From: Rhodothermales bacterium | GTDB taxonomy: Bacteria > Bacteroidota > Rhodothermia > Rhodothermales > Bin80 | Length of the DNA: 64,000 bases | Reading direction: 5' to 3' | Assembly: GCA_958296045.1 (NCBI GenBank) | Contig: CATQHT010000003.1 | Coordinates: forward strand, 1,685,246 to 1,749,245 | Shown: positions 1 through 64,000 of the stretch, one piece after another | Layout: every line of letters starts with the position of its first letter | Numbering within the stretch: the stretch's first letter is position 1 | Made by a program: the position numbers and the translations under genes | Notes under the pieces: generated by a model | What the model was told of the DNA's origin: nothing | Database searches by the model: none | Seen by the model: the letters and a program-made list of their open reading frames with translations, nothing else

Positions 1-1322
1 CGGAGTTCGACCAACTTGTCTGCATACGCCGAATCGGCAGCGATGCTGTGCATCTCGTGCGGATCTTCGAAGGTGTCGAACAACTCCTCTTCAACTTTTG
101 ACGGTCTGAACCACTGCGCCTGCGCCGCATTTAGCCCGGCCTCATCACGCAGCCGCAGGAGTTCCTGCATGGTAGCCATCTGCTCCCGGTACGTTACCGC
201 GAGGTAATAACCCCGGTCCGGCTGCAGGTTGCGGATATACTTGTAGCGCTTATCACGAACCGCCCGCTTGGTGTCGTATATCGCGTCAAAGCGGTCTGCT
301 GCTGCGTGGATATACCGGCGCGGCGCCGCTGCTTGCATCGGTCCCAGGAATGCCTGCCCTTCCAGGTACGCTGGCAGCGGGAGGCCCGCCAACGAAAAGG
401 TGGTCGGCGCCAGATCCACAAAGCTGATCAGCTGATCATCACGCGCGCCCCCGAGCTGCGCATCTGGAAACCGAATCATGAGCGGTACATGTAGGCCCGA
501 ATCGTAGAGCTGGCGCTTCTGGCGTGGTAGGGGGCCACCATGGTCTGCATAAAAGACGATGATGGTCTCATCGGTCAGTCCATCTTCATCCAGCTGCGCA
601 AGGAGCTGCCCGACCTGTTCATCTAGCAGTTTCAGGTTTGAGTAGACCCTGCGAATGTCACGCAGAGCCGGTTCAGTGTTCGGCAGGTAGGGCGGCACCG
701 GCACCTCGAAGTCGGGCGGTACACGTAGCGTGTCGTTGGCGCGCGCCCAGACCTGGGATTCGTGCGTAACGCCAAAGTTGAATACGGAGAAAAATGGTTT
801 TCCTGCCGGCCTGTTGCGCCAGTGCGCCCTGCGGCTGCTTTCATCCCAGGCGGTAACCGGCGCCCGAAGCTGATAATCCTGTTTGGCGTTGTTGGTAGCA
901 TAGTATCCGCGCTGCCGCAACACCTCACTCATGAAGCGCACCGATGGCGGAGGTACGGCTTCGTATGGCGGAATGCCGGTCACCTCATGGTATTCAGGTC
1001 GCATGGTGGTCCGCATATGCTGCGCTTTACCGCTGGTCGTGTAGATGCCCGTGGCGATGGAAAAGCGGCTGGGCGCGCATACACCCGAAACCGAGTACAT
1101 ATTTGTGTAGGTGACGCCTTCACTAGAAAGCCTGTCCAGGTTGGGTGTGGAGACCGTTGAGTCGCCATAAGCGGCTAGGTAGGGGCTGAGGTCTTCGGCT
1201 ACAATCCAGAGGAAGTTCGGCTGGGCGGCCAGCTTCAGATCGCTGTAGTCGGGGCCTTGATTGGGCGGGGCGCCGCAGGCACTTGCAAGAAGCAACCCGA
1301 AAACCAGAATGAGCCGGTACAT
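1..1322 (-). CDS. Sulfatase, predicted lipoprotein (3' end outside window)
   Basis: The product is a formylglycine-type sulfatase that would cleave sulfate esters, probably on polysaccharides, outside the inner membrane. The ATG at 1322 begins a lipoprotein signal (MYRLILVFGLLLASAC) with a lipobox cysteine. The metal-binding start of the fold follows (NFLWIVAEDLSPYLAAYGD, with PNLDRL after it). The activation motif C-x-P-S-R is present as VCAPSRFSIATG, so the cysteine form matured to formylglycine is expected. A later stretch FYADHGGPL matches the second metal/substrate region. The frame is open to the left edge, so about 440 residues are visible and the C-terminus is missing. It diverges from the next gene, which encodes a shikimate-dehydrogenase-like enzyme. 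The substrate cannot be told from sequence. Confidence 0.9.
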   Translation of the reverse strand, partial: MYRLILVFGLLLASACGAPPNQGPDYSDLKLAAQPNFLWIVAEDLSPYLAAYGDSTVSTPNLDRLSSEGVTYTNMYSVSGVCAPSRFSIATGIYTTSGKAQHMRTTMRPEYHEVTGIPPYEAVPPPSVRFMSEVLRQRGYYATNNAKQDYQLRAPVTAWDESSRRAHWRNRPAGKPFFSVFNFGVTHESQVWARANDTLRVPPDFEVPVPPYLPNTEPALRDIRRVYSNLKLLDEQVGQLLAQLDEDGLTDETIIVFYADHGGPLPRQKRQLYDSGLHVPLMIRFPDAQLGGARDDQLISFVDLAPTTFSLAGLPLPAYLEGQAFLGPMQAAAPRRYIHAAADRFDAIYDTKRAVRDKRYKYIRNLQPDRGYYLAVTYREQMATMQELLRLRDEAGLNAAQAQWFRPSKVEEELFDTFEDPHEMHSIAADSAYADKLVEL

Positions 1323-1393
1323 GGTGGACTCGTGTTGTGGAGAGTGGAGAGACCCTAAATTACGGCTTCAGCCGTAGGTTAATATGGGCCGTG

Positions 1394-2317
1394 ATGAGGC
1401 GCATGCAGTTTTTTGGGGTTCGGACCGCGGGATCAATGGCCTTTAGGCTGTTCGACCGGTGGGCCAGGACGATGGGGCTCCAAGATGCTGTGCTGGAGGG
1501 CATAGATTTGCCACTTGAGGGTGGCACTGCAGCCCACCGTGCCGCGGTGCAGGCCCTTAAGCTAGATGCGACCATCCAAGGCGCCCTCATCACCGCTCAC
1601 AAGCTCAGCGTAGTGCGAGCAGCCGGTGACCTGATTGATGTGTACACTCAGGACGCTCAGGACTGCCAAGAGGTATCTGCACTGTACAAACGAGGCGGCA
1701 GTCTGTGGGGTGATGCGTGCGATGCGGCGACTAGCGGGCTGGCGCTAAGTCATTTCCTGGGACCCCAATACTGGCGCGCACATCCAGAAGCCGAAATATT
1801 GAGCCTGGGCGGTGGTGGTGCGACGGTGGCGCTCAAGTACTATCTGCTCACACGTGCGCCATGGCGACCTCGGCGGCTTACCATCGTGGACATCCGAGAG
1901 GACAACCTAGCGCACTGCCAGGTGGTGGCGGCTGGGATGGACCGTGCTGGCATGCAGATCACGTACAAGCTTAGCACTTCTGCTACCTACAACGATGCAC
2001 TAGTTGAGAAGCTTCCGCCTCATTCGGTGGTGGTCAATGCCACAGGGCTGGGCAAGGACCGACCCGGGTCGCCTGTGACGGACGCGGTGCGGTTTCCTGA
2101 ATACGGGGCCGCCTGGGAGCTCAACTATCGTGGTGCGCGGCCATTCTTGCATCAGGCGAGGAGGCAGCAGCGCGCCCGAGCGTTGCAGGTGACCGACGGT
2201 TGGCACTATTTTCTGCTTGGATGGTCAAGCGTGCTGGCCCGCGTATTCGACTTCACGCTGACGCAGGATCGATTTGCTGCATTTTGTGCGGCGAGCGGTC
2301 CCGTGCGCAACTCCTGA
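1394..2317 (+). CDS. Shikimate-dehydrogenase-like (AroE/YdiB-type) oxidoreductase
   Basis: The product resembles the shikimate/quinate dehydrogenase family. The N-terminus [10 protein letters not shown] matches the family opening. ITAHKLSV corresponds to the substrate-binding segment with its conserved lysine. A glycine-rich nucleotide-binding turn ([15 protein letters not shown]) and [13 protein letters not shown] follow in the expected order. At about 308 residues it is slightly longer than typical AroE (about 270-290). The start is uncertain: a GTG at 1337 is possible, but ATG 1394 or ATG 1403 fits the family better. A TIM-barrel sugar isomerase-like gene follows after 28 bp, a pairing seen for quinate, shikimate or inositol-type catabolism. 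This looks more like a catabolic dehydrogenase than biosynthetic AroE, but that is inference. Confidence 0.75.
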
Positions 2318-2345
2318 CAACACCTCCACCAACTATTGTGATGCC

Positions 2346-3272
2346 ATGCAGCTTGGGTTCGTAAGTGCCATCCTTCCAGAGTGTACGTTAGACGATGTGT
2401 TTGCCGTTGCACAGCAGGCCGGATACGATTGCGTAGAGGTGATGTGCTGGCCCAAGGGCCGCGTCCAGCGGCGCTATGCGGGCGTCACGCACTTGGACGT
2501 TCGGGATTTTTCTGACGCAGATGCGGCCGCCGTCCGTGATCTAGTGCGCAGCACTGGTATCGGCATCAGTGCCCTCGGGTACTATCCCAACCCGCTATGC
2601 GCAGACAGACATGAGGCGGCAGTGTACATCGATCAGATCCGCAGGATGATTCGGGCCGCCGCGCGGTTGAGTTTGTCTACGGTGAACACCTTTGTAGGGC
2701 GCGATCCTCACAAGACGGTTGAAGACAACTGGCCGCGGTTTCTGGAAGTGTGGCGTCCGCTGGTCCGCTACGCGAAGGAGCAGGGCGTCCGCATAGGCAT
2801 AGAGAACTGTCCTATGTATTTCACTAACGACGAGTGGCCATCCGGCAAGAACTTGGCGCATACGCCAGCCATCTGGCGCCGCATGTTCCGTGAGATAGAC
2901 AGCGAGCATTTTGGGCTGAACTATGATCCTTCCCACATGATCTGGCAGCAGATGGACTATGTGCACCCAATATGCGAGTTTGCCAGTCGGCTGTTTCACG
3001 TACATGCAAAGGATGCACGCCTCGATCGGGACCGGCTCAACGAGGTGGGGATAATGGCGACTCCGAATGAATTTCACACACCCAAGCTGCCGGGCCTTGG
3101 CGACGTGAACTGGGGACACTTTTTCTGGGCCCTGACCGACAGCGGCTATCGGGGACCGGTTTGCGTGGAAGTGGAAGACCGCGCGTACGAAGGGTCGCTA
3201 CAGATGCGCAAGGCTGCTCTTGAGCAGAGCGCGAGCTATCTGCGCCAGTTTATTCCCAAGTCGCTCGCCTGA
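2346..3272 (+). CDS. Xylose-isomerase-like TIM-barrel sugar phosphate isomerase/epimerase
   Basis: This is a protein of about 308 residues of the xylose isomerase-like TIM-barrel (AP endonuclease 2) family, which includes IolE/IolI, hydroxypyruvate isomerase and 3-dehydroshikimate dehydratase. The start [12 protein letters not shown] leads directly into beta-1. Metal-binding positions are visible as GIENCPM (Glu), [10 protein letters not shown] (Asp and His), FHVHAKDA (His) and [12 protein letters not shown] (Glu). An in-frame upstream start at 2274 would add 24 residues inside the previous gene and has no family support. It probably forms an operon with the upstream dehydrogenase. It converges on the Gfo/Idh gene, with 80 bp between them and no strong terminator hairpin. 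The exact substrate is unknown. Confidence 0.88.
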
Positions 3273-3352
3273 TCGACATCAAGGTCCGCCAGCGGATGCT
3301 GGGGGTCGGAGCCTATGTGCGATGTCAGATGTCGCAGGGGCCCTTCATAGGG

Positions 3353-4651
3353 TCAGAAGTTGGGCAGTGCCCACGGCTCACGATATGAGGCGCTCAGGAG
3401 AGCATTGGCCTCATCGTCGCCTGGGAAGGAGCGTGATGTGTGATCCCAATACACTTTGCGCCCCGTCTTGAAGGCGACATTGCCAAGGTGCGCATTGACC
3501 GCAGCAAGCCAAGCCACTTCAGGGGGGCATTTGGGAGCCGCGCGGCTCTTCATGCACTCAATGAAATTGGCCGTGTGCCGATCCAGGTCGGCTCCTTCGG
3601 GTTTCGCGTGGGTAGCCGCAGGCATCTTTTCTCCTTCAGGGATGATCGCCCAGCCTCCGCGATCCACCACGAGTGTTCCGTTGTTGCCGATAAAGGCCAC
3701 GCCGTGCGTGCGCCCGTACGGGCCGTTGTCGATGCCCGCGGCGTGTTCCCAGATCATTGAAAACCCGTCGTATTCATGTATGGCCTGCTGCGTGTCAGGT
3801 GTTTCCATGCCGCCTTCTGGGTAAGCGAAGGCGCCCCCGGCTGAGAGCACGGATTTCGGGGAAACGGCATTCATGCCGTAGAGCACCATATCGATAAGGT
3901 GGACACCCCAGTCGGTCATCAGGCCCCCAGCGTAGTCCCAAAACCACCGAAACGTGAAATGAAATCGATTAGGGTTGAACGCCCGCGCCGGTGCAGGTCC
4001 AAGCCACATATCGTAGTCCACGTCTTCGGGTGTTGGCCCATCCGGTCGTTGCGGGATGTTCTGCATCCATCCCTGGTAGGCCCAGGCTTTGACGGTACGG
4101 ATGTTGCCCAGCTTCCCGGAATGAACGAATGCCATCGCTTCATCCCAGTGGGGCCCGCTGCGCTGCCATTGGCCCACCTGAACAACGCGTCCGTAGTAGT
4201 TGGCGGCGGCCACCATGGCATCGCATTCTCTGACTGAATTGGCGAGCGGCTTTTCGACGTACACGTCTTTGCCAGCTTCACAAGCGTGCATCGTCATTAG
4301 CGCATGCCAGTGATCCGGTGTGGCGATGATGACCGCATCCAGGTCGCTGTCTTCCAGGAGTGCCCGGTAGTCGCCATACAGTGTAGCTGCGCTGCCAGTC
4401 ATCTCTTGCAGCTCTTTGGCTCGCTTGTCCAGCACATTGCGATCTACGTCGCATAGTGCGGTAACCTCGACTGGCGAAATCTTGAGGTGAGAGCGGACAT
4501 TGGCCCACCCCATGCCGTTGATACCTATGGCCCCGAGGCGTATAGTGTCGCTGGGCGCGATTTTCTGCGTCTGGATCCAGGGCCCACCGAGGGCGGCTCC
4601 ACTGACGAGTGCGGCGGATTGCTTGAGAAAAGATCGCCTTGAAGTAACCAT
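3353..4651 (-). CDS. Tat-exported Gfo/Idh/MocA family oxidoreductase
   Basis: This 432-residue NAD(P)-dependent oxidoreductase acts on a sugar or cyclitol. The N-terminus MVTSRRSFLKQSAALVSG carries the twin-arginine signal (RRSFLK), so it is probably folded in the cytoplasm and exported. The Rossmann segment IRLGAIGINGMGWANV and the family motif VEKPLANS are present, and the C-terminal substrate domain follows. Secreted Gfo/Idh proteins of this size are common in polysaccharide-degrading Bacteroidota and Planctomycetes. Its closeness to the sulfatase and the isomerase suggests one glycan or cyclitol pathway. The substrate is unknown. Confidence 0.92.
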   Translation of the reverse strand: MVTSRRSFLKQSAALVSGAALGGPWIQTQKIAPSDTIRLGAIGINGMGWANVRSHLKISPVEVTALCDVDRNVLDKRAKELQEMTGSAATLYGDYRALLEDSDLDAVIIATPDHWHALMTMHACEAGKDVYVEKPLANSVRECDAMVAAANYYGRVVQVGQWQRSGPHWDEAMAFVHSGKLGNIRTVKAWAYQGWMQNIPQRPDGPTPEDVDYDMWLGPAPARAFNPNRFHFTFRWFWDYAGGLMTDWGVHLIDMVLYGMNAVSPKSVLSAGGAFAYPEGGMETPDTQQAIHEYDGFSMIWEHAAGIDNGPYGRTHGVAFIGNNGTLVVDRGGWAIIPEGEKMPAATHAKPEGADLDRHTANFIECMKSRAAPKCPPEVAWLAAVNAHLGNVAFKTGRKVYWDHTSRSFPGDDEANALLSASYREPWALPNF

Positions 4652-5317
4652 CGGGTTTGAGTGTGATTGGCGCGGCTAATACCTTAAAATACCCATAGCC
4701 AGCCGACATGTGCCTACCGTTGCGCTCACCCTCGTGACGGCCGATCTAATGCGTGCCAGTCAGAAAATAGGTGTTTTCGGGCTTCTGGGAACCCAGAGCA
4801 GGTTTGGGGGCTGACTGAGGGTCCGATTTGGAGGCTGTTCTAAGTGATACAACGCACCACGATCCCCGTCCGCACTGCAGCCGCATGGCCGCTCGCTCAT
4901 TTACGAGGTACGTCCTCCATAGAAGATCGCCCGCGCACACAATCTGACTCGAAAGAACATCGGCGGATACCGAAAACTGCCAGAGCTACCAGCCATGACT
5001 GCTCTGCCGAGGTAAGGATGCCCCAACCTGCCCAGGGCCGAGGTTACCGCATAGCCATAGAGGACCGCAACCAAACATAAGCGGGGCACATTTCTCGGGT
5101 TAAATGCTCTCTACCAGCGATTCTAAATTTGGGGCGTTCGGTGAGGGAACGGATCTTGTTTTGCGGTAGGCTGCGCGCACGCAGGCTGTGAGGTAGGCGG
5201 TTGGTGGACGGAAATGGGCAATAAGAAGCTACCTTTGAGGCGCCACCGATCCGCCAGACACATACGACGGCCTTCCAGGCCAATGGAATTCTCGGTTATT
5301 TTACGACATACAATCGT
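4652..5317. other. Non-coding stretch
   Basis: These 666 bases lie between the start of the Gfo/Idh gene and the decayed transposase. They contain the Gfo/Idh promoter region and presumably the left end of the insertion sequence. I found no convincing reading frame, RNA gene or terminal inverted repeat. Confidence 0.5.
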
Positions 5318-6631
5318 TCAGGCTCTCGCGGCGGAAGGCGCCAGCGGAGGCGTACGACGGTACAACATGCTTTCCCAGAGACTTCGCCAGTCGGGGATTG
5401 GGTAGCTTATCGTACGTGCCCGCAACGCCTCAAAGAAATCGCAGCGCACCTGGTAGGATGCTCGGCACGTCTTCCACAACCCTTTTACTTGGTCGAGCAT
5501 CGTATGCACGGCAAATGCCAACAGGTTGAGGGTGGCTAACAGGTTTGCCAGCCCATTTTTGCCATGCCGGAAGTTGTGTTTGAAGTTCTGTCCGTGTCGT
5601 GCGAGGCAGTTGAAGCACTCGTTCTCGATCTTCCAGCGCGCCCGCCCACAAGGAGCAACCTCCTGCACATTGTGCTTCTTTACCGTCAGGCTGGTGAAAA
5701 GCGTCGTGTATAAGGTCCGCTTGTAGGTGCCCTGCTTTTGGCGTACCCGCACGGTCTTTTCCACCCATGTGCCGTGTACGGCATCGTCCGTGTTCCGAAT
5801 CGGCAGATCGGACATCCAGCGATAGCAGTGCTCTTCGTAGCGACGTGTCTTCTTGTTCTGCACCCGGATCCAACCGGTGCTCTGGAAATAGCGCTCGTGT
5901 AACAACTTGAATAGCGTGCGATGCGACTTGGGTTTGATCACAAACAGGAAATCGGCGCCCGCATGGAGCACCTGCTGGCAGAAGGGGTGTGTGGCATATA
6001 GGGCATCTCCCAGATATACCGGACGATAGCGAGACATGCGAGCTCCTCACTTCGTTAACCACCGCTTAGCGGCATTGATCTCGCAATCCTGCTTGCGAGG
6101 CCGCACCGAGTGCTGGTCGCCAGGATCATCCTGTGTGCAGACAAACTCTGGCATCAACGGTACCACCCGGTTGTGCCCTGGAGCCACCTCAACCGCCGCC
6201 ACCATGGTATGGAAGAACAAGGAACGCTTGTCTTTGCCCGTGCTACGAGAGGAGCATTGCTTACAATGGATTGTCCGAGAGGAATGAAGCTCGATGCCAT
6301 CAAGCGCCACGAGGATGCGATCCCTCAGACGTACAAACAGCGAAAAGTCTCCCTTGGAACGAAGCGTATCGAGCAGGTTGCGGATCTGCCCGTCAGAGGG
6401 AATGCCTTGCATGCCAAACAGCGTCTGGCAGTTGGAACGTCCCACGTCGTCCTGCATCCTCCGCTGAAAAGCAAGAAAGGAGGGCGATGGCAGAAAGAAG
6501 CAGGCAAATGCGCTCAACACGGCATCGGCCAGCGTGTAGCGCAGATTGGGCCCCTGACGGTTATCTTCAACTGCACCGGCGGCCGATCGGATGCGTTTCA
6601 GCACATCGCGCAGCAGCTTGCTTGGTTTCAT
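5318..6631 (-). pseudogene. DDE transposase with one in-frame TGA stop
   Basis: Two reading frames, 6047-6631 and 5318-6037, lie in the same phase and join across a single TGA codon at 6047-6049 (context WLTK-stop-GARMSRYRPVYLGD). Read through, they give one transposase of about 437 residues. The N-terminal part has the family's start (MKPSKLLRDVLKRI) and a domain ending in CEINAAKRWL. The C-terminal part has VYLGDALYA, FLFVIKPKSH and KIENECFNCLARHGQNFKHN, typical of an IS4-superfamily DDE enzyme. I do not recognise the exact IS family. I could not find reliable terminal inverted repeats; the element probably ends near 5.1-5.3 kb and 6.65-6.75 kb. It is likely inactive unless the stop is read through. 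Confidence 0.8.
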
Positions 6632-6755
6632 GGGTGTACCTCAGAGTGTAAAGACAAAAGCACCGTATAGCAGGGCATCGCAGGACCGTTATTGCCACTC
6701 CATACACCCATCATACACATATCGTCTGCTGAACAGGCATTCCCATAAACCCTAC

Positions 6756-7145
6756 ATGCACCCACATTTAGAATCGCTGGCTCTCTACGGGACGGTTACG
6801 TTTGTCCAGCCACCAGACGGGAACCACCCAGGGGCGCGTCACGTATGGGCTGCTCTAACCGCAAGCTGCATGAGCGGCATGCTGCCTGTCCCCGACGACA
6901 AACGGCTCTTCCTGCTGCTAAGGGAGACGGAACTGTACGAGGAGCAGGCGTACACATTCGTGCAGGAGCTCCGCACTATGGCCGCTGAGAATTACATTAG
7001 CCGCTTTGAATCCAGGCTGGACGCACAGCGCGAAATACTGGAGTCCCAAGCTAAAATGCTATCCGCACGAATCAACATGCTCATGTGGGCGCTCGGCGTC
7101 GCGTTGGCTTTGTTGGTGACGCTGAAGTTCCTACCGGTGCAGTGA
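6756..7145 (+). CDS. Small protein with coiled coil and C-terminal membrane anchor
   Basis: The family is not recognised. The 129-residue product from ATG 6756 has a polar N-terminal half (about residues 1-75). A charged helical stretch follows (ENYISRFESRLDAQREILES) that looks like a coiled coil. The C-terminus is a single transmembrane segment (MLMWALGVALALLVTLKFLP) with a very short tail, so it should be tail-anchored with the N-terminus in the cytoplasm. An earlier in-frame ATG at 6591 would run back into the insertion sequence and is unlikely. It lies upstream of the two TerB-type genes in the same direction, but 615 bp separate them. A weaker antisense frame overlaps its 3' end. Confidence 0.55.
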   Translation: MHPHLESLALYGTVTFVQPPDGNHPGARHVWAALTASCMSGMLPVPDDKRLFLLLRETELYEEQAYTFVQELRTMAAENYISRFESRLDAQREILESQAKMLSARINMLMWALGVALALLVTLKFLPVQ

Positions 7146-7477
7146 ACCTGCACTGGCGAAGCTAGCCGCCTAGCAGCAAATAAGCGGCCCTCATCTGTGC
7201 GGATATACGGAATCAGCGCCATCTGCAGCACCATAGTTCCCTGTGGGTTCTTCGGGCGGTGGAAATGCACACTGTTGGAGTCCAATGTGAACCTGCGAGG
7301 GGCACGCTCTTTGTCCAGCATGGCCACATGTCGTCGTAGGAGGGCATGAACCACCAGTTCCTCCGATGGCGAGTGCGAAGACTTCTGATCCAACGTATAG
7401 GTGCTCAACGGTAATTTAATTGGCTGGGATACGGGAAAATGTGCGCCTGCATATTTCAATTGAAGTGCACCACTCAT
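6992..7477 (-). CDS. Possible hypothetical protein (antisense-overlapping)
   Basis: This 161-codon frame starts at ATG 7477. Its first two thirds (MSGALQLKYAGAHFPVSQP, then LPLSTYTLDQ and MVLQMALIPYIRTDEGRLF) read like a real soluble protein and fill an otherwise empty interval. Its last 50 codons run antisense through the coiled-coil end of the neighbouring membrane protein, which argues against it. No family is recognised. No other gene is supported between 7146 and 7760. Confidence 0.3.
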   Translation of the reverse strand: MSGALQLKYAGAHFPVSQPIKLPLSTYTLDQKSSHSPSEELVVHALLRRHVAMLDKERAPRRFTLDSNSVHFHRPKNPQGTMVLQMALIPYIRTDEGRLFAARRLASPVQVHCTGRNFSVTNKANATPSAHMSMLIRADSILAWDSSISRCASSLDSKRLM

Positions 7478-7760
7478 TCTGATGACGGTGCGCCGGCGCT
7501 AGTTGGGGCTTACCTTTGCAGTCGCTGGTGCGCATGGGGGCAATTCCTGGCGAAAGTGCTTGGATCCGATATCATCCCGGTAGCTGTCGGAGCAGAGAAC
7601 AACACCGATCCGATGGCCGTGGGGACTGCTGCTCTGTGCTGCGTCCGACCCCTTACCTTTGTCGACCACGTAGGTTGGCTGACCAGAGACACCTTCGATT
7701 ACAAATGATTGCGGACTGCAAAGCGGGAATCAACGATCCACAACTATCACGGTCATCCTG

Positions 7761-9944
7761 ATGCCAGAAGATACCCGATCGCTCCCCAACCGGATACTCA
7801 CAGGAGCTGAGGGCAGCCCGCTTGGGCTAGACTCTGAGTCCTGGGTGGGCAAGAGCACGGCCGCGCGCTGGAGCCCATTGGACGACTCCGTCAGCGTTGC
7901 TGGCCGCGATATACTGGCAATGATTTACGTAGGTGCAGAGCTTCCGGTCACGCACGTACCTATGTACTGCACACTCCGCCCCCCAAAGGGTAACAAATTC
8001 TACCCGTGGATCGATCCAAGCCTTCCGGTGAGCCCACCCAGCGAGCATCATGTCCACCACTTTGCTCACAATTTCCTGCTCAGCTATGCCAAAATGAGCC
8101 GACAACAGCGCGGATCCTTCCTGGACTGGCTGGAAAGGGGGGCGACGATCTGGACCGGGGACAACGTGGGGTTCTTCCTGCTTTACTTCTGGGGCCTTGA
8201 ATACCGCTTCTTCATGGGCCCAACGGACGTCGAAGAACGATCCCTCATCATATCCGAGGTCGAGCGTCTGCTGGACGACTGCAACCGGAATTGCGATTGC
8301 GTGAGGCCCATGGGCAAGTTCCTGGAGCTTGCGTATGCCGTCGTGAATCGTTTTGCAGAGCAAGATCCCCTCGACCATCCAGGGATCATGATTCCGGGAG
8401 AAGATCACCTTGGAGTCAGGACCCTCTCTGCCAGGTGTGGCCTTGGTCGCCGGGTTGCTAACGGGCAAGCCTTGGATGCGGATTGCCTCTTGATATGGAT
8501 GGCGTGTTACCGCCACTCTATTCCATGGAGACTCAGAAGTAAGCAGGAATTAAAAAAGTCGCTAGAGCTTTTTCGTATGCTGTTCGATGCCAAGTATCCT
8601 GATGGGATACGCCTACGAGGGCGCACACGTCCAAAAGTGGGGTATCGGTATATTGCAGATTCGCGCTTATTTGTATGCACCGCGCAGCAAATACTCGGTA
8701 ATCTGCCCAGCCCCAGGACCTCAAAGGCGCTTCTTACAGCGGCAGAAACCTTGTCGGAGCAAGTCGCTAAGGCATTAAAGCCGTATGAGAAATTCGTTCT
8801 CAGCTATCCTTATCTCTCTGGATCGCTCGAGGCACACCTGCTCTTGCCCAAGCCGTTGCGGCCGCTGTATCCCTGCGCATCATTTGAGGGCCTGGATCAA
8901 TGGCTGGAGGCGATCGCTGATCAAGGCCTCAACCATGACAGAACCTTAGCGGATCTGACGGTACGCGTGCTGGGCAAACATGCCAGAAATGCGTCGAAGG
9001 AGCAGCTTACGCGTGCTAGCACGGTACTGCGCAGCTTTGGAATGGGTATGGTTCCTGACCCTGAGTATTCGTTGCGCAGGATTCACCTATATCAGCCGGT
9101 GATTGTGTTTCGCTTGGCTAAAGAACGCAGGCGCATCTCCACCTACAAGGTGCGCTATGAGAGCGCGTTAATCGCCCTGCATGCGGCCATGTGTGTGGCC
9201 ACCTCCGGCGCGTCGATGACGCCGCCAGCGTGGAATGCGATCAATAAGTTTATCAATGGAGTTACCCCTGGCCCAGGGGAGCAGCAGCGCTTGCGAGCGG
9301 AAGCTGTATGGTTAGCCAAGTTTCGCCCGACGCTGAGGCTGGTGCGGAGTGCCCTCTCTCTTAGTAGGAGCTATACGGGGAGACGTGTGCGTCAAGCCAT
9401 GGCATCGGTTGTAGCAGCCACGGGCATCGCGTCGCGTGAGCAATTTAAGGCACTGGTCGCGATGTACTCCTTCTTGGGCCTAAGTCGTGAAGATATCGTA
9501 ACGGAACTGGTCAACCTTGATCGGGGGCGGTATTCCCAAGAGCAGCATGTCGCAAAAATGCAACCGCGTAATATGCGCCTGGACGCGGGCAGGGTAGCCG
9601 TGGTCCAACAAGACACGAATCAGGTGCGCCATATGCTGCAGCCGATTCTGGCTGGCGAGGACATGGCTACAAGCGAGACCCCTGCCCGCCTGCCAGGAGT
9701 GGGAGTTGTGCAACTCGATGCTGCGCATCAGGCATTCCTTCGTGTACTATTGACTCGGCCGAATTGGGATGATCACAGTGCTACGCACCTAGCAAAGCGC
9801 TTCAAGCTTATGCTAGATGGCGCCATCGAGCTGCTCAATGAATGGAGCAATACCCGTTTTGACGATCTCCTAGTCGAGGAGGATGGTGGCTACGAACTGA
9901 ACCCTGCAGTGGTGCGCCAGCTCAAAGCCGAGGCAGAAGGTTGA
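7761..9944 (+). CDS. TerB_N / TerB / TerB_C domain protein, copy 1
   Basis: This 727-residue cytoplasmic protein has tellurite-resistance TerB-type architecture. Residues about 35-175 match TerB_N: RWSPLDDSVSVAGRDILAMI, then IDPSLPVSPP, RGSFLDWLERGA and LLYFWGLEYRFF. A TerB-like helical region lies near 545-590 (VAATGIASREQFKALVAMYS). The C-terminal region, about 620-727, matches TerB_C (RLDAGRVAVVQQDT, then LDAAHQAFL and LLNEWSNTRFDDLL). Proteins of this type are often encoded with helicases or ATPases in putative stress or phage-defence loci, but no such partner is seen here. A paralogue of nearly equal length follows. The molecular function is unknown. Confidence 0.85.
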   Translation: MPEDTRSLPNRILTGAEGSPLGLDSESWVGKSTAARWSPLDDSVSVAGRDILAMIYVGAELPVTHVPMYCTLRPPKGNKFYPWIDPSLPVSPPSEHHVHHFAHNFLLSYAKMSRQQRGSFLDWLERGATIWTGDNVGFFLLYFWGLEYRFFMGPTDVEERSLIISEVERLLDDCNRNCDCVRPMGKFLELAYAVVNRFAEQDPLDHPGIMIPGEDHLGVRTLSARCGLGRRVANGQALDADCLLIWMACYRHSIPWRLRSKQELKKSLELFRMLFDAKYPDGIRLRGRTRPKVGYRYIADSRLFVCTAQQILGNLPSPRTSKALLTAAETLSEQVAKALKPYEKFVLSYPYLSGSLEAHLLLPKPLRPLYPCASFEGLDQWLEAIADQGLNHDRTLADLTVRVLGKHARNASKEQLTRASTVLRSFGMGMVPDPEYSLRRIHLYQPVIVFRLAKERRRISTYKVRYESALIALHAAMCVATSGASMTPPAWNAINKFINGVTPGPGEQQRLRAEAVWLAKFRPTLRLVRSALSLSRSYTGRRVRQAMASVVAATGIASREQFKALVAMYSFLGLSREDIVTELVNLDRGRYSQEQHVAKMQPRNMRLDAGRVAVVQQDTNQVRHMLQPILAGEDMATSETPARLPGVGVVQLDAAHQAFLRVLLTRPNWDDHSATHLAKRFKLMLDGAIELLNEWSNTRFDDLLVEEDGGYELNPAVVRQLKAEAEG

Positions 9945-10271
9945 CTTCCCTACCCCCCAGTCGTGGTGGTTTCTAGTCACTCCGTGACAGGCTGTGCGCC
10001 TGCGCTGAAAGGACATCCCTTGGCCATCGCTGCTGCACAGAGGTGCGCACCTTGAAGCAGAGCACTAAGATCCATTACAGCCCCCGCAGCTGTCGAGACC
10101 AACGGCGACGCCGATTGGATGGCTGCGCGCGTCTTCTTTCGCTGTGCTCGCGCCGATACCCCTACCCTTGTGGTCCGCAAAGACTACTAACCAGCGATAT
10201 GACCGATCAGGAATACCTGTGGTACCTTACCCAAAAGCCAGTGCTTCCTCAATAGAGCTACCCTAAAACCG
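9945..10271. other. Intergenic region between the TerB-type paralogues
   Basis: These 327 bases separate the two tandem genes. Short frames occur (for example one ending in TDQEYLWYLTQKP), but none has convincing coding character. I see no terminator or RNA gene. Confidence 0.4.
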
Positions 10272-12449
10272 ATGAGCAAGAGACCCTCTACTGGCCAGCA
10301 GTCCTATTCATCCAAGGCCAGCCTGCAAGGACAAGAAGCTGCGCCCTTGGCCGATGAAAGTAAGGCCTCGCGGTGGAGTCCGCTCGATGAACCCGTCAAC
10401 ATTGCTGGCCGCAGTATACTGGCCATGATTTATGTGGGCGCAGAGCCTCCAGCCATAGAGCCAGATGACGACTACATTCTCCATACCGGATTCGCTTCCA
10501 CGGTCGCGCCATGGATTGATCCGAGCCTCCCGGTGAGCAAGCCCAGCACGGAAGGATTCGGCGACATTCATTGCTATTACTCGCGCAACTACGCGCGCAT
10601 GGGCAAAGACCGGCGTGGATCCTACCTGGATTGGCTCGCGCAGGGGGCGACGGAATGGGCCGGGGGTAACACCAGTTTTTTCTTGAATTACTTCTACGGT
10701 CTCGAATATCGGTTCTTCGCGGATTCTACCGATGACGCAGAACGTAAACTGATCATATCCGAAGTCGAGCGTCTAGTAAATGACTGCGAGCATCATGCTC
10801 ACTGTGCGACGCCAATGGGCGGCTTCCTGCTTCGGGCCTATGCGGTGGTGCACCGCTTTGGAGACCGAAGCCCCATCCACCATGCAGGGATCCTATCGCC
10901 GCATACTAATCAGTTTGGGGTCTTGAAGCTCTCTGTCATGTGTGGCCTCGGACGCCGGGCTGCTAACGGGCAGGCATTGGATGCGGATTGGCTACTTGCA
11001 TGGATAGCGGCTTACAACGAACACCTCCTGAACGCATACTGCTGGGAGTACTTCCCAGAAAAGTCGGTAGCACTATTTCGTCTGCTGTTCGACGCCAAAT
11101 ACCCCGATGGTATTCGCTCAGGTAAAAAGAATAAACGGGGGAAGTACGAATTCATATATCCTGCGGCTTCAAAACTGTTCGTGTGCCGTGTGTGGGTGAT
11201 GCTGGGCAATATGCCCTGCACTGGAAATTCTCGAAAACTGCGTGATGCCGCTCTTGCCTTGCTGGAAGCCGTCTGCAAAGTAATGGACCCGTACAGGACG
11301 TTCATTGCCAGCCATCGTCACCTAACAGAATCGCTTGAAGCCCACCTGCTCCTGCCCAAGCCGTTGCGACCGCTTTATCCCTGTGAAGCATTCGCAGGTA
11401 TGACGCGGTGGCTGAAGACGATCGCTGACAAAGGCTTGGATCCTGGCGTAACCATGGAGGAGCTGGCAACCCGCGTGCTCGGACAGCATGCCAGGTATGC
11501 GACGAAGGAGGAGCTGGCAAGTCTCAGTGCGGCATTGCAACAGTTTGGACTCGGCATGGTGCCTGACCCCGCGTTTGCGCTTGGCACGATTCGTCTCCAT
11601 GAGTTGGTGATTGTTTTTCGCCTGGTGCAAGAACGTAGGCGGGTTTCGACCTTCAAGGTGCGCTACAAGCGAGCGTTAGTCGCGCTACATGCCGCCATGT
11701 ATGTGGCCACCCGTGCCGAACCAATGACACCCGTTGCGTGGGATGCGATCAACGCATTTATCAGGAAGATCACCCCAGGCCCCGGCGAACGGAAGCGGTT
11801 GCAATCCGATGCGGTCTGGTTAACCAGATTCCGCCCGACACAGATGGCACTGCATGCTGCTCTACGTAGTGGCGTAGACTATACGAAGAGACGTGCGCGT
11901 GAGGCTGTGTCGTCGCTTGCGGCGGCCACCGGCATCTCCAGCCGTGAGCACTTTCAGGCGCTGGTGACGATCTACAACTGCCTCGGGCTAGATCGCAACG
12001 ACGTCAGACAAGACCTGGTCACCCTTGTTGCTTCGAAGCGGAATGGTCAAGGTTCGCCAGGTGCAGCGCCAAGAAAGGTTGATGTCCGCCTAAATGCTGG
12101 CAGAGTAGCTATGGTCAAACGAGACACGAGTCAGGTTCGCAAAATGCTGGAGCCGATTCTTGCTGATAATGACGTTATCGAAGGTCCGCCCGAAGGTCCG
12201 CCCAGTGTCGTGAAGCTGGATGCGGTGCACTTGGCATTCCTGGAAGCATTTTTGACTAGGCGCCGGTGGGATGCCGCCGACGCCGAACGGTTGGCCCGGC
12301 AGCACCGACTAATGCTCGGCGGCGCAATCGAAATGATCAATGAATGGAGCGATGCCCGATTTGACGATCTACTGATCGAGGAGAATGACGCGCTTGAAGT
12401 GAACCCTGCGGTGGCACATCAGCTGCATGGTGAGGTAAAACTCGGGTGA
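10272..12449 (+). CDS. TerB_N / TerB / TerB_C domain protein, copy 2
   Basis: This 725-residue paralogue of the preceding gene is alignable along its whole length. It has the TerB_N opening (RWSPLDEPVNIAGRSILAMI), IDPSLPVSKPS, RGSYLDWLAQGA and LNYFYGLEYRFF. The middle region AHLLLPKPLRPLYPCEAF is almost identical to copy 1. The TerB_C end is RLNAGRVAMVKRDTSQ, then LDAVHLAFLEAFL and INEWSDARFDDLLIEEN. The copies differ most near the N-terminus and around copy-2 residues 285-330, so the duplication is not recent. The two proteins may form a heteromer or recognise different partners; this is inference. Confidence 0.85.
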   Translation: MSKRPSTGQQSYSSKASLQGQEAAPLADESKASRWSPLDEPVNIAGRSILAMIYVGAEPPAIEPDDDYILHTGFASTVAPWIDPSLPVSKPSTEGFGDIHCYYSRNYARMGKDRRGSYLDWLAQGATEWAGGNTSFFLNYFYGLEYRFFADSTDDAERKLIISEVERLVNDCEHHAHCATPMGGFLLRAYAVVHRFGDRSPIHHAGILSPHTNQFGVLKLSVMCGLGRRAANGQALDADWLLAWIAAYNEHLLNAYCWEYFPEKSVALFRLLFDAKYPDGIRSGKKNKRGKYEFIYPAASKLFVCRVWVMLGNMPCTGNSRKLRDAALALLEAVCKVMDPYRTFIASHRHLTESLEAHLLLPKPLRPLYPCEAFAGMTRWLKTIADKGLDPGVTMEELATRVLGQHARYATKEELASLSAALQQFGLGMVPDPAFALGTIRLHELVIVFRLVQERRRVSTFKVRYKRALVALHAAMYVATRAEPMTPVAWDAINAFIRKITPGPGERKRLQSDAVWLTRFRPTQMALHAALRSGVDYTKRRAREAVSSLAAATGISSREHFQALVTIYNCLGLDRNDVRQDLVTLVASKRNGQGSPGAAPRKVDVRLNAGRVAMVKRDTSQVRKMLEPILADNDVIEGPPEGPPSVVKLDAVHLAFLEAFLTRRRWDAADAERLARQHRLMLGGAIEMINEWSDARFDDLLIEENDALEVNPAVAHQLHGEVKLG

Positions 12450-12842
12450 ATGGCCTCTGCCGCTGCGTCCAGCCAGTATCGCTCCTCTTGGGCGGCGGCA
12501 ACGGCTCAGGTATGACCAGTACGGTTGCCACCTTTCGCAGCATCCGGTACCACAAGGCCATGGCGAAGAAGGTCGCCCCAGCTTAATGCGGTCGCCTGCG
12601 AGCAATCCAGTTTGAGCGATGGCGCGACCGCAAGCGCCATGCGGATGCAGCATAACTGCACAGAATCAGTATATCTCTCCCGGCGGTCAATGCACTTCGG
12701 AGCCGCTGGCACCAATGCCGCTCACGCTCGCGCATGACGCTGCGGTCCGCAATCAGCAGGGCGGCACTGGGCCGCCCACTACCTGTAAAGCATGCGTCAC
12801 CTTTGGGTGGCTGGTGTCCGAAGAACGTAACAGGGGCAAGTC
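12450..12842. other. Intergenic region
   Basis: These 393 bases before the HAD hydrolase gene contain no frame with a recognisable domain or sensible start. I see no RNA gene. The promoter of the HAD gene is presumably near the right end. Confidence 0.4.
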
Positions 12843-13724
12843 ATGACTATGTCTGCTAAGGACCTCTTCATCGCGGTCGACTCCGACGGCTGTGTATTTG
12901 ACACCATGGAAATCAAACACAAAGAGTGCTTCTGCCCCGCTGTTATCAAGCATTTTCGGCTGCAGCCGGTGAGCCGGTACGCGCGCGAGGCGTGGGAATT
13001 CGTCAACCTGTATTCGCGGCGCCGCGGCATGAACCGTTTTCCAGCACTGGTAGCAGTGCTGGACCTCTTACGCGTAAGGCCCGAAGTACTGGCGCGCGGT
13101 GCGAACATCGCTCCGCTGACCAAGCTCCGCACCTGGGTTAAGCAGACCCCCAAACTAGGGAATGTCACGTTGCATAAGGCCTCTTTGCAAGAGCCGGCGC
13201 TCAAACAGGTATGGGAGTGGAGCCGGGAGGTTAATGAGCGCGTGGAGGACATGGTCCAAGGCGTGCCGCCGTTCCCGGGGGTCCGCGTGACGCTGGAAAG
13301 GGCGGCGCAGCGCGCCAACATGATCGTCTCTTCCGGCACCCCCGTTCACGCGCTGCAGCGGGAATGGCAGGAGCACGGGCTGCGCCACCTAGTGCAGCGC
13401 ATCAGCGGCCAAGAGGATGGCCCCAAGACACATCACCTCAGAATGGCGGCCCAAGGCCGTTATGCGCCACACCGCATTCTCATGATAGGGGACGCATTTG
13501 GCGATCTACGAGCCGCGCAGAGCGTCGATGCATGCTTCTTTCCCGTCATCCCGGGCAGAGAAGCGGAATCGTGGGCAGAGCTTGCACGCGAGGGGTTGCA
13601 GCGATTTATGTCGGGCTGCTTCGTAGGTGCATACCAGAAGGCACGCATCAAGGAGCTGGAGGCGGCGCTGCCGGTCACACCCCCATGGGACAAAGGAGCA
13701 GAGCACAGCCCTCGGAAGGCGTGA
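12843..13724 (+). CDS. HAD-superfamily hydrolase
   Basis: This 293-residue enzyme has all four haloacid-dehalogenase motifs: VDSDGCVFDT (nucleophile Asp plus acid/base Asp), MIVSSGTP (motif II Ser/Thr), a lysine near GPKTHHLRMA, and MIGDAFGDLRAAQ (motif IV acidic pair). A helical cap lies between motifs I and II. It is probably a phosphatase of a small metabolite or sugar phosphate, but the substrate is unknown. Two ATGs six bases apart (12843, 12849) could both serve as start. Its stop codon directly abuts the stop codon of dtd on the other strand. Confidence 0.88.
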   Translation: MTMSAKDLFIAVDSDGCVFDTMEIKHKECFCPAVIKHFRLQPVSRYAREAWEFVNLYSRRRGMNRFPALVAVLDLLRVRPEVLARGANIAPLTKLRTWVKQTPKLGNVTLHKASLQEPALKQVWEWSREVNERVEDMVQGVPPFPGVRVTLERAAQRANMIVSSGTPVHALQREWQEHGLRHLVQRISGQEDGPKTHHLRMAAQGRYAPHRILMIGDAFGDLRAAQSVDACFFPVIPGREAESWAELAREGLQRFMSGCFVGAYQKARIKELEAALPVTPPWDKGAEHSPRKA

Positions 13725-14183
13725 TCAGTGGCGGGTTGGAGCAGGGCGCTCCAGCCAGATCGTCACCGGACCGTCGTTGCACAGCCGCACCTGCATCGCA
13801 GCGCCAAAGATGCCGCTCGGCACCGGCTGGCCCAGCTTAGTGGCAAGCTGCGCGACAAATGCGTCGTACAGCACTTCGGCTTTAGCAGGCGGCGCGGCAC
13901 GCGTAAAGGCTGGTCGGTGACCCTTGCGCGCATCGCCGTAAAGCGTGAATTGGGACACTACAAGCGCCTCACCGCCGGTGTCCATCACCGACCGGTTCAT
14001 ACGACCAACGTCGTCGGGGAAAATCCTCAGATGTGCGCACTTGCGCACCATCCAGTCCACCTCTTGGGGTGTGTCGTTCCGATGGACGGCCAACAGAATC
14101 AGCAGGCCAGGGCCAATCGCGCCAGAAACACGGCCTGCCACCGTGACAGACGCCTCGGCTACGCGCTGGACCAGAGCAATCAT
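13725..14183 (-). CDS. dtd: D-aminoacyl-tRNA deacylase
   Basis: This 152-residue DTD protein hydrolyses D-aminoacyl-tRNAs, and glycyl-tRNA(Ala), as a translation quality-control step in the cytoplasm. The family signatures are SQFTLYGD and the Gly-cisPro type motif in NDGPVTIW. The N-terminus [15 protein letters not shown] is diagnostic, and the length is close to typical DTD (about 145-150). Its ATG overlaps the TGA of rdgB in an ATGA arrangement, so the two are translationally coupled. Confidence 0.96.
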
Positions 14184-14842
14184 CGAGCGCTAAGCCGTTC
14201 TTCGAGAAACGTCAAGCAGCGGCGCAAAGCCTGTCCGCGGTGACTGATGGCGTTCTTCTCTTTGCGACTCAGCTCCGCAAATGTGCGCGTATGCCTTGCG
14301 GGCACGAACAAGGCATCATATCCAAAGCCCTCGCTGCCTCGCTCGCGACGCGCGATGTGGCCCGCACAGGTGCCTTCGAAGGTGTGCACCTCCTGGCCGG
14401 TATCAAGCGCTATCACCGTCCTGAACACTGCAGACCGATCCGAAGTGTTCTCTAGGGCACGAAGAAGCTTGTGCCGGTTGTCAGCCGGTATGCAGCTAAG
14501 TCCCGCAAAGCGGGCCGAATGGACGCCCGGCGCACCCGCAAGTGCCGTCACCATCAGGCCCGTATCGTCGGCCAACGACCAGTGGCCCGTGAAAGTATAC
14601 AGCGCCTTGGCTTTCTTCAGCGCATTGCCCTTAAGTGTGGGTGCATCCTCCTCCACCTCTGGGGCGCCGGGCAAGCCCAGCGCGGATACCACCACCAGCG
14701 GTAACGGGGCCAGAAGGGCAGAAAGTTCGGCCACCTTGCCAGCATTGCGCGTAGCAAGCACCAACGTCCGTAACGGGTCGCATGCTGCGGAACCACCACT
14801 GCGCGCACGCGTATTCGGTGTGCTAAGTGCGGCAGCCATCAA
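14180..14842 (-). CDS. rdgB: XTP/dITP diphosphatase (RdgB/HAM1 family)
   Basis: This enzyme removes non-canonical purine nucleoside triphosphates (XTP, dITP, ITP) by hydrolysis to the monophosphate. The motifs are [14 protein letters not shown] (substrate-binding start), [10 protein letters not shown] (catalytic acidic residues), [23 protein letters not shown] and SHRGQAL. From ATG 14842 it has 220 residues, about 26 more than the usual 195. The extra N-terminus is not conserved, and the ATG lies only 18 bp from the divergent rpsU start. A TTG near 14764 is therefore a credible true start. It is coupled to dtd downstream. Confidence 0.95.
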
Positions 14843-14860
14843 TCAACAGGGACCAGCCTC

Positions 14861-15067
14861 TTGGGAAAGTACGTAGGCATCGGCGTCAGAGTGCGCAACA
14901 AGGAGAACATTGACCGGGCGCTCAAACGCTTCAAGCGCGCCGTCAATCGCAGTCGCGTGCTGCGCATGTACCGCGCGAATATGTCCTTCACCAAGCCGTC
15001 CGAAGAGCGGCGCATAGCGAATGAAAAAGCATTCCGCAACGCCCGCAAACACAATAGGCGATACTGA
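14861..15067 (+). CDS. rpsU: 30S ribosomal protein S21
   Basis: This 68-residue basic protein of the small ribosomal subunit helps initiation near the 16S rRNA 3' end. The sequence VGIGVRVRNKENIDRALKRF and the following basic helix are characteristic of S21. It appears to start at a TTG (14861); no ATG or GTG lies in frame close upstream. The promoter must lie inside or very close to the 5' end of the divergent rdgB. Weak Shine-Dalgarno sequences together with S21 fit Bacteroidota-type initiation, though this is only suggestive. Confidence 0.9.
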   Translation: MGKYVGIGVRVRNKENIDRALKRFKRAVNRSRVLRMYRANMSFTKPSEERRIANEKAFRNARKHNRRY

Positions 15068-15156
15068 CCAGACCGCCGCGCGGGCTTGCGTAAGCAGAGA
15101 CACGCAACAGGTCCGCGTCGTCGTAACTGCCGCATTGTCGCATAGAAGCGGGACTG

Positions 15157-18100
15157 CTACATCCATGTGGCGTCCTGCACCACTTGGTCCTGCTCAATCT
15201 TGTGCACCATCGCGCTACCCGTCGCTGGGCTCGCGCTAGGTGTCCTGCCCGCATACTCCAGTCGCGGGTGATCCGATCCGAACGTCGTGCGAAGCACACT
15301 TCTGAGATACGACTGGATATAAGTCCAGGCACCCATATTCGCAGGCTCCTCCTGCACCCAGACAAACTCACAGGAGGCGCTGTAACGGGCAAGCTCTCGC
15401 TGCAGGCTCTGCCAGGGGAACGGGTACAGCTGCTCAACACGTACCAGTGCAATACGTTCAGTCTTCTTCGGATCCTTCTGAATGGCCAACAGCAAGTCGT
15501 AATAGACCTTACCGCTGGTGATAAGGACGCGCGTAATCTTGGCGGGATCCTTCGGGCTCGGGATGACCGCCATAAACTTACCGCTGGTGATCTCTTCTGG
15601 CGAAGAAATCGCTTTCCCGTGCCGTAACAGGCTCTTGGGTGTCATCAGCACCAGCGGCTTCTTAACGTCACGCTTGACCTGGCGCCGTAGCACATGGAAA
15701 TAGTTGGCTGGCGTGCTCAGGTTGCAGACAATCATGTTGCCTTCAGCGCACAGCTGCAAAAAACGCTCTGGACGAGCAGATGAGTGCTCCGGCCCCTGAC
15801 CCTCATAGCCGTGCGGGAGCAGCACCACCAAGCTGCTGCACTGGCCCCACTTCTCTTCCGCTGCGCTCAGGTACTGGTCAAACACGATCTGCGCACCGTT
15901 AGAGAAATCCCCAAACTGCGCTTCCCACATCACCAAGGCATCCGCGTTGGCTACAGAATATCCGTACTCAAAAGCGCACACCGCATATTCGCTCAAGAGG
16001 CTGTCATAGATGAACAGCTTCTCCTGACTGTCGGTGATGTTGTTAAGCGGCACGTACTCCTCGCCCGTCTTCTGGTCATATATCACTGCATGGCGCTGAC
16101 TGAAGGTCGCGCGCCGAGAATCCTGCCCGCTTAACCGTACCGTGGTGCCCTCCACTAGCAGCGTGCCGAATGCGAGCGCTTCCGCAAACGCCCAGTCGAT
16201 GCGGCCTTCGGTGCGCATGCGCTGGTCGCGACGCTGAAACTGTGCCAAAAGCTTCCGATGGATAGCAAACCCGTCTGGAAACTCCACCAACGCGGTCAGC
16301 ACACGATCCACATCCTCTTGGCGGGGCCGCGTATCCACCAGCGGCGGCTCCTCGTACATGCCGCTGTGAAACCGCTCCAGAAGCTCCGCCTCCTCCTTTT
16401 GCTTAAGGTCGCTGGTGCGCTCAAACGCCTCCTGCAGCAAAGCCTGAAAGTCGTCCAGCAACGCTTCCGCCTCCTCTGGCGTCATGTCGCCGCGCCGAAG
16501 CAGCATCTCCGTGTACAGCTTCCTGGGTGACCGCTTCCTCTTGATCTGCTGATACAGCAGAGGATTCGTGTAGGTCGGCTCGTCGCCCTCGTTGTGCCCA
16601 TGCTGCCGGTAGCACAGCATATCGATCACAACGTCCTTGTTGAATACCTGTCGATAGTCCAGTGCCAGACGTGCCACACGCACGCACGCCTCTGGATAGT
16701 CCGCATTCACGTGGAAGATGGGCGCCTCGATAAGGCGCGCCACATCGGTGGCGTACGTGGAGCTGCGCGCCTCACTGGGACCGGTAGTAAAGCCGATCTG
16801 GTTGTTGATCACTATATGAATCGTACCACCGGTATGGTAGCCGCGCAGCTGACTGAAGTTGAGCGTCTCTGCCACCACGCCCTGACCCGCAAAGGCGGCG
16901 TCGCCATGGATAAGAAGCGGAATCACCGCGTCGTGGATGTCGCCGCCCGGCGCACGAGGGTCGTCCTGGGCAAGAAGGAGGTCCTGCTTAGCGCGCACCA
17001 TGCCCTCCACGATGGGGCTTACCGACTCCAGATGACTCGGGTTGGATGCCAACGCCAGATTAATGGTGGCACCGGTGCGACTCTTGTAGCGGCCTGTGGT
17101 ACCAAGGTGGTACTTAACATCACCGGAACCGTAGATGGTGTTCGGGCTGATGCTGCCCTCAAACTCCGTGAATATCGACTCGTAACTCTTGCCCATTATG
17201 TTGGCCAAGATGTTGAGCCGCCCGCGGTGCGCCATGCCAATCACCACTTCGTGGACCTCCTGATCCGCAGCGTCGCTGATGATGGCATCGAGCATGGGCA
17301 CCACGCTTTCGCCACCCTCTAGCGAAAAGCGCTTGTGGCCGATGTAGCGCGTATGCAAAAAACGCTCAAACGCTTCGGCAGCATTTAGCTTGTGCAGTAT
17401 CGCGCGCTTCTCCTCGAGCGACGTCTCATCCATGTTGCGCTGGGGCTCGATGCGCTCCTGCAGCCACCGCTTTTCTGTGGGTCGCGTGATATGCATAAAG
17501 GCTACGCCGATGCGCCGCGTGTATGTTTCTCGCAGGATCTGCAGTATTTCACGCAGCGGCAGCACGTCGCGGCCGCCTAGGCCGCCGGTAACAAACTCGC
17601 GGTCCAGATCCCACACCGTAAGTCCGTAGTGCGCTGGATCCAGGTCCTGATGATATTTCCATTCGTATCCCAGCGGGTTGGTGTCCGCCTGTAGGTGGCC
17701 GAGCACCCTGTATACGCGGATAAGCACCATGACGCGCGCCTGCTTGGCTACCATGTCCAGCTCACCAGAGGTGCCACCGTAGCGTCCGAGCTGCGGCGTG
17801 GAATCCGCAAGATGCGCATACGGCGGATACGGGATGCCCAGGTCCTTAAACACCTTGAGATAAAAGCCGTGGCGCCCCAGAAGGAGCTCCTCCACATACT
17901 TCAGAAAGGCGCCGCTTTCGGCTCCCTGGATGACTCGGTGATCGTAGGTGGACGTGATGGTCATCACCGGCGAGAGCCCCACCTTGCTGATGGCGTCGGG
18001 CGGGATGGCATAGTATTCTGCCGGATACCCGATCGATCCGACGCCGATGATGACGCCTTGCTGGAGCATAAGGCGCGGCACGCTCAGGCTCGTCCCGATC

Positions 18101-18858
18101 ATGCCAGGGTTGGTGATCGTTGCCGTGGTGCCACGGAAGTCTTCCACGCGGAGCTTGTTCGCACGTGTGCGGCGCACCAGCTCATTGTAGTTGGCCAACA
18201 GCGTGGCAAAGCTCATCGTTTCTGCCGCCTTTATGTTGGGCACCATGAGGGACCGTCGGCCGCGTCGTTCGACGTCTATGGCCAGGCCCAGGTTGATATG
18301 GCGGGGGTGCACATGCTGCGGGGTGCGGCCATCCCGCCAGAACGTGGAGTACATCACCGGATGCTCCTTCAGCGCTTGTACAAGCGCATACGCGATGATG
18401 TGCGTAAAGGACACCTTCACACCGCCCATGCCACGTTGATGCTCATTGATGAGCAGGCGGTTCTCGATGAGCAACTTAACCGACAGCGTGCGCATCGAGG
18501 TGGCTGTCGGCAGCGCTAGGCTCGCCTCCATGTTATCCACGATGCGCGCGGGTGCCCCTCGCAGGGTGGTCACCTTCGCATCGTCGAGCGCTGGTACCAA
18601 TGGCTTGGCGGGGTCGCGCACAAGCCGCTCCACGCCCGCCGGGGCTGCAGGCTCAGGGGCCGTCTGCGGCTGCGCGGGCTCAAAGTCCGCAAAGAAGTCG
18701 CGCCAGCTCTCACTGACGCTTGAGGGATCCTTGAGGTAGCGCGCATACAGCTCCTCTACGTATCCGCTGTTAAATCCGAGAGCGCTCACGGCCAGAGAGG
18801 TCTGGTGGGCTGGGATTATGGCAATGCCGCGACCTAGTCCAGGGCGCGGACAGAGCAA
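15157..18858 (-). CDS. kgd: Multifunctional 2-oxoglutarate dehydrogenase: E2 acyltransferase fused to E1
   Basis: This large TCA-cycle enzyme (about 1,233 residues) has the Kgd/OdhA layout. A short E1 N-terminal segment (VEELYARYLKDPSSVSESW) and an Ala/Pro-rich linker come first. A 2-oxoacid dehydrogenase acyltransferase domain follows (about residues 110-345) with the active-site histidine in TSTYDHRVIQG, and no lipoyl or peripheral-subunit domain. The thiamine-diphosphate E1 domains run from about 370 to the end (GMAHRGRLNIL, then VINNQIGFTTGP and YRQHGHNEGDEP). The lipoyl group would have to come from another E2. The start is uncertain: TTG 18858 is the longest option and GTG 18789 (SALGFNSGYVEELY) also fits the family. 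It is convergent with rpsU and follows the SDR gene closely. Confidence 0.95.
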   Translation of the reverse strand: MLCPRPGLGRGIAIIPAHQTSLAVSALGFNSGYVEELYARYLKDPSSVSESWRDFFADFEPAQPQTAPEPAAPAGVERLVRDPAKPLVPALDDAKVTTLRGAPARIVDNMEASLALPTATSMRTLSVKLLIENRLLINEHQRGMGGVKVSFTHIIAYALVQALKEHPVMYSTFWRDGRTPQHVHPRHINLGLAIDVERRGRRSLMVPNIKAAETMSFATLLANYNELVRRTRANKLRVEDFRGTTATITNPGMIGTSLSVPRLMLQQGVIIGVGSIGYPAEYYAIPPDAISKVGLSPVMTITSTYDHRVIQGAESGAFLKYVEELLLGRHGFYLKVFKDLGIPYPPYAHLADSTPQLGRYGGTSGELDMVAKQARVMVLIRVYRVLGHLQADTNPLGYEWKYHQDLDPAHYGLTVWDLDREFVTGGLGGRDVLPLREILQILRETYTRRIGVAFMHITRPTEKRWLQERIEPQRNMDETSLEEKRAILHKLNAAEAFERFLHTRYIGHKRFSLEGGESVVPMLDAIISDAADQEVHEVVIGMAHRGRLNILANIMGKSYESIFTEFEGSISPNTIYGSGDVKYHLGTTGRYKSRTGATINLALASNPSHLESVSPIVEGMVRAKQDLLLAQDDPRAPGGDIHDAVIPLLIHGDAAFAGQGVVAETLNFSQLRGYHTGGTIHIVINNQIGFTTGPSEARSSTYATDVARLIEAPIFHVNADYPEACVRVARLALDYRQVFNKDVVIDMLCYRQHGHNEGDEPTYTNPLLYQQIKRKRSPRKLYTEMLLRRGDMTPEEAEALLDDFQALLQEAFERTSDLKQKEEAELLERFHSGMYEEPPLVDTRPRQEDVDRVLTALVEFPDGFAIHRKLLAQFQRRDQRMRTEGRIDWAFAEALAFGTLLVEGTTVRLSGQDSRRATFSQRHAVIYDQKTGEEYVPLNNITDSQEKLFIYDSLLSEYAVCAFEYGYSVANADALVMWEAQFGDFSNGAQIVFDQYLSAAEEKWGQCSSLVVLLPHGYEGQGPEHSSARPERFLQLCAEGNMIVCNLSTPANYFHVLRRQVKRDVKKPLVLMTPKSLLRHGKAISSPEEITSGKFMAVIPSPKDPAKITRVLITSGKVYYDLLLAIQKDPKKTERIALVRVEQLYPFPWQSLQRELARYSASCEFVWVQEEPANMGAWTYIQSYLRSVLRTTFGSDHPRLEYAGRTPSASPATGSAMVHKIEQDQVVQDATWM

Positions 18859-18879
18859 GGCAATATACTTGGATTTCTT

Positions 18880-19860
18880 CTAGCCTAGCCAGCCTTCCTG
18901 CCGGTACCAGTCTATCGTGCTTTGGAGCCCTTCACGCAGGTCAGTCCGAGGCTGATACCCGAAGTCATGTGCGGCTTTGGTCGAAGAGCAACGCTTAGCG
19001 GCATAAAGCAGCTCCCGGCCTTTTTCCCTGTTGAACGGAGGATATCGCCCAAACAGCGCTCCAGCACCTTCGACTGCTGCGGCCATGGGGAGCACTAGGC
19101 TTCGCGGAACCGGCACCGTCATCGCGCGCCTGCCCAGCGCCGCGGTGGTGGCTTGTTTAAGCTTCTGCCAGGTGATTGGTTCGTCGTTGCCGATAAAGTA
19201 AGTCTCGCCTGCAGTGGCCTCAGACTCAGCGGCTTCGATCATGCCGCGCACTAGGTCATTGGCGTGCACGAGCGTCAGGCCCGAGTCGCCGCGCAGGATT
19301 GGGCAGAACCGCTGCTGCACCGCCTTGAAAAACGTGTAGATGTCCCGATCGCGTGGCCCGTATACCGAAGGCGGGCGCACCACGACCAGGGGCAGATGCG
19401 CATAGTAGTCCATCAGGGCGGCCTCCATGTCGGCCTTGCTTTGTCCGTACCGCGAGATGGGTTTAAGCGGCGTGGACTCGTCGGCGAAGCCGTCCGGTGC
19501 GGCTCCCACCGCTGCTAAGCTGCTGGTGACGAGCACTTTTTGCACGCCAGGGTTGACAGCCTTCACCGCATCCAGAAGATCCGTGGTGGCTTGTACGTTG
19601 CCCTCATGCAGGGCGGCTTCGGTCGGGGCACGCGTTAAGCCGCCCAGGTGGTAGATGTAGTCCGCGCCCCGGACCGCGTCTTCTATGAGGGTGCGGTCCG
19701 CCAGTGTGCCGCGTACGGCTATCACCGGCACGCCCTTGAGCCATTTGCGGCGCGTGCGTACGAGGCACCGCACCTCGGTGTAGCCGCGGGCGAGGAGGGC
19801 TTCTGCAAGATGGCTGCCGACGAAGCCGGTGCCGCCCGTGACAAAGCCAATTTTGCTCAT
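18880..19860 (-). CDS. NAD-dependent epimerase/dehydratase (extended SDR)
   Basis: This 326-residue extended short-chain dehydrogenase has the N-terminal nucleotide motif TGGTGFVGSHLAEAL. Its catalytic Ser and Tyr-x3-Lys are in VTSSLAAVG and SRYGQSKADME. VVVRPPSVYGPRDRD is typical of nucleotide-sugar epimerases, steroid dehydrogenase-like and dihydroflavonol reductase-like members. The substrate cannot be assigned. Its ATG overlaps the stop of the upstream RNA methyltransferase gene by 4 bp. The 2-oxoglutarate dehydrogenase gene begins about 20 bp downstream, so it may be part of an operon. Confidence 0.88.
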   Translation of the reverse strand: MSKIGFVTGGTGFVGSHLAEALLARGYTEVRCLVRTRRKWLKGVPVIAVRGTLADRTLIEDAVRGADYIYHLGGLTRAPTEAALHEGNVQATTDLLDAVKAVNPGVQKVLVTSSLAAVGAAPDGFADESTPLKPISRYGQSKADMEAALMDYYAHLPLVVVRPPSVYGPRDRDIYTFFKAVQQRFCPILRGDSGLTLVHANDLVRGMIEAAESEATAGETYFIGNDEPITWQKLKQATTAALGRRAMTVPVPRSLVLPMAAAVEGAGALFGRYPPFNREKGRELLYAAKRCSSTKAAHDFGYQPRTDLREGLQSTIDWYRQEGWLG

Positions 19861-21302
19861 ACGGTGTTGTGCGCTATCAGGAGCGCCACATTTTCTATGT
19901 GGGGCGTCTGGGGAAAAAGGTCTACGGGTTGCATCGCTTTCAGGTCGTAGCGCTCCATGAGCGGCGCTAGGTCGCGTGCCTGCGTGCGCGGGTTGCAGCT
20001 GGCATACACTATACGGCTTGGCGCCAGCGCCAGCAGTCGGCGCACCACCTTGGGATGCATGCCAGCGCGCGGCGGATCACAGATCACCACATCTGGATGT
20101 CCGCCCGATAGTAGGCCCTTGTTTCTGGCTGCAGTGCGTAGGTCAGCGGCCACAAAGGTGCAGTTAGTGATGCCATTGGCCGCGGCATTGCAACGCGCGG
20201 CGCGGACTGCCTCTGGCACCAATTCAATGCCAAGCACGGTGCGTACCAGCGAGGCGATGGTGATGGCAAACAGCCCCATTCCGCAGTACAGGTCCCACAC
20301 CACATGGTGCGGCTCCAGCGCACCCATGGTCCGAATCACATCACACAGGACCTCAGCCTGCGGCGTATTGCTCTGGAAAAAGGACGCGGGAGCTACCTCG
20401 AAGATGTGCGGACCGACGCGTTCTTTGATGGTGCCGGGCCCAAACTCCACATGGGACGCCGCACCTATTGGCGTCGGTCCGATGCCACTGTTGATCGTAT
20501 TAACCAGCGTGGTCACCTCTGGATGTTCCGCCTTAAGGTGCGCAGCGACGCTCGCCATGCGCGCCTTGTCGTGGCGACTGGTCACCAAGTTCACCATCAG
20601 ATCCTGCGTCGTTGAGGCTTCGCGCACGACCATGTTGCGCAAGAAGCCTTTGTGTGCCCGCTCATCCCATGCAGACCATCCGTACTGGCGCGCCACCTGT
20701 CGCACGGCAACCAGAAGGCGCGACGCTGCTTCTGACTGGAGCCAGCACTCTTGCAGGTTCACCACTTTGCGCGTCCTACGTTTGTAGAGCCCCAGCGCAA
20801 AGGTCCGGTCCAGCGGCTTTTTGGATGCGATCTCTTCGCGCGTCAGCCAGCGGCGCACATTGAATGAGAACTCCATCTTGGTACGGTAACGGTACCGGGC
20901 CACGCTCGGCAGCGGGTCGCGCACCACGTGCGCCCATTCTCCCTTCAGCGATCGGAGCGCCGCTACCACCGAGTCCTTCTTAGCTTTGAGCTGCGCGACA
21001 TAGTCAACATGCTGCAGGGCGCAGCCACCGCACTCCCCAAAGTAGCGGCAGGAAGGCGTCACTCGGGCCGGACCCGCCCCCAGGACATCCACGATGCTAG
21101 CTTCCGCGTATCCGCGCTTGGCATGCTGGATGACCACCTTCAGGCGGTCTCCCGGCACTGCGTAAGGCACAAAGCACACCATGCCCTGGATGCGGGCCAG
21201 CCCCATCCCCCGGTCCGCCAAAGACTCGATCGTTACGGTGACCTCATCCCCCCGCTTCACGCGCACGGGCGCAGTCTGCACCTGGGGTGCACTAGAAGGC
21301 AT
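19857..21302 (-). CDS. rlmD: 23S rRNA (uracil-C5)-methyltransferase, RlmD/TrmA family
   Basis: The product is an S-adenosylmethionine-dependent RNA m5U methyltransferase. The ATG at 21302 gives 481 residues. A TRAM domain comes first (VKRGDEVTVTIESLADRGMG). An iron-sulfur cysteine cluster follows (SCRYFGECGGCALQH, C-x5-C-x2-C). The AdoMet motif is WDLYCGMGLFAI, the DPPRAG segment is present, and the catalytic cysteine is in YASCNPRTQARD. The presence of the Fe-S cluster favours RlmD (RumA) over TrmA; which uridine is modified (1939 or another) cannot be told. Its start overlaps the end of the Omp85 gene by 11 bp, and its stop overlaps the SDR start. Confidence 0.9.
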   Translation of the reverse strand: MPSSAPQVQTAPVRVKRGDEVTVTIESLADRGMGLARIQGMVCFVPYAVPGDRLKVVIQHAKRGYAEASIVDVLGAGPARVTPSCRYFGECGGCALQHVDYVAQLKAKKDSVVAALRSLKGEWAHVVRDPLPSVARYRYRTKMEFSFNVRRWLTREEIASKKPLDRTFALGLYKRRTRKVVNLQECWLQSEAASRLLVAVRQVARQYGWSAWDERAHKGFLRNMVVREASTTQDLMVNLVTSRHDKARMASVAAHLKAEHPEVTTLVNTINSGIGPTPIGAASHVEFGPGTIKERVGPHIFEVAPASFFQSNTPQAEVLCDVIRTMGALEPHHVVWDLYCGMGLFAITIASLVRTVLGIELVPEAVRAARCNAAANGITNCTFVAADLRTAARNKGLLSGGHPDVVICDPPRAGMHPKVVRRLLALAPSRIVYASCNPRTQARDLAPLMERYDLKAMQPVDLFPQTPHIENVALLIAHNTV

Positions 21303-23745
21303 GACCAAACCGGAAGTATGCCACAGGAGAGCGCAGCCCATCCGGCCACCACCCGGAGTCGGGCTTGGTGGGATCCCAAGCGCGATACGCCAAGTCCAGT
21401 CGCGCCACAAGGAAGGGCCACGCCAGCCGCAGTCCCATGCCGGTGCCCACACCCATCTCGCGGACGAAGGTCGATGTAGCAAAATGCCCGGTGGGACTAC
21501 CAGGCACGCGCACGGCAAAGCCCGGGTTGCGGGGCCCGAACCACACATTTCCCGCATCACTGAAGGCGGCTGCGATCCATTCTGCACCCAACGCATGTCG
21601 GATCACCGCCTGACGTACCTCCACGCTGAACTCAAGCTTGATGTCGCCACCGAGAACATAGGTGGGGTCGTCGTCCGCTCCCGCACGCGCGAAGCTGGTA
21701 GCGCCCGGCCCTAGTGCACGTAGCGGCCAGCCACGCACACTGGAGGCGCCACCGCTGAAAAAGCGACGATAGAAAGGTACCCGGTCCGAGCGTCCAGTAG
21801 GATGCGCCCAGCCCCCTACAGCTTTGATCGCCAGCACGCTGGACGGCCCCAGCGCCAGGTACCTCCGCACGTCAGCCACCACGCGTACATACTGGTGGTA
21901 ATTCATTCGATCGGTTGAACCACTGCGCCGAAAAAAAGGAAGACCCGGCAGGCTGCCTTCGACCTGGTGCGGCGTCAGCACATGACGATCGAGCAGATAG
22001 GGCAAGTTGCCACCCACCTCCATGGCGGCTTCATAGCTGTAGCCGCTGTCACGGCGCAGCGGATTGACCGAAGCGCTGCGGTAGGTGTACCGAAACGCGC
22101 TGTTCACCAGTGGGCGCGTATAGTCTTGCAGCACGCGCGCCCGTTGCACCGGGTCGACGACAATGACACTGCTGTCGGTGCCCAGGATCCGTTTGAGAAA
22201 GAGGGCCCGGAAACCGGGCAGCGTGTCTGGGTCGCTCACAGTCAAATCCAAAAGGTCCACCATAGAGGTGACCGTGCGGGTGTGGCGCATCTCCAAGCGG
22301 GTACGCAGACCGCCTCGACCGCGCAGTAGAAGGCGCAGATCGTCGCGCCGAGCGGCGGTAAGGCTGAGCGTGAACCGAGTGCGAGCCCGGTACAGATTCA
22401 GGCGCGACTCCAGATCGCGCAGCGGCGCCACCAGGTAGGGCAGCACCAACGAGGCAGTCACCTCTCCGCGGATGGACGACAGGAGCGTGGAATCAATGTC
22501 GGCCGCTATCGAGCCGGTGCTGCTGAATCGTAATACCTCCCCTCGGCCGAACAGGTTTACATTCTCATACGACACGCCTAGGCCAGCGCCCAGTGCGCTG
22601 CCTACGCCACCGAGCACGCCACTGCTCTGAACCAGAAACGTCTGCCCCTCAAACTGGTGGCGCGGCCGCGTACGCAGGGTGATGCGGTGCGGTAGCACGC
22701 CGTCGTGCGTCGGCTCCGGCGTGATGTCCGTATAGGTGAAGACGCCAGTCGCTTCCAGGCGCTGCTTGGTGGCCTGCAGGCCGGATTGGCTGTACGGAGC
22801 GCCAGGCGGCATGCGGAGCGCGCGTCGAAGAAGGTCAGGCGCGAGCCGTATCCCGGGCGCCATATTGTACGAGATCAGCGAGTCGCCTCCATGCGTGCTG
22901 GTGCCCGATGCCGTCGGACGGCCAAGCGGTGCCTGCACATCAAAATGCACCGCGCCAAAGCGGTAGCGCGGACCGGGGCGCACGCGAATCACGACATCCA
23001 TAGAGTCCGGGCTGAGCGAGGTGACGACAGCCATGATCGAGTCCCGCGTAACCGTCGCAAAACCAGCGTCGCGAAGCGCTGAGACAAGCCGCCGCCGCTC
23101 GCTTACCAGGTCCGACTCGGAATAGCGCAGCGGCCTAGCCATAAGAGCAGACCCCCCGACAAGCGATGTCCGAAGCACAGAGTCCGCCATCTGCACACCC
23201 TCGTACCGGACTTCGCGCAGAAAGGTCGGCTTACCGAGGTCAATGTGAAAAGTTACCAAAGCGCGTCTCCCGCTGCGCGTCGTGTCGATGTGCGCACGAA
23301 CGTCGGCGCTGCGAAACCCCTCCTGGGTAAAAAACCGTTTGAGCTGATCGACGTCATCGGCGATGGCGCCCGTGTCAAGCCAAGCGGGCGCCTCGCCGCT
23401 CTGCATCAGGGCGCGCCCGATGCCACGCGGGATACGCTCGCCGAGCCGGTACATCCAGAGCCACCACGTCAGGCCCCGAATACCAAAGATGACGCGGTTC
23501 GGACGGGCACGCAATAGCCCGGTCAGGACCTCGTCTGAAAAAGGGGTGCTGCCCACAAAGCGGACCCGATCAACGATCAGTGCTGGCTGTGCAGAGGTGG
23601 CTCCTGTAGGGCATGCCAGAAGCAGCAACAGGAGCAGGGCAGGCCGAGCGCGCCTGCGATCAGTCGTCGGAGTAGTAGAAGTCGTCGTCGGCCGTCGGAT
23701 AGTCCGGCCAGATCTCTTCGATGCTTTCGTAGGGCTCCCCTTCAT
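21292..23745 (-). CDS. Omp85 superfamily outer-membrane protein (BamA/TamA-like)
   Basis: This outer-membrane beta-barrel protein has N-terminal POTRA-type repeats (ALIVDRVRFVGSTPFSDEVL, FLREVRYEGVQMADSVL). Its barrel contains the conserved lid-loop motif SSVRGWPLRALGPG. The chain ends in VAYFRFGHAF, a C-terminal aromatic signal typical of outer-membrane proteins. A hydrophobic run ending ALLLLLLLACPTGATSAQ is the signal peptide. It resembles the TamA/BamA group used for outer-membrane protein insertion. Start choice is difficult: no ATG, GTG or TTG lies just before the signal peptide, so I use ATG 23745. That start overlaps the upstream small gene and gives a long basic leader. Confidence 0.85.
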   Translation of the reverse strand: MKGSPTKASKRSGRTIRRPTTTSTTPTTDRRRARPALLLLLLLACPTGATSAQPALIVDRVRFVGSTPFSDEVLTGLLRARPNRVIFGIRGLTWWLWMYRLGERIPRGIGRALMQSGEAPAWLDTGAIADDVDQLKRFFTQEGFRSADVRAHIDTTRSGRRALVTFHIDLGKPTFLREVRYEGVQMADSVLRTSLVGGSALMARPLRYSESDLVSERRRLVSALRDAGFATVTRDSIMAVVTSLSPDSMDVVIRVRPGPRYRFGAVHFDVQAPLGRPTASGTSTHGGDSLISYNMAPGIRLAPDLLRRALRMPPGAPYSQSGLQATKQRLEATGVFTYTDITPEPTHDGVLPHRITLRTRPRHQFEGQTFLVQSSGVLGGVGSALGAGLGVSYENVNLFGRGEVLRFSSTGSIAADIDSTLLSSIRGEVTASLVLPYLVAPLRDLESRLNLYRARTRFTLSLTAARRDDLRLLLRGRGGLRTRLEMRHTRTVTSMVDLLDLTVSDPDTLPGFRALFLKRILGTDSSVIVVDPVQRARVLQDYTRPLVNSAFRYTYRSASVNPLRRDSGYSYEAAMEVGGNLPYLLDRHVLTPHQVEGSLPGLPFFRRSGSTDRMNYHQYVRVVADVRRYLALGPSSVLAIKAVGGWAHPTGRSDRVPFYRRFFSGGASSVRGWPLRALGPGATSFARAGADDDPTYVLGGDIKLEFSVEVRQAVIRHALGAEWIAAAFSDAGNVWFGPRNPGFAVRVPGSPTGHFATSTFVREMGVGTGMGLRLAWPFLVARLDLAYRAWDPTKPDSGWWPDGLRSPVAYFRFGHAF

Positions 23746-23881
23746 CTTCCAGCTCCGCAAGGTTCTCCACGACCTCCAGCGGAGCACCGGTGCGCTCTGC
23801 ATAGTCAATGAGTTCGTGCTGGGTCGCGGGCCATGGCGCATCTTCCAGGTAAGAAGCCAACTCGAGCGTCCAGTATCCCAT
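23660..23881 (-). CDS. Small acidic DUF2795-family protein
   Basis: The product is 73 residues from ATG 23881; a TTG 18 bp earlier is also possible. The sequence MGYWTLELASYLEDAPWPA, the segment ERTGAPLEVVENL and the strongly acidic tail (PYESIEEIWPDYPTADDDF) match the DUF2795 family. Small proteins of this type are widespread and well conserved in Bacteroidota and relatives, but their function is unknown. The 3' end overlaps the likely 5' extension of the Omp85 gene in another frame. Confidence 0.85.
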   Translation of the reverse strand: MGYWTLELASYLEDAPWPATQHELIDYAERTGAPLEVVENLAELEDEGEPYESIEEIWPDYPTADDDFYYSDD

Positions 23882-24001
23882 GGGGCTGTAGCCGATCAAT
23901 AGATGTGGTAGTCCTGCGTGCGCGGCTGGTGCACACGGGAACGTAGATACGGATACAAACTTGAAAAATCAACACGCGTGAGCATGGCCCTGCGCAGGCG
24001 G

Positions 24002-24961
24002 CTATTGTTGCGCCGCTCTTCGAAGCACGGCCGTGCGTTCTTCCGTGCTCATGTCGATCTCTAGGAAGGGGAATGGGTTGAGCCTGCGTCCCTCGAGGTT
24101 ATGCACCTCGTAGTGCAGATGGGGCGCTACCGAGAGGCCCGTGTTGCCGCTGAAAGCGATAACTGCACCGCGCGCTACGCGCTGTCCCAGCCACACATTT
24201 GGGGCTACAGAATCCAGATGGGCGTACAGCGTCTTGTAGCCCGCCGCCGCATGGCGGATCACGACGTACGTTCCGAAGGTGGAATGGCGGTGCACCACCT
24301 CCTCTATCACGCCTGCTCCCGAGGCATGCACGGGCGCACCAATGGGCATGGTGATGTCCACTCCCCAATGAAACCGGCGGGTCTTGTAGACAGGGTGCTG
24401 GCGATACCCGAAGACCGAAATGATGGGGCCGTCAGCAGGCACAAGGCTGGGCAGCTCCTCAGTCCGCTGATAAAACACCTGGGCGAGCGCCATCAGCTCT
24501 GCGGCGCTGGACGCCTGAAGCGTAAGCCGCCGCTCCAATATTCCCAGGTTTTTGGTCAAGTCCCGCACGATGGAGCGCGTGGTGCCATCGAAGCGGTCTG
24601 CCATGTCATCCGGGGCGCTGCCGCCGATACCCACCTGACGTACCGCGCTCGGGATGGTGTCCGCTTGCAGCATGATGCGGAACAGCTCCTGATCCCGCTG
24701 CTCCAGTTGTGCCAGGCGCTCCGAATAGGTGGTCAGCAACTGGTCGGCTTCGACTACCTGCTCCTGCAGGAGACGATTCTCCTCAATTAGGGACAGCTTT
24801 CTGGGCGAAGTGTCCAGCCTGTCAAACACCAGCGCCATGGCGGCAGCCCCGAGCAGCACTAGGACTGCGGCACTTTGCAAGAGACGCCAGACGGACCAAC
24901 GTTGCACTCCGTTGCGTGGCGACTGCCAGTCCTGATACCAGTCGTAGGGTTGCTCTGCCAT
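24002..24961 (-). CDS. Membrane-anchored M23 (LytM-type) peptidase
   Basis: This 319-residue cell-envelope protein has one N-terminal transmembrane segment (LLQSAAVLVLLGAAAMALVF) and a coiled-coil stretch (LIEENRLLQEQVVEADQLL). Its C-terminal LytM domain keeps the zinc ligands in RRFHWGVDITMP (HxxxD) and APHLHYEV (HxH). It would cut peptidoglycan cross-links in the periplasm, or act as an activator of amidases. ATG 24961 (MAEQPYDWYQDW) is preferred over an upstream start at 25012 because it begins just before the anchor. Confidence 0.92.
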   Translation of the reverse strand: MAEQPYDWYQDWQSPRNGVQRWSVWRLLQSAAVLVLLGAAAMALVFDRLDTSPRKLSLIEENRLLQEQVVEADQLLTTYSERLAQLEQRDQELFRIMLQADTIPSAVRQVGIGGSAPDDMADRFDGTTRSIVRDLTKNLGILERRLTLQASSAAELMALAQVFYQRTEELPSLVPADGPIISVFGYRQHPVYKTRRFHWGVDITMPIGAPVHASGAGVIEEVVHRHSTFGTYVVIRHAAAGYKTLYAHLDSVAPNVWLGQRVARGAVIAFSGNTGLSVAPHLHYEVHNLEGRRLNPFPFLEIDMSTEERTAVLRRAAQQ

Positions 24962-25092
24962 ATTGTTGGTTTGTGCGCCAGCCAGCGCCAAACTGTATGC
25001 GGGTGGCCACAAGAGGTGGCATAACTACTGCGCTTTACGCGCTTAAGTTAAAAAACTTATGAGACTTATTACAGACGAATTGGGAGCGCAGG

Positions 25093-26088
25093 CTACGGTA
25101 CTTCTATCTTTTCCAAGACGCGCTGGACGATGGTTTCGGCTTCCATCTCTTCGGCTTCCGCTTCGTACGTGATTGTGACGCGGTGCCGCAGCACATCCAT
25201 CGCTACCGAGCGCACATCGTCGGGTGTGACGTAGGCGCGCGTCTGCAGGAAGGCGTGGGCGCGGGCGGCGAGGTTAAGGTTGATGCTAGCGCGCGGCGAA
25301 GCTCCGAAGTCGATGAGCGGTACGAGCGTCTCGAGCTTATAGCTGGCGGGGTCGCGCGTAGCGAGCACCAGGTTGATGATATATCTCTCCACGCGTTCGT
25401 CCATATACAGGTCATTGAGCACGAGGCGTGCAGAGAGGATCTGGTCCGGCTGCACTACGGGATGAACCTTGTAGCGGGGACCGGTACGCGCGTTGCGGCG
25501 CATGATTTCCAGCTCTTCTTCTTCTGTGGGATAGCCGACCTTAATTTTCATCATGAACCGGTCGACCTGTGCTTCTGGCAGCGGGTAGGTGCCTTCCTGT
25601 TCAATGGGGTTCTGCGTGGCGAGGACCAGAAAAGGCTCTTCCAGCTCGAAGGTGGTGTCGCCTATGGTGATCTGCCGTTCCTGCATGCTTTCAAGGAGCG
25701 CGCTTTGCACTTTGGCGGGTGACCGATTGATTTCGTCGGCCAGGATGAGGTTAGCAAAGAGGGGCCCTTTCTTGATAGAAAAGTCGCCAGTTTTCTGGTT
25801 GTATATGAGCGTACCCAGAAGGTCTGCGGGCAAGAGGTCGGGTGTAAACTGGATACGTTGAAACTTCATGCCGATCGCGCCGGCCAAGGAACTTACCGTA
25901 AGCGTCTTGGCCAGTCCGGGTACGCCTTCGAGCAGGACGTGGCCGCGCGCTAAGAGCCCGATCAGGAGGCGCTCCACCATATAGTGCTGTCCTACGAGGA
26001 CGTGTGACAGCTCTTTCCTCAGGTCCCGGATGAAGGCGCTTTCCGCCTGGATGCGGGCGGTAAGGGCGGCGAGGTCAAAGGTTGACAT
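25093..26088 (-). CDS. moxR: MoxR-family AAA+ ATPase
   Basis: This 331-residue cytoplasmic chaperone-like ATPase has Walker A GVPGLAKT, Walker B LILADEINR and the sensor region VLATQNPIEQEGTYPLPEAQ. The C-terminal lid has SPRASINL. MoxR proteins usually work with von Willebrand A-domain partners in metal insertion or envelope maturation, but no such partner is encoded next to it. It lies in the same direction as fmt upstream, separated by 71 bp, and may share its transcript. Confidence 0.95.
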   Translation of the reverse strand: MSTFDLAALTARIQAESAFIRDLRKELSHVLVGQHYMVERLLIGLLARGHVLLEGVPGLAKTLTVSSLAGAIGMKFQRIQFTPDLLPADLLGTLIYNQKTGDFSIKKGPLFANLILADEINRSPAKVQSALLESMQERQITIGDTTFELEEPFLVLATQNPIEQEGTYPLPEAQVDRFMMKIKVGYPTEEEELEIMRRNARTGPRYKVHPVVQPDQILSARLVLNDLYMDERVERYIINLVLATRDPASYKLETLVPLIDFGASPRASINLNLAARAHAFLQTRAYVTPDDVRSVAMDVLRHRVTITYEAEAEEMEAETIVQRVLEKIEVP

Positions 26089-26159
26089 ACGGGCTAGACG
26101 TGAAATCTGTAGCTGTTAGCAAACGGAACGCAGTAACGCCACCTGTGGCGCCATGTTCT

Positions 26160-27101
26160 TCAACAAAAGAGTTCCCCGGGACTTATGGTATAGCCATTAA
26201 GGAAGGCTGCACATTCCATGCGCCGGTGCCCTTCTTTCTGGATGCGCAGGACCTCGACGGCGTCTGTGCCGCACGCGACGCGCAACAGCGGCGCGGTCTG
26301 CAGCACGGTGCCGGGCGGCCCTGATCCATCGGCTGGGCGCACCGCCAAGAGTTTGAGTAGCCGCCCATGGTGGCGGGTCCATGCCCCTGGGTAGGGCGCC
26401 AGTCCGCGGCAGTGGTTGTGTACAGCGACCGCGCTCTTGTGCCAGGGCACTTGGCAATCCCGCGGGAAAAGTTTCGGTGCTGGTGATGCCAGCGTGTCAT
26501 CTTGGGCCACTGGGTGTGCCCGTTCTGCGGCGATACGGCGCGCAGTTGCCAGGACTGCTCGTGCGCCCAAGAGCTTTAGGCGGTCGTGCAGCATGCCGGC
26601 GTCTTCTTCTGGTCGGATGGCCGTGGGCCATTGCAGGATCATCTGGCCGGTATCTACCGCGTCCTGCAGAAAGAATGTGGTGACACCTGTCTTTGTCTCG
26701 CCTGCCATCAGTGCGCGCTGGATGGGCGCTGCGCCCCGGTAGCGCGGGAGCAAGGACGCATGCAGGTTAAAGGCGCCAAGGCGCGCCGCGGTGTAGACGG
26801 CTCTAGGCAGGATCTTGTAGGCGACGACGGCGATGATGTCTGGTTGCAGTGCCTGCACTTCGTGCGCAAAGGCTGGCGCCTTAACGCGGGGTGGCTGCAG
26901 AATATTGCGGATGCCCAGGTCTAGCGCTGCTACTTTAACAGCCGTTGGTGTGATGCGGCGCCCACGCCCGCGCGGCCTATCGGGTCCTGTGGCGACTGCC
27001 ACGGGGCAAAGCCCGTTGTGAGCGAGGGCCCTAAGGCTTGGCACCGCAAAGTCTGGGGTGCCCATAAAGAGGATTCGCACGCCGCTGCCTGAGCTTTGCA
27101 T
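26160..27101 (-). CDS. fmt: Methionyl-tRNA formyltransferase
   Basis: The enzyme formylates initiator Met-tRNA using 10-formyltetrahydrofolate. The 313-residue sequence has the catalytic core in FNLHASLLPRYRGAAPIQRA (Asn, His). The opening VRILFMGTPDFAVPSL and DRPRGRGRR match the family, and the C-terminal OB-like domain follows. The gene is divergent from the CRISPR-Cas operon across a 195-bp region. Confidence 0.96.
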   Translation of the reverse strand: MQSSGSGVRILFMGTPDFAVPSLRALAHNGLCPVAVATGPDRPRGRGRRITPTAVKVAALDLGIRNILQPPRVKAPAFAHEVQALQPDIIAVVAYKILPRAVYTAARLGAFNLHASLLPRYRGAAPIQRALMAGETKTGVTTFFLQDAVDTGQMILQWPTAIRPEEDAGMLHDRLKLLGARAVLATARRIAAERAHPVAQDDTLASPAPKLFPRDCQVPWHKSAVAVHNHCRGLAPYPGAWTRHHGRLLKLLAVRPADGSGPPGTVLQTAPLLRVACGTDAVEVLRIQKEGHRRMECAAFLNGYTISPGELFC

Positions 27102-27296
27102 GGGCGCCTTCTACGCGCAAGCGACATTTGCATTCCCCCTGTTGCATGTGGTTTGTGTTAGCCCCGGGCGCCCAGGGTGCTGCATGTCACTGCTCGATAG
27201 GGGCTATTGCTGGTAAGGGGCAAACATATTTATTCAGTAGATTCCCCGCGTGGCGCATGTCAATACGCCATTCTAGACGAAGCCCTAATCGATTGC

Positions 27297-29870
27297 ATGG
27301 ACTTGGACGCAGCGGACTGGACGCGGGTTCTTTGTGCGTGGATGCATGATCCAGTTGATTATGCGTTGTCTGTGCAGGGACGGCAGCGGCGCGGTTTACG
27401 TTATCTCCAGAGCGCAGCGGGAAAGAGCGTCAGCAAGGGTGCCATAGCGTCAGCTGCTAAGAGCGTCCATGCGGCGGCCGCGCTGGTAGCGTCCATGCCT
27501 TTGCCTAGTCTTGGGCGTCGTGGGCAGCGAGGCGTCGGACCTGAAGACGGGGGTGGACAGCTCGAGGTTTGTCACCCGGTCAGTGGGAAGTGGAGCACTC
27601 TTGCTGGGCTAACGCTTAGCGAGGATGCGGTCACTCAAGCCATACGTGGTATCGTAGGTGGATTGCCGCCGGATGCGCGTACTCGCTTTCTGGCTGTATG
27701 GCGCCTGTTGCCTGAGCGTGTGGTAGAGGCGTTGGGGCCGGAAGCGGCGCGCCTACCGCGGGATGCGCGCGTGCCCGACCACACCCTATTTCAGCACGCG
27801 GATATCACGACAGGTATCGCGGCGGCCCGTGGATTCAGCGCCAAGGGTGCGTATGCCTTTCTGTCTTTGTCGATCGGTCCAGTACAGCCGTTTATTGAGG
27901 CAGCGCGCAGTGTGCGCGACCTCTGGTCGGGCAGTGCACTATTGTCTTGGCTAGTGTTTCAGGGGATGCGGCCCGTGCTTGAGCGGCTGGGTCCGACGGC
28001 GCTCGTGTTTCCCGCGCTGCGCCGCAACCCGCTTGCGGATTTCTGGCTACGCACCAGCGGCGGCCTTGAAGCGCAAGTTCCTTTGCCGCCTTCGTTGGTG
28101 CGCCGTGCGCCTTCGGTACCGAACCGGTTTTTGGCGTTGGTACCATCGGGACCTGGGGGCGAGGACGCCCAGGCTATGGCCGAGGGGTGCAGACGCGCGG
28201 TGCAGGATGCGTGGATCGCGGTAGCTGACAGCGCTCACCGGCACGCGGATCCGGTGTTGCAGCAGCTCTCAGAGGGCATCGACTGGGACGCACGATGGGA
28301 GGTGCAGGTCTCACGCTATTTTAACGTCACCACCTCGGTGTTGCCAGAGGAGAAGCTCAGCGACGAGGCGTTGGCCGGCTGGGTCGGCGGTAGGCCAGCG
28401 TTCGGTGCGGTGTGGCCACAGGCAGCCAGCGTCCGTGGCCTTGCTCGTCGCATTCCACTGTTGCAGCGTTCCAAGCTTGGTGGCAGCATGGCTGGACGGT
28501 GGCAGGCGCAGCTAGAGCTGTCGGCGCGCCTGATGGACGCGCAGCGGGCTATCCGCCCCGTGCCCGTGCTGCCCCAAGAGGAGGGGATACCCACACCGCC
28601 CAAGTGCAGCCTTTTGGGTTCCTACGAACAGATGGGACCGGCGTCGTTGGCAGACTCCGCAACCTTCTGGAGTAAGGCGCAGGCAAGCCACTTGCGGCTG
28701 CGCGGGGGGGAGCGCTTTTCAGCGATAGCGTTGACGAAGCGGTTTGCCGCTGAGACGCACCTGCATAAAGAGCTGAGCCTGAGCACGATACAGCTGCGCC
28801 TCCCGGACACCGCTACGGTAGCGGCCGCCGCGTGGCTGCATGAGGCCAAGATCTTAGCTCAAGGCAAGTGGAACGGTCGCTGGCTCCATCAGCGGCATCG
28901 CGCTGACACCGAGCCGCCAGACGAGCCTCCGAGTGCAACGGTGTGGGCGCGTATCCGCAGCGCACGCGCGGATTACGGTGCGCCACCGACGTACTATGCG
29001 GTGCTGATGATGGATGCGGACAACATGGGCGCATGGCTTCAGGGTGCAAATGCGCCGGTGCTTACCAATGTGCTACATCCGAAGATGAGGGAGTATTTCG
29101 GGCAGCTCAACGGAGTCAACCTGGACGCGAGGTGCCCTGTCGGTCCTACGCTGCACAGTGCTATTAGCGAGGCGCTAAACAACTTCGCGAGCCATTTGGC
29201 GCCCGAGGTGGTGGACCAGGCCCATGGAACGATGATCTATTCCGGCGGTGACGATGTGCTCGCACTGCTCCCTGTGCGCTACGCGCTTCGGGCTGCGGAT
29301 GCGCTACGACGCGCATTCCAGGGAGAAGGCACAAGTACTCCTGGATGGTCGGCATTTGGCGGGCAGGAGCTATTGGCGATGGGCCGCCGGGCCACTCTTT
29401 CTGCCGGGCTGGCGGTCGTGCACTACAAGCACGACCTCCGGCATGCCATACGTGCTGCGCGCCGTGCGGAAAAGGACGCCAAAGATCGCGGACGAAACTG
29501 TGTCACACTATCCTTGGTGCGGCGCAGCGGCGAGCAGCCAAGGGTTGGGCTCTCGTGGGACCTGGTACCGTGGATGCAGTCGCTCGTGGAAGCGTTTGCG
29601 CAGGGTGCTTCGGATCGCTGGCTGTACCATCTGCGACGGGAGTTGCCTACGCTTAGGGACTCTGGACTGCCTGCTGCGGCAGTGTCCGCCGAGGTGCGTC
29701 GTTTGGTGCAGCGCAGCCAGGACCACGGAGCCGTCGAGGCGCGGGGGGCACCCCCAGACCGGTGGTGGCAAGAGTACCGCGGCCTGGCTGCAGCGGATAG
29801 CCCGACGGTCGAGGCGTTTACACGCCTGTGCTTGGGAGCTTCGTTTATGGCGCGAGGACTTGACAGATGA
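27297..29870 (+). CDS. cas10: Cas10/Cmr2, large subunit of the type III-B Cmr complex
   Basis: Cas10 makes cyclic oligoadenylate second messengers when the Cmr complex binds target RNA, and may cut DNA with an HD domain. From ATG 27297 it has 857 residues. The N-terminal motif WMHDPVDYAL keeps the HD pair at residues 17-18. The palm domain has MMDADNMGAWL and the active-site YSGGDDVLALLP (GGDD at about 650-653). So cyclase activity is expected, and HD activity is possible. A TTG at 27207 would add 30 residues, but family members start close to the HD motif, so ATG 27297 is preferred. This is the first gene of a co-directional operon. Confidence 0.93.
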   Translation: MDLDAADWTRVLCAWMHDPVDYALSVQGRQRRGLRYLQSAAGKSVSKGAIASAAKSVHAAAALVASMPLPSLGRRGQRGVGPEDGGGQLEVCHPVSGKWSTLAGLTLSEDAVTQAIRGIVGGLPPDARTRFLAVWRLLPERVVEALGPEAARLPRDARVPDHTLFQHADITTGIAAARGFSAKGAYAFLSLSIGPVQPFIEAARSVRDLWSGSALLSWLVFQGMRPVLERLGPTALVFPALRRNPLADFWLRTSGGLEAQVPLPPSLVRRAPSVPNRFLALVPSGPGGEDAQAMAEGCRRAVQDAWIAVADSAHRHADPVLQQLSEGIDWDARWEVQVSRYFNVTTSVLPEEKLSDEALAGWVGGRPAFGAVWPQAASVRGLARRIPLLQRSKLGGSMAGRWQAQLELSARLMDAQRAIRPVPVLPQEEGIPTPPKCSLLGSYEQMGPASLADSATFWSKAQASHLRLRGGERFSAIALTKRFAAETHLHKELSLSTIQLRLPDTATVAAAAWLHEAKILAQGKWNGRWLHQRHRADTEPPDEPPSATVWARIRSARADYGAPPTYYAVLMMDADNMGAWLQGANAPVLTNVLHPKMREYFGQLNGVNLDARCPVGPTLHSAISEALNNFASHLAPEVVDQAHGTMIYSGGDDVLALLPVRYALRAADALRRAFQGEGTSTPGWSAFGGQELLAMGRRATLSAGLAVVHYKHDLRHAIRAARRAEKDAKDRGRNCVTLSLVRRSGEQPRVGLSWDLVPWMQSLVEAFAQGASDRWLYHLRRELPTLRDSGLPAAAVSAEVRRLVQRSQDHGAVEARGAPPDRWWQEYRGLAAADSPTVEAFTRLCLGASFMARGLDR

Positions 29871-29877
29871 TCGATCC

Positions 29878-30948
29878 ATGACGCTGGGGCTCCGTTTGCG
29901 ACCGGTTGATACCCTGTTTTTTCGGGATGCGCGGCCTTTTGGGCCGGCGGGTCACGCGCGATCAGGGTTGCCTACGCCACAGACGCTAGCGGGCGCCATA
30001 AGGACATGGCTATTGGAGCGCTGCGGCGTGGATTGGGATAAATTTGCGGCGGGCGTTCGGGACCACGGGTCGGTGACCGCGTGCTTGGGCTCGATGGGAG
30101 CTGAATATGTGGCGGTGGGCGATGTGGCGATTGCTGGGCCGTGGCTTATGAAGTATGGGGAGGTGCTGGTGCCGGTGCCAGCCAACCTTAGGCGACCTAA
30201 GGGCGGCACGAGCGGCCCGCTGCGGCGCCTGGACCCGCTTCGCAAGCCACCCGCAGGATGGATTCCACGGGAAGAAGGGATGCTTCCTCTCTGGCACCGT
30301 GGGCGCGAACGGCTGGCTGCGATAGGCTCGGATGAGTTTCTAAGGCCGGATGGGCTAAGGGCCTACCTGGAGGGTGGTGTTCCAGGCGTCGATAAGCTGG
30401 TGGAGGCGAAGGACTTGTACGGGGCCGATTCCCGTGTGGGGATAGGGGTAAACACCGCTACGGGAACGGCGGCAATGGGATTGATATATTCTGTGGACCT
30501 GTTGGCGCTCAAGCCTGGCGTTGAGTTCTATGCCGAGGTGTCGGGTCATAAAAGTGCGCTGGTACCTTTGACCGAGGAGCGTCCGATGTTACGATGGGGT
30601 GGCGAGGGGCGGAGCGTTGCGGTTCATGCCGCACAGGCATCGCATAGGTGGCCAGATGTTGCATCGAAGGTGGGGCGCGGGCGAATCATACTTCTTACGA
30701 CGCCTGCGGCCCTTGGCGGATGGAAGCCAGAGGGTATGACGCTGGTGAGCGCGGCCGTGAGGGGCTCGCAGGCCGTGTCGGGATGGGACTTGGCGCGGGG
30801 TGGTCCGAAGCCGACCCGTTTTATGGTACCGGCGGGGACGGTATTGTTTTTGCCTGAGGGTTCGCGCGCGCCGAGCGCTTTGGGTCGTCTGGAAGACCGG
30901 AAGGCTGGTTGGGGCAAATTCGTAGAAGGAAGCTGGAGCTATGTCTGA
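29878..30948 (+). CDS. cmr3: Cmr3 (Cas5-group RAMP) of the Cmr complex
   Basis: Cmr3 binds the 5' tag of the crRNA beside Cas10. The 356-residue sequence starts MTLGLRLRPVDTLFFRDARP and has the family's early PFG element, GLPTPQTLAGAIRTWLLE, and a C-terminal glycine-rich part. The ATG at 29878 lies 7 bp after the cas10 stop; the frame stays open far upstream but overlaps cas10 there. Its end overlaps the start of cmr4 by 8 bp. Confidence 0.92.
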   Translation: MTLGLRLRPVDTLFFRDARPFGPAGHARSGLPTPQTLAGAIRTWLLERCGVDWDKFAAGVRDHGSVTACLGSMGAEYVAVGDVAIAGPWLMKYGEVLVPVPANLRRPKGGTSGPLRRLDPLRKPPAGWIPREEGMLPLWHRGRERLAAIGSDEFLRPDGLRAYLEGGVPGVDKLVEAKDLYGADSRVGIGVNTATGTAAMGLIYSVDLLALKPGVEFYAEVSGHKSALVPLTEERPMLRWGGEGRSVAVHAAQASHRWPDVASKVGRGRIILLTTPAALGGWKPEGMTLVSAAVRGSQAVSGWDLARGGPKPTRFMVPAGTVLFLPEGSRAPSALGRLEDRKAGWGKFVEGSWSYV

Positions 30949-31831
30949 TAGAACGCTACTATATATTCACGCCCTGACGGGTCTTCATGCTGGGGGCGGG
31001 ACGGCGCTTGGCGTGATCGACCTTCCGGTGCAGCGCGAACGGCACACGGACTGGCCGTTGATTCCAGGTTCATCGCTCAAGGGGGTGTTGCGTGCCGCCT
31101 GCAACAGGATGGAAGGCGGAGCGCCGGACGCGTCCAAGGAGGTGCTGGCCGCGTTCGGGCCGCCCACGGGATCTGCTTCTGACCATGCGGGAGCCGTGAC
31201 GTTTACGGATGCGCGCATCTTGGCATTTCCAGTGCGGTCGCTGCGGGGCGTGTTTGCGTGGGTCACTTGTCCCTCGGTGCTGGATCGTCTTTCTCGCGAC
31301 CTCGATATTGTAGGAAGGGGTACGTTGCTAGACATTCCGCGACCGGCCGCGCACCACGCTGTTTGTCCAGCAGATAGTCCGGTAGTGACGCGCAGTCAGA
31401 GGATGGTTCTGGAGGAATTCGAGTTCACCTGCGAAACGGGCGGCTCGGTAGCAGTGGAATGGGTGGCGACCAACGTGGTCGGCGACAAGGGTACGAGTGA
31501 GCGCCTCAAGAAGCATCTGGTAGTGCTGCATGATGATGATTTCACGCACTTTGTGAAGAACGCCACGGAGGTGGTGGCACGTATCGGGCTGGATTATGCT
31601 ACCAAGACGGTTCGGAGTGGTGCCTTGTTTTATGAGGAGTTTGTGCCAGCGGAGACGCTGTTTTATTCACTTGTTCTGTGCCGTGACAGTTATTACAAGG
31701 AGCATTCGGCTACAGGTGAAGACTTATTGACGTGGCTGGCGTTCAGGGAGATTCAGTACTTGCAGATTGGTGGTGGTCAGACTGGCGGCAAGGGCATCTG
31801 TAGCATACGATTTGCACCCGACACCCTATAG
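30941..31831 (+). CDS. cmr4: Cmr4 (Cas7-group backbone subunit)
   Basis: This 296-residue RAMP protein forms the helical backbone of the Cmr complex and provides its target-RNA cleavage sites. It begins MSDRTLLYIHALTGLHAGGG, with the Cmr4 pattern of an early glycine-rich strand. LIPGSSLKGVLRAACNR is a typical RAMP G-rich segment, and QIGGGQTGGKGICSI is the C-terminal glycine-rich loop. I did not assign the catalytic Asp with certainty. The overlap with cmr3 indicates translational coupling. Confidence 0.93.
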   Translation: MSDRTLLYIHALTGLHAGGGTALGVIDLPVQRERHTDWPLIPGSSLKGVLRAACNRMEGGAPDASKEVLAAFGPPTGSASDHAGAVTFTDARILAFPVRSLRGVFAWVTCPSVLDRLSRDLDIVGRGTLLDIPRPAAHHAVCPADSPVVTRSQRMVLEEFEFTCETGGSVAVEWVATNVVGDKGTSERLKKHLVVLHDDDFTHFVKNATEVVARIGLDYATKTVRSGALFYEEFVPAETLFYSLVLCRDSYYKEHSATGEDLLTWLAFREIQYLQIGGGQTGGKGICSIRFAPDTL

Positions 31832-31842
31832 GTAGCGCGACA

Positions 31843-32265
31843 ATGAGTGATCACATCACACTGGATCAGCTGCGTGCACGGCACTCGTGGGAGGTTATCG
31901 AGAGGGTGCGGAGGGCAAAAAAGGATAGCGTCGCAGCGGACTTCGCACGCCAGGCAAAACGGCTCCCGATACGCATCCGGACTGCAGGTCTGGGGCAGGC
32001 GCTGGCGTTCCTTTACGGCAAGTCGGACAGCTCGGGCAAAGATGGTAAAGGCCAGCTGCTATGCTCTTTGGCAGACTGGCTCCTGCAGCAGCGCAGTCTT
32101 GCGCCGTGGCGCAAGGGTTCCATTTGTCGCAACGCGGTGATCCACGCGGTGATGGATGGTAACGCCGACCTTTTGCGTCGATGCACAGAGGAGTCGCTAC
32201 TCTATTTGCAGTGGTTGACGCGATTTGCCGAGGCAGAGCTTGGAGGCGGAGACATTGATGAGTAA
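31843..32265 (+). CDS. cmr5: Cmr5 (Cas11 small subunit)
   Basis: The 140-residue mainly helical protein matches the Cmr5 small subunit, which forms the second filament along the complex and touches target RNA. LGQALAFLYGKSD followed by LADWLLQQRS is the family pattern. It lies 11 bp after cmr4, and its stop overlaps the ATG of the next gene by 8 bp. Confidence 0.9.
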   Translation: MSDHITLDQLRARHSWEVIERVRRAKKDSVAADFARQAKRLPIRIRTAGLGQALAFLYGKSDSSGKDGKGQLLCSLADWLLQQRSLAPWRKGSICRNAVIHAVMDGNADLLRRCTEESLLYLQWLTRFAEAELGGGDIDE

Positions 32266-34582
32266 GCAGCCGAACGTCCAGGAACTGCAGGGACCATTCC
32301 TACCCAGATCCACGGTTCGACTGGTGGATCCGAAGGAGGGTCCTTTCTCGATCGCTGCTCGCAACCCGGGGTTACAGCTGGACAAGTTCAGCGAGTTGCA
32401 ACTGGATCGCAGAGGCATGATGGAAGAGCAGAAGGCTGCTCTTAACAAGGTCTGCGACGTTCGCGGCAATAACCGGTTGCTGGCTGACCTTAACAGGCGG
32501 CGCTCGGCAATGCTGGACCAGGTGGCCGCCCATAGGCTGACGATGTATACGGCGGGGCCGCTCACGCTGCATTTATCACGCGCGGGTATTTGGGAGAATG
32601 CGGGGATATGCCTACATCCAGTGTATGGTTTCGTGTACTTGCCAGGTAGCGGTCTTAAGGGGTTGGCACGCAGTTGGGCAGAAACTGTGTGGGCACCTGC
32701 CCAGGACGATGCAGAGCAGGCTTGGCGCACGATAGAGGAGATCTTCGGCATCAGTACCCAATCGGAGGCGCACAAGTTTTCCGGTCGGCGGGGTAAAAGG
32801 CTTGGCTGGCGCCCGGATTCAATTCCGTCTCAGGAGGGCTCAAGTGTCGGCCGGATTGTGTTTCACGAGGCGTGGCCACAGCGGTGGCCGCAGCTCACGG
32901 TGGATGTAGCCAACAACCACCATATGAAGTATTACGGGGGCGACGGTGCGCCCGGTGACTGGGAGAACCCCAACCTAGTGTATTTCTTGGCGGTGCCGGT
33001 GCAAACTAGGTTTGAGTTCTTTGTTTCGGATCGTCTGTGGCGCGACGGTGTTGATGGAGTGCTGAAGCTGGCAGCCGGATGGCTCCGCGACGCGTTGATG
33101 GCTTTGGGCGCAGGCGCGAAGACCTCCGCTGGCTATGGCCGGTTTGTGGTGGAGGAACGCGGTACGATGCAGGTTGCCGATTTGGTCGATAGCCGCGAGT
33201 TTGAGCTTGAGTTGGTGACGCCCGCCTTTCTGGCGGGTGCCGATCAGGCCAAGGGGGACTGCACGTTGCGCGGCGCGACGCTACGGGGGCTGCTTCGCTG
33301 GTGGTGGCGCACTATGTATGCTGGTAAGGTGGATGAGGATACGCTTCGCGTGCTGGAGGCAGCGGTCTGGGGCAGTGCGCAGGAGGGGAGTCCGTTGGGT
33401 GTGGCTGCGCGGCGCTTGGCTGGAGGAATGCCAGCGAAATTCAGCAAGGCTCCGCACCACCTTCGTGCAGCAGGGATTGTAAAAGGCAAAGGTAAGCGAA
33501 GTACCGCCACGCTTGGCCTGTTCTATGCGTCGTATGGAATGGCGGAAAGGACTGGGGTGCGATGGTACAGTCCCGAGGGGTCGAGGTGGCAGGTGATGCT
33601 GACCGCACGCGAGGGCTGGCTGGAAAGGTCTGAGGAAGAGGCCATCACCTTGGGCAGGAGCGCCCTTATGGACCAGGCGACCGCTGCGCTTTGGCTGCTG
33701 ACGAGATATGGCGGTGCGGGATCAAAGGGCCGCAATGGGTTCGGGTCATTTAAGGACATTGCCGTGGAGGGCGTGGAGTCCATTGAGGACTGCCACAAGC
33801 GGGCGTCGGAGTTTCTGGAGCTATGCCGAAAGCGGGTTAACTCTGAGGGGAAGGGTGAGTCACCGGCTCTGGAGCACGCCCTGATCCTGCCAGAAGTCTC
33901 TACTGCGTGGGGCTTGCCCTGGCATGCATGTCACCAAGTGGGCACCGTTATGCAGTCTGCTACGCGTGCATTGGCAAAGGAGAAGCGGAAAGGGTTGGGG
34001 CTACCTCGAAGAGGAGCGGGCAGGATCGGTAGCGGTCTAGACCGTCATGCTTCGCCGGTACATTGGAGTGTTACGCAGCAAAAGGACGGCGCGTTAGCTG
34101 TTCGGATGATTGCGTTTCCGTCATCGAAGCTGCCCAATTTCTCTACCAGCAGGCAGATTCTTGTGGAGTTTCAGCGTGCTGCGCAGACGGCACTGGATCG
34201 CTATCGCAACCGACGGCCCGCACGTGGTGCTCGCAAGCTGGCTGCCAGTCGCCAGCGGTCAAACCCGGGCGCGCTGCATCCAGAGACGAAGATACCCAAG
34301 CCTGGGGAGCGCGTCGAGGTCGAGCTCCTGAGGGAGAAGACCAGGAAAGGTAGGTGGAAGGTGAAGGACTTGGCGAGCGGTCTTATTGGTCCTGTGCAGG
34401 ATGATGCCCAAGAGGTGGTCACCGCAGGCCAGATTCACAGCTTGTTTGTTCATTCTGTGAACGAGGAGAAGCAGGAGATTCAGTTCCGCTGGAAGAGTCA
34501 GTCCAAAAAGAAGCGTGGTCCAACACGCAAGCCGTCCCGCCGGCGTGGCCGGGGACGCGGGAAGAGAGGGAGGCAGTGGTGA
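32258..34582 (+). CDS. cmr6-cmr1: Fused Cmr6-Cmr1 RAMP protein with RNA-binding-like basic tail
   Basis: One 774-residue chain carries two Cmr subunits that are normally separate. Residues about 80-300 match Cmr6: VYLPGSGLKGLARSWAE, VGRIVFHEAWP, VDVANNHHMKYYGG and GAKTSAGYGRF. Residues about 314-650 match Cmr1: LELVTPAFLAGADQA, the RGLLRWWWRTMY signature, SKGRNGFGSF and LGLPRRGAGR. The last 110 residues resemble a small OB/S1-like fold (PKPGERVEVELL) and end in a strongly basic Lys/Arg/Gly tail (RKPSRRRGRGRGKRGRQW). No separate cmr1 or cmr6 exists in the operon, so the fusion would supply the 3'-end cap of the complex. ATG 32258 overlaps the cmr5 stop. Confidence 0.9.
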   Translation: MSKQPNVQELQGPFLPRSTVRLVDPKEGPFSIAARNPGLQLDKFSELQLDRRGMMEEQKAALNKVCDVRGNNRLLADLNRRRSAMLDQVAAHRLTMYTAGPLTLHLSRAGIWENAGICLHPVYGFVYLPGSGLKGLARSWAETVWAPAQDDAEQAWRTIEEIFGISTQSEAHKFSGRRGKRLGWRPDSIPSQEGSSVGRIVFHEAWPQRWPQLTVDVANNHHMKYYGGDGAPGDWENPNLVYFLAVPVQTRFEFFVSDRLWRDGVDGVLKLAAGWLRDALMALGAGAKTSAGYGRFVVEERGTMQVADLVDSREFELELVTPAFLAGADQAKGDCTLRGATLRGLLRWWWRTMYAGKVDEDTLRVLEAAVWGSAQEGSPLGVAARRLAGGMPAKFSKAPHHLRAAGIVKGKGKRSTATLGLFYASYGMAERTGVRWYSPEGSRWQVMLTAREGWLERSEEEAITLGRSALMDQATAALWLLTRYGGAGSKGRNGFGSFKDIAVEGVESIEDCHKRASEFLELCRKRVNSEGKGESPALEHALILPEVSTAWGLPWHACHQVGTVMQSATRALAKEKRKGLGLPRRGAGRIGSGLDRHASPVHWSVTQQKDGALAVRMIAFPSSKLPNFSTSRQILVEFQRAAQTALDRYRNRRPARGARKLAASRQRSNPGALHPETKIPKPGERVEVELLREKTRKGRWKVKDLASGLIGPVQDDAQEVVTAGQIHSLFVHSVNEEKQEIQFRWKSQSKKKRGPTRKPSRRRGRGRGKRGRQW

Positions 34583-35889
34583 TAGGAGAAGAGTTAAGGG
34601 CCCCGGTGTTGGTGCTTACCGTTGGTACGGGAAGAGCCGAGAAACTGGAGGATACGCTGTTTACCCCGCTCAAAAAGAGTGTCGAAAAGGGAAGGTGGGG
34701 CCACGTTGTGTTGTTACCTTCGCAGGAGACCAGTGGCTTTGCCAACGAGTTCAGGACTCGCATGGCCTCGCAATCCATGAGTGTCCAGCCCATTCCGAAG
34801 AGGGGTGGCGAGAATGATGCCGATGTGTGTTTCGCCCACTTTGATAGAGTGGTGGCTGGGGTGTTGGAAAGCGGATGTAGCGCCGAGGACATCACGCTCG
34901 ACTTCACTCGTGGTACCAAGGCTATGAGCGCTGCGCTGGTGCTCGCTGGGGTTGGCAGGGGTATTCCCAAGCTGCGTTACATCGATGGCGCGCGCGGTCA
35001 GGCGGGATCGGTAGTACCTGGGACCGAGCAGATTCGCGAGGTACGGACGGAGGTTGCCAGTGCGCGCCGCGACCTAGAGCTGGCGAAGCGACTTATGCGA
35101 CGTGGGAATTTTGAGGCTGTGAGCACGCTGCTGCATGGAGATGTCGCCCATGATTCCACGTTACCTGCAAGGCTAAAGGAGGAATGGGCGGCGTTAAGGG
35201 AAGTAGCCGAGATTTACGGTTGCTGGGATCGATTTGACTACGATCGTGCCGATTCTGGTTTCTCGCAGCGGGTGCATAGCACAAGGGTTCCAAAGCCGTT
35301 CGAGCCAACTCACGCCATGGAGCGTTGGGTTCGCACATTAACAGCGAAAGGGAATCGTGGCGACTATGACCAGACTGCTGCGCACCTGCGGCGGCTTGCC
35401 TGTGACTTGTTGGCGAGCGCGGAGCGGCGGGTTCGTGACGGGCATTTGGAGGATGCACAGTTACGGTGCTACCGTGTGCTTGAGCTGGTAGGGCAATTCA
35501 GGCTGTTCGATCGCGGGTTAGACAGCGCGGCTCTGCCAAGAGAGGACGGGCGTGTAGCCGATTTTCAAAATTACTTAAGTAAGAAGCGCAGTCAATCGCT
35601 GCAATTCAGGATTAGCGGTACCGCGAGTGCGGGACGGATGCAGGTAGCTCGACTGCTGAAGCAGTTGGGAGACTCCTTCGGCTCAAGTTTATTGTCACTG
35701 GGGGAGCGGTATGCCAAGGGGCGAAATCACGGGATCCTGATTCATGGCTTCGAGGCACATGCTGCACCCAAGGGCGAGGCACCGTTGCGCAAACAGATCA
35801 GGAAACTGGAAGATCTTCTCATCGAGGACGACGATAAGGCCAAGGAGCGAATTCAGGTAGCTCGGTCGCTGGACTTTTCTAAGGTGTAG
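34576..35889 (+). CDS. CARF-HEPN effector, Cas02710/Csm6-Csx1 group
   Basis: This 437-residue CRISPR ancillary protein is probably a ribonuclease activated by the cyclic oligoadenylate made by Cas10. The N-terminal CARF domain shows VLTVGTGRAEKLEDTL and the ligand-binding motif DFTRGTKAMSAALVLAG. The C-terminal helical domain contains an R-x6-H element (RNHGILIH, about residues 383-390), fitting the HEPN nuclease active site. The family resemblance is to the Cas02710 (TIGR02710) proteins. The start is one of two adjacent GTG codons (34576, 34579) overlapping the end of cmr6-cmr1, so it is made together with the complex. Confidence 0.85.
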   Translation: MVIGEELRAPVLVLTVGTGRAEKLEDTLFTPLKKSVEKGRWGHVVLLPSQETSGFANEFRTRMASQSMSVQPIPKRGGENDADVCFAHFDRVVAGVLESGCSAEDITLDFTRGTKAMSAALVLAGVGRGIPKLRYIDGARGQAGSVVPGTEQIREVRTEVASARRDLELAKRLMRRGNFEAVSTLLHGDVAHDSTLPARLKEEWAALREVAEIYGCWDRFDYDRADSGFSQRVHSTRVPKPFEPTHAMERWVRTLTAKGNRGDYDQTAAHLRRLACDLLASAERRVRDGHLEDAQLRCYRVLELVGQFRLFDRGLDSAALPREDGRVADFQNYLSKKRSQSLQFRISGTASAGRMQVARLLKQLGDSFGSSLLSLGERYAKGRNHGILIHGFEAHAAPKGEAPLRKQIRKLEDLLIEDDDKAKERIQVARSLDFSKV

Positions 35890-35893
35890 GAGC

Positions 35894-36925
35894 ATGCCCA
35901 CCTTATACGTTACTGAACCTGGTGCTGTCGTGCGCCGCTCTGCGGGATCCATCGTTGTTACAGTCACGAGGGATCCAGATGGGCGTGGACCCTTGCCGCA
36001 GAAGACGCGGGAGATCATTGAGATAGAGCCACACCGGCTCGAGATGGTGGCGATGATTGGTGGCGCACACATCACCAGTGCTGCGACACGGATGTGCTTG
36101 CGGGAGGGTATTGGAGTCGCATGGTTTCGCCGTAATGGGCGGTTCCTTGGCCGTCTGGTGCCAGAGTTATCTCGCACGGCTGATCTTCGGGTCAGGCAGT
36201 TTCACATGATTTTTGACGAGGTACGTTCACTGGAGTTGGCGAGGATCTTTATTGCTGCCAAGCTGCGCAGCGCGATTGCTATGCTCAGCGCTGCGCGTTC
36301 GAACCGTACGGGCAGGCCAGAGTTTGGCCAATCGATACGTGATCTTCGCGCCATGCTTAAGGCTGTGGAGGCAGCGGCAGACAAGGATACCCTTCGCGGC
36401 TTTGAGGGTCATGCGGCCAGTTCGTATTTTGCAGCGCTAGCGGCGGCATTTGACGGGGGCATCCCATTTTCTGGCCGTGCTCGCAGGCCACCACCGGATC
36501 CTGCAAACGCGTTGTTATCTTTCGGATATGTCATAATGGTCAATGCTCTTGCCAGCCTTCTTGAGGCACGCGGCTTTGACCCGTACGTTGGATTTCTGCA
36601 CACGGTGCGTTCTGGCCGTCCCAGTCTGGCGCTCGACCTTACTGAGGAGTTACGGCATCCGGTGGTGGATCGTTTTGTGCTAAGGGTTTGCAACCGGCGT
36701 GAGCTGACACCGATTGACTTCAGGGTCGATCCAGACAGGGGTGGAGTTCGTTTGACACGCGATGGACTGCGCACTTTCTTTCGCTTGTGGGAAGCGTTTA
36801 TGGACCGGCCATTGCCTGGGCTTCGCGAGCGCATATCTCCAGAGGAGCTTATGCGGCGCCAGGCCGACAGGTTGGCGCGGCATGTACGTGGTCGCAAGCA
36901 GTACGTCCCGATCTTTGCTTCATAG
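35894..36925 (+). CDS. cas1: Cas1 integrase
   Basis: Cas1 with Cas2 inserts new spacers at the leader end of the array. The 343-residue sequence has the metal-binding residues in FEGHAASSYF (Glu171), GFLHTVRSGRP (His236) and LALDLTEELRHPVVD (Asp248/Glu251). The N-terminal beta domain begins MPTLYVTEPGAVVRRS. It is a stand-alone Cas1 without a reverse-transcriptase or Cas6 fusion. It begins 4 bp after the CARF-HEPN gene. Confidence 0.95.
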   Translation: MPTLYVTEPGAVVRRSAGSIVVTVTRDPDGRGPLPQKTREIIEIEPHRLEMVAMIGGAHITSAATRMCLREGIGVAWFRRNGRFLGRLVPELSRTADLRVRQFHMIFDEVRSLELARIFIAAKLRSAIAMLSAARSNRTGRPEFGQSIRDLRAMLKAVEAAADKDTLRGFEGHAASSYFAALAAAFDGGIPFSGRARRPPPDPANALLSFGYVIMVNALASLLEARGFDPYVGFLHTVRSGRPSLALDLTEELRHPVVDRFVLRVCNRRELTPIDFRVDPDRGGVRLTRDGLRTFFRLWEAFMDRPLPGLRERISPEELMRRQADRLARHVRGRKQYVPIFAS

Positions 36926-36939
36926 GCCAGAGGGAGGGT

Positions 36940-37227
36940 ATGCCCCGTTACGTTTTCTGTTACGACATAGCGAACAACCGACGAAGAAGGAAGGTCGCCG
37001 AGTGTTTGGAGTCATTTGGTGATCGCGTGCAGGAGAGCGTATTTGAAGTGAAGATTGATCGGCACCGCTTTGAGCGGTGTCTGGCTCGTGTCCGTGCGCT
37101 CATTGAGCTGGCGGATGATCAGGTGGCCGTATACACGTTATGTGCCAGATGTTCAGATCGTCGCCAGCATTTTGGTGCGAGTGCGACTGCGGGCAGTATT
37201 GGCGAGGAGCAGGTCTTTATCGCTTAA
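36940..37227 (+). CDS. cas2: Cas2
   Basis: The 95-residue product begins MPRYVFCYDIANNRRRRKV, with Asp9 in the ferredoxin-like first strand, and is the structural partner of Cas1 in spacer integration. ATG 36940, 14 bp after cas1, is clearly the start; the open frame upstream overlaps cas1. It is the last cas gene before the leader. Confidence 0.95.
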   Translation: MPRYVFCYDIANNRRRRKVAECLESFGDRVQESVFEVKIDRHRFERCLARVRALIELADDQVAVYTLCARCSDRRQHFGASATAGSIGEEQVFIA

Positions 37228-37233
37228 GCGGTC

Positions 37234-37278
37234 ATTCGTAACCTCCAACGGTCCCGGACATGCAGGGGGGTTACGAAT
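37234..37278. repeat. Leader palindrome 1 (45 bp)
   Basis: The site begins ATTCGTAACC and ends GGTTACGAAT, a perfect 10-bp inverted repeat separated by 25 bases. The same arms recur in a second 45-bp site 323 bp downstream. It could form a hairpin in RNA or bind a dimeric protein. Confidence 0.8.
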
Positions 37279-37553
37279 CCGAGCCGTAGCAATCGGGCCT
37301 GCAGTCGCCGGTTTGTTCTTTGACTTGCTGATTGTCTGCCAATGCGACCGCCTCGTTTGCGCATTGGGTATCGCCTTAACTGGTCTCACGCATTCGGGTG
37401 TTTCCGGGAGCGGTTGTTTTGTGGTCGGTGGTCCTGAATCGGGTGGTCAAGGGGCTGCGGATTGTCGGTCGGATGGTCCGAAAAGAGTCAGGAGGTGCCG
37501 TTTGTTGCCCGGGAGGTAGAGCCCTTCTCGTTTCACGCGCGCATAGTGCAAGA

Positions 37554-37604
37554 GAAATTCGTAACCTCGGCCCTTTTTGGGACTACCATAGGGTTACGAA
37601 TTTC
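37554..37604. repeat. Leader palindrome 2 (45 bp core, 13-bp arms)
   Basis: The arms GAAATTCGTAACC and GGTTACGAATTTC are perfect inverted repeats of 13 bp. The core from ATTCGTAACC to GGTTACGAAT (37557-37601) is exactly 45 bp, like the first site. Inside, CCC-TTTTT-GGG could add a second small stem. Confidence 0.8.
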
Positions 37605-37773
37605 ACGTACGCCAAGCTGACGCCATATCTGACGGGAGGTAAGTGCCCAATTTCCTTGCACCTTGTTAGTTTTGAGATGGGAAAAGGCTTATATTGGCGA
37701 TCATGGTGCTTGCTACCGGCCCTTTGAGCCTTCATAACGGCGTTGCGATTGCTTTCGAGGCTCACAAGGCGCC

Positions 37774-38850
37774 CCGCAACGCCTGCCCCGCTCATTAGGG
37801 GATTGAAACTTCTCCTCGCACCAGGCCTGCAGTGCCAGGATCTTATCATTTGGGACCGCAACGCCTGCCCCGCTCATTAGGGGATTGAAACCCCGTACAG
37901 CCATAGGGAAGACCGGGCGCGTAGCGGCCCTTGTGTTCCCGCAACGCCTGCCCCGCTCATTAGGGGATTGAAACTCCTCATCGTCCATCAGTGCCACCTC
38001 CTGTGCATTGAGCCGCAACGCCTGCCCCGCTCATTAGGGGATTGAAACGGGCGAAAGACTGCTACTCCTGAGATCTCTGCTTTCTGATCATCCGCAACGC
38101 CTGCCCCGCTCATTAGGGGATTGAAACCTCACTTTCTTACCGGGGCGAAACAACGCAACCCCAGATATCCCGCAACGCCTGCCCCGCTCATTAGGGGATT
38201 GAAACCTCGTGCCATTCCGTCTGAAGCACCTCAAGGCGCTCCTGCGGTCCCGCAACGCCTGCCCCGCTCATTAGGGGATTGAAACATTGCGTTTCTTCCT
38301 GCTTCGTAGCTTGGTGCATCAAGTGCGTAAGCCCGCAACGCCTGCCCCGCTCATTAGGGGATTGAAACACCTGGGTGCCGAGATCCCCAGTGGGCTGGTT
38401 GATCAGGCCAGTGGTCCCGCAACGCCTGCCCCGCTCATTAGGGGATTGAAACTCAATGCTATACTTGCTCCTGAAGATGCTCACCCGAGCATTGTCTCCC
38501 CGCAACGCCTGCCCCGCTCATTAGGGGATTGAAACGTGGCGGAGGATCGGTCGCGCCGCGACGAGGTGACGGTGATGCTGGCCCGCAACGCCTGCCCCGC
38601 TCATTAGGGGATTGAAACTTGACGCCCAGCGCCCGCCGCCATGCAGCGATGAGCCTGGCCCCCGCAACGCCTGCCCCGCTCATTAGGGGATTGAAACTTG
38701 TCAAGGTCAATGCTGAACTCGCTGAGGAAGATGCTTGCCCGCAACGCCTGCCCCGCTCATTAGGGGATTGAAACTCATGATGACCTCCTTTTTCAACGTG
38801 AAACTACCCCGGCCCCGCAACGCCTGCCCCGCTCATTAGGGGATTGAAAC
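37774..38850 (+). CRISPR. Type III-B CRISPR array, 14 repeats and 13 spacers
   Basis: Fourteen identical 36-bp repeats begin CCGCAACGCCTGCCCC and end TAGGGGATTGAAAC. They start at 37774, 37856, 37939, 38013, 38092, 38170, 38250, 38333, 38417, 38500, 38583, 38662, 38739 and 38815. In most cases a C precedes, so the functional unit may be 37 bp with a variable first base. The repeat holds a CCCC/GGGG stem with an eight-base loop, and ends in ATTGAAAC, the usual 8-nt crRNA 5' tag. That sets transcription left to right from the leader. Spacers are 38-48 nt, typical of type III. A 15th repeat with one mismatch lies 1.27 kb further on. Confidence 0.98.
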
Positions 38851-38852
38851 CA

Positions 38853-38993
38853 AAGCCTATCGTATCCTTTGAAGTCTCCGACAGACCGACCCAAGACACT
38901 CGCAAAAAGCTGGCCAGCGAAGCATCCAACAACCACAACATGGAGGAAGCTATATGCCCAATGTGTGGAAACCAGTTCCTCATCTGGCGTTAA
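38853..38993 (+). pseudogene. 3' end of a phage-like gene, cut at the 14th CRISPR repeat
   Basis: An open frame runs out of the last array repeat and encodes a 46-residue C-terminus: KPIVSFEVSDRP and, near the end, a zinc-knuckle-like CPMCGNQF, then a TAA at 38991. It overlaps the start of the methyltransferase gene by 40 bp, as compact phage genes do. No start exists, so it is the truncated tail of a gene whose 5' part is absent. The function is unknown. Confidence 0.6.
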
Positions 38994-39874
38994 GCCCCGA
39001 TGAGATTCAACGCATCACCGAAACTGTCGCACGACTCGAACACCCTGACATAGCACCCAGGGTGTTCGCCAGGACCATGCCAGACGCACCACACTGGTAT
39101 ACCCTGGTGAGGCATTGGGACGACCCAGCACTATTCCGCGACACCGTCGAAGTCATCCAGCAATACGGCGAACCTGTCTACTACAAACGAGGCCGCTATA
39201 CATCGCTGATCGCTAATGGCTACCGCTACTGGACCATGGGAGCAAGCCCCGCATCAACCATCCTCATCAACGTCTGCCCCCACATCTATAGCACCGCGTA
39301 CGACGCCGTAGCAGAGAATTACGACCACGTCTACCACAAACCACACCACCAAGAAGGAGACGTCTGGATCAAAGATCAGCTGCCCGACCTCAAAGACAAA
39401 CGTGTGCTCGACATAGGATGCGGCACCGGATACCTGTTCGACCTCTTCACGTCACTACGCATTGGCAATGGCGCCGTGCACGGCTACCCTTTCAGGAAAC
39501 CGGAACAGTACACCGGTATCGACCCGAGCTATGCCATGCTCAAGCAGTTCGCTGGCAAGTACGGGTACTACACGGATCGCACCATCAACTGCTCTATCGG
39601 GCACTACTACCGAACAGATAACCTGAAGTACGACGTTATCCTAGGACTCTGGGGCGCTGGATCCTACATAACCGAGACAGACCTCATCAAGATCAGGCTG
39701 ATAGCCAAAGAAGACGCGGACTTCATCGTCACCGCCTTCAAGAAGACAAATAAACCTCATGTGCTTGGCTTCACCGAACCCTACGTTGCTGGCGGACTGT
39801 ACAACTTGCCGCCCACACGCGAAATTGGTACGCACCTGTTCTACAAGATGACGCTCCAGGATGTCCAAGATTAG
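38954..39874 (+). CDS. Phage-like SAM-dependent methyltransferase
   Basis: This 306-residue protein has an AdoMet-binding motif VLDIGCGTGYLFDLF and a following acidic strand (QYTGIDPSYAMLKQF). The N-terminal 110 residues are not recognised. It lacks an NPPY/DPPY motif, so a DNA adenine specificity is not supported, and the substrate is unknown. Codons ending in C (AAC, TAC, ACC, ATC) dominate, unlike the neighbouring host and cas genes. It lies entirely between two CRISPR repeats, and its stop overlaps the next gene's start by 14 bp, a phage-like arrangement. Confidence 0.85.
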   Translation: MPNVWKPVPHLALSPDEIQRITETVARLEHPDIAPRVFARTMPDAPHWYTLVRHWDDPALFRDTVEVIQQYGEPVYYKRGRYTSLIANGYRYWTMGASPASTILINVCPHIYSTAYDAVAENYDHVYHKPHHQEGDVWIKDQLPDLKDKRVLDIGCGTGYLFDLFTSLRIGNGAVHGYPFRKPEQYTGIDPSYAMLKQFAGKYGYYTDRTINCSIGHYYRTDNLKYDVILGLWGAGSYITETDLIKIRLIAKEDADFIVTAFKKTNKPHVLGFTEPYVAGGLYNLPPTREIGTHLFYKMTLQDVQD

Positions 39875-40219
39875 GTACGTCTACACGAACAACACCGTCT
39901 CAGAGGCCGCCATCAAACGCATTAACTGGCTCGTAGGCGAGTTTAGCTACATGCCCACCGTAGGATTCAGCGGAGGCAAAGACTCTACCATCCTCCTGGA
40001 AATGGCATGCATGATAGCCAAGGAACGAGGTCTGCCACCCGTCAAAGCCGTGTTCCTGGATCAAGGGGTTGAAGCAACCTCCAACATCGAGTTCATGCGC
40101 ACCATCATACAACGACCCGCAACGCCTGCCCCGCTCAATAGGGGATTGAAACTATGTGGAAGCCCACGGCATTGACTGGTGTACGCGCTATACCCGCAGT
40201 GCGTATTCCGACGTGATTA
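39861..40219 (+). pseudogene. PAPS-reductase-like gene fragment interrupted by a CRISPR repeat
   Basis: The first 85 codons encode an adenine-nucleotide alpha-hydrolase of the PAPS reductase/ATP-PPase type: the P-loop is TVGFSGGKDSTILLEMA, followed by VKAVFLDQGVEATSNIEFMR. At 40116 a 37-bp CRISPR repeat begins. If exactly those 37 bases are skipped, the same frame continues as YVEAHGIDWCTRYTRSAYSD until an IS21-type end at about 40220. The joined segment (IIQR then YVEAHGIDW) reads as one helix. The rest of the gene is missing. Without skipping, translation stops shortly after the repeat (TGA at 40173). PAPS-reductase-like genes beside methyltransferases are common in phages. Confidence 0.7.
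40116..40152 (+). CRISPR. Isolated 15th CRISPR repeat with one mismatch
   Basis: The sequence matches the array repeat (with the preceding C, 37 bp) except for one T-to-A change in the loop (CTCAATAGGGG instead of CTCATTAGGGG). It lies 1,265 bp beyond the 14th repeat, in the same orientation. Terminal repeats at the leader-distal end are often degenerate, so this may be the original last repeat of the array. Confidence 0.92.
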
Positions 40220-40275
40220 TGCACCCAATCTGGGGGAAATTGAACACCCAATCCGAGGCAAATGTGAACGCGTGA
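40220..40275. repeat. IS21-family-type element end (three imperfect repeats)
   Basis: The stretch begins TGCACCCAATCTGGG and contains related units (CACCCAATC, then TGAACACCCAATCCGAGG, then GTGATTCGAGGCA). Repeats of this kind, with TGCA at the tip, are typical of IS21-family ends. No IS21 gene follows, so only an end is left. It abruptly terminates the PAPS-reductase-like sequence. Confidence 0.5.
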
Positions 40276-40696
40276 TTCGAGGCAGCCTGGGCATGACCTT
40301 GAGCGCACGCAACTGACCGTCCAGAGCGCATGATCCCCGGACTGCGACCAAGGCGTAGCCAGATCAGCGGAGGATCTGTAACCTGATCATGCAGCTTGAG
40401 CAACAGGCGGAGCTGAGAGAATCGCTGATGAACGCCAAGAGTTTGCTGCAGGGGGCAGCTACCGTCCAATAGTTCATCGGCCACGGACAAAGTCCGACTC
40501 TCCGCAAGGAGCGGATTGTGCTGGAGCCGCGAGTTCCCGTACCAGAAGATCCGCCCAATTCGGATCCACAAACCTCCAAGATGCACTATTTCTCGTACTG
40601 ACTTTTCTGGTCATGTTGTGCAATATCGTGTCCGCATTCCGTACTTTGCAGTGGATGAATTGACGGTGGCAACTGTCGTGCAAAAAGGAAGAATAA
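40276..40696. other. Mobile-element debris without a gene
   Basis: These 421 bases before the restriction-modification gene hold only short frames on both strands with no recognisable domain. They are probably the remains of the element whose end lies at 40220. Confidence 0.4.
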
Positions 40697-42220
40697 ATGG
40701 CTGATCTGTCCTATTCCTATCGCAATGAGATCCAGTCCAAGCTAGCATCAGGCGTGGCGACTGAGCACACGTATAGACCCACGCTACAAAACTTGCTGCA
40801 GGAGCTGGCGGGCAATGCAATCGCCATCCTGAACGAAGCTCAGCAGGTGAGGCACAACGCGCCAGATTTTACAATTCGGCAGGGTGGCGTGCCCATCGGC
40901 TACATCGAGTGCAAGGACCTAGACGCAGACTTGGACAGCATTGAGCGGTCCATTCAGCTGCGGCGCTACCGCAAGGCATTCCATAATCTAATTCTCACGG
41001 ACTACCTAGAATTCCGGTGGTACGTACACGGAACACGCAGAGCACAGCTGCGACTCGGCATTAAGCAAGGCTCCCGCATCAGGCGCCATAGAAGCCATCT
41101 GTCGGCGGCTACGTTCTTTAAGGGCTTCTTTCGATCGGCTACAGTTGAGATCAATACGCCTGCCGAACTGGCGACTCAAATGGCGGCTAAGGCACAACTC
41201 ATCCGGGAGACGATGGTCAGTATTATGGCGGAAGAATCGGCAACGACACAGGGCCCATTCAGAGCAATGTGTATGAAGCTTCAGGAGGAGCTGATTCCAG
41301 ACCTTCAAGACGCTGATTTCGCCGACATCTATGCTCAGTCCGCGGCGTACGGTTTGTTCGCGGCAAGATGCCTTACGTACGGAGATGGGCGCAGCGTGTT
41401 TTCGCGAGAGCATGCTCTTGGCGTTCCTACCACCCCCCTGCTTCACCACCTGTTCAGCGGGATCGTAGGGCCCTTCGCTGATCCGCGGCTGACCTGGATT
41501 GTTGACGACTTGGTGCAGCTGCTCGCAGGAGAGCATTTTGGGGATTTCCTAAGGGATTTCACCGCCGAAGGCATAGGCAAGGACCCCGTCGTTCATTTCT
41601 ACGAGCTTTTTCTTGGAGAGTATGACCCCCAGCTACGCGTGCAACGAGGCGTCTTCTACACCCCCAGACCGGTGGTGCAGTACATCGTTCGGAGCATCGA
41701 TTCATTACTGAAGACCAAACTGGCATTACCGGAAGGCCTTGCTGATCAGCAGACAGTATCGTACAAGCCAGCCGACGAGGAGCAGGTACAGAGCAGCAAG
41801 GTGCTCATCCTTGACCCAGCCACCGGAACGGGTACCTTCTTGAGAGAAGTCATTGTTCACATCCGCACGAACTTGGAATCCCGAGGTCTCGCTGGAGCAT
41901 GGCCCGACTTTGTTCAACGTCATCTGCTCGACAGACTAATCGGATTTGAGTTGCTGGTGACGCCCTACGCGATTTGCCACCTGAAGCTGGCCCTTGAGCT
42001 GGGAAGGCCCCCTTTGCCAGTCGCGTTGAATATTGGACAGCGCTTCCGCGTCTATCTGACCAATACGCTCCTAGAGGCTGCTGGCAAGATCACCGGCATT
42101 TTCCCAGCTGACCCGGTGGCGGCGGAGGCTTTGGAGGCGGCCCGAGCCAAGAGCCATGTACGTATCAGGGTGGTTCTGGGCAACCCTCCGTACTCCGTAG
42201 AATCCTTAAACCCGCATAAT
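40697..42220 (+). pseudogene. Single-chain restriction-modification enzyme (type ISP/IIG-like), 5' half
   Basis: This first half of a combined nuclease-methyltransferase has 508 codons of genuine sequence. The N-terminal nuclease-like part has PDFTIRQGGVPIGYIECKDL, a D...E-x-K pattern of the Mrr/PD-(D/E)XK type. A helical coupler follows, then the methyltransferase core with motif I LILDPATGTGTFLREV and the adenine-N6 motif VVLGNPPYSVE. Right after NPPYSVESLNPHN the frame enters an IS1380-like element and stops eight codons later. The rest of the gene resumes at about 44876. The intact protein would be about 1,070 residues. It has no helicase domain. Confidence 0.85.
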
Positions 42221-42241
42221 TCACGTCTGAGATTTGCATAA

Positions 42242-43018
42242 AACAGCAGCAAAGTATTGCATGGATACTTTGTTACAATGCATGTTATCCTGAGTGCGCC
42301 GCTTTTCAGTTAGGAAGGGGTTTATATGGTCCCATATTCATGAAGACAGGGTCTTTCGCCTATAGATCTACAACGGATGGCCTCTGAACAAGGGTTTCGG
42401 GTGTTTCTACGCGCCGTTTGATGGCATTGAGACCATTGTATAAACATTCTTTATACGCGTTTTGAGGCAGTTGGCGGGATAGTACGAATTCACCCGGTGG
42501 GTGAACGAGACGTGGCCCATTTTGGGCCCTTTTGCCCGTCCTGGCAGGTATCCACTTTCTGGGCAGAGCCGGGGATTTCTGCGCCTGGGCGAGCTTGAGA
42601 GGAGCAGCAAGAGGCAGGCGGACCGGTCTGCTGGGCGGCGGACACTTTCATGGCCGATTCGGCATTGCGAGTGCGGCCTGTATCGGTCGCAGGCACGGCA
42701 CTGGGTGCAGGATTGTCATGGGCTGTCTGCGCCGGGCCGGGAGCGCCGTGCCAGGGTTATGGACCCTCGCAGCGATGGCCGAAGCGCCGCGGACCGTGGC
42801 ACGCGAAGCGGCATTACGTACGATCCTGACGTCAGACTTAACTCTCACGCAAACCATCAGTGCCTTTGGACTGTGGCATAGTTGCCGCTTATAGGACGTC
42901 GCAGCGGCCAAGAGGCAGGGAGATCCCTTACCGCTGGGCGGGCTTGCGCACAACAAGCACGAGCGCGTCACGGTGCCTGAAGCACCGCTACACGTACCAT
43001 CCATGATCCAGTGAGCCC
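42242..43018. other. Left part of the IS1380-like block, no convincing gene
   Basis: Several GC-rich overlapping frames of up to 126 codons exist on both strands, but none has family features. A small hairpin lies at 42489-42505 (TTCACCC, three-base loop, GGGTGAA). Its outer sequence TTCAC resembles the element tip, so a second element end is possible. Confidence 0.4.
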
Positions 43019-44635
43019 ATGTCCGCATCCAACACGTTGAAAACGTTCGCGTCGCACAACCGCTCGGTTAAGGTGAGTTTTGATAAGCCCGATCAGGTGA
43101 CGTCCGATGCGGGCGCCCTTATTGGTCGTCGCCTGCTGGACTTGACGGGCTTGATTTCGATGCTGATGAAGGGCTTGGTGGACTCCCGCGACAAGCGCCG
43201 TGTCCGGCACTCGCTGCCTGAGCTGCTGCAGCAGGTGCTGCTGTCGTTCATGCAGGGATGGGATCGTCTGCGCTCAGCGGAAGACTTAAAGAACGACCCC
43301 GCCTTCCGCGTGGCCTGCCGTGATCAGCGTGGTGCGAAGGTGTTAGAGCCCGAACACCGCTTAGCTTCGCAGCCGACGCTGTCACGCACGATTGACCGGC
43401 TCTGTGAAGAGCCCAACCTCCAGCATCTGGCCGATACGGTCACCCGGCTGGGAATGGAGACGATATACACCCGCAACGCAGGTTAGCGCGTGCCGGAGCT
43501 GGTCATCGACGTGGATAGCTATCCCGTAGAAGTGTACGGGAAGCAGGAAGGCAGCGAATATAATGCTCACTATAGGCACAGGATATATCTGCCTATGGTG
43601 GCCACATGCGGGCCCACCGGGGATGTGCTGGGAGCAGAACTGCGTCCTGGCGCTATGAATGACGCAAGAGATAGCCATAAATTCATCCACAAGATTGCGA
43701 AAGCAGGGCAAAACCACGTCGCCGAACGGATTATCGTGCGTGCCGACGCGGGCTTCAACAGCCCCATCACGTACGAGCGCCTCGAAGACGATGGCATCGA
43801 CTACGTTATGCACCTGAAAAAGAACAAGAAACTGAAAACGTTGATGGAGAAGACCGTGGCCAAATACGGCGGATCACCTACGCACTGCATAGAGCTGACC
43901 TATAAAGCGGAGTCTTGGAACGAGGCCCGGCGCGTGGTGATGGTGCCCAAGACGTACTCCAAGGCCGAGCCGGAATACTACTTTCTGCTCACGTCCTTGT
44001 CAAAGAAAGAGTGCAATGCCCAGAGCTTGGCTAACTTCTACCGGATGCGAGGCAAAGCGGAAGCACACCACGCAGAGATCAAATACGCTTCCTGTATGCT
44101 GTCCTCGGCGGCGCGCCCCAACATGTTCGAGAAAGTGGTCAAGCAATCACTCGGAGACGAGAGCGACAGCAAGACCCAAGACGAGAAGGCTACCAAGACG
44201 GTGCGCCCTCAGAATGCGGTACGCTTGCTACTGAATGTGATGGCCTATCAACTGATCCACATCGGGCGCTGCCAAATGATCGCCCCCGACTACTTGGCTC
44301 CCAGAAACTGGCCCCTGGGACTACCGACCGCCACAGAACCCCCACCAACAGACGTCGGTCCGCCGGCAGAGCCAAGTAGCAACGGCACCGCCGAAGCAAA
44401 CACCGAGAAGCACGATAAGCAGATGAAGCCTGAGCCCGTACACGCGCCGCTCATGCATGTGCGCAGATTCAGGGAGAACGTGCTCAAGGTAGGGGGACGC
44501 CTGACCAGACATGCACGGCGGCTGCACTTCTATCTCGCCGAGTCCGCAAAGAAGCTGTGGGAGACCTTCTGGGAAAACACATGGAAGCTGCGCTGGCAGA
44601 CCCTGTGCTGGCCGAGTCTGCCTAAACGGTGCTAA
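43019..44635 (+). pseudogene. IS1380-family transposase with one in-frame TAG stop
   Basis: Two frames in the same phase (43019-43486 and 43490-44635) are separated only by a TAG at 43484-43486 (context TRNAG-stop-RVPELVIDVDSY). Read through, they give a DDE transposase of about 537 residues. VIDVDSYPVEVYGKQEGSEY contains the first catalytic Asp in the form usual for IS1380. RADAGFNSPITYERLED carries the second, and the C-terminal part has FYRMRGKAEAHHAEIKYA. The C-terminal 90 residues are Pro- and charge-rich and not typical of the core. Confidence 0.82.
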
Positions 44636-44875
44636 GAGGCCACCACCCGGCTTCCTGACCACGTTAACGCACCTTCCCAAGGGCGACCAACCAGAGCCCA
44701 GCGCTAAGCTACGCCCGCACGACATTAATTCGCCCCGCTGAGCGGCAAAAAGACACCCTGAGCGCGCCGCAAACTCGCAAACTCGCTCCACGACTAGGCC
44801 CCATCAACGGGTCATACCCCTGCCTCCAAGGCATTACCCCTCAACGGCCGCCCACGAATTCCAACTAGTGAATAC

Positions 44876-46576
44876 GATGGGTTAAACAAAGGGGGGTGGA
44901 TCACCGGGCTAATTCGCGGTCAGCGAGGAGGCAGGTTCAAGGCGGACTATTATTCCGTGGGAGGTGCCGCTATCGACGAATCTAACACCAAGCCGCTTCA
45001 GGACGACTACGTAAAGTTCATCCGCTATGCCCAATACAAGATAGACGAGGCAGGAGAGGGAGTAGTCGGCTTCGTGACCAACCACGCGTACTTGAGCAAT
45101 CTGACGTTTCGAGGCATGCGGGAGTCGCTATTGGAGTCGTTCAGTGACATTTATATACTGAACTTACACGGTAACTCCAATATTCGTGGCGCCTCTCCAC
45201 ACGGCAATGACAACCTTAGCGGCGCATCCCCAGGCGACGTCAATGACGTGAATGTGTTTGATATCCAACAAGGAGTTGCTATTGGACTATTCGTTAAGCG
45301 GAAGGACACGACGCTAACTCACGGTCGTGTATACTACGCCGAGCTATGGGGAGCCCGTAGTGATAAGTACGACTGGCTAACCAATCACGACAGCAGCTCC
45401 ACGAATTGGGTAGAAGTAAGGGCCGAGGCACCGTGTTACTTTTTTCTCCCGCGCTCAAGTCCTTTTGCAGACGAGTACTACAGATGGCACGCTTTGGGCA
45501 ATAGTGTGCTGTCCGTCCGCAGTACGTCGGTTGTGACATGCAGGAACCGAATCACTATTCACTTCACGCGAGAGGAGCTGATGCGATTCCTGCGCCGCTT
45601 CGTTGACTTGCCGCCCGAGGAGGCGAGAACCCAGCTCAGCATAGGTCGAGACACGCAGAGCTGGAAAGTTGCGCAAGCTCAGCGGTCTATCCGTGAAACT
45701 AGGTTAGCGGCCCATCATGTAAGGCAGATTCTGGTTCGGCCATACGATGTACAATACACCTACTATACGCATAAGTCCAATGGATTTATTTGCCGGCCCC
45801 GCTACGCCGTGATGCAGCACATGGTCCATGGACCCAACCTGGGTCTGATCACGGTGAGGCAGACTGCCAATAGGAATTATAGCCTGGTATTCATTACGGA
45901 TAAGATTTGCACCTATGAATTGATGCTTAATCCGGGAAGAAGTGGTGCCAACATCTTTCCCGTTTACTCCTACCACCGCGACATGGGTCGGCAGTCCAAC
46001 TTTTGCCGCCCCTTCGTCCGCCTTGCGTCCGAGCGCATAGGCCTTGACTGGAATCAGGATGAGCGAGGTGCAAAGGGCTCCTCGTTTGGTACCGAGGACC
46101 TCCTCTACTACGTTTACGCGTGTCTGCACAGCCCAGAATACCGATCACGTTACCATTCGGAGCTGATGACCGACTTTCCCCGCGTGCCTGTGACGGAACG
46201 GGCGGACCTGTTTTGGCGCTTGGTCGACATAGGTGACCGCCTGGCAGATCTGCACCTGATGAGGGCATTCGGCACTGATCTGCCTGGATTTCCTCGGCAA
46301 GGCACATGCACGGTGGACCGCAGGAAATATGTCGATGGTAGGCTGTGGATTAACAGGCACCAGTACTTTGATGGCGTAGACCCAGATGTGTGGGAGTTTG
46401 AGCAGTGTGCCTGGCGGCCTCTTGAAATCTGGCTGCGATCCAGGAAGGGGCGAACCCTCTCATCAGACGACATTATCCATTTCCGCAGGATCCATGCCTC
46501 AGTCTCAGAAACCATGCAGCAGATGCAGCGCATCGACCAGGTGATAAACGAGCACGGCGGATGGCCACTGCAGTGA
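44876..46576 (+). pseudogene. Single-chain restriction-modification enzyme, 3' half
   Basis: The frame resumes after the IS1380-like block (DGLNKGGWITGLIRG) and continues for about 566 codons without interruption. LQDDYVKFIRYAQYKIDEAG and GVVGFVTNHAYLSNLTFRGM are typical of the methyltransferase region after NPPY in type ISP enzymes. The C-terminal part (VRPYDVQYTYYTHKS, and later DLLYYVYACLHSPEYRSRY) matches the target-recognition region. It has no start of its own, so it is presumably not expressed as a functional enzyme. Confidence 0.85.
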
Positions 46577-46709
46577 TGAAGGTCTGGGGCCCGAGGAGTC
46601 TGAGCCGCAGAAACGCTTAAGAGCGACGGTAGGCGACTTGCGCCTAGTATCGGTCGCCTTAGCGCTTTGATGTCCGTTATTATCCATTAGTTCCGTATTT
46701 TGGAGAAAT

Positions 46710-46999
46710 ATGCTACTGCTCGCTATCGCTGCATTACCGATGGGAATAACGCTTCGAGATTACCTGCCGAATGTTCCGCGCATGCTTCCTGGATCGCTCC
46801 GGGACTGGCTGCCAGAGGATCACTTGGTTTACTATATGTCTGATTTCGTGGATCGGCTGGACTTGAGTGCGTTTTACGCTCCCTACGAGGGTGATGGTCG
46901 CCGTAACCGGCTGTACCATCCGGCGATGATGTTAAAGGTGCTGATTTATGCGTACATGGTCGGGGTATTTTCGTCCCGCAAGATTGCTGTGTCCAACGA
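46710..46999 (+). pseudogene. IS1182-family transposase, N-terminal fragment
   Basis: The fragment encodes the N-terminal domain characteristic of IS1182 transposases (LRDWLPEDHLVYYMSDFVD, then YEGDGRRNRLYHPAMMLKVL and VGVFSSRKIA). It is cut off at about 46999, where the repeated end of an IS21-type element begins. No continuation of the gene is found in the window. Confidence 0.8.
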
Positions 47000-47057
47000 C
47001 AACTAGAATTGAGACCAGCGACAATTAGAATTGAGACCAGCGACAATTAGAATTGAG
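46997..47057. repeat. Three tandem repeats at the left end of an IS21-type element
   Basis: A 22-bp unit starting CGACAACTAGAATTGAG (second and third copies CGACAATTAGAATTGAG) occurs two and three-quarter times, at 46997, 47019 and 47041. Multiple short terminal repeats of this kind are typical transposase-binding sites of IS21-family elements. They are directly followed by the istA remnant. Confidence 0.8.
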
Positions 47058-47122
47058 GGGGAAGGAATCGGTGCGATGCGTATGTACGGACAGGATTGTT
47101 CACCTATCAACATGCATTCAGC

Positions 47123-48588
47123 ATGGCTACCGATCAGCAAGTCAAGCGCCTGTTCAAGCTCGTTAACGGGGAGAATCGGGCGCGAGCAACAGCTGCGGCG
47201 AAGGCCGGTATGTCCGAGAACACCGCACGCAAGTACCTTCGTGCGGGCAAACTGCCGAGTGAGATGAGGACCCAGCGAACGTATCGCACGCGTCCAGACG
47301 CGTTTGCGGATGTATGGGGCGACATACTGCCCTATTTGGAGGAGAACCCCGGGCTGGAGGTCAAGGCTTTGGCCGAGGACTTGCAGCGCCGCCACCCTGG
47401 TCGGTTCCATTCGAGTCAGCTGCGCACATTGCAGCGGCGTGTGAAGCAGTGGCGAGCCGAAGCGGGTCCTGGAAAGGAGGTCTACTTTGACCAGGCATAC
47501 GAACCTAGTGAGCGGCCGCAGTCGGACTTCACCTGCATGAACAAGCTGGGCGTGACCATCCAAGGCCAGCCGCTTAAGCATATGCTGTTCCACTTCGTTT
47601 TGGCCTACTCCTACTGGGAGGGAGGTACGATCTGCAAGTCTGAGAGCTTTGAGGCGCTAGCGGAGGGGCTGCAGAATGCGCTCACGCAGTTGGGTGGTGT
47701 GCTCCGGCTGCACCAGACCGACTCTATGAGCTGTGCGGTACGCAATCCGAAGCGTACCGAGAAGGAGGGAGCCCCCTTTACTGATCGATATGGCGCGCTG
47801 ATGCGGCATTACGGGATGGAGGCGCAGCACACGCAGCCACGGCGCCCCAACGAGAACGGGAAGATTGAGCAGCGTCACTATCGGCTCAAGCGCGCGATCG
47901 GTAACCAGCTCGCCTTGCGGGGCAGTCCAGCCCGTTAAAGCATGTAAGGATAGAAGGCGTTTCTGGGTATTTGCCAGGCGCAGTGCTGATCGATATGCCC
48001 GTCCCAAAGAGGATCAGGCTAGGCTGCGCCCGTTACCCGTACGGCACCTGAAGCGCTATCAGCGCAGGCGTATGCGCGTGACCAAAAGCGGGTAGGTCCG
48101 CGTGAAGAAAAACTAGTATTCGGTTAATAGTCGGCTGATCGGGGAGCTGGTGGATGTACGGATTTATGCGGAGCGGATCTAGGTCGGTATGCGCAACGAC
48201 GCGTGACGCACATGCCCCGGCTTCACAGCGCAGGTAAAGCCCGGGTTGAATACCGCCATGTGATTCACATGCAGGTGCGAAAGCCTAGAGCCTTTGCTCA
48301 TTATCGGTACAAGGCCGATCTGTTTCCGTCTCCTACGCTCCGCATGGCGTATGAAGAACTACAGCGCGTCCACTCGAGCTCGCTTGCGGCCGATTAGCAA
48401 TATCTGCGCGTGCTGCATCTGGCGGCCAAAGGGAGCGAACTCGCCGTATCTGCTGCTCTTAGCCCGTTGCTCAATAATACCCAGCCACTTACGCTCGGCT
48501 CGCTAAAGACGCTCCTCAATCAAGGGATTGAGGAGCGTTCGATGCAGGTTCGTGCGGTGGATCTGAGCGCCTATAATGTCCTGTTGTG
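47123..48588 (+). pseudogene. istA: IS21-family transposase istA, decayed
   Basis: The first 271 codons from ATG 47123 are open: an HTH domain (AKAGMSENTARKYLRAGK), the first catalytic Asp region (SERPQSDFTCMNKLG), LHQTDSMSCAV and the Glu region PNENGKIEQRHYRLKRA. After 47938 the frame is broken repeatedly. The remaining parts can still be read in pieces: SRLIGELVDVRIYAERI, RKPRAFAHYRYKADLF, YLRVLHLAAKGSE and the ending VRAVDLSAYNVLL. No istB follows. It inserted into an IS1182 gene and is clearly dead. Confidence 0.82.
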
Positions 48589-48601
48589 AGAGTGGCAGCT
48601 C

Positions 48602-48870
48602 ATGTCAACGTTGGGGCCTTCTGGCCACTTTTACGTTTATCGCGAGCCGGCGGACCTGCGAAAGGGATGTGACGGCTTGTGCGGAATCTTCAACTGGGAA
48701 CTGTATACCTACGTTGTCATTTGGGACTCATGTCCACACATGTGGCTCATACGTTCCATTCTTCGGACTTGGCGTCTATCATCGCTTTCCGGCGAGAGCA
48801 GGTACTGGCAGTGCACCATAAGGTAATGAAGCGGGACGCGGAGATTGCGTCGTTGCGCGAGAAGGACGTA
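48602..48870 (+). pseudogene. IS66-family remnants (tnpB start fused to tnpC piece)
   Basis: MSTLGPSGHFYVYREPADLR and KGCDGLCGIF match the N-terminus of the IS66 Orf2/TnpB protein. About 50 bases on, in another frame, FRREQVLAVHHKVMKRDAEI and ASLREK resemble the start of the IS66 TnpC transposase. The middle of tnpB and the rest of tnpC are missing, so this is a deletion remnant. Confidence 0.6.
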
Positions 48871-49021
48871 TCCGTACCGAGGACCTGCGACCTATTGGGA
48901 GGCATGGGCAATAACACATATATTCCTGTATCCTCAGATTACGTACCTTTGACGAATGCTGGCTGGAATATGGGGTCGCAGCATGGTCATGGTTGTTTAC
49001 CGCTTCTAAGCCGTACTCATC

Positions 49022-49789
49022 ATGCCATCTAACATCGAGTGGACAGACGAAACTTGGAATCCCGTGACGGGGTGCACTCGCGTTTCGCCGGGTTGCGACA
49101 ACTGCTACATGTTTGCGCTCTACCCGCGCCTAACGGCCATGGCAGTCCCGGGATACGAGACAGATCCGACAGATGTGCGTCTGCTTCCCGAGCGCTTGAA
49201 AATCCCGTTACGCTGGGTGAAAAAGCGGCATGTTTTTGTAAACAGCATGTCCGACCTGTTCCATCCTCGTGTGCCATATGAGTTCATTACGGAGGTTTTC
49301 AAGGTGATGAAGCATGCGGCAGAGGAGCGGGGGCACGTATTCCAAATCCTCACCAAGCGCCCGGGACGCGCGGTTGGGTGGTGGGCCAGTTGTGCTCCAC
49401 TTTTTGACCGGCAATGGCCAGACAACGTGTGGATTGGCACATCCGTCGAAAACCAGAAGTATGCACCCCGGATTACAGTCCTGGCTCGTATGCCTGCTCG
49501 GATTCGGTTTGTTTCGGCCGAGCCACTACTAGGGCGCATCGATCTCCGTGAATGGTTGCAGGCTGGCGCCCTGCACTGGGTAATCGTAGGCGGAGAAAGT
49601 GGATCGGGAGCGAGGCCCATGGATCTAGACTGGGCAAGGGACCTGCGCGATCAAGCCCGCAAAGCCGATGTTGCATTCTTTCTCAAGCAGCTGGGGGGAG
49701 CCCGAAACAAACGCGGAGGACCCGCCGCATTGCTTGAAGGCAGAACGTGGGCGCAGATGCCTTTCGCACCCGTTACCCTACCGACTTAA
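49022..49789 (+). CDS. DUF5131 (phage Gp37/Gp68-type) protein
   Basis: This 255-residue protein begins MPSNIEWTDETWNPVTGCTR and has the three-cysteine signature TGCTRVSPGCDNCYMF. FVNSMSDLFH, FQILTKRPGRA, WIGTSVEN and WVIVGGESGSGARPM are diagnostic for the DUF5131 family. The three cysteines may bind an Fe-S cluster, as in radical-SAM-like proteins. Members are commonly paired with the three-Cys-motif partner TcmP in phages and defence loci. Here the partner begins only 2 bp downstream but is truncated. The function is unknown. Confidence 0.92.
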   Translation: MPSNIEWTDETWNPVTGCTRVSPGCDNCYMFALYPRLTAMAVPGYETDPTDVRLLPERLKIPLRWVKKRHVFVNSMSDLFHPRVPYEFITEVFKVMKHAAEERGHVFQILTKRPGRAVGWWASCAPLFDRQWPDNVWIGTSVENQKYAPRITVLARMPARIRFVSAEPLLGRIDLREWLQAGALHWVIVGGESGSGARPMDLDWARDLRDQARKADVAFFLKQLGGARNKRGGPAALLEGRTWAQMPFAPVTLPT

Positions 49790-49791
49790 GC

Positions 49792-49919
49792 ATGAGCCAG
49801 CGTAGATTCGGGGTCAATGGGCTAAGGAGAAGCTGTTCATTCTGCGAAAATACATGGACGCCAACACTACCGGTTTAAAGAACGGCTCTTCTCCTAAGGG
49901 GACGGGTACAATGTTGTAA
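49792..49919 (+). pseudogene. tcmP: Truncated three-Cys-motif partner gene (tcmP)
   Basis: ATG 49792 follows the DUF5131 stop by 2 bp and starts MSQRRF. After a one-base frame change the sequence continues GGQWAKEKLFILRKYMDA and GLKN, which matches the N-terminus of TcmP proteins. The gene then ends in the flank of a transposase pseudogene, so only about 35-40 codons survive. The partner of the DUF5131 protein is therefore lost, at least at this site. Confidence 0.65.
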
Positions 49920-49926
49920 CCACCGG

Positions 49927-50362
49927 GAAACGATGTGAGATGAGGCTGTACAGACGGTGCCGCGCAAGACGTCCGTGCTTAGCGTGATGGACCAGGGAGC
50001 GGATGTATTTGACATCCTTGCGGCGCAGCGCACATTCAAGCGGACGGATGTACTGATTCGGACCAAATACGATCGACATCTGGGTAAGGACCATGATCGC
50101 CTGTTGAAAGCGATGCGCAGCGGACCTCCTACCGGTGTGGTGGACCTTGTGGTAGAGCGTCTGAGTCTTTGGGCGAAGTCAGGGCGGATCACGCACAAAA
50201 ACCGTCCGAAGCGGAAGGCACGCGTGGAGGTGCGTTTTCGCTAGGTGACGATGCCAGCAACAGGCGGGTCTGCCGAAGGTCCCGTCAAGGTCTCCGCGGT
50301 TCACGTTCGTGAGATAGCGCCACCCAAAGGCGCAGATCGGATTGAATGGTTTCTACTAACTA
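49927..50362 (+). pseudogene. IS4/Tn5-like transposase, 5' surviving part
   Basis: This is the middle part of a DDE transposase related to the intact one at 52262-54574. SVMDQGADVFDILAAQRTF carries the second catalytic Asp region, and VHVREIAPPKGADRIEWFLL matches VHVREIAPPKGEKAVEWYLL in the intact protein. An in-frame TAG follows EVRFR at about 50244. The N-terminal half is absent. It is split at 50362 by the ISNCY-like element, and removing that element with one TSD copy rejoins the frame as WFLLTTVEVRSLQEAEQ. Confidence 0.82.
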
Positions 50363-50605
50363 GTGCTTGTCCGAAAAACAGGGCCTGCCTTGTGTAGATG
50401 GCTACATGAGGGTCAGGAGGGGGAGAGGTACGCCAGAAATAGGCGTTCTTGCGGGCTAATGGTCGGTCTAACTCACTCTGGACCCGTTGTGGGCCCATTC
50501 CTGCTAAGAGCTTGAATCCACGAATGTTGGCTCAGATCTGGCTGTTCTCAGCGTAAAGTACGGTATTGAACTCTGAACCCGCCCACATTCGCCCGATTCA
50601 TACAA

Positions 50606-52018
50606 ATGAGAGCGCTCCTTAAGTACCAGTCGGATCTGCCGGTCACGCCGATTGAGCAGATTGAGCTGAACCCCAAGTCAAGGGACGATACCCCCGCGGT
50701 GTTGCGCGGCCTGCAGTCCCTGTATGTGGATAAGGATGTGCGCGAACAGGTGCTGGAAATCCTTTCGCGCAGAATTCTTCCCGACGTAGATCGGACGAAG
50801 GGTCGCCCTGGCATGACTTTCTGGCAGATCTTTGTGTTAGGTGTAGTGAAGTTCGCACTCAACTCCGACTATGATCGTCTGGAGGATCTGGCCAACCACC
50901 ATAGGGCGCTGCGTCAGATGCTCATGATCAGCGACGCCAGTAAGAAGCGGTTTTCGGTGCAAACACTGGTCGACAATGTGTCCCTGCTGACGAAGGAGGC
51001 GCTCGACGAGATTAATCAAGTGGTGGTAGCAACGGGTCATAAGGAGCTCAAGCATGGCGCTAAAGATGCCTTGCGCTGCCGCGCGGATTCGGCTGTGGCG
51101 CGTACCAACGTGGAGTGGCCCACGGACGTACGCCTTCTCTGTGATGCATTGCGCAGTTTGGTTAACGAGTTGTACGGACACTGCAAGGCGTTAGAAATGA
51201 AGGGCTGGCGCAAGGCCCGCTGGTGGGTGAAGAGATTAACGACAGCCTATCGCCGTTGCCGTAAGGCCCGTAAGAATGGCTTCCTCGACCGCGTACGTCA
51301 GTTCCTTGCGGTTGCGCGCCAGATCATCACAAAGGCGTTAGGGACGGTGAAGACGCTGAAGGAAGTGACCGACAAGATGGCGTGGTACCTGGAAGTCAGC
51401 GAAAAACTGGTAGACCAAGTGGACCGTCGCTTGCTGAAAAAGGAAGAGATTGAGCACGAAGAGAAGATATTTTCTATTTTCGAGCCGCATACGCAGTGGG
51501 TCAGGAAAGGAAAGGCCGGCGTGTTAGCTGAGCTCGGCATTCCGGTCTGCGTGCTGGAGGATCAGCATCAATTCATCTTGATGCACCACATACAGCACGA
51601 CGGAGGCGATAAGGCCATGATCGTGGGTTTCATAGGCGAAGCAATGAAGCGCTATCCGTCGCTTACGTCCTGCAGCATGGATAAGGGCTTCTACTCTGCG
51701 AAGAATCGCGACGCCTTGGATGAGCTGCTGGACTTAAACGTCATGCCCAAGCCTGGCTACCGCAATGCGAAACAACGCGAGCGGGAGTCTCATCCCGATT
51801 TTGTCAAGGCGCGTCTACAGCATCCTGCGATCGAGTCCGCCATCAACAACCTGCAACAGCGGGGAATGGGGCTCATACGTACCCACGGAAAGGAGGGCTT
51901 CGATCGGTCGGTAGGGCTGGCGGTGCTGTCGGCAAACATTCACCGACTAGGCAAAGTGGTCAGGAAAAAAGAAGTGAAACGACGAGCCTGGCACGCCGCT
52001 CGCGCGAAGGCCACTTAA
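50606..52018 (+). CDS. ISNCY-family transposase
   Basis: This intact 470-residue transposase has the ISNCY pattern. The N-terminal part contains RPGMTFWQIFVLGVVKFAL and YDRLEDLANHHRALRQM. The catalytic region has RADSAVARTNVEWPTDVRLL, a long basic helical insertion, MDKGFYSAKNRDAL with a catalytic Asp, and a C-terminal helix NNLQQRGMGLIRTHGKEGF. It lies just inside the left tip of its element. Because the reading frame is intact it could still act on elements with matching ends, including those of its own interrupted copy. Confidence 0.88.
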   Translation: MRALLKYQSDLPVTPIEQIELNPKSRDDTPAVLRGLQSLYVDKDVREQVLEILSRRILPDVDRTKGRPGMTFWQIFVLGVVKFALNSDYDRLEDLANHHRALRQMLMISDASKKRFSVQTLVDNVSLLTKEALDEINQVVVATGHKELKHGAKDALRCRADSAVARTNVEWPTDVRLLCDALRSLVNELYGHCKALEMKGWRKARWWVKRLTTAYRRCRKARKNGFLDRVRQFLAVARQIITKALGTVKTLKEVTDKMAWYLEVSEKLVDQVDRRLLKKEEIEHEEKIFSIFEPHTQWVRKGKAGVLAELGIPVCVLEDQHQFILMHHIQHDGGDKAMIVGFIGEAMKRYPSLTSCSMDKGFYSAKNRDALDELLDLNVMPKPGYRNAKQRERESHPDFVKARLQHPAIESAINNLQQRGMGLIRTHGKEGFDRSVGLAVLSANIHRLGKVVRKKEVKRRAWHAARAKAT

Positions 52019-52117
52019 GGCTCGCCCGCTCCAGCTTCGGCTGAGCTCTTCTTTTTCTGTCTCCGACAAGCCCGCGACGGGTAAGCTGTATCCACTCTGC
52101 GCCGCCAGGAGCTAACG

Positions 52118-52200
52118 CTGCCCTTTACCCATATCGCGACCTAGTCTGACGACTCTGCGGGTGCATTGGACCTATCTTCAGGCCCAGCAATAGTGCTCAG
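52118..52200 (+). pseudogene. Left IS256-like copy with large internal deletion
   Basis: The 36-bp tip is followed after a few bases by a piece ending in TGGACCTATCTTCAGGCC, CAGCAATAG and TGCTCAG. This is the same 3' end (WTYLQAQQ-stop) as the right copy, in inverted orientation. The rest of the transposase gene is deleted. Confidence 0.8.
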
Positions 52201-52261
52201 GTCTGCCCCCGGCCCATAGGGACCACTTGACATTGTAAGTCGTGTTGCTTACTATAGCAGC

Positions 52262-54574
52262 ATGTTCGAGCAGAATCAGATTTTGCGGACTCTCAGTGCT
52301 CCCCGGGGGCGCATGCGCTTGAAGAAGAGGCTTTCTGACGAGAGCCTTCCCAATCGCACCGCGATTGCGCGCCGTGTATGTGAGGACTTTGGATTTGTAG
52401 ATGCCAAAGGCAGGGCACAGGTAGCTACCTGCGCGAAAGCCCTCTTGAAGCTGGAGGCACGGGGTGAGATCACGCTGCCAGCACCGCTCAACAATCATGC
52501 TGCGCAGGCGTCGCCCCGCCTGTTGGACGAGGCGGTTGCTCCACCGGTGGCGATGCCCGCGACTTTGGGTGAGGTGGAAGGTCTTGCAGTAGTAAGAGTT
52601 CGGACCGCAGCACAGCGTGCGGTGTGGAATACCCTGCTGCACCATGAGCATCCTCGTGGTACGACCACCCTTGTTGGTGCCCAGCTGCGGTACCTGGTAG
52701 TGAGCGCGCATGGATATCTGGGCGCGGTAGGTTTTTCCGCCCCGGCCTTGCGCTTGGCCGCAAGGGAACACTTCATGGCATGGAGCGATGCCCAACGCCA
52801 AGCGCACCTCCACCGCATCTTCTGTTTGAGCCGCTTTCTGATACGCGGCACTTGCAAATACCTGGCCAGTCACGTACTCGGCAGGGTGTTGAAGCAGTTA
52901 TCTGACGACTGTTATGCGCTTTATGGATACCACCCCTGGTTGATAGAAACGTATGTGGAACCTCCATGGAAAGGTACGTGCTTGAAGGCGGCCAATTTTC
53001 TGTCCATCGGCTATACTGCTGGGGGCAAGCGCCACGCACATTCCAAAGAAGAAGCGCCGAAGGCCTTGTTCATGTACGCAGTGGACCGCCGGTGGCGCTC
53101 GTACTTGGGCGTACCCGAGGTGGCGCTGCGTCCGGTCAGGCAACCGCACGAAGGCATGGACGACTGGGTTGAAGCAGAGTTCGGAGATGCTCCGCTGGGA
53201 GACCGGCGGCTGTCCACGCGGCTGGTGAAGAGCGCATCGTTGTTGGCCGATGTGATAGGAAAGCCTATATGCTCCCATATAAGCCATGATAGGGCGGCGG
53301 TGAAGGCCCATTACCGGCTTCTGAGCAGCAAGCAGACCGACGTAACGCCCGAAAACATGCTGGCGCCGCATCGCAAACGTACGATTGAGCGGATACGCAG
53401 TCAGAAGGCGGTACTCTGCATACAGGATACCACCAAGCTGAATTTCAGCACGCGACCCGCCTGTGAAGACTTGCAGGTCATAGGTACCAACCAGACGAAA
53501 GCAAAATCCCGTGGGATGCCCCTTCATGCCACGCTGGTTACTACTACCGATGGCCTGCCCCTGGGGATATTACGTTGTAGTTATCGGGATCCAGATACGG
53601 GACCGCTCAAACCTCGATCGCAGCAGTGGTTAGACGGATATCTGGACATCTGCGAAGCAGCAGAGGAGATTCCCAAGGAGTGTCGCCTCATCTGCGTGAT
53701 GGACCGGGAGGCGGATAACTTTGCGCTATTTGCCGCCCAGCGGGCACAGGATCGCGTGGAACTCCTGGTCCGCGCCCGTCATGACCGGAGACTGGCGAAG
53801 AATAAAAAGCTGTTTGCGACGCTTCGCAGCGGTCCTGCCGCTGCGAAGGTGCGGATAGAGATCCAACGGGTCACGGCGCGTCCGAAGTCTTCCAGGAAGA
53901 AGGTGCGCCGCGGACGTAGTCACCGTATTGCCCGAGCCGAGGTACGCTACCATTGCGTACAGCTGCCCGCCACGCAGCGGCAAGGGGGATCCGTAGCGAT
54001 GTACGGCGTGCATGTCCGGGAGATCGCGCCCCCGAAGGGAGAGAAGGCGGTGGAATGGTATCTGTTGACCAGTATGGCGGTGCACAGCGCAGAAGAAGCG
54101 GTGCAGATCCTGACTTATTATACCCGGCGATGGCGTGTTGAAGACTTTTTCCGTGTGCTCAAGAGTGGCTGTAAGGTGGAACGCATGGCGATGCGTTCGG
54201 CAGCGCGCCTGGAACGTGGGTTGGCGGTGTACTGCGTGATCGCCTGCTATGTCATGATGCTCACCTTACTGGGGCGTGCCGTCCCTGGATTAGACGCCGA
54301 GCTGATATTCTCCCCGATGCAGTTGATTGCTCTCTCCTTTTATGCTAAGAACGTGAAGCTGCCGGTACCCCGCACCCTGGAAGCGGCGCTTCTGCTAGTA
54401 GCAGTAATGGGCGGCTATCAGAATCGAACTCGCGATGGACCGCCCGGCTTTCAGATCATGTGGCGCGGATTAGAGCGACTATCCACCATTTGCTTTGGGT
54501 ACGAAATACTGCCGGCAGCGTATCGAGAAGGGCTTGGTTGCGACTATGGCCATGGGAGCAGCATACTTTCTTGA
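52262..54574 (+). CDS. DruA-like (DUF4338) domain fused to IS4/Tn5-type transposase
   Basis: This intact 770-residue protein has two parts. Residues about 20-310 match DUF4338, the DruA family: RYLVVSAHGYLGAVGFSAPA, LSRFLIRGTCKYLASHVLGR, ALYGYHPWLIETYVEPPW, and KAANFLSIGYTAGGKRH. The rest is a Tn5/IS4-type DDE transposase. EAEFGDAPLGDRRLSTRLVK is its usual N-terminal start, AVLCIQDTTKLNF holds the first Asp (about 390), VMDREADNFALF the second (about 480) and YTRRWRVEDFFRVLKSGCK the Glu (about 626). The DruA-like part may help with target or end recognition. It lies as cargo inside the IS256-like composite and is homologous to the broken transposase outside. Confidence 0.88.
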   Translation: MFEQNQILRTLSAPRGRMRLKKRLSDESLPNRTAIARRVCEDFGFVDAKGRAQVATCAKALLKLEARGEITLPAPLNNHAAQASPRLLDEAVAPPVAMPATLGEVEGLAVVRVRTAAQRAVWNTLLHHEHPRGTTTLVGAQLRYLVVSAHGYLGAVGFSAPALRLAAREHFMAWSDAQRQAHLHRIFCLSRFLIRGTCKYLASHVLGRVLKQLSDDCYALYGYHPWLIETYVEPPWKGTCLKAANFLSIGYTAGGKRHAHSKEEAPKALFMYAVDRRWRSYLGVPEVALRPVRQPHEGMDDWVEAEFGDAPLGDRRLSTRLVKSASLLADVIGKPICSHISHDRAAVKAHYRLLSSKQTDVTPENMLAPHRKRTIERIRSQKAVLCIQDTTKLNFSTRPACEDLQVIGTNQTKAKSRGMPLHATLVTTTDGLPLGILRCSYRDPDTGPLKPRSQQWLDGYLDICEAAEEIPKECRLICVMDREADNFALFAAQRAQDRVELLVRARHDRRLAKNKKLFATLRSGPAAAKVRIEIQRVTARPKSSRKKVRRGRSHRIARAEVRYHCVQLPATQRQGGSVAMYGVHVREIAPPKGEKAVEWYLLTSMAVHSAEEAVQILTYYTRRWRVEDFFRVLKSGCKVERMAMRSAARLERGLAVYCVIACYVMMLTLLGRAVPGLDAELIFSPMQLIALSFYAKNVKLPVPRTLEAALLLVAVMGGYQNRTRDGPPGFQIMWRGLERLSTICFGYEILPAAYREGLGCDYGHGSSILS

Positions 54575-54765
54575 CCCTGTCGCGCAACGACGCACGAGCC
54601 AGAGGCACGCCACCACGGAGCAGCACTGGCATCGTAAGCAGTGGATACCTCTAATGCAAGTCTGAACGCACATTGAGTGACGGCATGTCGAAACCTTACG
54701 GGCGGCGAAGTGCAAAAAGTCAGCAAGGGTGCTCCGCATGATCACTCATCGCCGCGAACTGAGCA

Positions 54766-55350
54766 CTATTGCTGGGCCTGAAGATAGGTCCACGGCACCC
54801 GCTGGGGGGAGAAGGGGATTTTGGGGTTTGGCAGTCGGGCCCTGACCTTCATAAGCGCCTTTCGGAGCTTGAGCAGGTGTTGGGGATTGGGGATGGTTTT
54901 CAGTTTGGGTTCTGCATACATGAGAGCCAGCGCCATCCAGCGGTGGACCTGTGCCGAGTTGTTCCAACTGCAAACATTGCGCGTCAATCTGCCGAGGGTA
55001 CTATTGAGATTCTCAATACAGTTGGTGGTGCGCAGGCTTTGGCCGAGCTCTTTGGCTATTGCGAGCCTTTGGATCGTGAGCGTGTCCTCCATGCCTTCCT
55101 CCAGACTCTTCATGGCCTTGAGTTGGTGGGAGGCTTCCAGGTCGTCCTTGATCGATAGGAGTTCCGCCTTCGCGTCTCTGTAGTCTGGAATGTGATAGGC
55201 TTTCTGCAGGCGCGCCCGATATACGAGCTTATCTTCTTTGCTCATGTGGGCCACGACGTTTTCCCGCTTGTGCCAACAGCAGCGCTGCACCTGCACGAAG
55301 CCGCCGAAGACCTCCTTGATAGCGGCGTGGGGCCCTTTGGCGCCATCGAA
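54766..55350 (-). pseudogene. IS256-family transposase, C-terminal fragment
   Basis: Reading on the minus strand from the inner edge of the 36-bp repeat, the frame gives FDGAKGPHAAIKEVFGGFVQ, CCWHKRENVVAHMS, TTNCIENLNSTLGRLTRNV and the end PWTYLQAQQ. These match the C-terminal half of IS256 (Mutator-like) transposases. The N-terminal half, with the first catalytic residues, is deleted up to the terminal repeat, so it cannot be active. Confidence 0.85.
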
Positions 55351-55542
55351 GTCGTCAGACTAGGTCGCGATATGGGTAAAGGGCAGAGCTAACGAAGCCC
55401 GGTTGAGGGCCAGAAATGGCCGCGCAGCGCTTCTGTAACCCTTCCCATCGCTCAGACCAGCGTTCCTATCGGGCCCCCAGCGTGCCCCCGACCTTGCTCC
55501 AGCCAGGCAGACGCCCAAAATGCCCTATTTTCTGACAAGCAC

Positions 55543-55940
55543 TAACTACCGTGGAGGTTAGGTCGCTTCAGGAGGCAGAGCAGATACTGGAATACTACAC
55601 CCTGCGCTGGTGCGTGGAGGACACCTTTCGGGTACTCAAGGCCGGTTGCCGCGTCGAGAAGCTGCGCATGCAGCAGGCTCAGGACCTGCAACAGGTCATT
55701 ACGCTGTACATGGCCGCGTCCTGGCGGCTCATGCTCATGACTCTGTTGAGGCGTGTGACTGCCAGCATGGACACGGAAGTGATTTTCACGGATGCGGAGA
55801 TGCTTACGTTGCGGACCTATGCCCACAATTACGACCTTCCTGAATTCACCGACCTCGCCTCGGGGATTACGTTGGTGGCGATGATGGGCGGCTACATGAA
55901 CCAAAAGCACGACCCGCCGCCTGGGCACAACATCATGTGA
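55543..55940 (+). pseudogene. IS4/Tn5-like transposase, 3' surviving part
   Basis: After the TAACTA duplication the frame gives TVEVRSLQEAEQILEYYTLR and WCVEDTFRVLKAGCRVEKLR with the catalytic Glu, then a C-terminal helical domain ending PPPGHNIM. It is the direct continuation of the piece ending at 50362. Together with the missing N-terminal half and the internal TAG, it is a pseudogene. Confidence 0.85.
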
Positions 55941-56717
55941 AGTAGGTACGCAAGTCTGAAGATGCGTGCCATATCCCTCGAAGAACTTGGAGCGATATAC
56001 GACCTTGCGGAGCGCCCGCCACCTTAGCGCATGGCGCAGGCTCCGCGATCTCAACTGCTTCGCTCACCGTACGCTCCGCAAGGTGCATGCCCGCAAAGCG
56101 AGGGGAATACACATGCCCGCCACGGTCGGCGCGTGCACCCTTAACCCACGCCCGGTACGCGAATGCCCTTGACCTTTCGCATCTACCACTTAGAACGGCG
56201 AGACATTCGCCTCCAGCGTGAACCTCAGGCCGCCCGCTACGAGGGCTATGCTTTACTAGTCGGGTAACCGCGTGGCTGGGAGCCAAGCTCTGCCCGCCCT
56301 ATGCACTTCGAGCGCTCGTTATTAAGCTGCTCAAGTGAGCACAGGGCAGACCTAGAATGTCCCCAATCGCGATTGGCAAACGGATGCAAGCTGGAATGGA
56401 TCAATAGACACATGCTTCCAGATCGTGCCGAACAGCATCCCGAGCAATCACGCGCACGTGCCAGAATCACCGACGGCTGATCTGCAGCTGCCAAGGCACG
56501 AAGGAGTAACTTCATGAATCACACTGTTGCCGGGTGGCCCCTTGCTAACAGCATTCCTCGTTACCAACACTTGAGGTGGACTGGAGTGCGCGAATGACAA
56601 TTGGCGTGCACCTGGTAGGGACATCGCCACCTGCAGCTGCAACCGGCTGCATCCTGGTCGGCCTGCAGAGGAGCAGGATTAGTATGCACACCACCCCCCG
56701 CACACGATAATCGGATC
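55941..56717. other. Region before cas6 without a supported gene
   Basis: These 777 bases contain only short frames on both strands. One of 34 codons near 56163 (MPLTFRIYHLERRDIRL) looks protein-like but matches nothing I know. The right end of the IS4/Tn5-like element and the cas6 promoter must lie here; I found no clear inverted repeat. Confidence 0.4.
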
Positions 56718-57548
56718 ATGAGGGTGCTCGATAACCTTATCGGCCGGGTCCGCTTCTCTGCATGGCGTCTCCTGCTCGATACGCCACATGTCCGTGCGAC
56801 CTCGCCGATGCTACGCGGCGTCTGGGGACGAGCACTCCACTTTCTGGATGCCAAGACGTATCATGAGGTTTTCGAGGGGGGTGGGCCCCAAGACCGGCGT
56901 GTGCCCAGATACATCATTCGCCCAGCACCTGCCGATCCAGCGACCGCACCCGCCATCGACTTTGTTCTTATCAACGTACGCGCGGAACAGCAACCCGTAC
57001 TCTGGGAAGCGTGGGCCATGGCAGGCGGGATGGGATTGGGGCCCAATAGAACACCCTTCTGTGTGCGCAAGAAGGTGCCACTCATCACACTGCGGCACCA
57101 GGTCGGCACCTCGCAACTCTTAGCGCGCGACTGGCCAATAGAAGGCTCGCCATCTCAGACTCCTTGCACGATTGAGTTTCGCGCACCGCTTCGCCTGCTT
57201 AGAGATCGAAAGCTGCTGGAACAACCAGCGTACTCCGATATCGCAACTGCCGGAGCGCGCCGGCTTGCGGCGCTGGCCAGTCTAGAGCGAGGGGCGACCT
57301 ATCGTGACCTGCAACAGTGGGTCAGAGACTCGGCCACCCAGACACCTGCGCACGCGTGGCGCGGCCAGCGGACCGATGTCGTGCGCTGGTCGGCCGCGCA
57401 ACGCAAAGCAGTAAAGCTGCATGGAGTGACTGGCTCCTTGTACCTCCCAGAAGGCCCAGGAAAGCTTTGGACCCTCTTGGCCTACCTGCGCTGGCTTCAT
57501 GTCGGTAAGGGCACTACGCTGGGCATGGGGCAACTAGACCTGTGCTGA
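56718..57548 (+). CDS. cas6: Cas6 pre-crRNA endoribonuclease
   Basis: This 276-residue RAMP-fold protein matches the Cas6 family whose members cut pre-crRNA within the repeat. TIEFRAPLRLLRDRKLL is the start of the second ferredoxin-like half. The C-terminus has GVTGSLYLPEGPGKLW followed by the glycine-rich loop LHVGKGTTLGMGQLDL, highly characteristic of Cas6. A catalytic histidine is not assigned. It lies about 18 kb from the array, beyond the IS-rich region, yet no other cas6 is present, so it is presumably the processing enzyme for the Cmr system. Only debris precedes it. Confidence 0.85.
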   Translation: MRVLDNLIGRVRFSAWRLLLDTPHVRATSPMLRGVWGRALHFLDAKTYHEVFEGGGPQDRRVPRYIIRPAPADPATAPAIDFVLINVRAEQQPVLWEAWAMAGGMGLGPNRTPFCVRKKVPLITLRHQVGTSQLLARDWPIEGSPSQTPCTIEFRAPLRLLRDRKLLEQPAYSDIATAGARRLAALASLERGATYRDLQQWVRDSATQTPAHAWRGQRTDVVRWSAAQRKAVKLHGVTGSLYLPEGPGKLWTLLAYLRWLHVGKGTTLGMGQLDLC

Positions 57549-57747
57549 CCAGCTATACCAGGCATCGGTACGCACGCAGAATGTCCGTTCAGCCGAGCAC
57601 GCGCATCATAGGAGACCCGATTGGCGTGAAACTGCTCGGCAATTCCAGCTGGCGAGCGCCTTCCGCGACCAAATAACCCAGAGCCTACAAGGCCGCAGAC
57701 ACTTCAGGGATTCCCGCGCTGCTGACTAATGTCGACGACCTTCAGCG

Positions 57748-59037
57748 TCAGCGGATGCGTGTACGCTCGTCCCAGATCGGGACCAGAAGCTCGTAGTCGC
57801 CAAAGCCGGTTCGGTCCACGAAGACGTATTGCCGGCCCAATCGATAGTAATACCAGACCTCATACGGCTTGGCGTTGAAACTGAACGTCTGGCGCCGTGT
57901 GTCCTCTGGATCGCCATGCAGAATCAGCACATGTCCTCGGTCCGTCTGCCAGCCGGGCCGGACAGCAGAGTAGCGGCGCGTAGCCACATCGACGCGGTAG
58001 TAATACTCCTCCATGCGCTCATTGCGCGAGGTCGTTGGCGTGGGGTCACGCTCCTGCCAAAACTCATTGAAAAGCCTGCGCCGCTCGCCCTCAGAACCAG
58101 CCTGCTGGATGCGCCGAAGCTCACGCCGCGAAGCGGCATACACCATCTGCTCAATAGCTAGATCGAGGTTGCTGATATGCGCACCCAGCCCCATCCACTG
58201 CGACACCACAGCGCGCTCGCTGGCATCACTGTGCGCACCAGTATCCATGTGCAGACGCAGCGCATAGCTGCCTACATCAAGGTCCTCAAGACCAAACGGC
58301 GTCACCATCTGGCTTCGACCGGCGGAAACGTCGATAAATGATGTATCAGAGAATACCGGCGCTGCGTCACTACTCAGGCCCGAGCTAAGGGGCGTAATAG
58401 TGCGCACAAGAGTGGCGACATGCGGCTCGTCAGCATAAACCTCATAGTAGATGTCCACAGAGGCCGCGCTGCCAGGAAGCACGTTGCTGACTTTGGGGTC
58501 GGTGAATTGCGTGGTCGGGTCATAGGAGTTGAGCAGCACCAGATCGCTCAGCGCAAACGGCCGGTCCAGATCCTTCACCTCGACAGAATACTCCCTGAAC
58601 CAGGTCCCGCCGCCATGGCGGTCAGTGATCTCGAACGCGACGAGGTAACGCCCAGGCTCCAGGAGCACCGCGTGCGTGGTGGCGTCACGCTGCGTCTCTG
58701 ACTCCGTCTGGGCGAAAACCGGCACCGTGACGGTGCGGTCCCATATCGGTGATCGCACAATAGATGACGGACGGCCGAGCTCGTCTAGGATGCTGATCTC
58801 TGCCGCTACCTGGTAACGAGCCACAAAGCCCAGCGGGCTAGGAACGAAGCGGAGCCTCTTGTAGGGTACCTGGGCATACAGCTCAAGGCGCGTCAGTCCC
58901 GCCACCTCGGGAGCACGCATACTGACTGCGTTGACGGCGACTACAGCCGGCTGCTGCTGCGCATGCGAAGGATGCGGCAACGCCAGAGATAGCAGCAGAA
59001 CAGCAACAAGCCAAGCGAGGCGGAGCAAAGACTTCAT
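57748..59037 (-). CDS. GWxTD domain-containing exported protein
   Basis: The 429-residue product starts with a signal peptide (MKSLLRLAWLVAVLLLSLAL, cleavage after SHA) and is predicted to be periplasmic or outer-membrane associated. Its C-terminal part has EFWQERDPTPTTSRNERMEE and PGWQTDRGHVLILHGDPEDT, which is the GWxTD domain. Proteins with this domain are found in Acidobacteriota, Gemmatimonadota and Rhodothermota; their function is unknown. ATG 59037 is chosen because it begins the signal peptide; the frame stays open upstream. It lies 13 bp after ftsY and is probably in its operon. Confidence 0.88.
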   Translation of the reverse strand: MKSLLRLAWLVAVLLLSLALPHPSHAQQQPAVVAVNAVSMRAPEVAGLTRLELYAQVPYKRLRFVPSPLGFVARYQVAAEISILDELGRPSSIVRSPIWDRTVTVPVFAQTESETQRDATTHAVLLEPGRYLVAFEITDRHGGGTWFREYSVEVKDLDRPFALSDLVLLNSYDPTTQFTDPKVSNVLPGSAASVDIYYEVYADEPHVATLVRTITPLSSGLSSDAAPVFSDTSFIDVSAGRSQMVTPFGLEDLDVGSYALRLHMDTGAHSDASERAVVSQWMGLGAHISNLDLAIEQMVYAASRRELRRIQQAGSEGERRRLFNEFWQERDPTPTTSRNERMEEYYYRVDVATRRYSAVRPGWQTDRGHVLILHGDPEDTRRQTFSFNAKPYEVWYYYRLGRQYVFVDRTGFGDYELLVPIWDERTRIR

Positions 59038-59050
59038 AGCAGCAGGGCGG

Positions 59051-59986
59051 CTATACCGAAAGCGCAGCCACATAGCGCTGCGCATCAAAGACCTGCAGGT
59101 CATCTAGCCCCTCGCCCACACCGATGTACTGTACCGGGATCTGAAGCTCGTTGGAAATCCCGATAATGACCCCGCCCTTAGCGGTGCCATCCAGCTTCGT
59201 AATGACAAGGCCCGTGACGTTTACGCTCTGGGAGAACTCCTCGGCTTGCCGAATAGCGTTCTGCCCGATGGATGCATCAAGCACCAGGAGCACCTCGTGC
59301 GGCGCGTCCGGGAGCTTGCGCCCAATGATTCGGCGAATCTTGCCAAGTTCATCCATAAGGCCGCTGCGAGTGTGCAGGCGACCCGCGGTGTCAATCAACA
59401 CGACGTCGGCGCGGCGCGCTATCGCGGACTGTACCGTGTCAAAAGCGACGGATGCAGGATCTGAGCCACGCCGCTGCTTGATGAGCGTGGCATCGGCACG
59501 CTGGGTCCATACCTCTAACTGCTCAATAGCCGCAGCACGGAATGTGTCGGCCGCGCCTACGACTACGCTGCGCCCAGCCTGCCTGTAGTGATACGCCATC
59601 TTACCGATAGTGGTGGTCTTACCCACACCATTGACGCCGACAACAAGAATCACATGGGGGTGGCCCTTGAGCGGAGCATCGAAGTCGCGGTGGCGCTGGC
59701 CGTGCAAAAGGCGCGCAATCTCGTCTCTGATCAGCGACGTGAGCTCATCAGCATCGAGATACCGGTCCCGCCGGACGCGGGCTTGGATGCGGCTGATAAT
59801 ATCCAGCGTGGTGCGAACACCCACATCACTGGTGATGAGTACCTCCTCGAGCGCATCCAAAGTGGTCTCGTCTACCGTGTCTTTGCCGCGCACTAGGCGC
59901 TTAACACGGCCGAAAAAGCCGGCGCGGGTCCGTTCCAGACCCTGCTCCAAACGCTCTTGACGGTCTTTCTTCTTTCGTCTAAACAA
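59051..59986 (-). CDS. ftsY: Signal recognition particle receptor FtsY
   Basis: FtsY is the GTPase receptor that docks SRP-ribosome complexes at the membrane. The 311-residue protein has a short charged N-terminus (MFRRKKKDRQERLEQG) and an NG domain with G1 VVGVNGVGKTTTIGKMA, DTFRAAAIEQLEVW, G3 LIDTAGRLHTRSGLMDEL and G4 TKLDGTAKGG. There is no long acidic A domain, as in many non-proteobacterial FtsY proteins. It lies between a pgsA-like gene and the GWxTD gene, all on the minus strand. Confidence 0.96.
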   Translation of the reverse strand: MFRRKKKDRQERLEQGLERTRAGFFGRVKRLVRGKDTVDETTLDALEEVLITSDVGVRTTLDIISRIQARVRRDRYLDADELTSLIRDEIARLLHGQRHRDFDAPLKGHPHVILVVGVNGVGKTTTIGKMAYHYRQAGRSVVVGAADTFRAAAIEQLEVWTQRADATLIKQRRGSDPASVAFDTVQSAIARRADVVLIDTAGRLHTRSGLMDELGKIRRIIGRKLPDAPHEVLLVLDASIGQNAIRQAEEFSQSVNVTGLVITKLDGTAKGGVIIGISNELQIPVQYIGVGEGLDDLQVFDAQRYVAALSV

Positions 59987-59998
59987 AGGCTACGAAGT

Positions 59999-60544
59999 CT
60001 AGCGGTGCTGCGTGTGCAGCAGATAGAACCTCCTCACATACTGTGCTAAAGAGAGCATCATAAGCACGGCGGTGATCCACAGAAACAACTCCATCACCAA
60101 GCCTCCGGTGCGCAGTACAGCAGCCAAGAGCGTCACGCCTGCAGCCGTCACAGCGGCTTTGCCGAGCCATAAGCTGGCATGCACCTCACCGGTGCCACGC
60201 GCCATCAGAGTACCACCAATGACGATGGCTAGATCACGCGCTCCAATAAGCAGCACCCACCACAAAGGCAGCCGACCAACCAATAGCAACGCTAGGCCTA
60301 TAATCAGCACCGCCACCTTATCCGCTAAAGGGTCGAGCACTCTCCCCCATTCGGTTAACGTATCCGTCTGGCGGGCCACCCAGCCATCCAGCCAGTCCGT
60401 GGCGCCACAAACCACCAACAGAGGCGCAGTCGCCCACAACGATGCGTCGCTCAGGATCAGAACGGCCACGGGCACGGCCAGCACCATACGCGCCAAGCTG
60501 ACCACGTTGGGCCATGTCCAGAATGTACCTAACTGCCCAAACAT
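59999..60544 (-). CDS. pgsA: CDP-alcohol phosphatidyltransferase (PgsA-like)
   Basis: This 181-residue integral membrane enzyme transfers a phosphatidyl group from CDP-diacylglycerol to glycerol 3-phosphate or a similar alcohol. The family signature D-G-x2-A-R-x8-G-x3-D-x3-D is present in DWLDGWVARQTDTLTEWG and RVLDPLADK. WTWPNVVSLARMVLAVPVAV is the typical start, and four or five further hydrophobic segments follow. PgsA is the best fit. ATG 60544 is preferred over an upstream TTG. It lies 12 bp before ftsY. Confidence 0.88.
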   Translation of the reverse strand: MFGQLGTFWTWPNVVSLARMVLAVPVAVLILSDASLWATAPLLVVCGATDWLDGWVARQTDTLTEWGRVLDPLADKVAVLIIGLALLLVGRLPLWWVLLIGARDLAIVIGGTLMARGTGEVHASLWLGKAAVTAAGVTLLAAVLRTGGLVMELFLWITAVLMMLSLAQYVRRFYLLHTQHR

Positions 60545-60638
60545 CAGCTGCAAACCCGGATTCCGTGAAAGCTATCCTACGAAGCGCCTGTACAATGGTT
60601 TTTGCGGCACCCGGACACGGCCGAATGAGTTATATCCG

Positions 60639-60663
60639 ATCGCACCGACGCTAGCGGTGCGAT
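60639..60663. promoter_or_regulatory. Perfect 9-bp hairpin between pgsA and metH
   Basis: The arms ATCGCACCG and CGGTGCGAT enclose a 7-base loop, 50 bp before the metH start and in the divergent intergenic region. It lacks a following T run on either strand, so a simple terminator is unlikely. It may be an operator or leader RNA element. I see no match to known SAM or cobalamin riboswitch cores. Confidence 0.4.
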
Positions 60664-60712
60664 ATTGTGGAACGGTTCTTCTTCGTGCATCCCCCGCCTC
60701 ATCTGGATCGCT

Positions 60713-64000
<3,288 letters not shown>

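Follow-up and report, generated by a model that had tools for sequence, protein, structure and literature searches.

A 1,265-nt phage segment bounded by repeats in a type III-B CRISPR array, and candidate counterparts in two other arrays of the same genome

Introduction

A type III-B CRISPR array (array A) in a Rhodothermales genome (4.78 Mb, 4 contigs) carries a phage segment of kilobase size (block A) between two of its repeats. We analyzed this array within a stretch of DNA of 64,000 nt (the window). We also analyzed two further arrays elsewhere in the genome, beyond this stretch (arrays B and C), and what they contain alters how much the finding counts. The three loci suggest that kb-sized, repeat-bounded foreign segments may be present in up to three arrays of one genome. 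We favor, at somewhat less than even confidence, the reading that block A is a giant spacer in one spacer position of a type III-B (Cmr) array, that array B holds a second giant spacer and that array C probably holds a third whose distal repeat has been lost, each joined to its array by Cas1-Cas2. In the current view, the Cas1-Cas2 ruler sets the length of spacers.

Results

Array A lies in an ordinary type III-B locus

The type III-B CRISPR locus spans ~27.2-40.2 kb of the window (Table 1). Array A is ordinary in its repeat, orientation, leader, cas1-cas2 and Cmr genes, and the named relatives of its Cas1 come from Rhodothermales MAGs, with identities of 80% and 71%. The blastn results show that window 36356-37810 matches C3:2101788-2100334 and that window 37045-37810 matches C2:93455-92690. 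Because cas1, cas2 and the leader all lie upstream of array A, repeat R15 is leader-distal. The chance expectation for a 22-nt half-repeat, allowing up to 3 mismatches, is 0.00 copies per window. In addition, each leader region of arrays A, B and C holds two copies of an inverted repeat of the form ATTCGTAACC...GGTTACGAAT (window 37545-37610, with counterparts in the array B and array C loci, L016 and L017). A single 785-aa ORF at window 32225-34582 matches Cmr6 (residues 119-307) and Cmr1 (residues 328-391), and is a possible Cmr6-Cmr1 fusion.

Table 1. Features of the array A locus and of blocks A and B (positions in the window)
Feature	Position	Strand	Evidence or remark
cas10/cmr2 (TIGR02577), cmr3, RAMP genes, TIGR02710 CARF gene, cas1, cas2	all within ~27.2-40.2 kb		
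cas1, intact, 343 aa	35894..36925	+	PF01867 E 1.7e-83; TIGR00287 above cut-off
cas2, 95 aa	36940..37227	+	PF09827 E 1.3e-18; 95 aa aligned to relatives
Leader region, common to arrays A, B and C of the genome	37228..37772	+	blastn homology
Array A, repeats R1-R14 (37 bp) and 13 ordinary spacers (37-47 nt)	37773..38850	+	
Block A, 1,265-nt phage segment between R14 and R15	38851..40115	+	
Truncated ParB-like/zinc-ribbon phage gene, C-terminal tail (ends CPMCGNQFLIWR*)	38853..38993	+	resembles ParB_N C-termini just 5' of the methyltransferase in L012/L013/L014
Methyltransferase gene, complete, 306 aa	38954..39874	+	weak Methyltransf_23/12; phrog_4752 E 3.4e-07; 30-39% identity to IMG/VR proteins
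PAPS-reductase-like phage gene, first 85 codons, cut at R15	39861..40115	+	phrog_2302 E 1.5e-14
Repeat R15	40116..40152	+	array orientation, one mismatch (CTCAATAGG for CTCATTAGG)
47 unique nt after R15, a spacer-length remnant or original flank	40153..40199	+	without match elsewhere in the genome
End of insertion-element-like sequence	40200..40293	+	repeated at C1:105233, C3:2021548, C2:582912
Block B gene: DUF6804/Ser-Thr kinase, 561 codons			
Block B second gene: 54 codons of a hydrophobic membrane-protein start			on the kinase strand, running into R13

Block A is made of phage-type DNA

A preliminary description of this DNA had reported a phage-like block after R14 that ends at a 15th repeat in array orientation, and our analysis confirms such a block, 1,265 nt long, with one mismatch in the repeat. 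The gene content then proposed, namely a gene tail, a complete methyltransferase gene and 85 PAPS-reductase-like codons, is supported by homologues and by phage gene order. Relatives of the methyltransferase are encoded on six IMG/VR contigs, and a PAPS gene lies downstream in five of them (L010-L013, L015), while a ParB_N protein ending in a CxxC zinc ribbon is found upstream of the methyltransferase in L010, L012, L013 and L014. The gene order ParB-like, methyltransferase, PAPS is therefore present in viral contigs of IMG/VR, and Microbacterium phage Rasputia also has the methyltransferase-PAPS pair. The 85 N-terminal residues of the PAPS-reductase-like gene carry the nucleotide-binding P-loop SGGKDS and the core that follows it (phrog_2302 E 1.5e-14). 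The truncated tail after R14 (EAICPMCGNQFLIWR*) aligns to the ParB C-terminus of L012 with a score of 47, compared to 20 +/- 4 for shuffled sequences (0/1,000 shuffles). The gene order of block A and its homologues in phage contigs thus indicate phage-type DNA, and, judged from its sequence, the block is a contiguous phage segment in order and reading direction, with both outer genes cut. Its GC content is 53.8%, compared to 54.6% for the ordinary spacers and 60.4% for the cas region.

Block A is present in a single copy in the genome, and a search of 58 relatives found no copy. No closer phage relatives of the methyltransferase were found among phage records, the profile scan added no new ones, and no nucleotide-level relative of the source phage was found. 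A type III guide must be antisense to its target, and a same-sense guide from block A would be unable to pair with phage mRNA, because the phage genes read in the same direction as the array transcript. If block A gives any product, it would be the methyltransferase, expressed by read-through from the leader.

The reductase gene ends at R15

The preliminary description had also claimed that the distal repeat sits in frame within the reductase, which would read on as YVEAHGIDW, and the homologues do not agree with this. The closest reductase homologue, on L010, is 51% identical over residues 7-83, and the alignment ends at residue 83 of 85, 6 nt short of R15. Beyond residue 83 the homologues continue with a motif like YDPRVDPYWMQVPLKLLNATS (type DPRVxPYWxQVPxxLFNAxS). 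The post-repeat peptide (YVEAHGIDW...) shows no match to this motif, and it scores like shuffled peptides against most homologues. Its best score is 33, compared to 23 +/- 4 for shuffled peptides (3.4% of shuffles reach 33), and this match falls at a different part of the protein. Adding the peptide raises the scores by 0.4 bits for phrog_2302 (PHROG), 2.6 bits for PAPS_reduct and 3.6 bits for ATP_bind_3 (Pfam), gains that are too small to support a continuation of the reductase. Scanning contigs with the fused (repeat-removed) reductase revealed no closer relatives.

The 40-codon open frame after R15 is unremarkable, and a match to a genomic repeat element begins at position 48 after R15. A reductase continuing beyond R15 is not supported, given the different continuation of the homologues and the end of a repeat element that starts 47 nt later; the gene ends at R15, and the shared frame is a coincidence. 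At the left end of block A, phage likeness begins only at ~38934; the ~84 nt that directly follow R14 keep an open frame but gave no alignment, which leaves the left edge less sharply defined. The earlier statement that both ends of the block cut genes stands for the right end (at most 6 nt from R15), and is less exact for the left.

Arrays B and C also have foreign-looking DNA at their distal ends

The repeat of array A is found at two other loci in the genome, and all three arrays have foreign-looking DNA on the leader-distal side. Array B (C3:2099457-2100371, minus strand) sits after a second cas1-cas2-leader copy, in which cas1 is interrupted, and has 12 repeats, then 2,219 nt (block B), then a degenerate R13 in array orientation. 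R13 has 3 mismatches, two of them near the 3' end; terminal repeats are often mutated or degenerate near the 3' end (PMC8047081). Up to R13, the 54-codon piece of block B has a codon log-likelihood of +6.9 in frame, compared to -8 and -10 in the other frames. For the kinase of block B, matches in the order and in plasmids are limited to domains at ~47% identity, with none in viruses, and no relative of the membrane-protein start turned up in plasmids or among 99 genomes. Block B looks foreign, and a mobile-element source was seen for block A but not for block B, whose left end cannot be tied to a source.

The spacers of array B (L016) include two, spacers 3 and 4, that are identical, consecutive and 41 nt long, which is a spacer-repeat duplication. 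Spacer 5 of array B and a spacer of array A (window 38775-38813) overlap by 22 nt, and on the opposite strand the overlap reads as a ribosome-binding site and start codon (TTGAAAAAGGAGGTCATCATGA). These two spacers may represent two independent samplings of one phage gene start, in antisense.

Array C (C2:92304-92726, minus strand) is preceded by a truncated cas2 and a leader. Its last repeat, R6, directly abuts a tyrosine integrase (PF00589) without its N-terminal ~190 residues (N-terminal half), and the alignable integrase sequence starts within ~7 nt of R6. No distal repeat of array C remains after the integrase, and transposase-like ORFs follow the integrase fragment. L016 (C3:2097201-2100371; cas1-cas2-leader, array B) and L017 (C2:92304-92726; cas2-fragment-leader, array C) are duplicated copies of the window locus, each with its own array, and cas1 and cas2 are interrupted or truncated in these copies.

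Three gene truncations thus lie ~0-7 nt from a repeat boundary: at the right end of A (6 nt or less), at the right end of B (coding up to the border) and at the left end of C (~7 nt or less). By our own estimate (7/40 x 8/40), random breaks in a 40-nt spacer would place A-right and C-left both that close in ~3% of cases. The positions argue against such breaks, though for A and C together only at the few-per-cent level. The distal ends of arrays A and B adjoin insertion-element sequence, which begins 47 nt after R15 and ~19 nt after R13. Further downstream in the window (40697-46576), a type ISP-like restriction-modification gene (HSDR_N and N6_Mtase, then the ISP C-terminal domain) is apparently split by an insertion that carries a DDE transposase at 43490-44635, with related pieces at C3:2078347-2084885.

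Blocks A and B lack insertion-element hallmarks and have no counterpart in the arrays surveyed

No transposase is found in block A or block B. Neither block shows a terminal inverted repeat or target duplication at its ends, where the outer 60 nt share only 5-6 nt words, as in shuffled sequences. Our survey of relatives and of the order covered 61 arrays near cas1, including related Cas1 loci, with 1,667 gaps in all; some loci are one contig counted twice, and among these ~60 arrays and 1,667 gaps no block is comparable to A or B. The large gaps in the survey contain transposase genes (L112, L118, L129) or cas1-cas2 between two arrays (L122, L131), and the others are decayed repeats or unexplained sequence spanning a few hundred bases (L108, L138, L076, L059). 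Nor is a comparable block present in the arrays of those family relatives whose Cas1 is closest. In another genome of the order, a 334-nt gap lies between a degenerate and an intact repeat beside an array (L138:8713-9084), possibly a decayed array.

This genome has longer spacers than seven family relatives, and their length varies more (mean 42.5, sd 3.2 vs mean 39.4, sd 2.1; Levene p 1.6e-4, Mann-Whitney p 2e-6), although the excess is small, relatives L048 and L050 are nearly as variable and the arrays within one genome are not independent samples. Longer and more variable spacers fit a loose ruler. Viewed as spacer units, both blocks have same-orientation repeats on both sides (R14/R15 in A, R12/R13 in B), and block A, with its phage genes and gene order, has a mobile-element origin. 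Their lengths of 1,265 and 2,219 nt lie outside the ruler length of 37-50 nt in this genome.

Discussion

The arrays described here suggest that CRISPR arrays can take up, or copy in, pieces of DNA far larger than thought, either through capture by Cas1-Cas2 or through repair that copies phage DNA. In the giant-spacer reading, linear phage or plasmid DNA would have escaped trimming of its ends to the usual 37-50 nt, and Cas1-Cas2 would have joined the untrimmed DNA at both borders of the leader-proximal repeat, which would have been duplicated as usual. Ordinary spacers would then have been added on the leader side, and the array tail behind the giant unit would have decayed and been truncated by insertion elements. 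We infer from sequence both the joining by Cas1-Cas2 and the failure of the ruler. Several observations count in favor of capture: arrays A and B share one architecture, of which array C shows one half; gene truncations adjoin repeat borders; terminal repeats do not exceed chance; the GC content of block A equals that of the ordinary spacers; the spacers of this genome are long and variable; and the surveyed arrays contain no comparable block. Against capture, the Cas1-Cas2 ruler of a trimmer-integrase sets the insert size to the single nucleotide (PMC10284694), and searches of open-access papers gave no match for kb-sized or aberrant spacers or for phage or plasmid DNA inside arrays. That the adaptation machinery of the lineage takes up kb-sized, gene-bearing DNA as spacers through a relaxed ruler, which would make its arrays a gene-capture site for phage and plasmid fragments, is a broader claim, and we regard it as somewhat doubtful.

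The preliminary description had offered capture of a very long protospacer and recombination between phage DNA and the array as two options, and both remain live, except that the next spacer being the directly adjacent phage sequence fails against the homologues. Recombination could have worked through two adjacent, co-oriented spacers from one phage, 1.2 kb apart, which would serve as ~40-bp homology arms: if the repeat separating them broke, repair would copy in the intervening phage DNA in place of that repeat, with block B formed likewise and array C being one-ended or having lost its far end. Such repair, which we consider rather unlikely and still a serious candidate, predicts the same array anatomy as capture, and it accounts for repeat-bounded ends, contiguous foreign DNA and truncated genes with known recombination. 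Rearrangements of arrays are generally attributed to homologous recombination (PMC8047081), and repeated sampling of one phage does happen here, because spacers of arrays A and B share 22 nt of a protospacer region. However, in each of the two or three arrays the repair would require a neighboring pair of spacers from one phage, with matching orientation and in the right order. No unrecombined pair was seen, no stretch of 12 nt or longer is common to a spacer and a block, and such repair leaves unexplained why this lineage alone shows the pattern. A single crossover at one spacer is ruled out because it would duplicate the spacer at both ends of block A, and the outermost 60 nt at the two ends have no more than a 6-nt word in common.

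The proximity of all three distal ends to insertion elements (in array C, beyond the integrase) could also point to illegitimate insertion or deletion in the decaying distal ends of old arrays, with the repeat-exact ends partly due to luck. The mutated distal repeats, usual for terminal repeats (PMC8047081), and the unplaced left end of block A are consistent with this explanation, but three truncations at repeat borders and the lack of a transposase or target duplication in or at the ends of A and B make it improbable, as does the observation that insertion elements interrupting the arrays of relatives keep their transposases in the gap. Recombination with a phage or plasmid bearing its own copy of the repeat, as a virus-borne mini-array or a single repeat, has precedent in the mini-arrays and standalone repeats of Sulfolobales viruses (PMC6858448). 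It is nevertheless very improbable here: a search for exact matches to the 25-nt core of the repeat found none in any IMG/VR contig, and the published virus arrays are intergenic (PMC6858448), whereas the repeats here abut truncated genes. The absence of this core, together with that of a transposase, terminal inverted repeat or target duplication, also speaks against the earlier suggestion of a mobile element with one repeat. An assembly chimera, likewise proposed earlier, or a binning artefact is conceivable since the database neighbors are metagenome-derived and the genome may be a MAG. Either is highly unlikely, because two other arrays of the genome show foreign-looking DNA joined at repeat boundaries; the pattern occurs at three loci on two contigs, of 2.88 Mb and 0.83 Mb, and 37-bp repeats are short relative to long reads.

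If true, these findings would mean either that failure or circumvention of the ruler is possible in nature, or that array repair involves copying the DNA of remembered phages. Either reading would be a route for whole phage or plasmid genes into the chromosome at the CRISPR locus, downstream of the leader promoter, and both are testable in this lineage and its relatives.

Block A resembles the phage ParB-methyltransferase-PAPS-reductase module (Rogerhendrixvirus Rasputia for the methyltransferase-PAPS pair; L010-L015 in IMG/VR) in gene order, with homologous proteins 30-51% identical, but it holds only 1.27 kb of the module, with both outer genes truncated. Arrays interrupted by insertion sequences (L112, L118, L129) have a kb-sized gap within the array, as in A and B, yet their gap holds a transposase, and the repeat is split in L112 and L118, whereas both repeats are whole around blocks A and B, which have no transposase, terminal inverted repeat or target duplication. 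Virus-borne mini-CRISPR arrays (PMC6858448) likewise place viral DNA beside host-type repeats; here, no leader or array was found on a virus contig, and the repeats cut genes rather than lying between them. In an ordinary type III-B array built by Cas1-Cas2 acquisition, foreign DNA also lies between two repeats, as in array A, but its spacers are 37-50 nt long, while the inserts described here are 1,265 or 2,219 nt with complete genes, and the phage genes of block A run in the sense direction.
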